From IMG/VR virus record IMGVR_UViG_3300010299_004787, positions 1-28,828 of that record: 28,828 nucleotides of DNA, one strand, 5' to 3'. This DNA comes from a virus. The notes under the pieces are model-generated. The model did not search any database. It saw only the letters and a list, made by a program, of their open reading frames with translations, and was not told the origin of the DNA. Below, piece after piece: positions 1-28,828 of this stretch. Positions within the stretch are counted from its first letter, which is position 1. Each line of letters begins with the position of its first letter. A program made the position numbers and the translations under genes.

Positions 1-1286
1 ATATTTTTAAACAAAATACTTTTTCTTTCAAATGGAAGCTTTGAAACTCTTGCCATTTCAAGAGAATTTTGAGCAAAAATTCTAAATCTTGCTTTTTCTG
101 TACTTTGATATTTTCCAATATTGTTTCTTACAACAACATTGATTTTGCCTGGTACTTGTTCAAATGCTGTTCTGGGAACGGTTTTCACAACTAACGATCC
201 TGTAAAGAATCCTTGCGTTCCATCTAAGCTTTCCCATATTTCTGTAAAAGTAGCAGAACCTGCTGCATCAATTTCAGCACGAATACTTCCAGTTTCATTT
301 GTACCAATCGCAAATGTTGCACGATAAACACCAGATTGAAAATTTGTACCAACAGTATGCTGTGATGCTGTAATATACTTTTCATAAAAAGTAGAACCAG
401 ATCCAGACATTAAATGCAATATCAAAGAATCTGAACCAGTAATCTGCTGACCATTAAAAATGATATTTGAAGGCTGACCAAAATGAAAGTTATTCAAATA
501 AAGTGTTCCACTTAAGTCGAAAAACATATTTCTATGATCATCTTGAATTGAATCATCAAAATATACATCAATACTTGGTCTCAATGCTGGGTCATTGGCA
601 TTTCGTGCTGTAAATCTCTTTACAAATCTTGTAATATCATCTGTTTCTTGAGTTCCACTGAATGAAATTCGATAACCAAAATCAGGAATAGCACCAGCTA
701 AAGTTGCAGACACAATTGATGTTACATCCATTAGCAAATCTTCTGTTCCAATAGAAAAATTTTGTGTCCTAAATAAGTTTTCAGAACCTGCACCAACATT
801 TCCATTTTCAATAATATCAATAACAGAAGAGCCAAGAGTACCAGAATTTGATGCCCCAGGAAGACTCCAGGTCACATTTGTTGATGCCGTAATCCAGTTG
901 GATGAATCAAGATCTCTAAATAATCCAATATCAAAACCATTTCCTTCATCGAAACTTCTGCTCAAAGGATAGGCAATAAGTGTAAAATTTGAAGGAATAG
1001 TTTGTCCACCAAAAACATCCCTCATTCTCATATATGCTTTGAATGAAGATGTTGTAAAATCAAGAACAGAACCAGTTAATGCTCTAAGCGGATCCAAATC
1101 AAAATGAACAAGAAGACGAGAAATTTCAAGAACAGATCCAGTAAAACTACCAGATCCAGTCTCGTTAGCTAATTTAAAAAGGTCTAATGTGCCAGCCTGA
1201 CCAACATTGGCATCTGTAACACGTTTGCCATTCACAATTTTGTTAGTTATATAACAATCCTTATCTGCTTTCAATCTACGATACAT
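1..1286 (-). CDS. Large phage structural (tail-associated) protein, C-terminus beyond window
   Basis: The minus-strand frame is open from an ATG at 1286 to the left edge (428 codons, no stop), so the C-terminus is missing. The start is supported by an AGGTGGAG ribosome-binding site just upstream, inside the end of the homing endonuclease gene, which it overlaps by 11 bp. The protein is rich in Thr, Ser and Gly, with recurrent TGS motifs (FTGSVLE, LTGSVLD, FTGSLVV). One stretch (about residues 130-245), with a conserved WITAS element, a DVT strand and an F-x-R...P-x-L-R-P...DVYFDD ending, resembles a DNRLRE-type beta-sandwich; this is a pattern match by eye only. Its place directly downstream of gp6-like and gp25-like baseplate genes suggests a virion protein such as a baseplate or tail-fibre component. 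That it is coding and structural is fairly sure; the exact role is unknown. Confidence 0.7.
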   Translation of the reverse strand, partial: MYRRLKADKDCYITNKIVNGKRVTDANVGQAGTLDLFKLANETGSGSFTGSVLEISRLLVHFDLDPLRALTGSVLDFTTSSFKAYMRMRDVFGGQTIPSNFTLIAYPLSRSFDEGNGFDIGLFRDLDSSNWITASTNVTWSLPGASNSGTLGSSVIDIIENGNVGAGSENLFRTQNFSIGTEDLLMDVTSIVSATLAGAIPDFGYRISFSGTQETDDITRFVKRFTARNANDPALRPSIDVYFDDSIQDDHRNMFFDLSGTLYLNNFHFGQPSNIIFNGQQITGSDSLILHLMSGSGSTFYEKYITASQHTVGTNFQSGVYRATFAIGTNETGSIRAEIDAAGSATFTEIWESLDGTQGFFTGSLVVKTVPRTAFEQVPGKINVVVRNNIGKYQSTEKARFRIFAQNSLEMARVSKLPFERKSILFKN

Positions 1287-1947
1287 AACTCCACCTATAT
1301 CCATACGCCTTATTTCTAATCCCATTGCAACACTTAGAAATATTAGGATGTTGACCACCAACAAATTTTGCTGCTTCTTTTAGAGAATCAAATGTATTAA
1401 TATAATAACCATCTAAAGAATATTGATTTATTTTTACTTTTTTTGATTCAGAAATTTTCTTTTTAACTTCATCACTTCTTGGAATTCCGTATCTATGATT
1501 CTTTACACCTTTTTTTCCATACATTCCATTTTTTGAACCAGTATGCAAGCCTTTATGAGCTTTTGATAAAGCTTTTTTGTGCTCTTTAGAAAAAAACATT
1601 CCTTTTCTAGAATTTGAAATTTTTTGCTTTGTTTTTTCAGAATGATTAAATCCAGGAATGCCCCCATCTCCACCTTCTGTAGAATTATATCCGTTACTAA
1701 ATGTATTTAATTCTGAAATCCAAAATTTTTCTTTATTAGACAGTTCGTCATTTGACGAACATTCTTCAATTTTTTCAACAACAAAATTATCTTTACCATA
1801 TTTTCTTATGGCTCTAGAAAAATGAGTATCCAACCTACCAGAAATTGCATCATTATAATGACCTATCCATCTATCTTGTAAAGATTTAATAGTCTTACCA
1901 ATATACTGCTTTCCATTAATGATATTTGTTATTGAATAAATAAACAT
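1276..1947 (-). CDS. GIY-YIG homing endonuclease with NUMOD3/NUMOD1 DNA-binding repeats
   Basis: A 223-aa protein of the free-standing GIY-YIG homing endonuclease family (Seg/I-TevI type), which makes a DNA break in an allele lacking the gene so that repair copies the gene across. The nuclease domain fills residues 1-95: a variant GIY element (IYSITN), the YIG element (KQYIGKT, 13-19), Arg26, and the probable catalytic Glu73 followed by GYNSTEGG. Two NUMOD3-like segments follow (about 101-135 and 143-170; pattern G-x-x-x-S-x-E-x-K-K-K-I-S), then a NUMOD1-like helix-turn-helix (172-220). The ATG overlaps the TAA of the gp6-like gene by one base, and the 3' end overlaps the next structural gene by 11 bp. 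It therefore sits seamlessly in the baseplate operon and supplies the next gene's ribosome-binding site. All key residues are present, so it is probably active. Confidence 0.93.
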   Translation of the reverse strand: MFIYSITNIINGKQYIGKTIKSLQDRWIGHYNDAISGRLDTHFSRAIRKYGKDNFVVEKIEECSSNDELSNKEKFWISELNTFSNGYNSTEGGDGGIPGFNHSEKTKQKISNSRKGMFFSKEHKKALSKAHKGLHTGSKNGMYGKKGVKNHRYGIPRSDEVKKKISESKKVKINQYSLDGYYINTFDSLKEAAKFVGGQHPNISKCCNGIRNKAYGYRWSYVS

Positions 1948-3791
1948 TAGATTCCTGCTCCAACGATATCAAAATCTGGGTATTTCATTTCAAATATTCC
2001 ACCAGGAGGTGGGAATAGTAATCCTCGAATTGTATTCGAGGTAATATTAAGTGTATTTCCACTATATTCTCTTCCGTCAATTGTTCCAACTAGATTTCTA
2101 AATCTCAACTGTGTAACTGAAACGACCCCAACATTATTGAAAATAATGTTTTGAACATCAGAAACTCTAATTGGCTGATCGATTTGAAAGTTATCAGAAG
2201 CAAAAAACTGCTGTAATCTTGCAATAACATTTTGAACAACAACATTTTTATTAGCTTGTGCTTCTGTTACTATTTCAAATTCAACACCAATATTCACAAC
2301 AGGAGAATCCAAAATATCAATAGCATCACTAATCATTCTGTATTGATTCAAAAATGTTACTAAATTTTCTTTCAATGTGTCTGGCGACGGAACAAAGTTT
2401 CCAGCTGCATCACGAGACAAAATATACAATTGAGCAGCTTGTGGATTACTTGGGTTTGATCGGACACCAGCTCTAAATACACGCCCAAAGTTACTTGGCA
2501 TTGTATAAACACGAGCTAAAAGATCTTCCCTTGTAACAATTCTTTGTTGAGCATTTCTTGCTGAAGGAACTTTTGTCTTTAGCTCATTGATAGTTGGGGC
2601 ATTTTCTCCTCCAAGAGCAGGCTCAGGATTAGTTACATCTACAGATGCACGAACTTGAGCAGCAAGTGCTGGTGTTGGGTTGCGAGGAAATGACATTAAT
2701 AATGTACTAACTGTTCTAATAGTTTCCGCACCAACATTATGACTCAATCCACCACCAAATCTATAATTTACAGACAATGTTGTTCCTTGAGGAGCAACAC
2801 CCAAAGTTCTTGTGTTTAATAAGTTGTTTGGATCAATAGCAAATCTGTCAAAATTTGTTTTTCCATAAAGAGGAATCGCAAATTCACTTGGATCCGGTAT
2901 GATATCATTGTCAATACTTGTTGCTTGTCCTCCTCCAAAAGTCAGTGTCATCAATCTTGTCGCTAAACTTGTTTCAGCAGTAAATCTATATGGAGCAGGT
3001 AAAACCTCAAGTCTCATATCGACAAGATCATTGTCACTTCTATTGTTTGGAATACCTCTAAAAACAGTATCTTGAGTCAATGCTCCAACCTTATAATAAA
3101 CATTTCCTTCGGTATCTGTAACTGTGTTTATTGTTGTAACATCCGCACTAGATAATGTAATTTTTCTAAATGGAACAAAAGTGTTTGAAATAACAAAGTT
3201 TTCAGTACGAGTAAATCCAGAAACTGCCTGAACCGTTCTTCCCATAACAAGAGTGGCAGGAGAACCGTCTGTATTTGTGCTTCCAATAACCATTTCAGCA
3301 ACAAAATTACCATCATCATCACGATCTGCAAAATCTACATCTTCAGTTATTTCAAATCTTGTTCCATTTGATGCTGCACAAATTGTACCTTGAAGAATCT
3401 TTGGCAAAGAAGATGGCTCTGGTTCATATACAGTTCCAACTTTTGTAACAGGGACTTCAATAGCAAACTGAAGTTTTACAACAGCTGGACTGTTTCCTGT
3501 TATTTCAACCCCTGCTCTTCTTATTAGGTTTTCAATATTTGAATTTTCTACCGCAGTATCAGTGAACAATTCACCGTATTGATGATCTAAATAAAAGCTC
3601 ATTACATCTCCGACATAAGAAGCTAAATCAATAAGAGCACCACCTAATGATGCTTCGGAAAAATCCTGAATTCTATCTGGGTAGAATGCCCTTGTATATG
3701 TGATAAGGTCTGAACGCAAAGAATCAAAATCTTTATTCAGGTACTTTCTCTGCCTTACCGGTCTAACTTGTTTTTTTGTATCAATTGGCAT
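1947..3791 (-). CDS. Baseplate wedge protein, T4 gp6-like (baseplate J family)
   Basis: A 614-aa protein with the hallmark N-terminus of T4-type gp6 / baseplate J-like proteins: a basic start, then YLNKDFDSLRSDL, YTRAFYPD, DFSEASLGGALIDLASYVGD and YLDHQYGE (about residues 17-85). In T4, gp6 dimers join the wedges into the ring around the hub and link them to the tail tube and sheath. The C-terminal third (about 410-600) has the alpha/beta module typical of this family, beginning at VPSARNAQQRIVTREDLLARVY. Length is close to that of gp6 (about 660 aa). The start follows a strong AGGAGG site seven bases upstream. It lies 3 bp after the gp25-like gene, the usual pairing of these two wedge genes in T4-like phages. 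The identification rests on recognised motifs and context. Confidence 0.88.
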   Translation of the reverse strand: MPIDTKKQVRPVRQRKYLNKDFDSLRSDLITYTRAFYPDRIQDFSEASLGGALIDLASYVGDVMSFYLDHQYGELFTDTAVENSNIENLIRRAGVEITGNSPAVVKLQFAIEVPVTKVGTVYEPEPSSLPKILQGTICAASNGTRFEITEDVDFADRDDDGNFVAEMVIGSTNTDGSPATLVMGRTVQAVSGFTRTENFVISNTFVPFRKITLSSADVTTINTVTDTEGNVYYKVGALTQDTVFRGIPNNRSDNDLVDMRLEVLPAPYRFTAETSLATRLMTLTFGGGQATSIDNDIIPDPSEFAIPLYGKTNFDRFAIDPNNLLNTRTLGVAPQGTTLSVNYRFGGGLSHNVGAETIRTVSTLLMSFPRNPTPALAAQVRASVDVTNPEPALGGENAPTINELKTKVPSARNAQQRIVTREDLLARVYTMPSNFGRVFRAGVRSNPSNPQAAQLYILSRDAAGNFVPSPDTLKENLVTFLNQYRMISDAIDILDSPVVNIGVEFEIVTEAQANKNVVVQNVIARLQQFFASDNFQIDQPIRVSDVQNIIFNNVGVVSVTQLRFRNLVGTIDGREYSGNTLNITSNTIRGLLFPPPGGIFEMKYPDFDIVGAGI

Positions 3792-3794
3792 TCA

Positions 3795-4271
3795 CTAGCC
3801 TCCTATAAAGAACGAAATTTCAACAGCTTGATTAAATATTCGCAAAGATGGAACAGAGTAATAAATTTTAACTCTTATTTTTGCAACTACCTCATTATCC
3901 ATATTTTCAATATCTCGTTCCATTCGATCTAGTTTGATATATGGCATAAATCTTGAAACAGCAGTATTGATTCTAAGTAACATTTCATTATCAAAAACAT
4001 CTGATCCCAATTCCATTGTAAGAGGACCAAGATTTGCTCCAAAATTAGAAATTGCAACTCTTTCTCCGTGATTTGTTAGAAGTAAGTTTCTAAAATTGTC
4101 ACGAATTTGATCTGCTAAAATATAATGCATTTGAAATATGCCATCAGACCCCTGTCCTAATCTCATAGGAGTTCTAATTCCGATAGGAAGACTCGTAGAT
4201 GGATCTGGTTGTTTTGGATCGTCTGATTTAATTCCAACGCTTTTAAAGCTATATTCTTTTACATTTGCCAT
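3795..4271 (-). CDS. Baseplate wedge protein, T4 gp25-like
   Basis: A 158-aa protein of the gp25/IraD-like family, also called the gp25-like lysozyme family although it is structural in baseplates. The diagnostic motif is at residues 66-84: TNHGERVAISNFGANLG, the family's GER...FG-x-x-L signature. N-terminal residues 28-60 (PIGIRTPMRLG, then IRDNFRNLLL) and the closing strands (KIRVKIYYSVP...VEISFFIGG) also fit. In contractile injection systems this small protein bridges gp6 and gp53-like subunits and initiates sheath assembly. Its ATG overlaps the TAA of the upstream hub-like gene by one base, and the gp6-like gene starts 3 bp after its stop. Length is slightly above the T4 protein (132 aa), owing to a Pro-rich N-terminal extension. 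Confidence 0.9.
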   Translation of the reverse strand: MANVKEYSFKSVGIKSDDPKQPDPSTSLPIGIRTPMRLGQGSDGIFQMHYILADQIRDNFRNLLLTNHGERVAISNFGANLGPLTMELGSDVFDNEMLLRINTAVSRFMPYIKLDRMERDIENMDNEVVAKIRVKIYYSVPSLRIFNQAVEISFFIGG

Positions 4272-5671
4272 TAGTCAGTAAATACCTTAACAGAAAGTGC
4301 GGCAGCTAAAGCACTTGCAAGAGATGCTTGTGCTGTAGATATTGCTGTATTAAATGCTGCCCAAGCTGTTTGAAACGTTACTTGCTGTGGTGGAGTAGGA
4401 ACAGGTATCGCAAAATATACCTGCGCAGCCGCATTCAAAGCTGTAGTTGCAGTCGTTATTGCTGTTGAATATGTGTTTAACGCTGCAACCAAAGAAGCCC
4501 CAAGAACAACTGGTTGTGGTGAAAATGCAGAACCCAAATTAATCTTTGGTGATCCGATTAAAGAAATATTTCCAATACTATCTAAAACAACAGCATTTGC
4601 AGATCCAGCAATTTTGACATCACCACCTGGTGTATTTGCAAGAAGCCTTAATTGTTGACTTTTCAAAACAGCTGCCGGTGCTGGGCCTGGTGTCGGAGGA
4701 ACGCCAGGTATGATTACTGAAAAATTAACATCAGCATTCGTTGCTTCTGAAAGATAAAATCTAGATGGATCAAGAAGCATGTCTGGATCTCCTTCAAGAG
4801 GATTTGCTGGTATTTTTTTATCTACTTCTTGTTCTCCACGACTATTTGCAATTGGGGTTGGTGCTGTTGGTGTTCCTGTTCTTCCATAGCCAACAACCAT
4901 ATCAATTGTTGCTGTGTTTGGAAGAGGAGGTGTTTCTGCTGGTGCTGGGCCTGGTAAAGATCTATCCATTCCTAAAACAATCCTAGCGGCATTGCTTCCT
5001 TGGAGAACCTTATCACCAGGTCTTTTCACAAATCTTGCTGTTGGCTCTTTGACAATCGCAAGATTTGCTCGTGCTTTTTTATTTATATCTTCATATGCAT
5101 TGGCACCAGCAAGTGTTCTTTGTTCTGCTTGGTCTCCTCCATTGATAAAATCTGGTGGTCCAGGCGTAACTCCTGCCAATTTGTCAGTCGTAGATGTTCC
5201 TTCATTTACTTGATATTTTCTATCAGCATGAGTGAAATTGAGATCATCTGTATCTACAGGCTGTGGAACCCTTCTCCACCAATAACCAACTTGATCATTT
5301 ACAGCTTGATCAACAAAAAAAACAAAAACTTGCTCACCAGGCTTTATTGGTTCTGCATCAAAAACATTGACTGGGAAGAATATACGAGGGCTGCTGTCAT
5401 ATAAATCTTGATTTCTTGTAATAATTCTTGCTGCAATAGAGTTTCTAGGCATTCTTTTTACAAGTTCTGGCGTTGCCGATTGCTCTTCTAGCTCCAACAA
5501 TACATCAGGAGTTATTGTGTTTGGATTATAGAATACGTCTACAACTACAGCTACTTGAAATGAAGGAAGAGGCAATGATGCGCGAGCACCATCAATTTCT
5601 TCACTAATATCTGTTCCATCTTCAAATATCTTGCGATTTGCATTATACCCAGTAATCTCACTCAATAACAT
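4271..5671 (-). CDS. Probable baseplate hub/spike protein (gp5-like OB-fold region)
   Basis: A 466-aa protein placed directly upstream of the gp25-like and gp6-like genes, the usual position of a hub or spike gene. Residues about 35-155 form a beta-rich module (VAVVVDVFYNP...RNSIAARIITR...PVNVFDAEPIKPGEQVFVFF...GYWWRRVP) consistent with an OB-fold of the gp5 N-terminal type. Long Pro/Ala linkers follow (PGPAPAETPPLPN and PTPGPAPAA), then a short-repeat beta stretch (about 340-385: QLRLLANTPGGDVKIAG, then VVLDSIGNISLIG, then PKINLGS) that could form a small beta-helix or spike. The last 80 residues are Ala-rich and helical. I see no lysozyme catalytic domain, unlike T4 gp5. The ribosome-binding site (GAGGGG) is 13 bases away, a long spacing. 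Hub/spike is inferred from context and composition. Confidence 0.6.
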   Translation of the reverse strand: MLLSEITGYNANRKIFEDGTDISEEIDGARASLPLPSFQVAVVVDVFYNPNTITPDVLLELEEQSATPELVKRMPRNSIAARIITRNQDLYDSSPRIFFPVNVFDAEPIKPGEQVFVFFVDQAVNDQVGYWWRRVPQPVDTDDLNFTHADRKYQVNEGTSTTDKLAGVTPGPPDFINGGDQAEQRTLAGANAYEDINKKARANLAIVKEPTARFVKRPGDKVLQGSNAARIVLGMDRSLPGPAPAETPPLPNTATIDMVVGYGRTGTPTAPTPIANSRGEQEVDKKIPANPLEGDPDMLLDPSRFYLSEATNADVNFSVIIPGVPPTPGPAPAAVLKSQQLRLLANTPGGDVKIAGSANAVVLDSIGNISLIGSPKINLGSAFSPQPVVLGASLVAALNTYSTAITTATTALNAAAQVYFAIPVPTPPQQVTFQTAWAAFNTAISTAQASLASALAAALSVKVFTD

Positions 5672-5681
5672 ACTTTATATA

Positions 5682-6074
5682 TTACCCCTCACTTTGTTGT
5701 GATTTTTGAATTTCAGCAAAAAGAGCATCTTGATCTATCGATTCTTCTTGTTGATTTTCTAATGATTTTTGAATTATAGTTGCAAGCTTTAAAAGCTGTT
5801 CATTAGACTTTTCCATCCTTGTTAAGTATTGGACAGCTTGAATTCCAACTTGCATATGATTATCTAAATCATTTTTCAAATGAGGATAAACATCTAAAAA
5901 GCACAAATTTGCATTTGCTCTATCAGAAATAGAGTTTTCATAAATTTGTCTCCATAGGATTTTTTCTTTAGTACCAGCAGAATCTATAGAATTCAATAAT
6001 TCATCAAATTCTTTTAGTAATTCATGCTTTTTGTCAATCATATTTTTTTCAGAAGAAGATTCCAAACTCATCAT
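5682..6074 (-). CDS. Unknown helical phage protein
   Basis: A 130-aa, charged, almost entirely helical protein with no family I recognise. Residues 12-110 read as several amphipathic helices (KHELLKEFDELLNSID, then LKNDLDNHMQVGIQAVQYL, then EQLLKLATIIQKSLEN), followed by an acidic Gln-rich tail. Two adjacent ATGs are available; the second (6071) has better spacing from the GAGGAA site. The gene overlaps the end of the sigma factor gene by 26 bp and stops 10 bp before the hub gene, so it is translationally coupled to both. A position between sigma and hub suggests a late protein, possibly a chaperone or scaffold for tail assembly, but that is guesswork. Confidence 0.75.
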   Translation of the reverse strand: MMSLESSSEKNMIDKKHELLKEFDELLNSIDSAGTKEKILWRQIYENSISDRANANLCFLDVYPHLKNDLDNHMQVGIQAVQYLTRMEKSNEQLLKLATIIQKSLENQQEESIDQDALFAEIQKSQQSEG

Positions 6075-6945
6075 TTCCTCGCAATTCTCTATAATGCTTC
6101 TTGATAACGGCCATATTTGTTGTTAGTTGCTTCGCACTTAAACCGGTCATTTCTCTAATATAGAAAAATACAGCTCTTTTATTCAACAAATCTATTTGGT
6201 CAATATGCTTAAATATGTAAATGATTGAATCTATAGTTCTATGTTCACTATCATTTTTAAGTCTTTTCTTTATTTCTACCAATAAGTCACCGATTTCTTT
6301 ATTAAATTCTTTAGAAATCATTTCATCATCAGGAGATGGCACAGTGCAATATTCTTTTAAAGCTTCTTGCTCTGTATAACCCATTAAATCAGGCTCATCG
6401 ATACAAATATTTTTCTTTATTTTATTAACACGTTGCTTACTTTTGATTATCAAATAATGCTTAGCAATAATATTAAAATAAGAAAATGCCTTTTTTCCTT
6501 TGTCAGCCTTAAATTTAGGAATAGCTTGATAAAGAAAAGTTACACAATCAGATTTTAAATCCTCATAAGAGTCATGAAGACTAAGAAAATTATGAATAAA
6601 AATTAAATTTTCAACCAACTTGTCAAATGCCGGTTCAATATGTTGTTTGTATATTTTTTCTTTTTTAAAATTTACTTCTTTCTTAAGCTCGGCATAGCCT
6701 GACTTATTTTCTTCTTTCATTATTTCATTTTGAAGACTTTTAATTGCTTCAAAATCACAATTTTTTTCTTTAAGAAGTTTTTCTATTTTCCTTTTTTTAT
6801 CTTCAACATGTGCAATTTTTGCAATTTGTTCTTGAAATGCAATTATTGCATCTTGCGTTCCTTGATGAAAATAAAGCTTACTTTTTGTACCTTTTCCTCG
6901 GCGCCTTCTTCTTTTTACAACCTTTTTTTTTCCAAAATTACTCAA
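6049..6945 (-). CDS. Late-transcription sigma factor, T4 gp55-like
   Basis: A 298-aa protein resembling the gp55 family of highly divergent sigma factors that direct host RNA polymerase to phage late promoters. After a very basic N-terminus (RRRRRGKG), residues 24-38 (LYFHQGTQDAIIAFQ) match the conserved start of gp55-like proteins. Residues 101-175 (EPAFDKLVENLIFIHNFL, then DLKSDCVTFLYQAIPKFK, then FSYFNIIAKHYLI) correspond to sigma region 2, which melts the -10 element. There is no region 4. The C-terminus (DEFGIFF) is acidic-hydrophobic, like the tail by which T4 gp55 docks on the sliding clamp. About 50 charged, coiled-coil-like residues (45-97) appear inserted. The only plausible start is TTG at 6945, overlapping the upstream gene by 8 bp; no ATG precedes region 2 in frame. 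Confidence 0.8.
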   Translation of the reverse strand: MSNFGKKKVVKRRRRRGKGTKSKLYFHQGTQDAIIAFQEQIAKIAHVEDKKRKIEKLLKEKNCDFEAIKSLQNEIMKEENKSGYAELKKEVNFKKEKIYKQHIEPAFDKLVENLIFIHNFLSLHDSYEDLKSDCVTFLYQAIPKFKADKGKKAFSYFNIIAKHYLIIKSKQRVNKIKKNICIDEPDLMGYTEQEALKEYCTVPSPDDEMISKEFNKEIGDLLVEIKKRLKNDSEHRTIDSIIYIFKHIDQIDLLNKRAVFFYIREMTGLSAKQLTTNMAVIKKHYRELRGNDEFGIFF

Positions 6946-7324
6946 TTAAAAAACCATCGGTGTCTGACTGAGCTTCAGACGGGCTTGAACCTAGAGCGAG
7001 AGCTTCTTTCTCATCGCTATTACTCAATTGCTCAGTTGAACGTGAAATAAGATTTGCTATTTTAAGCACATCATTTCTTAGTGATTCGACTTCTTTGAAA
7101 AAGGATCTAATCATAGGATCATCACCAATAACGCTCTGGGCTCTGCCAGAGGAGTCGTCAAATACATGCATTAAATTATGAAATCTCTTATCAATGATGT
7201 CAAGACATGTTTGAGTATTGTCTTCAACATTCATTAACATTTTACCAAAACGGATATTGGCGCTTACAGAAAGCGTAAGCGCCGAAATCAACAATGAACT
7301 AATAATAATAAATGCAATTACCAT
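6938..7324 (-). CDS. Small one-pass membrane protein, unknown function
   Basis: A 128-aa protein beginning with a single hydrophobic segment (residues 2-22, VIAFIIISSLLISALTLSVS) that can serve as a signal anchor. The rest is polar: residues 30-100 are probably helical or coiled-coil (DIIDKRFHNLMHVF, then SFFKEVESLRNDVLKIANLI), ending in a Ser/Glu/Asp-rich tail. The predicted topology is an N-terminal anchor with a soluble C-terminal domain; which side that domain faces cannot be decided. It overlaps the upstream glycosyltransferase by 7 bp and the sigma factor by 8 bp. I recognise no family. A role in lysis or as a membrane tether for glycan assembly would fit the position, but nothing in the sequence proves either. 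Confidence 0.75.
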   Translation of the reverse strand: MVIAFIIISSLLISALTLSVSANIRFGKMLMNVEDNTQTCLDIIDKRFHNLMHVFDDSSGRAQSVIGDDPMIRSFFKEVESLRNDVLKIANLISRSTEQLSNSDEKEALALGSSPSEAQSDTDGFLIE

Positions 7325-8571
7325 ACAGCTATATCAGAGAATACTCGATCATAGTGCTTTTCGATAGCTTCTTGAGAATATTCTTCTTTTAAGATTACAG
7401 ACAAATCTTCTGCCCATTGTTTCGGATTGTCTGGCATTTCATAAAATTTCTTCAACACTTTCTTTGCAGAAGTCTCTTTGGGCTCTGCCCATTTAGAACC
7501 TTCCATAAATATTTGTAAAAATCCGGTCCCACCACATGTTCCACAAATAGTCATAGGACCAATCTTTCCAGAACCACTACACGATGGACATTGCCTTTTA
7601 TCAATTTTTTGATTTGAAATTTCTTTCAAATCATATTCAACAGGTAGAAATTTTCCTTTATTCAAAAAATCAAGATGTCCTGACCAATTTGTTGCGATTA
7701 CAGGAAGACCTGAGGCTGCTGCTTCAAGAATTGGCAACCCATAGCCTTCGCCTCTCGTCAAAGCCACTAAAGCCTTAATTTTAGGATGACGATATAATCC
7801 CGCAACTTCATCGTTGTTCATTTCACCATGAAGAAGATAAACAGGAGGATGACTTTCTTGTCTTACATTTCCAAGAAGACTTTTTAATAAATCTTTTGTT
7901 GCATTTTTATCAAATTGCGAATTTCTTGCTGAATTCGTTTTGATTACAATTCCAACATCATCATCTTTTTTAAATGTCTCACAAAGCCATTTTAGTGTTC
8001 TGTAAGTATTTTTTCTGTCGGTTTCTTCAAGATTTCCTGTAATTTGACCAAATACCAAAAAATTAAAACTAGTTCTAAAGTCTGGTAAATCAATATCTAG
8101 ATTTTCTTTAGTAATTTCATCAATAAATGCCTCAGGAACAACTTCTATTCTTTTTTGAATGCTTCCACCAGCATTTATTAAAGATTGTTTTGCATGTTCA
8201 GAAGGAACAATAACCAAATCCATCATGTTTACATTGTTTATCCATGATGGATTTGCCTTGTTTGTTTCAACAGCAGCAGTGACACCAATATTGAATTTAG
8301 CTAATTTTGGGTCCCATTCGTTCGGAAGTTGAACTTGAATAGAAATATCAAAATTACCTGGTGCTCCGCCGGTTTTGTTCATAATTCTTCCAACAAGTCC
8401 ATTGAGTCTTTTTTCATCAACAAACCAAGTTGTAGAACCCCAAGGTACAGCATGTACCCAAAAATCATATTTGTCAGAGTTTTTCTCAAGCCATCTATAA
8501 ATCTGACGAGAATGAACTCCATACCCTGACATTGTTAGCACTGGTGCACGAAGGATTACTGTTTTTTTCAT
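7318..8571 (-). CDS. GT-B glycosyltransferase (GT4-like) with DnaJ-type zinc-finger insertion
   Basis: A 417-aa glycosyltransferase of the GT4 type, transferring a sugar from a nucleotide-sugar donor. The N-terminal Rossmann-like half starts with VILRAPVLTMSGYGVHSRQ. The C-terminal half carries the donor-site E-x7-E motif (E275 and E283 in GEGYGLPILEAAASGLPVIATN). Unusually, the C-terminal domain is interrupted at about residues 322-352 by two perfect CxxCxGxG motifs (C328/C331 and C343/C346), the zinc-binding repeat of the DnaJ central domain. The GT fold then resumes, with helices to residue 417. ATGA overlap with the preceding small gene and 7-bp overlap with the following membrane protein show coupling. 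The family call is firm; sugar and acceptor are unknown. Confidence 0.9.
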   Translation of the reverse strand: MKKTVILRAPVLTMSGYGVHSRQIYRWLEKNSDKYDFWVHAVPWGSTTWFVDEKRLNGLVGRIMNKTGGAPGNFDISIQVQLPNEWDPKLAKFNIGVTAAVETNKANPSWINNVNMMDLVIVPSEHAKQSLINAGGSIQKRIEVVPEAFIDEITKENLDIDLPDFRTSFNFLVFGQITGNLEETDRKNTYRTLKWLCETFKKDDDVGIVIKTNSARNSQFDKNATKDLLKSLLGNVRQESHPPVYLLHGEMNNDEVAGLYRHPKIKALVALTRGEGYGLPILEAAASGLPVIATNWSGHLDFLNKGKFLPVEYDLKEISNQKIDKRQCPSCSGSGKIGPMTICGTCGGTGFLQIFMEGSKWAEPKETSAKKVLKKFYEMPDNPKQWAEDLSVILKEEYSQEAIEKHYDRVFSDIAVW

Positions 8572-8978
8572 ATTAAATTTCCTTTTTCACTAATGTTTAG
8601 AACTTTTACGTTTCCTAAAGTTCCATTTTTTGATTTAATCAAGGCCACATCAAAAGGAAGAATATCCTTGACAAAAACCTTTCCGTGCCATGCACTAAGC
8701 ATATCCGGTGTAAATTTTGAATAAATTGTATTTGGAAGAAAAAGAATATCTTCATCACTTAACTCATCAAAAGTACTACGAGCCAAAGCACAAATTGTAC
8801 TAACAAGACTTTTGTTCCATTCTGGTAGTGTTCCTCTCCAAGGAGGAATGACCATGTCAGGATGGGGATCTTTTCCAGAGTTTGCATCAATATATCTACC
8901 TGGTTTCAAGCTCCAATACCAACGAACCTTTGATGCATAAAGGTTTTCTAAAATATTATGATTTACAACTCCTGACAT
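8568..8978 (-). CDS. Unknown protein between two glycosyltransferases
   Basis: A 136-aa protein that I do not recognise. I chose the ATG at 8978 rather than the upstream ATG at 9023: it has a GGAAG site eight bases upstream and cuts the overlap with the preceding glycosyltransferase from 61 to 16 bp. The sequence has an aromatic N-terminal half (KVRWYWSLKPGRYIDANSG, then PPWRGTLPEWNKSL), a central helix (ICALARSTFDELSDEDI) and a beta-rich end (HGKVFVKDILPFDVALI). It has no cysteines suited to metal binding, no membrane segment and no signal peptide. It ends in an ATGA overlap with the GT gene that follows, so it may act with that enzyme, perhaps as a subunit; this is inferred from coupling only. 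Confidence 0.7.
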   Translation of the reverse strand: MSGVVNHNILENLYASKVRWYWSLKPGRYIDANSGKDPHPDMVIPPWRGTLPEWNKSLVSTICALARSTFDELSDEDILFLPNTIYSKFTPDMLSAWHGKVFVKDILPFDVALIKSKNGTLGNVKVLNISEKGNLI

Positions 8979-10243
8979 GTCCACATCTTCCTTTTGTCTT
9001 TCCATGTTTCTATTGTTTCCCAAAGAGTTTCATCCCATTCTCTAACAGTATCCTCAATAGCAAATTCATAATGAGCATAATCCTGGGCCTTTTTTCCCAA
9101 TTCCTTTCGTTTTTCATGACCCATTTCATACATTTTCATCAGTGCTTTAGCCACTGTTTCATTTGAAATATGGTCTTCATAAATGTAAGGAACAAGCTGG
9201 GATCCTACTAGGTCCCTGACTTCTGGCTCTAATGCTATACCGTTTTCAGAGCCATCACGATGGTCAACAACTTGACGAATCATTCCACCTGTTTTTAGTG
9301 CAATAATTGGAGTTGCTGTCATCATGGCTTCAAGTGTACCTAATCCAAATCCTTCATTACAAGAGATTGTAAGATATGCATCCCCAATATTATGCAATGT
9401 ATTCATTTGTCCAAAATCAATACGATCAGTAGAAAACGTAACATTTCTTTCAAGGCCAAAATGTTCAACAATTTTATACAAATTTGGACCTTCTTGATCC
9501 ATAGGATCCGTATGCATTAGCAATGTTGCATTTCTATGACCATATTCCTTTTCAAGCATATTGCAAAAAATAGCCCAGGATGCCACAACATCACCAGGCA
9601 TCTTTCTTTTTGCATTTCTATTAATCCAAGTTACAACAAAGTCATCTTTTTTATCTTTTCCAAGAACCTTTTCTTTAGCTTGTGCAATTTGGCTATCTTC
9701 AAGTTTATTAAAAATTTCTTTAGGAACAGCATGAGGAATGAAATTTGTAATTTCAGGATAATGCTCAGAATAAAGTTCATATGTTTTATGACTATGACAA
9801 TTCATTAAATCAACACTGTCATATATCGCCTTGTTGTATGCTGGATATGGATCATTGTCCCATACTGCCCACCAAACAATCGGACAAACCTGATGAATTT
9901 CATCTTCAATATTAAAATAATGCATGAAAAATCTTGGATCTGTAAAAAGAAACACAGCATCAGGTTTTTCCTGTGCCAAAAGAAGCCTCATAAGATTTAC
10001 ATCTCCAAATCCATCAATTGGACGAATCAACCAATCACCCATGTTCCACTTGTTTGGATCATTTGGGTGAGGCGGAACATTCACAATACGATAGTCGCCG
10101 TGCTTTATTGCAGCACCAAGGCAACGAAATTCGTATTTACCAGTCCTCAACAAACCTTCAATCAAATACCTTGCCTGACAGCCAACACCTGATGTTGAAA
10201 GGGGGTGATCTGAAATAAATAAAATCTTCTTTTTCTGTGACAC
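8963..10243 (-). CDS. GT-B glycosyltransferase (GT4-like)
   Basis: A 426-aa glycosyltransferase. The N-terminal domain opens with the classic strand-loop KILFISDHPLSTSGVGCQARYL, holding the glycine loop. The linker VTWINRNAKRKMPGD is the usual start of the second domain, and the E-x7-E donor motif is seen as CNEGFGLGTLEAMMTATPII, followed by a Gly-rich ALKTGGM. Two aromatic stretches (PNKWNMGDWLIRP and PIVWWAVWDNDPYPAYNK) are typical of phage and giant-virus members. The start is GTG at 10243; the nearby ATG at 10250 is out of frame. The length is normal for GT4. The gene ends 16 bp inside the next coding region. Donor and acceptor are unknown. Confidence 0.9.
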   Translation of the reverse strand: MSQKKKILFISDHPLSTSGVGCQARYLIEGLLRTGKYEFRCLGAAIKHGDYRIVNVPPHPNDPNKWNMGDWLIRPIDGFGDVNLMRLLLAQEKPDAVFLFTDPRFFMHYFNIEDEIHQVCPIVWWAVWDNDPYPAYNKAIYDSVDLMNCHSHKTYELYSEHYPEITNFIPHAVPKEIFNKLEDSQIAQAKEKVLGKDKKDDFVVTWINRNAKRKMPGDVVASWAIFCNMLEKEYGHRNATLLMHTDPMDQEGPNLYKIVEHFGLERNVTFSTDRIDFGQMNTLHNIGDAYLTISCNEGFGLGTLEAMMTATPIIALKTGGMIRQVVDHRDGSENGIALEPEVRDLVGSQLVPYIYEDHISNETVAKALMKMYEMGHEKRKELGKKAQDYAHYEFAIEDTVREWDETLWETIETWKDKRKMWTCQEL

Positions 10244-10284
10244 GCTTCATTATACAAAGCATGTTTTCTAATGTTTTATTTTTT

Positions 10285-11109
10285 TCACTGTAGTTCAACA
10301 GATGCATCAGTTCTGTCATTTAATGCAATTGCCCAAATATAAGGCTCGCCAGATGCAATAGCTCCGAAAGCACGATGATTTCCATCTCTCAAGTCAACCC
10401 AATATTCTCCAATATCTCCATCTCCATCCTCTATTGCTTGTTCTATTTCTTTTTTAACTTTTTTTAAGTTTTCAATATCTTCAAGCATAGATTCGTAATC
10501 TTCTTTTTCATCCTCCGTCCACTCACTTGGGTCTTCAGAATACGACCATTCTTCAAGCCATTTCTTAGGTTCTTTCATAAACAATAAAACATCATCATAA
10601 GAATGTAATCCATTTTCTTCTTGCCAAGCTTCAGGGTTTCCTAAAAATAAATCCAAATCCTCATCCCCTAAACTAAATGGTTCACTTATATTGTAGTCAA
10701 TACCAAATCTGCCATTATGATATGTTTGTTGCATTTCTTTAATTGTTCCAAAATCAACAACAACAACCTGAGCTAAAGGAGCGTCAAAATAAATTCTTTC
10801 TTCAGAATTTTCTATATGCTCTTTTACTGCTTTTACTTTTGCAAAATCAAAAATGTTATCTTCTCTTGGTGTTACTTCACTTGCTGGTATTTTGATCATT
10901 TTACCATTTTCACCAATCCAAACTACATTACGCCCATAATATAGATTGCCTTGTTTTTCTTCCATTTCAAGACGTTCTTTTTCAATTGGCTTATCATAAT
11001 ATTCTTCAAAAGAATCACCATCATAATCATCAAGATCGGGTAAGTTCCATCGTGATTCTAAAATCATTTCAAAAATCACTTTTTCTAATGAATTAGATAT
11101 AATAGACAT
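10285..11109 (-). CDS. Acidic protein with ParB/Srx-like D-G-N-H-R motif
   Basis: A 274-aa acidic protein. I start it at the ATG at 11109, because the longer forms (from 11169 or 11145) would overlap the upstream gene and gain nothing conserved. The ribosome-binding site is weak. Residues 54-75 look like a small beta unit (GNLYYGRNVVWIGENGKMIK) and 105-125 a second (ERIYFDAPLAQVVVVDFG). A long Glu/Asp/Trp-rich helical region runs 150-230. The C-terminus, residues 236-264 (YWVDLRDGNHRAFGAI, then YIWAIALND), resembles the ParB/sulfiredoxin nucleotide-binding motif D-G-x-H-R. It follows the transglutaminase-like gene by 19 bp, and both are acidic, so they may act as a pair. The function is unknown; the ParB-like label is a motif-level inference. 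Confidence 0.7.
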   Translation of the reverse strand: MSIISNSLEKVIFEMILESRWNLPDLDDYDGDSFEEYYDKPIEKERLEMEEKQGNLYYGRNVVWIGENGKMIKIPASEVTPREDNIFDFAKVKAVKEHIENSEERIYFDAPLAQVVVVDFGTIKEMQQTYHNGRFGIDYNISEPFSLGDEDLDLFLGNPEAWQEENGLHSYDDVLLFMKEPKKWLEEWSYSEDPSEWTEDEKEDYESMLEDIENLKKVKKEIEQAIEDGDGDIGEYWVDLRDGNHRAFGAIASGEPYIWAIALNDRTDASVELQ

Positions 11110-11128
11110 ATGTTTATTATAGACAATT

Positions 11129-11716
11129 TTACGATGTGTATTCATTGAAATTTTTAGGGTCAGGATCAAGTTTGTCTATATCTATAAAGCTTTCATCAAA
11201 TACAACATTTGGTATTTTTTTCCACGAATATCCTCCACCAGTTTCGTATAAATACGGATTTATGTCAACAGAAAATATACCTTCTGATGCTTTTAAAACC
11301 ACATAAACATGTTGTTCTCCGATGGATGCCGATACTATACTTGCCTCAAAACCAGCATTCATTAAAACATCAGCCATTGCATTGGCTATTTCTTGACATA
11401 TGCCTCCAGAACCCAACAGCCAATGCATTCCATTTTCATCAACTTCCCATTCTTCATATTCTTTTTGAGCTGCTGCAACAATTTGTGGCATTATTGCCTT
11501 TATTTCAGCTATAGATTTAAGATTATGATCTTCTTCTTCTTCTTCATCATCATAAAAGAAAACGTTTTCTTTTATGATGAATCTTATAATGCTTTCCATT
11601 AATTCATGAGCAGTAAGATGGGCAGCACGCTTTTTCTTTTTGACCAATTGATTTCCTCCTGGCTCACAGGCCAAAGAGTCATCCAGATCAACAGGGTTGT
11701 CAGTAAAATTAGACAT
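11129..11716 (-). CDS. Transglutaminase-like cysteine enzyme (predicted)
   Basis: A 195-aa protein whose second half fits the transglutaminase/papain-like core. Cys107 is at the start of a helix in GSGGICQEIANAMADVL, followed by AGFEASIVS; His136 is in a strand (EQHVYVVL) and Asp151 in FSVDINP. The order Cys-His-Asp, the spacing and the GxC...A...L...G pattern match transglutaminase-like proteases and peptidases. The N-terminal half (1-70) is different: a Lys patch (KKKKR), a helix and a very acidic run (DDEEEEEDH). The DNA under residues 46-57 is a perfect 34-bp palindrome. No signal peptide is seen, so it should be cytoplasmic or virion-borne. A cross-linking or proteolytic role is inferred; substrate unknown. 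Confidence 0.7.
   Translation of the reverse strand: MSNFTDNPVDLDDSLACEPGGNQLVKKKKRAAHLTAHELMESIIRFIIKENVFFYDDEEEEEDHNLKSIAEIKAIMPQIVAAAQKEYEEWEVDENGMHWLLGSGGICQEIANAMADVLMNAGFEASIVSASIGEQHVYVVLKASEGIFSVDINPYLYETGGGYSWKKIPNVVFDESFIDIDKLDPDPKNFNEYTS
11547..11580. repeat. Perfect 34-bp palindrome inside a coding region
   Basis: The 17-base left arm (TCATCATAAAAGAAAAC) is exactly the reverse complement of the right arm, with no spacer, centred on AACGTT at 11563/11564. Both flanking bases break the symmetry. It lies in the transglutaminase-like gene, where it encodes the turn into the acidic run; the same peptide KENVFFYD can be read on both strands. In single-stranded DNA or RNA it could form a long hairpin. 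Confidence 0.95.
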
Positions 11717-11734
11717 GCATATAAATATGCATTA

Positions 11735-12541
11735 TTAAGGACAATGCTTTGTACCATCATAATCACAAAAACGACAAGAACCAGGAAACTTCTTATTTTT
11801 CCATTCTTTGAAATGTTTTCTTGATTTGATCATAGAAATTGAGTTATTCAATACATTTAACGTCTTTTTTTGTCTTTTCTTGTCAACGTCAAATGTAAAG
11901 AATTCAATTCTTTCAGGATTTTTTAGGTCTCTGTTCATAACAGCAAACCCAACCCTAATTTTTTCTAAAGGAATATTATGCTTATTCCCCCAATATTCGG
12001 AATACAAAATAAGCTGCATTTTAAGTTTTTCATCTTTTTTCTTGTAATCATTCCAGCCTTTTGTACTTGTTTTCCAGTCAATAATCCAATACAGACCATC
12101 ATGCTTAATAATCCCGTCAATATATCCCTTAAAGCGAACATCTTTATGTTCTTCAATGCTTTCTTCGAGACGCTCCTCAGCATCAAAACATTCCCATCCT
12201 GGAAATCTTGTATCTAAGAACCCCGGAACTGCCTCTAAAATGGCATTAGCTTGGATCATCCAGTCTCCCATGTTTGGAAGATTGAATTTTTCCCAAGCCT
12301 CAATGATGTAATCCAATGCTATTTCATAACGCATTTCTCTATTTTTTAGATAGTGCTCACAGCTATCATGCAAAGCTGTTCCAAAATTTGTATTGACATT
12401 TTCCTCAAACTTATCAATTTTATCAATATGCTTAAGTTTATGTCTAAAAGAACACTCTACATGATCTACCAATTCAGAGAAAGAAATAACACTCTTTCCC
12501 GTAGGTAGGGATGGATTTTTCTCTGGTTCGCGCTTTTTCAC
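11735..12541 (-). CDS. PD-(D/E)XK nuclease with 4Fe-4S cysteines (Cas4/RecB-like)
   Basis: A 268-aa nuclease of the RecB/Cas4 group. Motifs in order: His58 in GTALHDSCEHYL, Asp142 in FKGYIDG, Asp155-x-Lys157 in WIIDWKTS, and the Q-x3-Y helix (Q176, Y180). Four cysteines are placed as in Cas4 and AddB iron-sulfur nucleases: Cys30 near the N-terminus and Cys256, Cys259, Cys267 at the C-terminus (CRFCDYDGTKHC). Such enzymes resect DNA ends; phage copies act in recombination or replication. No cas1, cas2 or repeat array is in the window, so a CRISPR role is not supported here. The start is GTG at 12541, with no visible ribosome-binding site, 7 bp after the dehydrogenase stop. The family and active site are clear. 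Confidence 0.9.
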   Translation of the reverse strand: MKKREPEKNPSLPTGKSVISFSELVDHVECSFRHKLKHIDKIDKFEENVNTNFGTALHDSCEHYLKNREMRYEIALDYIIEAWEKFNLPNMGDWMIQANAILEAVPGFLDTRFPGWECFDAEERLEESIEEHKDVRFKGYIDGIIKHDGLYWIIDWKTSTKGWNDYKKKDEKLKMQLILYSEYWGNKHNIPLEKIRVGFAVMNRDLKNPERIEFFTFDVDKKRQKKTLNVLNNSISMIKSRKHFKEWKNKKFPGSCRFCDYDGTKHCP

Positions 12542-12548
12542 AGCTTAT

Positions 12549-13415
12549 TTATACGACAGCGCGACCCTTCATTTGTTCCCAGTCTCGATCTTCTTTTTGT
12601 CGAACTTTTAAATTCTTCTCCCACGTAGCATTAAGCATCAATGGTTCAACACCAACCATTCTTGATACAAACCTAAGAGCATTTAGATCTTTAGGGAAGC
12701 AGTGACCACCATATCCGAATGAACCATCTGGCCCTGGTACTTGCCAGTGGCTACCACCTAGTCTTTCGTCAAACTTTGCTGCCTCGATAACATTATCGTA
12801 AGACATTTCCATTTTTTTGCAGATTTGAAAGATTTCATTTGCAAAACTGACTTTTGTCGCCAAGAAACAATTAGTAACATATTTTACCATTTCAGCTTCT
12901 TTGCTTGAACCGCATAGAATGGGAACATTAGGATAAGCCTTGCTGTAAATGTTTGCAACCTTTTTAGTAGCCTTTGGATCTCCTCCAAGAATGATTCTAT
13001 TCTGATTTTTGAAATCTTCGACAGGACTAGCCTCTCTAAGAAATTCTGGGTTGAAAGTTACTGTGACGTTCTTATATGACGAATCAAGATATTCTGTCAT
13101 CCCAGGCGGAACAGTTGACTTGATTACAGCAATCGTTTCATATTCTGAGCCGAATTTCTTTGCTGCCTCATCTATCTCTTTGATTACAGATTCAACAATA
13201 GAAATATCACACTGTCCATTTTCAAACATAGGAGTAGGAACACAAACAAAAATAACTTCACAGCTATCTACAAGCTCTTCAATACTTTTAACATTGCTTT
13301 TATCTTCGCTGTACTTATCGTATGTGTACACATAGCAAGAATGCTGCATACCAGCATTAAGTGCTCCACCTACAAAACCAGCTCCTACTATTCCAATAAT
13401 ATCTTTTTCTATCAT
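12549..13415 (-). CDS. UDP-glucose/GDP-mannose dehydrogenase family protein, short form
   Basis: A 288-aa nucleotide-sugar dehydrogenase, oxidising the C6 hydroxyl of a UDP- or GDP-sugar to a uronic acid. It has the NAD-binding GxGxxG (G11-x-G13-x2-G16), the VCVPTP element (57-62), IKSTVPPGMT (98-107), NPEFLREA (122-129), the helical dimer core with EMVKYVTNCFLATKVSFANE and the catalytic Cys239 in GYGGHCFPKD. It ends soon after this, whereas bacterial enzymes run to about 390-450 residues with a third, sugar-nucleotide-binding domain; that domain is missing. The start overlaps the stop of the homing endonuclease (ATGA). A relic of another N-terminus, with its own Rossmann motif, lies upstream of the endonuclease at 14057-14152. 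It probably supplies a uronic-acid donor to the glycosyltransferases here. Confidence 0.88.
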   Translation of the reverse strand: MIEKDIIGIVGAGFVGGALNAGMQHSCYVYTYDKYSEDKSNVKSIEELVDSCEVIFVCVPTPMFENGQCDISIVESVIKEIDEAAKKFGSEYETIAVIKSTVPPGMTEYLDSSYKNVTVTFNPEFLREASPVEDFKNQNRIILGGDPKATKKVANIYSKAYPNVPILCGSSKEAEMVKYVTNCFLATKVSFANEIFQICKKMEMSYDNVIEAAKFDERLGGSHWQVPGPDGSFGYGGHCFPKDLNALRFVSRMVGVEPLMLNATWEKNLKVRQKEDRDWEQMKGRAVV

Positions 13416-14053
13416 AAATTCTTTAAAAACTTTCTATATTCTTGCTCTGATTTAAACAAATCTTTTTTGTAAATTTTTCTAAAAATAAAACCCTCTTTTA
13501 AACAAAAAGAGATAGCACTTTCATATTTTACTAAATCTTTTTTAGATTCATATCCTTTTATTTCTTCTATAGCAATATCATTATTTTTGTATACAATTTT
13601 TAAATCAGGATTATAAATCCTGTTTCCATTATAAAAATAAGGAATTTGCAATTTACAATTTTCAATAGAAATTACATTTGTATCAGAAATAAGATCCATA
13701 ATTCTTTTTAGTTCATAAGATGAATGGTAAAAAAGACCATTAAAATAACCAATTTTACCTCTTTGAATGGGGTTTATTTCTCCATTTGCAATTTTTTCAC
13801 TCCTTGTAGTAGACATCTGTTCTCTTGATTTTTTGGAATGTTTTTTTCCAAAAAAAGGATTATCTTCTGATGATGGATATCTTTCTTTTGTTTTTTGACC
13901 AATTTTATCTTTAGATTCTTCAGAGTGCTCCTTTCCAAAAAAAGGATTGTTTTTTGGATTTGAAAAATAACATTTTCTTGTACAAAATTTTCTTCTCTTA
14001 TCTTTTGTTTTAAAAAGATTTCCACACTCCTTACACTCAAATGTATATTTCAC
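13412..14053 (-). CDS. Homing endonuclease: zinc finger, NUMOD3-like repeats, PD-(D/E)XK domain
   Basis: A 213-aa protein of modular homing-endonuclease type. Residues 5-30 form a zinc-finger-like unit (C7, C10, C24, C28). Two NUMOD3-like repeats follow at about 35-52 and 64-81, each starting NPFFGK-x-HS. The C-terminal domain (about 98-213) has PD-(D/E)XK hallmarks: Glu114 in SSYELKR, Pro149-Asp150 and Glu164-x-Lys166 in AIEEIKGYES. It begins with GTG at 14053, overlaps the dehydrogenase start by 4 bp, and is in frame with the upstream dehydrogenase relic, separated by TAA-AAT. The position suggests insertion at the conserved Rossmann motif of the dehydrogenase gene. The nuclease residues are present, so it may still be mobile. 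Confidence 0.85.
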   Translation of the reverse strand: MKYTFECKECGNLFKTKDKRRKFCTRKCYFSNPKNNPFFGKEHSEESKDKIGQKTKERYPSSEDNPFFGKKHSKKSREQMSTTRSEKIANGEINPIQRGKIGYFNGLFYHSSYELKRIMDLISDTNVISIENCKLQIPYFYNGNRIYNPDLKIVYKNNDIAIEEIKGYESKKDLVKYESAISFCLKEGFIFRKIYKKDLFKSEQEYRKFLKNL

Positions 14054-14056
14054 ATT

Positions 14057-14152
14057 TTATTTTATCAAAGTTGTAAAATTTGTAAAAGCAAATCCTTGCC
14101 CAACAACACCAATGGTGTCTAAATCACTTTTTTCATTCCACTTCATATTCAT
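14057..14152 (-). pseudogene. Relic N-terminus of a nucleotide-sugar dehydrogenase
   Basis: A 31-codon reading frame from ATG at 14152 (or 14146) to TAA. Residues 3-21 (MKWNEKSDLDTIGVVGQGF) read as the start of a Rossmann dehydrogenase, comparable to DIIGIVGAGFVGG of the intact gene at 12549-13415. After the GxGF motif the family pattern stops and the sequence becomes AFTNFTTLIK and a stop. The ATG overlaps the end of the sulfotransferase gene by 20 bp, the junction style used throughout this operon, so it was probably the original start of the dehydrogenase gene before the homing endonuclease entered. The copies differ at the DNA level, so this is not a fresh duplication. It may still be translated as a short peptide. 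Confidence 0.6.
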
Positions 14153-14690
14153 AATCAAATTTCTCTATATCCCAAGACCAAAGTTTTCTCAACATTTCTT
14201 TAGATTCATCGTCATAATAATGACTGTAATGTTTTCTATCAGGATTGACATTTATTTTAGGAAGACTTTCTATGCCAGTTATTTTAGCAACTTTTTTCCA
14301 ATCTTCTTCTAAATTTTCAAATCTCAATACTTCATCTACAACCATTTTGTTATTTATAACAAAATGATCTTTATAGCTCCATAGACTCCTTCCATGGATT
14401 ATTCCCATTCCATTTGAATTTTTAGGATCAAGATCTCCTTCTAAGAATTTTTTTATATCTTTTGGGTCCCTTTTATCAAAAAGAATTTGAGAAATATATC
14501 TGTCCCAAGGGTTTCTTACAACAGAAAAAACAAAATAATCTTTGATTATATTTCTATCATAGTCAGCAGCTCTTTTATGTTCGCTTTTGCTACCTTTTGC
14601 AAAATTAAAAACAACATGTTCTATACTTTTTCCAGCACATTTGGTTGGATGTATAAAAACTATTTTTCTTTTACGGCAAACGTTGCGCAT
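14133..14690 (-). CDS. Sulfotransferase family protein
   Basis: A 185-aa protein with the two PAPS-binding signatures of carbohydrate sulfotransferases. The 5'-phosphosulfate loop is HPTKCAGKSIE (residues 14-24, Lys17 in the catalytic position of the P-K-T-G-T-S type loop). The 3'-phosphate site is FSVVRNPWDRYIS (55-67, Arg59 and Ser67). Enzymes of this kind move sulfate from PAPS to sugar hydroxyls. The length is short but typical of phage and bacterial sulfotransferase_2-like proteins. It overlaps the upstream methyltransferase by 20 bp. I see no membrane anchor, so it should act in the cytoplasm on a nucleotide-linked, lipid-linked or protein-linked glycan. It needs host PAPS; no PAPS synthesis gene is present. 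A 24-bp inverted repeat lies within the gene. Confidence 0.85.
   Translation of the reverse strand: MRNVCRKRKIVFIHPTKCAGKSIEHVVFNFAKGSKSEHKRAADYDRNIIKDYFVFSVVRNPWDRYISQILFDKRDPKDIKKFLEGDLDPKNSNGMGIIHGRSLWSYKDHFVINNKMVVDEVLRFENLEEDWKKVAKITGIESLPKINVNPDRKHYSHYYDDESKEMLRKLWSWDIEKFDYEYEVE
14343..14366. repeat. Inverted repeat (11-bp arms, 2-bp spacer) inside the sulfotransferase gene
   Basis: The arms CATTTTGTTAT and ATAACAAAATG are perfect complements around TT. The site also contains TATAAATA on the minus strand. In a sequence this A+T-rich, an 11-bp arm pair is only mildly unexpected, so function is doubtful. Confidence 0.6.
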
Positions 14691-15303
14691 TTTTAACCTG
14701 CTTCTTTAGGTTTATATCCTTTATTTTCTTTTGAAGCTCATCAAGATATCTTTTCTTCATTTTAGCATCAAATGCACATGCAACAGCTTCTGGTCCATCT
14801 ACTAGCCCACCTAAAGGATTCCATCCAGTTGGCTCTCCAACCGGAACCATGAAATCTTTGAAAAAAGAATCGCAAAACTTACGAACACCAGCATTTACTA
14901 AACCATAATCATGATAAATTATGAAAAATGGTTTCTCTGAAATGTTCTTTGATAAAACATTAACTGTATCAAAAAGAACATTGTCATAATCGTGAGCAGC
15001 ATCAATCAAAACAACATCATATCTGTTGAAAGGTATACGTGTACTATTTCCACAGAAAATCATTGCATTCTTGACTTTGTTTTCTTGGAAAAGCTGTGTT
15101 GCCTCATTGAATCTATCTTGACTAATATCAATACCATACATTGACACAAAATGAGGAGACAAAGATGCCATTGTAAATCCCCTATCAAAACCTATCTCAA
15201 GATAAGATGGTTTTCCTGAAGACTTTGATAGCTTTACTATATCTTCTCTTAGCTTGTTTGTAATCGTTGGCTTATGTGTATGTTTGTCTGGTAAATCAAT
15301 CAT
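14671..15303 (-). CDS. SAM-dependent class I methyltransferase
   Basis: A 210-aa methyltransferase. The SAM-binding motif I is YLEIGFDRGF (residues 34-43), the acidic end of strand 2 is YGIDIS (Asp59), and motif IV is DVVLIDAAHDYDNV (96-109), which closely fits the Methyltransf_24-like class. A further FFIIYHDYG strand precedes the C-terminal part. Members of this class in sugar clusters often methylate hydroxyls of sugars, but the acceptor cannot be read from the sequence. It overlaps the carbamoyltransferase end by 8 bp and the sulfotransferase start by 20 bp, so the three modifying enzymes are translated together. The last 35 residues are a basic, helical tail (KKRYLDELQKKIKDINLKKQ). Confidence 0.88.
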   Translation of the reverse strand: MIDLPDKHTHKPTITNKLREDIVKLSKSSGKPSYLEIGFDRGFTMASLSPHFVSMYGIDISQDRFNEATQLFQENKVKNAMIFCGNSTRIPFNRYDVVLIDAAHDYDNVLFDTVNVLSKNISEKPFFIIYHDYGLVNAGVRKFCDSFFKDFMVPVGEPTGWNPLGGLVDGPEAVACAFDAKMKKRYLDELQKKIKDINLKKQVKNAQRLP

Positions 15304-16936
15304 TTTTCTGAACTAAATCCTTTGTCTCTGCAAAATAGAGATAATCAATGTCTGTACCCAAGAAGCAATTCATTGCATCTTGTGGTGTTTCAACAATAGG
15401 CTCTCTGTCATTGAAAGAGGTATTCAATACAAGAGGAACACCTGTTATCTCATAAAATTTACTAATAAGATTATGGTACCACTCATTTTGAGAAGCATTG
15501 ACACTTTGAATTCTTGCTGTTCCATCAAAGTGCTCAATAGCAGGAGCCTCTCCCAGTTTTTCATCACGAACCTTGAATACAAAACTCATATATGGAGAAG
15601 GAAAGAAAGCATCAAACCATTCATGGCCATGCTCTTCCAAAACACTTGGAGCAAATGGTCGATACCACTGCCTATGCTTGACTCGATCATTGATGATTTT
15701 CTTCATGTCAGGAATCGCTGGGTTTGCTAGAATGCTGCGATTACCTAATGCTCTTCTTCCACTCTCTGAGCGTCCATTATAAACTGAAACAATTTTTCCA
15801 TCAGCCAAGTGTTGCGCCACACGATCAAGACCAACATTTAATTCAATATTTATCTTTTCAGTTTTTTCAAGAACTTTATTAATCTCTTCCACATCCCAAA
15901 CTTCTCCAAGATATGAGGAACATGTTTCTGTTCCATGGTAAAATTTTGAATAACGAAGAATGCTATGATAATGATATTGTGCAGCACCAATGTTCAATCC
16001 TCCATCATATGGAACAGGAGGAATGTACATCTTCCATCCTTGAGGACCAAGAAATTGCCAAACCTTTCCCATTCCAACACTATTCAAAGAAACCCCACCA
16101 GAAAAACATAAATTCATAGTTCCAAATCCTTCTGCTCGTGCCATGTTTACAGCACGACCAACAAGATCAAGCAAAAGTTCCTCAGTTACACGTTGCAATG
16201 AAGCTGCTAAATTAAATTTTTCCTGCTCATCTTCAGCAATTTTGCGATATTTATCCAAAAACGGATGAAAAACCTCTTCTTCTGGCGGAACATAAACACC
16301 ACGCTTTGCTCCTGGTGGTGCTGCTACAGCCTTATGGTGACTTGGACCCATCATATCACGCAAATCTGCATAATATTTGTTTGGATCTCCGAGAGCAGCC
16401 ATCGCCATAACACTACCAGCCTGATGGCCTCTTGGATATCCGCTCCAAAGCTTGAAGACCCAACGGGTCAATCTTCCCCAAAGATCTCCAAGACTAAATT
16501 GATCACTAGGAATATCCCAGACCTTTTTCATATCTCTATCTTTGCAGAAATATATTCCACAAGAGATACCACGACCATCGCCTTCCATACCAGCATTGTC
16601 AATTGATATTACAATTGCATCATCAAAAGGCGAAGAAAAATAAGCATGAGCCGCATGGCATAAGTGATGAGAATAAAAATTTAATTTATTCTTTGGCAAT
16701 GTTTTATGAGTATCATAAATTTCGCCATTTGCACGTTCAAGATTCGTATCTGGACATACTGACACAAAATGATCTGCTTCATCTAACGAATGGTTTCTCA
16801 AATAAAGCTCTAAGCTATCTCCACCAGATTCTTTTAAACGAGTATATCGTTCAAATTCTGTATGTTCAACAACCTCACCATCTTCAAGAATACAGTAACC
16901 ACCATCGTGAGCATTATATAATGATACAATTTTCAT
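15296..16936 (-). CDS. NodU/TobZ-family O-carbamoyltransferase
   Basis: A 546-aa carbamoyltransferase, close in length to NodU/CmcH/TobZ enzymes (about 550-600 aa). It uses carbamoyl phosphate and ATP to carbamoylate a hydroxyl, in NodU a sugar of the Nod factor. The N-terminal Kae1/HypF-like domain has VSLYNAHDGGYCILEDG (4-20), the metal-binding H90-H91-x2-H94 region (FYSHHLCHAAHAYFSSPF), VISIDNAGMEGDG (109-121) and LCFSGGVSLNSVGMGKV. The C-terminal domain has GRSESGRRALGNRSILANP, WYRPFAPSVLEEH, VPLVLNTSFNDREPIV and a final DTD-x-L segment. All family blocks are intact. It starts 4 bp after the rhodanese gene and overlaps the methyltransferase. With its neighbours it indicates heavy decoration of a glycan. 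Confidence 0.95.
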   Translation of the reverse strand: MKIVSLYNAHDGGYCILEDGEVVEHTEFERYTRLKESGGDSLELYLRNHSLDEADHFVSVCPDTNLERANGEIYDTHKTLPKNKLNFYSHHLCHAAHAYFSSPFDDAIVISIDNAGMEGDGRGISCGIYFCKDRDMKKVWDIPSDQFSLGDLWGRLTRWVFKLWSGYPRGHQAGSVMAMAALGDPNKYYADLRDMMGPSHHKAVAAPPGAKRGVYVPPEEEVFHPFLDKYRKIAEDEQEKFNLAASLQRVTEELLLDLVGRAVNMARAEGFGTMNLCFSGGVSLNSVGMGKVWQFLGPQGWKMYIPPVPYDGGLNIGAAQYHYHSILRYSKFYHGTETCSSYLGEVWDVEEINKVLEKTEKINIELNVGLDRVAQHLADGKIVSVYNGRSESGRRALGNRSILANPAIPDMKKIINDRVKHRQWYRPFAPSVLEEHGHEWFDAFFPSPYMSFVFKVRDEKLGEAPAIEHFDGTARIQSVNASQNEWYHNLISKFYEITGVPLVLNTSFNDREPIVETPQDAMNCFLGTDIDYLYFAETKDLVQKND

Positions 16937-16940
16937 AAAT

Positions 16941-17228
16941 TTATTTTTCTTCCTTTTCTAAGCTAAGATAATCTTCCATTCCACCAACATTATAAACATT
17001 GGTAAAACCATTTGATTCTAATAATGTTTTAACAAAACCTGCTCTTCTTCCAGATTTACAATAAATGACAATAGACTTATTTTTTTCATTATTTGAAAGT
17101 TCAAGAATTTTTTCAGCAGTTACTTTTAGATGTGGAATATTGACAGCACCATCTATATGACCATCTTCATATTCTTCAACTGTTCTTACATCTAAAAGTA
17201 AACCATTTACATATAATTTAGATTTCAT
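16941..17228 (-). CDS. Single-domain rhodanese (sulfurtransferase-like)
   Basis: A 95-aa rhodanese. It has LLDVRTVEEYEDGHIDGAVNIP (residues 11-32) and the active-site loop CKSGRRA with catalytic Cys59, followed by GFTNVYNVGGMEDY. The length is that of GlpE/PspE-type single-domain enzymes, and no secretion signal is seen. Rhodaneses carry a persulfide sulfur on the Cys and pass it to thiols. Its presence among glycosyltransferases is unexpected; sulfotransferases use PAPS and do not need it. It overlaps the upstream glycosyltransferase by 4 bp (ATGA) and lies 4 bp from the carbamoyltransferase. It may serve sulfur transfer to tRNA or redox, or bind a partner; the sequence cannot say. Confidence 0.92.
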   Translation of the reverse strand: MKSKLYVNGLLLDVRTVEEYEDGHIDGAVNIPHLKVTAEKILELSNNEKNKSIVIYCKSGRRAGFVKTLLESNGFTNVYNVGGMEDYLSLEKEEK

Positions 17229-18208
17229 ATTGAATTTTTTACCTTTCTAAGCATATTTTCAAAATTTGAAAATCCATCTGGTATGAATAGTTCTTGAACT
17301 TTATTAAAATTGAAATCCAATGTCTCAACACTTGATGCATCACGCCAAGTTGCACCTTGGTCAACCATGCAATGATCGCTAAGAAGCTCAGGTGCATAAC
17401 CAACACGTGTTGAAATAATTGGAGTCCTTGTTGCCGCACATTCAAAAACAGCCTGTGGACCTCCCTCATAACGAGAACCAACAATATACAAATCTAACAT
17501 ATTGTAAAAATCATTCAAAATTAAAAAATCAGGAAGTTCCTTATAATGATATCGAACACCTGCATCATATAATCTATTCATTACATATTGACGTCGCCAA
17601 CCACCTAATAAAACTTGAATTTTTGGCTCCATTTTGTGTAAAGCAATAACGAAATTACAAAACACATCAGGTCCTTTTTCCAACTTAGGAGACATCAAAT
17701 CATGACCTTCGGTATCGCGCTGAAAACTTCCAACTAAAAATGCATCTTCTTCAATTTTATAATTTCTTCTAAGTTCATGTTTATTTTTAGGATACCAAAT
17801 AGATTGATTTACCCAAAAAGGAAAACAAAATATTGTTTTATCTGTTAATGGTTCTATTTGTGTTTTAGTCAGTTCACATGGAACATGGTACGCATCCACA
17901 AACTGATCTCGCATTTCAAATTCTTTTTTTGATGCATCATTGAACTTCTCTGGGACTATGTGGTGTACCGTGGCAATGACTTTCTTTTTTGATAAAGAAA
18001 TTGGATCTACTTGTCTCCAACACCAATCAGCAAGCAACCAAATAACATCAGCTTCACTTGCTTTTTTTACAGTTTCAAACTCATTTTTAGTAAAAACTCT
18101 TTCCTTTGTTGTTTGAAGCTTTTTGACCATATCATGTTCAGAATTCCATTCCTTTACAAAACGATCACAAACCCAGTTTTCATTTGGTGGTAATACAAAA
18201 ACTTTCAT
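17225..18208 (-). CDS. GT-B glycosyltransferase (GT4-like)
   Basis: A 327-aa glycosyltransferase. The N-terminal half is short (KVFVLPPNENWVCDRF, then ADVIWLLADWCW, then KKVIATVHHIVPE). The second domain begins FLVGSFQRDTEGHD and contains the donor motif SRYEGGPQAVFECAATRTPII (E-x7-E), followed by STRVGYAPELLSD. QVLLGGWRRQYV provides the usual strand before it. The shortness compared with about 370-400 aa for GT4 is common in phage copies. It overlaps genes on both sides by 4 bp (ATGA). The ATG at 18208 is the only sensible start. Sugar specificity is unknown. Confidence 0.88.
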   Translation of the reverse strand: MKVFVLPPNENWVCDRFVKEWNSEHDMVKKLQTTKERVFTKNEFETVKKASEADVIWLLADWCWRQVDPISLSKKKVIATVHHIVPEKFNDASKKEFEMRDQFVDAYHVPCELTKTQIEPLTDKTIFCFPFWVNQSIWYPKNKHELRRNYKIEEDAFLVGSFQRDTEGHDLMSPKLEKGPDVFCNFVIALHKMEPKIQVLLGGWRRQYVMNRLYDAGVRYHYKELPDFLILNDFYNMLDLYIVGSRYEGGPQAVFECAATRTPIISTRVGYAPELLSDHCMVDQGATWRDASSVETLDFNFNKVQELFIPDGFSNFENMLRKVKNSI

Positions 18209-18447
18209 TTTCCAATTTCCTTAGTTATTACCTTGTAAACTTCCATAAGCATAAAAAGCTCAGAATGTGCGGGATTATCTTCGTCATCATCCCAATCTTC
18301 ATCTTCTTCTTTTTCATCCTCAAAATCTTCACATTCTTTTGTTTCTTTGTCATGACGCAATTCTTCAACAAGTTCCATAATGCGATCTTGTAATTTTGTT
18401 GCATTTTTATATCTTAATTCTGCAAAACTATGTTCGTTGTAAATCAT
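18205..18447 (-). CDS. Small acidic protein, unknown function
   Basis: An 80-aa protein between two glycosyltransferases, overlapping them by 20 bp and 4 bp. Residues 1-35 are probably helical (HSFAELRYKNATKLQDRIMEL), the middle (36-58) is an extreme acidic run (DFEDEKEEDEDWDDDEDN) and the end is another helix (ELFMLMEVYKVITKEI). The two helices around an acidic loop suggest a small hairpin, possibly a partner or regulator of an adjacent enzyme. I recognise no family. The tight coupling on both sides argues that it is a real gene. Confidence 0.7.
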   Translation of the reverse strand: MIYNEHSFAELRYKNATKLQDRIMELVEELRHDKETKECEDFEDEKEEDEDWDDDEDNPAHSELFMLMEVYKVITKEIGK

Positions 18448-19369
18448 AAAAAACCTTCAAATAAGCTTCTGCTACTTTCTCAATGTCTAAATGAATCGGA
18501 TCAACCGACGGCCTTGTATCAGGCAATATAAAACTAGAAAAATCAATAGGATAAGGCGAATCATAATCAGTCAATTCATATTCATACTTTGTTGTTTCAG
18601 GAATTATTATTCCATTTTCTTTTACAATCTCTGATGTTCCTCCGCTATCAGTGCAAATAACTGGGCATCTTTGAGAAAGGGCTTCAACAACAACATTTGG
18701 ACAATGGTCCAGCCAAGCTAAGTGTAAGAAATAATCAGCAGAAGCGTAAAATCTTAAACAAGACTCATGATCTTGTTGGCCTAAATAAAAAACATTTTCA
18801 AGATCGTAGGAATTTAATCCTTCAAAAGTTGCTCCTCCGCCAAGAATATAAAGTCTTGCTTCTTTTTTATCATTTATTAGCTGTTGTCTAATATGCTGAA
18901 ATAAACAAACATTTTCTTTTAATCGTTTTTGAGGATGCCAAAAAGCTGAACAAACAAATATTTTCTCATTTTGATGATTTAGTTCTGGTACTTTATCATA
19001 TGTTTTTAAATTTATTCCATTATGAATAACTGAACAATCAGATCTTTTACCAAAATGAGTTTCGACCATGTGTTTATCAAATTCTGATTGAAAAATCACA
19101 TGGTCGAAAGAAAAATAAGAATCTTTTATTATTCTGTTGTTTTGCTCAAAATTTTCTGACTTAAACCAAATACCATCTAAACGAAGAATTTTAGCCGCAC
19201 CTGGCCAAGCATACGATGTTTGATGAATAAAACTAAGCATTACATCATGGTATTGGTTTTGAGGAACTACATCATGACCCATTTTTACCAATTGACTAGC
19301 AAGTCTTACTCCAAATGAGTTGGGACCAGATGTAGATTTGAAATTTACATTATCTAAACAAACTCTCAT
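18428..19369 (-). CDS. GT-B glycosyltransferase (GT4-like)
   Basis: A 313-aa glycosyltransferase. The start RVCLDNVNFKSTSGPNSFGVRLASQL is the N-terminal strand and glycine loop; CSVIHNGINLKTYD is the interdomain linker; KIFVCSAFWHPQKRLKEN opens the donor domain. The donor region reads AWLDHCPNVVVEALSQRCPVICTDSGGTSEIV: the second Glu is present, while the first acidic position is an Asp, as in many GT4 enzymes. It overlaps the upstream GT by 4 bp and the small acidic gene by 20 bp. The fold call is firm; substrate unknown. Confidence 0.9.
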   Translation of the reverse strand: MRVCLDNVNFKSTSGPNSFGVRLASQLVKMGHDVVPQNQYHDVMLSFIHQTSYAWPGAAKILRLDGIWFKSENFEQNNRIIKDSYFSFDHVIFQSEFDKHMVETHFGKRSDCSVIHNGINLKTYDKVPELNHQNEKIFVCSAFWHPQKRLKENVCLFQHIRQQLINDKKEARLYILGGGATFEGLNSYDLENVFYLGQQDHESCLRFYASADYFLHLAWLDHCPNVVVEALSQRCPVICTDSGGTSEIVKENGIIIPETTKYEYELTDYDSPYPIDFSSFILPDTRPSVDPIHLDIEKVAEAYLKVFYDLQRT

Positions 19370-20292
19370 GGTAATTTCTCAGAAGGTCCATCTTCTTCCA
19401 TAATTTTCCACTGACTATATTTCATTTGTTCGCCATCTGGTGTTGTTGCTATCTTCCAACCCAATGGCCGTGCAATTTCCATAAAAGAAACAGGACCAAC
19501 AGAAGAATCATTCAATTGATCCATCATTTCTTTGGTCAAATTCTTTTCATAGTAAAGAGGACCCACAGGGTCTAAGTAATGACCAAATCTTCTATTCTCA
19601 CGAATAAATGCATAACCACCTCTAGGATCATTCCAAATAGAAAGCATTATAGGAGAATGAATTCTATAAACTTGTCCATTTGGAAATTCTTGTTTAAATT
19701 TTTCAGCATACCAAGTTTCAGAACGTCCCCAATATTCTTTCTTAGTTGGCCATTTTACTGGATATTTTCCTATTCGATCATACACATCTCTTTTATAGAT
19801 ACCAGTAGTTGGATAATGTCTGTCCAACCTACGCCAATATTTTCTTCCGTTATAAAATTCTGGTGTTTGCTGTACTGTATCTCTCATTGTTTGCTTTCGA
19901 ACACCATAAATTTCCAAACAATGAACATCTTTCATTTGTTCAAAATCATCAATTAGCGTCCAAAGAACATCACCATTTGCAATAAACTGACCATCATCTT
20001 GAAGAAACATCAAATACTTGCTTTGAGAATTATTTAAAAGCATGTTTCTTCCAATATACTCATCATTAATCCAATCACGCTCAAGATCATGAGACATGCC
20101 AACTACATTGATTTTATCTTCAAACATCATCTGTCTCATGTAATCTTGCATCCCAGGCTCAGTTGACCACATGTCACAGACTAATATCTCGACTCTGTCA
20201 TCATCAAAAAATTCAGAGAGACTCTCAATAAGAGCTTTTGTGTACTTGAGACGATTACATGAAGTAATGCATATGCTAAGCAATGGTTTCAT
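19366..20292 (-). CDS. GT-A glycosyltransferase (GT2-like)
   Basis: A 308-aa GT-A enzyme. I start it at ATG 20292 rather than TTG 20298. The N-terminal strand and loop LLSICITSCNRLKYTKALIESL is typical of family 2, followed by VEILVCDMWSTE and the metal-site region YLMFLQDDGQF, where QDDG takes the place of the usual DxD. An aromatic stretch (KYWRRLDRHYPTTGIYKRDVYD) and a long acceptor domain follow. No transmembrane helix is present, so it is not a processive membrane polymerase. Its 5' end lies 20 bp downstream of the previous GT; its 3' end overlaps the next by 4 bp. Fold is confident, specificity unknown. Confidence 0.85.
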   Translation of the reverse strand: MKPLLSICITSCNRLKYTKALIESLSEFFDDDRVEILVCDMWSTEPGMQDYMRQMMFEDKINVVGMSHDLERDWINDEYIGRNMLLNNSQSKYLMFLQDDGQFIANGDVLWTLIDDFEQMKDVHCLEIYGVRKQTMRDTVQQTPEFYNGRKYWRRLDRHYPTTGIYKRDVYDRIGKYPVKWPTKKEYWGRSETWYAEKFKQEFPNGQVYRIHSPIMLSIWNDPRGGYAFIRENRRFGHYLDPVGPLYYEKNLTKEMMDQLNDSSVGPVSFMEIARPLGWKIATTPDGEQMKYSQWKIMEEDGPSEKLP

Positions 20293-20312
20293 GAGCAAAT
20301 CATATCACAAAG

Positions 20313-21251
20313 TTAAGATACTTTGCCTTCAATAATATCAAAGTATCTGTTTGCACAATCTTTCCAAGATATATCCCAGCCTTTTTTAATTGGCCAAAGT
20401 TCTTTTTGTTGTATCTTTGAAATAAGTTCCTCAAATGATGAATACACAGCACCAGGACTGTTTGCGAATTCAACTGCACCGCCTCCATCTTTATGAACAA
20501 ATGTAGGCAAGTGACATGCCAAAGCTTCAATTATATGATTTGGACCAGGATCCCATCGCGAAGCACTCACATAAACACTTCCAAATTTCAATTCATCACC
20601 AAGTGCTTTTCCAAACAAAGGATCAATTACTATCGCATTTTTAAACTTGTCTTGACTTCTTCCAATATAAACAAATTCATAATCATTGTTGTTACCAACC
20701 CATTCATCAAGCTTGTCGTAAATATCAAATCCTTTTAAGTCATTGCTTGACCAATGATGAGCGATAATTTTAATTGGAACATTTAATGCTTTATGTAAAT
20801 TGTTTTTTACATATTTTGTATCAAAATTCAAAGGACTAAAATGATCTTGATCAACTCCATTATATGCAACATGTTGTTCTTTGCAATTCCATGATTTTTC
20901 AAAATAATCTTTCATCCAATTAGAAACAAAAACTGTAGCATCAGTAAAGTTAGAACAAGAAACCAACATTTTATCCATATCATGGGTTGCTTTTCTTGCA
21001 TCGCATTCGTTAACTCTATGAACAACTCTTGTTTGTGGATTTCTAGATTTATAGAATGAAATTTCGTTCATAGCAATCCCCAAATTATCATATCTGGAAT
21101 CTATCATCAAAATCGCATCTATGTTTTGTTGAAGACTATGAACAACTTCGTAACCACGGCTTTCTGCATATTCACATATCGCTTTTACAAAGAGATTTCC
21201 GCCTCCCCATGGTCCTCGTACCGGTTTCCTGTTCATTAGAAGCTTTTTCAT
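20313..21251 (-). CDS. GT-B glycosyltransferase (GT4-like)
   Basis: A 312-aa glycosyltransferase from ATG 21251; a TTG at 21296 would add 15 residues but they overlap another possible frame. N-terminus: MKKLLMNRKPVRGPWGGGNLF, a glycine-rich nucleotide-sugar loop. DATVFVSNWMKDYFEKS and HVAYNGVDQDHFSP form the linker; KIIAHHWSSNDLKGFDIYD starts the donor domain. The donor motif is degenerate: ASRWDPGPNHIIEALACHLPTFV has the second Glu but Asp in place of the first. It ends 20 bp before the next GT. The length is short for GT4 but complete. Specificity unknown. Confidence 0.85.
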   Translation of the reverse strand: MKKLLMNRKPVRGPWGGGNLFVKAICEYAESRGYEVVHSLQQNIDAILMIDSRYDNLGIAMNEISFYKSRNPQTRVVHRVNECDARKATHDMDKMLVSCSNFTDATVFVSNWMKDYFEKSWNCKEQHVAYNGVDQDHFSPLNFDTKYVKNNLHKALNVPIKIIAHHWSSNDLKGFDIYDKLDEWVGNNNDYEFVYIGRSQDKFKNAIVIDPLFGKALGDELKFGSVYVSASRWDPGPNHIIEALACHLPTFVHKDGGGAVEFANSPGAVYSSFEELISKIQQKELWPIKKGWDISWKDCANRYFDIIEGKVS

Positions 21252-21351
21252 ACGTAAACATTCTACCACAAGATGAGCTTGGATACATTTTCTCAACCCA
21301 TTCTATCGGAACTAAATCAAAACTAATTAATTTAAAATCTTTATCAATCAC
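21172..21351 (-). CDS. Possible small protein overlapping two glycosyltransferases
   Basis: A 59-codon frame from GTG at 21351 to TGA at 21172. It begins inside the last codon of the GT2-like gene and ends inside the start of the next GT. Its first 30 residues (DFKLISFDLVPIEWVEKMYP) look protein-like and cover the 96-bp gap left between the two GT genes. The rest shares DNA with the downstream GT and is less convincing (TGTRTMGRRKS). It could be a real small protein or a GT2 C-terminus moved out of frame. Evidence is weak. Confidence 0.3.
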   Translation of the reverse strand: MIDKDFKLISFDLVPIEWVEKMYPSSSCGRMFTYEKASNEQETGTRTMGRRKSLCKSDM

Positions 21352-22121
21352 TCCACAAATCCTCTTTTGCGTAAGAATTCACTTTCTGAAAGTTGAAACT
21401 TTGCATCATCTGTTTGAAATGTTTCGGGGCTCATATCAATTGTGTAATAATAGGTTACGGTTGGAAGAAACACTCTAACATTTGCCTTATGAAGGACTGG
21501 CAAATAAATGGCCTGGTCCCCAGCACGTTTAATGTATTCACCGTCAGATCCACGAAAATTTTCATCATTTACATCAGTTATCAAACTTTTTCTAAATGTT
21601 TTTAAGTGAGAAGTTACCCATGGATGTTGGTAAACATTCGCTCCATCAGGAAGGCCTTGAGAAATGTTTTGCCAAGTATCTGCCCAACGATGTGCTGTCC
21701 AAAGACATTCAGCTTTTGCTTGTTCATATCCAACATTAATATCCTGTAAAGCACATAGATTACAAAGAAAATCATCACCATCAAGACGGCAAATAATATC
21801 ATCTTCTTCAACATGCTCAGAACGAATCATTGAAAGAACATTCTTAACTTCCCAAAATTTTTCATCATTTTTCCAAACAATAATTTTTGACTCTTCTGGT
21901 TTATACAGGTTTTCTGTAAAATCAACACCAAAAATATAATATGGAATATTGTTTTTTCTTGAAACTTCTCTAATTTTCCTAACTGTATTGTCCGTACTCA
22001 TGTCATCACGAATCAAAACAACCCAGTTATCATAAGTTTGACAAAAAACGCTCATAAGCATGCGTTCAATTGTTTTTTCTGCATTATAACAAGGTACAAC
22101 AAAAACAAATCTATTATTCAT
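21348..22121 (-). CDS. GT-A glycosyltransferase (GT2)
   Basis: A 257-aa family 2 glycosyltransferase. It shows all the GT-A landmarks: FVFVVPCYNAEKTIERML (residues 5-22), WVVLIRDDMSTDNT (33-46) for nucleotide binding, and the metal-binding DxD in CRLDGDDFL (about 110-118). The acceptor part holds WTAHRWADTWQNIS, PWVTSHLKTFRK and a probable catalytic region NFRGSDGEYIKRAGDQA. No membrane segments. It follows the tandem beta-rich protein gene by 29 bp. This is one of the clearest GT calls in the window; the sugar is unknown. Confidence 0.92.
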   Translation of the reverse strand: MNNRFVFVVPCYNAEKTIERMLMSVFCQTYDNWVVLIRDDMSTDNTVRKIREVSRKNNIPYYIFGVDFTENLYKPEESKIIVWKNDEKFWEVKNVLSMIRSEHVEEDDIICRLDGDDFLCNLCALQDINVGYEQAKAECLWTAHRWADTWQNISQGLPDGANVYQHPWVTSHLKTFRKSLITDVNDENFRGSDGEYIKRAGDQAIYLPVLHKANVRVFLPTVTYYYTIDMSPETFQTDDAKFQLSESEFLRKRGFVE

Positions 22122-22150
22122 AGCATGAATATACCATACTTGAAACGAAA

Positions 22151-23023
22151 TTATCCAACTTGCTCTGCTACAATCAAAGCCTTTATTTCAATAATATTAG
22201 AAGTAACTTGAACTCCAACAATAATCCCTTCATTAGCAGCCAATTGATGTTCAAATTCAAATTCATAAATTGTTTGGGCGCTAGCCATGTCTACTGTCGA
22301 TGTTGCAAGAATGTTTTCAGAAGTGTCTCTAATTGTAACTGTTGTTGAACCACCAGCACCTTGGCAATACAATAAAACTGAATTAATCTTCGTTGAAGTT
22401 CCAAAAGGTGGCATCCAAACTACTTCTTCATCAACACCAAGAGCTATTGCTTCTGCAAAGTTTCCCCATGGTAAATAAAATAATGCCGTACTGCTAAGAC
22501 CACAATAAGAGAAAGATGTAACAATAGAACCTGCACCATCATAAGAAGCTCCTGCTACAGTTTCTTGTGATAAAACACTAAGTCTTACAGTGTTCACTGC
22601 GGTGGTCGGAGCTACTCCTATAAGAAGAGGCTGATTTGTCGATATTGCATAGTCTAACTCAAATTCATAAATTGTTTGAGCACTAGCCATGTTTACAGTA
22701 GCTGTCGCAAGAATATTTTCAGAAGTGTCTCTAATTGTAACTGTTGTTGAACCAGCTGCTGTTTGAGTGTATATAAAAACAGATGAAATTGTTGTATTTG
22801 CTCCAAAAGGTGGAATCCAAACAGCTTCTTCGTCAATAGCGCCTGCTGTTGATTCGGCTTGTGATCCCCATGGAGCATAAAACAAAGCAGTATCGGTCGA
22901 TCTTTCACAAAGAGAAGTATTCATTGCAGCTCTTGTTGTTGCAGCAGAAGTAGAAACAACTTCTCTAATTTCTTTTCTAACAGTTGGGTATGTTATTCTC
23001 GCTCTATTTGAATCTCTAATCAT
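22151..23023 (-). CDS. Beta-rich protein with two tandem repeat domains (probable virion/surface protein)
   Basis: A 290-aa protein. A conserved N-terminal peptide (MIRDSNRARITYP) and basic/Ala-rich leader (to about residue 40) precede two copies of one domain, residues 45-154 and 179-288. Each copy runs TALFY-x-PWG, then EE-x-VW-x-PPFG, then SV-x-x-Y, then GSTTVTIRDTSENILAT and MASAQTIYEFE. The period is 134 residues (402 bp), with long near-identical DNA stretches, so the duplication is fairly recent. Composition (Thr, Ser, Val, alternating hydrophobics) suggests beta-sandwich tail-fibre, decoration or adhesin domains. The TAATG overlap with the single-domain paralogue upstream shows coupled synthesis. 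No signal peptide. Position among glycosyltransferases makes it a candidate glycan acceptor; that is inference. Confidence 0.75.
   Translation of the reverse strand: MIRDSNRARITYPTVRKEIREVVSTSAATTRAAMNTSLCERSTDTALFYAPWGSQAESTAGAIDEEAVWIPPFGANTTISSVFIYTQTAAGSTTVTIRDTSENILATATVNMASAQTIYEFELDYAISTNQPLLIGVAPTTAVNTVRLSVLSQETVAGASYDGAGSIVTSFSYCGLSSTALFYLPWGNFAEAIALGVDEEVVWMPPFGTSTKINSVLLYCQGAGGSTTVTIRDTSENILATSTVDMASAQTIYEFEFEHQLAANEGIIVGVQVTSNIIEIKALIVAEQVG
22160..22891 (-). repeat. Two tandem 402-bp-period coding repeats (third copy in the adjacent gene)
   Basis: The segments at 22562-22891 and 22160-22489 encode the same domain and share long identical runs, such as the one encoding GSTTVTIRDTSENILAT. 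A third, more diverged copy lies at 23026-23358 in the paralogous gene. Together they show serial duplication of one domain. Confidence 0.85.
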
Positions 23024-23490
23024 TATGATGCTACAGTTTCTTGTGCAAGAATTTGTGTTCTAACACTATCAAGACGTGTTGTAGGTTCAACTCCTATTGC
23101 AATAATGTCAGCAGAATTCAATGGATAATCAAAAACAAATTCATGCAATGTTTGAGCTGACATTGTAACTGTTGAAGTGGCCAATACAGAAAGACTGCTA
23201 TCTCTAATTGTGACTGTTGTTGATCCACCTGCACTTTGGGCATATATAAAAACAGATGCAATTGTTGTATTTGCTCCAAAAGGCGGGATCCAAGAAACCT
23301 CTTCGTTAAATGAAGAGGATTCACTTTGAGAGGTCCATGGAACATAAAACAAAGAAGTTACAGAACCTCTTTCACAAAAAGAGTTATTCATAACAACTTT
23401 TGGTATAGCGGTGGCTGCTGAAGCTACTGGCCTAACCCTTCTTCTAAAAGCTGGATACACTCTTTTTGATCTGTTCGAATCCCTAATCAC
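23023..23490 (-). CDS. Single-domain paralogue of the beta-rich repeat protein
   Basis: A 155-aa protein with the same architecture as its downstream neighbour but only one repeat domain. The N-terminus (MIRDSNRSKRVYP) is almost the same as MIRDSNRARITYP, followed by a basic stretch (RRRVRP) and an Ala-rich linker. The domain (about 45-152) has TSLFYVPW, EEVSWIPPFGANTTIASVFIY, GSTTVTIRDSS and SAQTLHEFVFDY. The start is GTG at 23490, justified by alignment with the paralogue's ATG. It lies 16 bp after the large bifunctional glycosyltransferase. The conserved N-terminal peptide in two otherwise diverging proteins hints at a docking or assembly signal. Confidence 0.75.
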   Translation of the reverse strand: MIRDSNRSKRVYPAFRRRVRPVASAATAIPKVVMNNSFCERGSVTSLFYVPWTSQSESSSFNEEVSWIPPFGANTTIASVFIYAQSAGGSTTVTIRDSSLSVLATSTVTMSAQTLHEFVFDYPLNSADIIAIGVEPTTRLDSVRTQILAQETVAS

Positions 23491-23506
23491 AAATAGTAAT
23501 TAGCAG

Positions 23507-25489
23507 TTATTCAATAAATTCTTTTATATATTTTGGCAAGTCTCTTTCAACTTCAATATGAGGAACTTCTGTCCCAGTCCACTTACTATGAAAAATCCAC
23601 CCTCCAGTCTTTTCACTTAGTTCTTTGGCTTTTTCAGATATTTCTTCATCAGACACTTCTGACCATGGTTTGTCAAAGAACATATTGTTTTCAGATGTGT
23701 CTTCCATTGTAATATTAAACAAGCTTTCCCAATGTCTTTGCCAATAATTTTTATATGTTTTTATTTTTCTTTCAATGTCCCACCATGAGAAATGATAAAC
23801 ACTTGGCAAAGATTCAATTGCTTTATTAAACCAATCTTGATAGCTTTTGCAAGCTTCAGGTTGAGCCAAGCCTTGACGACGTAACATTTCAATATCAGGT
23901 GTGAAAAAGTTGGCAAATATAATAGGTTCTAATGTGTTTCTATCAATATAATCACATCCATCTGTTCCTTGTTTTGCATAATATCCATCATCTTCTTGAA
24001 CTCGAAGATTCCCAGGAACACCATGAGTAATATTCTTTTTATTTCTTGAAAGTCTCCACTTCCAAGGACTAATATCCATTCTGACTTTATCTTTGCCACC
24101 CCAATATTCAACAACCGGCAATGCTAAAAGATCAACATTAGGAGGAAAAGTTGAAACAATTTTCTTAATATTTTCAAAATCTTTTTCATGAACAACTTCA
24201 TCTGAATCCATTTGCCAACAATAGTCCATTGTACAAGCATCACGAGCCATTGCCTTGAGCATTCCATCAAAAACAGCAAATCTCTTACTGTCCCATTGCA
24301 TGTCTGCACGGTAAACCTTTAATTTTGGTTCATTTGATGCCCATTTTTCTAAATGGGCATATGTTCCATCATTTGAACCACCATCCATTACAACAACTTC
24401 ATCGCAAAATTCAAGCATTGAATTAATGCTAGCTTCATACGGATATTTTTGAGAAATACAATTTCTTGTAGTTGTATACCCCGACAATGTTGGTTGATAT
24501 TCAATATCAGCTTTTACTCCATTCCAAAACCATTGCCGTGCTGCATACAAATATTGCTCAATTTGCGTAATTCCGTCTTCAAAATGATACGCATTTGAAC
24601 AAAGATCGTTTTGACCAATTTTCCCACATGTTGTACATGAATTTGGATTAAACCAATCTTCATCTTTATGCTGAACAAAATCGTTTAAAACAAGATTACA
24701 TCCAAGTAATTTTGCTTCTATTGTCATTCTGGGACAAGTGTCATTTCCTTTAGGAAAATAAACATGTCCCTCAGCTGTAGACATTTTTTCTAACACAACT
24801 TCATAAGGAAGATTCCATAAGACTTCGTATTCTAAATTGTTTTCTTCGCAATATTTTTTGGCATCTTCAAATCCTTTAATCCATGAATTAGAACCAAGTA
24901 CAATCCACCCACTTCTTTGCTTTCCTTCTGAATCTTTTCTTAATAGTTTTATTTTTGCCAATGTTTCATCATCAAAAACAGATGAAAGAACAGTGTTTTT
25001 TGTATCTTCTTTGAGAAATGGAAATTTTTCATGATAAACATTCATCTGGGATTCACTCATCCACCAGAGATGTTTAGCGCCTCTATAGAATGCAGCAATA
25101 AGTTTTCCATGCTGTGTTTCTGCACAATCACATGGAGAACCTTCTTCTTTCTCATGTTTTTCCATACTCCTGTATCTACACATTTTATAATCATATTCAA
25201 TAACAGAATATTTCATATTAAGAACAATTGCTGGGATGATGTTCAGATCTAATTGTGAATAGTTTCCAAACACCCAGAAGCAATTTTGACCTTGCTCAAG
25301 CAAAGACATTGACACATCTTTTGAATGTAATTTGAAAACATTAAATGGTGAAGACTTTATTAAAGCTTCGCTTGTTAGTTCTGCTCCTCCAACATAATCT
25401 TCAACAAATAAATCACTTACCCAAACAATTTGAGTATCTTCAGGAATTTGAACCTGATTACCAAATGCAACATTCTGTGTAAAATCCAT
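23507..25489 (-). CDS. Two-domain glycosyltransferase (GT-B-like plus GT-A)
   Basis: A 660-aa protein from ATG 25489; a TTG at 25573 would add 28 residues that fall in the hairpin-rich leader and look non-coding. The N-terminal half is GT-B-like: IVWVSDLFVEDYVGGAELTSE near the start, SGWIVLGSNSWIKGFEDA opening the second Rossmann unit, and a donor-like HVYFPKGNDTCPRMTIEAKLLG. A Cys-rich segment (CTTCGKIGQNDLC) follows. The C-terminal half is a family 2 GT-A domain: DEVVVMDGGSNDGTYAHLEKW and DxD in CWQMDSDEVV. Its acceptor side is Trp-rich (SPWKWRL, YHFSWWDIERK). It is the first gene after the leader region and so the head of the island. A two-headed enzyme could add two sugars in succession. 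Confidence 0.87.
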   Translation of the reverse strand: MDFTQNVAFGNQVQIPEDTQIVWVSDLFVEDYVGGAELTSEALIKSSPFNVFKLHSKDVSMSLLEQGQNCFWVFGNYSQLDLNIIPAIVLNMKYSVIEYDYKMCRYRSMEKHEKEEGSPCDCAETQHGKLIAAFYRGAKHLWWMSESQMNVYHEKFPFLKEDTKNTVLSSVFDDETLAKIKLLRKDSEGKQRSGWIVLGSNSWIKGFEDAKKYCEENNLEYEVLWNLPYEVVLEKMSTAEGHVYFPKGNDTCPRMTIEAKLLGCNLVLNDFVQHKDEDWFNPNSCTTCGKIGQNDLCSNAYHFEDGITQIEQYLYAARQWFWNGVKADIEYQPTLSGYTTTRNCISQKYPYEASINSMLEFCDEVVVMDGGSNDGTYAHLEKWASNEPKLKVYRADMQWDSKRFAVFDGMLKAMARDACTMDYCWQMDSDEVVHEKDFENIKKIVSTFPPNVDLLALPVVEYWGGKDKVRMDISPWKWRLSRNKKNITHGVPGNLRVQEDDGYYAKQGTDGCDYIDRNTLEPIIFANFFTPDIEMLRRQGLAQPEACKSYQDWFNKAIESLPSVYHFSWWDIERKIKTYKNYWQRHWESLFNITMEDTSENNMFFDKPWSEVSDEEISEKAKELSEKTGGWIFHSKWTGTEVPHIEVERDLPKYIKEFIE

Positions 25490-25552
25490 GAGATTAGAAT
25501 ATACCCCAGCTCTTTCTTTGTTTATTGTTTTTAAACAATTACAATTTAAAAT

Positions 25553-25600
25553 AATTGATCTTAAATTAATCAATTTAATTCAATTAACTTAAGATCAATT
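25553..25600 (-). promoter_or_regulatory. Long 5'-leader RNA hairpin (about 21 bp stem, 6-nt loop)
   Basis: Twelve outer base pairs are perfect (AATTGATCTTAA with TTAAGATCAATT), then a G-U, five more pairs, U-G, G-U, and a final pair around a 6-base loop at 25574-25579. The three non-Watson-Crick positions (25565/25588, 25571/25582, 25572/25581) are A-C on the plus strand but G-U in minus-strand RNA. This suggests the structure works as RNA in the direction of the operon. Confidence 0.65.
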
Positions 25601-25609
25601 TAAATTTAA

Positions 25610-25631
25610 ATTATAGAATTAGAAATTTATA
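25610..25631 (-). promoter_or_regulatory. Candidate promoter for the glycan island
   Basis: On the minus strand TATAAAT (25631-25625) resembles a T4-type late -10 element and TATAAT (25615-25610) is a perfect host-type -10 hexamer. No convincing -35 is seen. A start about seven bases after TATAAT would fall near 25603, just before the hairpin. In such A+T-rich DNA these boxes can arise by chance. Confidence 0.35.
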
Positions 25632-25633
25632 CA

Positions 25634-25653
25634 AGAATTTTAATTAAAATTCT
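25634..25653. repeat. Perfect 20-bp A+T-rich palindrome at the PhoH stop codon
   Basis: Arms AGAATTTTAA and TTAAAATTCT, with no spacer; the PhoH stop TAG overlaps its edge. It could form a weak hairpin at the 3' end of the PhoH message, but there is no U-tract, so I do not call a terminator. Confidence 0.7.
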
Positions 25654-26956
25654 AGAGTATATCCGCAGCGATTGTAGCAAGTCTAGATCTTTGACCTTTT
25701 TTCAGTGTTAAATGACCTGCAATATCTTCGTGCTTGAACGCCTCAACAACACGTGATAATCCATTCGAATATACATCAATGTTATTATTATCAATTTGTT
25801 CAATGTCGCCTGTCAAAACAACTTTAGATCCATCTGCTGCACGTGTAAGGACAGTTTTTAATTCATTAGTTGTAAGGTTTTGACATTCATCTACGATAAT
25901 GAATGATTTTGGAATGGATCTTCCTCGAATGTAGCTCATAGCTTCAATCACAATTTGGCCACGTTCAAAAAGCATGTTTATTGTATGTTTGTTTCCATCA
26001 AATAATGAATAAAGGTTGTCTTTTATAGGTTGAATCCATGGTTCAAGCTTTTCTTCCATTGTTCCTGGGAGGTAACCTATATCTTTACCCATTGGCACTA
26101 TTGGTCTAAGAATAATAATTCTATCATAATTTCTCATTTCAAGAACTTGTTCTAGCCCGCAAGCTGTAGCTAAGAAAGTTTTCCCACACCCAGCCTTACC
26201 AACCAAAGAAACAAGATCAATATCTTTGTTCATCAAAAGATCAACAGCTAATGCTTGTTCTACACAAGCAGGTTTTACACCCATTGGTCTTTTGTTTGTT
26301 GATATTTTATGTAAAACAACGTTGTTTTTATCTTCTATTTCAACTCTAGCTAAAGTGCTAGATTTTTTAGTAAGAGCGTTGACAATTAATGTCTGATTTG
26401 GATAAAAACTATTGTCATCCGTGATATTATTGCCATTATTGTCTAACAATTCGGAAATGGAAACTTTTACAGAATCACGTTCATGCAACATAGAAATCAA
26501 ATCATCAAAAAGAAAAATTTGATCCATCCCAGAATATACAAATTCTTGAGAAGATCTTCTGAATTGATCTGTTTTTACCCCTTTTGCTTCTCCTTGGACA
26601 CGAAGCCCAAGATCGTTACTCAAAAGAGTTATGTCTGCATTTTCTTGCGATTGAATCCATTCAGCACAAGCAATGATTTTAAGATCGTTGGTTGGCTGAT
26701 CGAAATCAGATGGCATGAGCCTTACTTTGGAATTTTTCTTCCTAAGACTGTCAATGTTTCGAATGGCTTCTCTGGCATTTTTGCCAACAGTTCCTTCTCT
26801 TTTCCTGTTTCTGTCAAGCTCTCCAAGAACGCAAAAAGGAACAATTATTTCAGAATCTCCCAAATGATCAATGATCTTGGGGTTATCGATAAATACGCTT
26901 GTATCAAGGCAATAAGTTTTCAAGTTAGATATTCTCCAGTGAGGGTCTAATGACAC
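25652..26956 (-). CDS. PIN-PhoH protein (PhoH2-like RNase/ATPase)
   Basis: A 434-aa fusion of a PIN ribonuclease domain and a PhoH ATPase, the PhoH2/YlaK arrangement and length. The PIN part (about 12-145) has the acidic residues D18 (CLDTSVF), E46 (LGELD), D91 (NDLKIIA) and D115 (LSNDLGLR), so it is probably an active RNase. The PhoH part has Walker A (GKAGCGKT, 253-260), RPIVPMGKDIGYLPGTMEEK (284-303), Walker B (IIVDECQN, 353-360), LTGDIEQID (381-389) and a C-terminal GQRSRLA. Such proteins couple RNA unwinding and cleavage; phoH genes are common in phages. The start may be GTG 26956 (only 16 bp from the divergent gene, no ribosome-binding site) or TTG 26923, which has GGAG ten bases upstream. 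Confidence 0.93.
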   Translation of the reverse strand: MSLDPHWRISNLKTYCLDTSVFIDNPKIIDHLGDSEIIVPFCVLGELDRNRKREGTVGKNAREAIRNIDSLRKKNSKVRLMPSDFDQPTNDLKIIACAEWIQSQENADITLLSNDLGLRVQGEAKGVKTDQFRRSSQEFVYSGMDQIFLFDDLISMLHERDSVKVSISELLDNNGNNITDDNSFYPNQTLIVNALTKKSSTLARVEIEDKNNVVLHKISTNKRPMGVKPACVEQALAVDLLMNKDIDLVSLVGKAGCGKTFLATACGLEQVLEMRNYDRIIILRPIVPMGKDIGYLPGTMEEKLEPWIQPIKDNLYSLFDGNKHTINMLFERGQIVIEAMSYIRGRSIPKSFIIVDECQNLTTNELKTVLTRAADGSKVVLTGDIEQIDNNNIDVYSNGLSRVVEAFKHEDIAGHLTLKKGQRSRLATIAADIL

Positions 26957-26972
26957 ATATAAGGATTAGCAC

Positions 26973-27245
26973 ATGTCAAATAAAGATGAAATAGTAGAAA
27001 ACGATACGTGTTTCAGGGCGCACGAACGCAATAACCTTCCTTGCTTGAAACGAACCTGTCGGTGTTGGTTCGACAATTCAGATAATCTAAATTGCATAAA
27101 TCTCGCTGCGAAGAAAGGCCCTGAAAAACAAGAACAGATCGGGCAATATTTCGGTTTAACTCGAATGCGTGTCTGTCAAATAGAAAAATCAATCCTTTAC
27201 AAAATAAGAAAGAACAACAAACTCGAAGAGTTTTATGGAAGCTGA
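26973..27245 (+). CDS. Small sigma region 4-like DNA-binding protein with cysteine cluster
   Basis: A 90-aa protein, the only plus-strand gene. Residues 53-80 (EQIGQYFGLTRMRVCQIEK, then SILYKIRK) match sigma-70 region 4.2, the helix-turn-helix that reads -35 elements (consensus E-I-G-x3-G-V-T-R-E-R-V-R-Q-I-E). Before it, five cysteines (C13, C24, C29, C31, C41) suggest a zinc site. There is no region 2, so alone it cannot act as a sigma factor. AAGGAT lies eight bases before the ATG. It is divergent from PhoH with a 16-bp gap and its 3' end overlaps the convergent histone-like gene by 13 bp. It could be a transcription regulator, or could complement the gp55-like sigma, which lacks region 4. 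Confidence 0.8.
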   Translation: MSNKDEIVENDTCFRAHERNNLPCLKRTCRCWFDNSDNLNCINLAAKKGPEKQEQIGQYFGLTRMRVCQIEKSILYKIRKNNKLEEFYGS

Positions 27246-27613
27246 TCCTCAGATTCTTCTTCTTTCTTTGGGGTTACTTTAGAAACAGCAAGTCTACCAC
27301 GTTTTGCAGCTTTTTTGGCTACAGGTTTCTTTGTTGTTTTTTTAGTAACTTTTTTAGCTTTTGGCTCAACCTCGGTCTTTACTTCAGTCTTTGGAGCTTC
27401 TTCTTTTACTAGCTCAGGCTCTACAGTTTCTTTTTTGACTGCTTCCAAAGCTGGTGGTTGCTCTTCCTTCTTACTGACTTTTGAAGCCTTAGAAACTTTT
27501 TCTGGTGCTTCTTCATCAACTCTTAGTTGGCCACGTTGTCCAATAACAGTATATGCCTTGGAGTGATCAACGCTTTTTTTATGTAAATCTCTATGAATAG
27601 CTTTTCGTGCCAT
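27233..27613 (-). CDS. Lys/Ala/Pro-rich histone H1-like protein
   Basis: A 126-aa protein from ATG 27613 (AAGGTG nine bases upstream; the GTG at 27625 is less likely). Residues 1-35 (MARKAIHRDLHKK, then AYTVIGQRGQLRVDEE) look like a small folded piece. The rest is low-complexity Lys, Glu, Pro, Ala and Thr, ending in a basic repeat tract (KKVTKKTTKKPVAKKAAKRG) like the tail of eukaryotic H1 or bacterial HctB, then an acidic end. Such proteins bind DNA without sequence preference. It is transcribed after a terminator, so it should have its own promoter in 27614-27658. The 3' end overlaps the convergent gene by 13 bp. DNA compaction is inferred from composition. Confidence 0.7.
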   Translation of the reverse strand: MARKAIHRDLHKKSVDHSKAYTVIGQRGQLRVDEEAPEKVSKASKVSKKEEQPPALEAVKKETVEPELVKEEAPKTEVKTEVEPKAKKVTKKTTKKPVAKKAAKRGRLAVSKVTPKKEEESEDQLP

Positions 27614-27658
27614 ATTTGATGTCACCTTCTATAAAAATACATAGTCAGCAGATCTATT

Positions 27659-27688
27659 AAAAAAACAGCCCCTAAAAGGGGCTGTTTT
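27659..27688 (-). terminator. Rho-independent terminator
   Basis: An 11-bp stem (27662-27672 with 27678-27688; AAAACAGCCCC on the plus strand) closes a 5-base loop and runs into seven T residues on the minus strand (27665-27659). It begins on the last base of the stop codon of the gene at 27688-27996. The G+C-rich core stands out in this A+T-rich DNA. Confidence 0.93.
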
Positions 27689-27996
27689 CAAGAAGCAGCT
27701 GCATGATTGTTTATTCCTCTTGATTCGAGCATAGCCCTAATACCAGGCCCATCAGCATTTCCATGTTTTGGTTTTTTTTCACGAACTGTTTTTTGTTCAT
27801 GCAAACTTCCGTGATAAATGTTTGTTATTAGCTCTTTAGCATACATCAAGCCTTTTCTAGCATTAACACCAGATCTTTTAGTTCCTTTAGTGATTGTTTT
27901 TTTTAAATCTTTATCTATTGATTCTATTAATATTTTTAATTCTTGCCATGCCTCTCGAACATCAAAGTCCGATGGCAAATCTTTTGGTTTTGGCAT
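27688..27996 (-). CDS. Small basic protein, possibly histone H1/Hc1-like
   Basis: A 102-aa basic protein with a strong AGGAGG site four bases before its ATG. Residues 14-60 are helical (REAWQELKILIESIDKDLKK, then RSGVNARKGLMYAKELITNIY). The segment RSGVNARKGLMYAKEL recalls the R-A-R-K-x-x-L-x-L-x-K-L pattern of histone-like Hc1 proteins. The tail is basic and Gly-rich (REKKPKHGNADGPGIRAML). It lies 11 bp after the helicase gene and is closed by the terminator. Nucleic-acid binding is probable from composition; the Hc1 link is a low-confidence inference. Confidence 0.65.
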   Translation of the reverse strand: MPKPKDLPSDFDVREAWQELKILIESIDKDLKKTITKGTKRSGVNARKGLMYAKELITNIYHGSLHEQKTVREKKPKHGNADGPGIRAMLESRGINNHAAAS

Positions 27997-28007
27997 TTTA
28001 CCTCCTG

Positions 28008-28828
28008 TTAATCCATATGCAATGAATCTTTGAAGTATTGTGGAAACAATTTAATATTCTTTGCGAATAAACGTTCAAAAGCATCATCTAATATATATGT
28101 TACAGCATAATCATCAGATGTTCTAATACTTCGTCCACGAGCTTGAATTAAGCTTTTTACTGCTTGATATGGATACCAATAATTGTATTTATCCATTCTT
28201 CTTTGAACCAATTCGTCACCTAAATATGGCCAATGTAGCTTACAAATAATTTGAAATCTACCTAAATCATCTTTTAGATCTAATCCTTCAGTACTTGAAG
28301 GGGATAAAAGAATTGTATCTTTTTTTGATGTCATGTGCTTTTTGAGAATCTCTTCTCTATTATCGCTGTCATGAATCAAAAATCTGTTTGATTTTATATT
28401 GTTTTTCAAAAAGTTGGCAATTTTAAATGTTCTTGTATGAATAATTCCTTTTTCACCTTTATGTTCATTTATAAGAGCCTCAACGATATTTGCCATGTCT
28501 GGCAAAGTTTTATCGATGTTCTTTTTACTCATATCACCAGCCGGCACATAAAATACAGGAGTATTTTCTTTTGGAAATGGTGAATCTATAGATATAAATG
28601 CAGCATCTTTTGGATTAATTCCAATAGATTCACAAAACGCTTCTTTATTTAGAATAGTAGCCGAAAGCAAAAGAATTTTTTCTCCAAATTTGAAAAGATA
28701 TTCTTGAGCATATTCTCCTATATCAATGCTTTTGAATTCAAGTTTCCTTCCACTTTTATTCCAAGACGGAATAAGATTGAACACCCAGTTTTCTTTTGTA
28801 TAAATTGAAATGAATTTTTCAATTTTCG
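28008..28828 (-). CDS. Superfamily 2 DNA helicase (XPD/DinG-like), C-terminal part
   Basis: The frame is open to the right edge (273 codons visible), so the N-terminal half with Walker A and B is outside the window; an internal GTG at 28784 is not the true start. The visible part is the second helicase domain: LLLSATILNKEAF (motif III), KGIIHTRTFKIANFL (motif IV), ILLSPSSTEGLDLKDDLGRF (motif V), then KLHWPYLGDELVQRRMDKY and motif VI QARGRSIRTSDDYAVTYILDD. This order, with motif V STEGLDL and motif VI Q-x-x-G-R-x-x-R, is typical of XPD/DinG/Rad3-type helicases. No Fe-S cysteines lie in the visible part. A role in phage replication or repair is expected. Confidence 0.88.
   Translation of the reverse strand, partial: KIEKFISIYTKENWVFNLIPSWNKSGRKLEFKSIDIGEYAQEYLFKFGEKILLLSATILNKEAFCESIGINPKDAAFISIDSPFPKENTPVFYVPAGDMSKKNIDKTLPDMANIVEALINEHKGEKGIIHTRTFKIANFLKNNIKSNRFLIHDSDNREEILKKHMTSKKDTILLSPSSTEGLDLKDDLGRFQIICKLHWPYLGDELVQRRMDKYNYWYPYQAVKSLIQARGRSIRTSDDYAVTYILDDAFERLFAKNIKLFPQYFKDSLHMD

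Follow-up and report, generated by a model that had tools for sequence, protein, structure and literature searches.

The DNA analyzed here (termed the window) consists of one viral record 28,828 bases long, a single metagenomic contig of an uncultured phage whose gene content includes tail genes together with a cluster of glycan genes. At the locus under study, the genes run on the minus strand in the order methyltransferase (15303-14671), sulfotransferase-like gene (14133-14690; Pfam Sulfotransfer_2, E 7.6e-10), a short ORF carrying a second dehydrogenase N terminus (14057-14152; termed the relic), an endonuclease ORF (13412-14053), an intact UDP-sugar dehydrogenase of 288 amino acids (12549-13415; Pfam UDPG_MGDP_dh, E 4.4e-26, and UDPG_MGDP_dh_N, E 2.9e-24) and, last, a Cas4-like PD-(D/E)XK protein (12541-11735). 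The glycan cluster (14671-22121) contains the methyltransferase and sulfotransferase genes, a carbamoyltransferase gene, a rhodanese domain and several glycosyltransferase-like ORFs.

The relic ORF (MNMKWNEKSDLDTIGVVGQGFAFTNFTTLIK*) begins with an ATG at 14152, ends with a TAA at 14059-14057 and comprises 31 codons that read MNMKWNEKSDLDTIGVVGQGF-AFTNFTTLIK*. It follows the dehydrogenase N terminus as far as the Rossmann GxGF motif (...DLDTIGVVGQGF) and then runs through 10 nonhomologous codons to its stop, and is therefore a dead end. The stretch homologous to the intact gene (DTIGVVGQGF) occupies 30 nt at 14090-14119, and from the end of homology to the endonuclease start lies an unrelated A+T-rich stretch (14054-14089) made up of the 10 codons, the TAA and an AAT, in which there is a promoter-like match of chance quality. 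The endonuclease GTG at 14053 is in the same frame as the relic and two codons past the relic stop (TAA-AAT-GTG). At the other end of the ORF, the endonuclease TGA (13414-13412) and the dehydrogenase ATG (13415-13413) run together in an ATGA overlap (13412-13415). The intact, or 'restored', dehydrogenase N terminus that starts there (MIEKDIIGIVGAGFVGGALNAG; 13350-13415) has no G or C at the third position of codons 2-22. Further upstream, the end of the sulfotransferase gene (stop at 14135-14133) is overlapped by the relic start codon. Each start in this chain thus overlaps or directly trails the preceding stop, which is suggestive, though not proof, of coupled translation. The coordinates, frames and overlaps agree with the original prediction, which had placed a dehydrogenase relic upstream of, and in frame with, an endonuclease and a fresh intact start downstream of it. 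Two terminator-like hairpins were also noted, at 13606-13622 and 13764-13788, on the plus strand and hence opposite the endonuclease (3 sites found versus 0.3 expected in shuffles).

The endonuclease is 213 amino acids long and combines a CxxC zinc finger, NUMOD3 repeats (E 1.7e-12) and a C-terminal PD-(D/E)XK domain. It matches phrog_15427 (endonuclease) with an E value of 1.4e-14. Candidate catalytic residues are E114, P149-D150 and E164-x-K166, and D150 and E164-x-K166 align across seven relatives, including those from Bacillus phage Moonbeam, T4-like phages and phiXF1. The structure model has a mean pLDDT of 54 and is usable in its C-terminal domain alone; for this low-confidence model, the top Foldseek matches were the PD-(D/E)XK members Bax1, ACE1 and TnsA (E 0.006-0.03), and Cas4-like nucleases were matched as well. 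The motif alignment and the fold search both support the earlier assignment to the PD-(D/E)XK superfamily, with a predicted catalytic D...E-x-K on the core fold and with NUMOD3 present too. With a nuclease domain and DNA-binding modules outside any intron or intein, the protein is predicted to be a homing endonuclease of the free-standing type. At 0.13, its GC3 lies below that of the dehydrogenase (0.29), and a pattern scan of cellular genomes returned no relatives.

The status of the relic was assessed with an N-terminal profile of 15 columns built from 72 distinct phage dehydrogenases from viral contigs, the window sequence being left out. The N-terminal motif of this family, [IVL]G[IV][IV]GQG[FY]VG, is nearly fixed, with Q present in 67 of the 72. 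In all six frames of the window, the top match to the profile was the relic (18.6 bits, E 5e-5), the second was the intact N terminus (15.0 bits, E 7e-4) and the third-best reached only E=3. The relic outscored the intact start even though its match stops after GF, and a chance origin of the similarity is excluded. Upstream of the dehydrogenase in 86 endonuclease-free related loci, where up to 1.5 kb was searched, no second N terminus scored above 5.4 bits, and the extra N terminus is thus tied to the endonuclease-bearing locus. Alignment of the relic with the intact start confirmed that their homology ends after GF, so that, as predicted, the similarity of the relic stops just past GxGF and the motif is repeated in the intact gene. 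The homologous 30 nt (relic 14119-14090, intact 13403-13374) lie 716 bp apart and are identical at 18 of 30 bases (60%), and five of the seven codons that specify the same residue are spelled differently. A recent tandem duplication is therefore excluded.

A 322-kb relative of the same lineage and with the same gene order (L001) provided an endonuclease-free comparison. Identity to the window is 68% for the dehydrogenase, 72% and 78% for tail genes and 68% for the Cas4-like gene, and in a tree of the gene body the core of the window dehydrogenase is sister to that of L001 (support 100/94). The L001 dehydrogenase is uninterrupted, has a single N terminus and begins MKDIIGIIGQGFVGS. The gene lies in the same neighborhood as in the window but without the endonuclease, to which the whole 322-kb record showed no match. 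The same record gave no match to the sulfotransferase either, so that this gene may also have been acquired and a larger import is possible. Between the glycosyltransferase and the dehydrogenase, the gene content of the window differs from that of L001.

The two N termini were compared with that of L001 to ask which start is native. An endonuclease-free relative already beginning like the intact gene would, under the original prediction, count against an insertion, and L001 goes half of that way, sharing DII with the intact start and GQGF with the relic. DIIGI is common to L001 and the intact start with 15/15 bases identical (GATATTATTGGAATA), where the relic has DTIGV; GQGF is common to L001 and the relic with 11/12 bases identical (GGGCARGGATTT). 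At residue 12, the intact gene has A, which occurs in none of the 72 relatives, while the relic, L001 and 67 of the 72 have Q. This odd residue could be ordinary drift, since the window dehydrogenase departs from the family at 9 of 88 conserved columns. In a likelihood comparison over eight columns on the fixed body tree, the relic as native start was favored by only 2.7 log units, and the preceding T/I column, which lies outside those eight, points the opposite way, to the intact start as native. Silent sites are saturated at the distance of L001, so that the balance only tilts to the relic. Sequence comparison thus only favors the reading in which the relic is the native start and the intact N terminus was brought by the endonuclease.

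GC3 was considered as a further indicator. The value is 0.33 for the relic, 0.31 for the dehydrogenase body and zero for codons 2-22 of the intact gene; such a run is not rare, as 146 of 7326 18-codon windows (2%) in the other genes of the window are also zero, and GC3 was rejected as too weak to prove that the intact start is foreign. Five contigs (L148-L152) form a separate short UDP-sugar dehydrogenase clade whose start, IGIVGAGFVGGA, agrees with the intact start of the window at 12/12 residues, possibly by coincidence. They were rejected as the donor and are not used as evidence, because they were picked by that very pattern, lie two residues from the native IGIVGQGFVGSA type and are matched by L001 in sharing DIIGI with the intact start.

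The preferred interpretation of these data, with slightly better than even confidence, is that an endonuclease segment invaded the dehydrogenase at its GxGF codons, brought a diverged N terminus with it and stranded the old one. A free-standing gene for the zinc-finger/NUMOD3/PD-(D/E)XK enzyme would have entered the 5' end of the dehydrogenase at the Rossmann GxGF codons, leaving 21 codons from the start of the old gene, upstream of the break, as a dead-end ORF. At its far end the incoming segment would carry a fresh start codon, which overlaps the endonuclease stop, followed by a whole N terminus spelled differently from the old one; once this was joined to the old gene body, the dehydrogenase would stay functional and the original site would be gone. 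It could be that the endonuclease itself cut at this place, and that in the donor the endonuclease immediately preceded a separate dehydrogenase allele, repair from that donor then giving the hybrid. The 3' side would have been joined by homology within the gene, and the 5' side nonhomologously, end to end. On this route the old start would have remained up to the cut because the 5' side offered no homology. The dehydrogenase would now be translated by termination-reinitiation, and its new start would resist cutting. If this replacement took place, an endonuclease-free relative should read ...DLDTIGVVGQGFVGGALNAG... / ...DTIGVVGQGFVGGALNAG... without interruption. The uninterrupted gene (...DTIGVVGQGF-VGG...) that the original prediction had looked to for confirmation was sought with the pattern DTIGVVGQGFVG, which had no match in 2.9 million viral contigs; a search with the joined relic-body peptide gave no relative in genome contigs and nothing but chance matches in phages. 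The earlier idea of a mobile ORF that carries a substitute for the gene end it displaces stands as to arrangement, with an endonuclease splitting a relic from a complete second N terminus, single-copy relatives and neither intron nor intein, while the proposed direction of the replacement is no more than favored.

The main rival to replacement, itself judged rather unlikely, is that the MIEKDIIGIVGAGF start is native, as is the rest of the dehydrogenase, and that a block of relic and endonuclease, perhaps with the sulfotransferase, was imported from another phage, the relic being the start of the donor's dehydrogenase carried along as flank. L001 lacks both the sulfotransferase and the endonuclease, as this reading would have it; the relic start overlaps the sulfotransferase stop in operon-like fashion, the sulfotransferase is A+T-rich (GC3 0.18), and the intact start has DII, DIIGI and the 15/15 bases in common with L001. 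However, the relic fits the family better and retains the Q found in L001, its GC3 of 0.33 resembles that of the dehydrogenase body and not that of the sulfotransferase, and a sulfotransferase beside such a dehydrogenase was found in no other phage. An import of this kind leads one to expect endonuclease-free close relatives beginning MIEKDIIGIVGAGFVGG. A less probable origin is a remnant of a tandem paralog, the endonuclease having entered the first of two adjacent dehydrogenases and the remainder of that copy having been deleted. Both N termini do belong to one family and are 60% identical in DNA, but a second N terminus lies upstream in none of the 86 relatives, and tandem copies within ~ 3 kb occur in none of the related loci.

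It is very improbable that the assembler joined two strain variants of the locus. The structure is seen in one metagenomic contig and no near-identical second record was seen, but the gene order, the ATGA overlap and a complete endonuclease between the two starts form a coherent operon, and a join of variants would more probably break reading frames. Least credible of all, and extremely doubtful, is that a self-splicing intron or split intein rejoins the parts at the RNA or protein level, the endonuclease being its passenger, a reading that draws on the T4-like phages described below, where endonuclease relatives lie between gene 17 halves resembling split-intein carriers. For a group I or II intron, Rfam matches in 13000-14700 at E<=5 were limited to chance families, the window as a whole had no match at gathering thresholds, and there is room for a ribozyme only in the ~ 36 nt before the ORF and none after it; an endonuclease encoded in a group I intron was rejected for want of a ribozyme core. 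For an intein, no motif was seen by eye in the relic tail AFTNFTTLIK or at the dehydrogenase start, and a split intein or fractured gene was likewise rejected because the downstream ORF is complete alone. Under splicing, the complete Rossmann start of the intact ORF would be unneeded.

The sole full-length relative of the endonuclease that was found is in Bacillus phage Moonbeam (KM236246), upstream of RNaseH, and is 31% identical. Comparison with phage Eldridge, which is without the endonuclease, placed the Moonbeam insert 2 nt before the RNaseH ATG, the junction being GGATGAATAA|ATATGCGC in Eldridge and GGATGAATAA|GCATTG...GGAGAGTTAATAAATGAGG in Moonbeam. As the insert sits exactly at the RNaseH start, the element supplies its own ribosome-binding site for the displaced gene. 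As in the window, the endonuclease and the gene after it show a stop/start overlap; unlike the window, Moonbeam has no relic and the first RNaseH codons are not clearly replaced. A second replaced N terminus was accordingly rejected for Moonbeam, in which the first 30 nt share 17-19 of 30 bases with endonuclease-free relatives, against 20-22 between those relatives.

More distant relatives (aligned regions ~ 30% identical, E 8e-7) separate the two parts of terminase gene 17 in the T4-like phages HY03, TG1, PspYZU05 and SEA1. Gene 17 was found in two ORFs with the endonuclease relative between them in five records, at L121 1854-2453, L122 1803-2402, L123 1851-2450, L124 1303-1902 and L125 1803-2402. 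By eye, the ORF ends resemble a split intein (ECVAKDTKVT... and ...NNVESHNCAF), and this is apparently a 'fractured gene' with a split intein, a name from Dassa et al. 2009 (cited in PMC10448857). The endonuclease 3' end again overlaps the downstream gene 17 part, as in the window, but the gene 17 parts would reconnect via intein halves, and the window dehydrogenase via a duplicated N terminus. In phiXF1, the relative precedes another gene with an ATGA overlap. From its positions in Moonbeam, gene 17 and phiXF1, this kind of endonuclease is found repeatedly at genes or inside them, and its 3' end overlaps whatever piece follows.

Homing endonucleases spare their hosts by residing in introns, inteins or intergenic gaps. 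More tentatively than the invasion itself, and with rather less than even confidence, it is proposed that the segment at the dehydrogenase is a cassette bringing its own repair for the gene it breaks, in the form of a recoded, cut-resistant N terminus and a start codon, and is a 5'-end phage counterpart of fungal mitochondrial mobile ORFs. If true, this would add to introns and inteins a third means by which a homing endonuclease can live in mid-gene. Such a phage example, at a 5' end, would also open the process to tests in a fast genetic system, illustrate how elements of this sort give rise to hybrid genes and account for odd truncated N-terminal ORFs beside phage endonucleases.

Fungal mitochondrial mobile ORFs (mORFs) with substitute C termini are described for atp6 of Allomyces macrogynus and for atp6, atp9, cox2 and nad3 of Glomus sp. 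(PMC3630166). Native and substitute DNA are 63.5% identical in Glomus atp6, within a fungal range of about 60-80% (PMC3630166), and the value here is 60%. In both settings, an endonuclease ORF lies between two diverged versions of one gene end, in the fungi a substitute and the displaced native one, and may share the reading frame of the adjoining gene piece. In the fungi, however, the 3' end encoding the C terminus is replaced, by LAGLIDADG or GIY-YIG elements, and the native end is traced to close relatives; in the window, the N-terminal end is duplicated, the enzyme is of PD-(D/E)XK type and the native end is not so traced. The original prediction, that the arrangement is known from fungal mORFs and unusual in phage, holds for the shared logic, with the qualification that the fungal cases are at 3' ends; a spare copy of the displaced gene end was found described only for fungal mitochondria, and a limited search of open-access literature found no phage precedent for a substitute gene end.

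The nearest phage systems are the T4 free-standing endonucleases SegF, SegG and MobE, for which intronless homing is reviewed in PMC2988022. As in that account, the window has an intronless ORF between genes that overlaps its neighbor, and co-conversion of the flank to a resistant allele would be expected; the T4 enzymes differ in being GIY-YIG or HNH and in cutting hundreds to thousands of bp from their own gene. A stranded copy of a displaced gene start was not found in the passages of that review consulted. The same source lists genes split by phage endonucleases, namely Aeh1 nrdA/mobE, T4 gene 39-60/mobA and phage 25 gene 43 (seg43). There, as here, the endonuclease is inserted at a functionally critical part of the gene, but both pieces serve as separate subunits, whereas in the window the downstream gene is whole, with a second N terminus of its own, and upstream there is only a dead-end ORF.

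Other homing-type nucleases were seen at gene junctions. A second homing endonuclease gene of the window, at 1276-1947 on the minus strand, is GIY-YIG with NUMOD1/NUMOD3 and fits neatly into the junction of a baseplate wedge gene with the tail gene that follows. There is no relic at 1276-1947, and in L001 the same two tail genes are adjacent without the GIY-YIG gene. Its own ATG overlaps the upstream stop and its own stop overlaps the downstream ATG at 1286. In Bacillus phage Mater (L128, 1-317 and 301-843), the RNaseH gene that carries the Moonbeam endonuclease is overlapped at its start by an unrelated GIY-YIG enzyme, and two nuclease types are thus found at one gene start.
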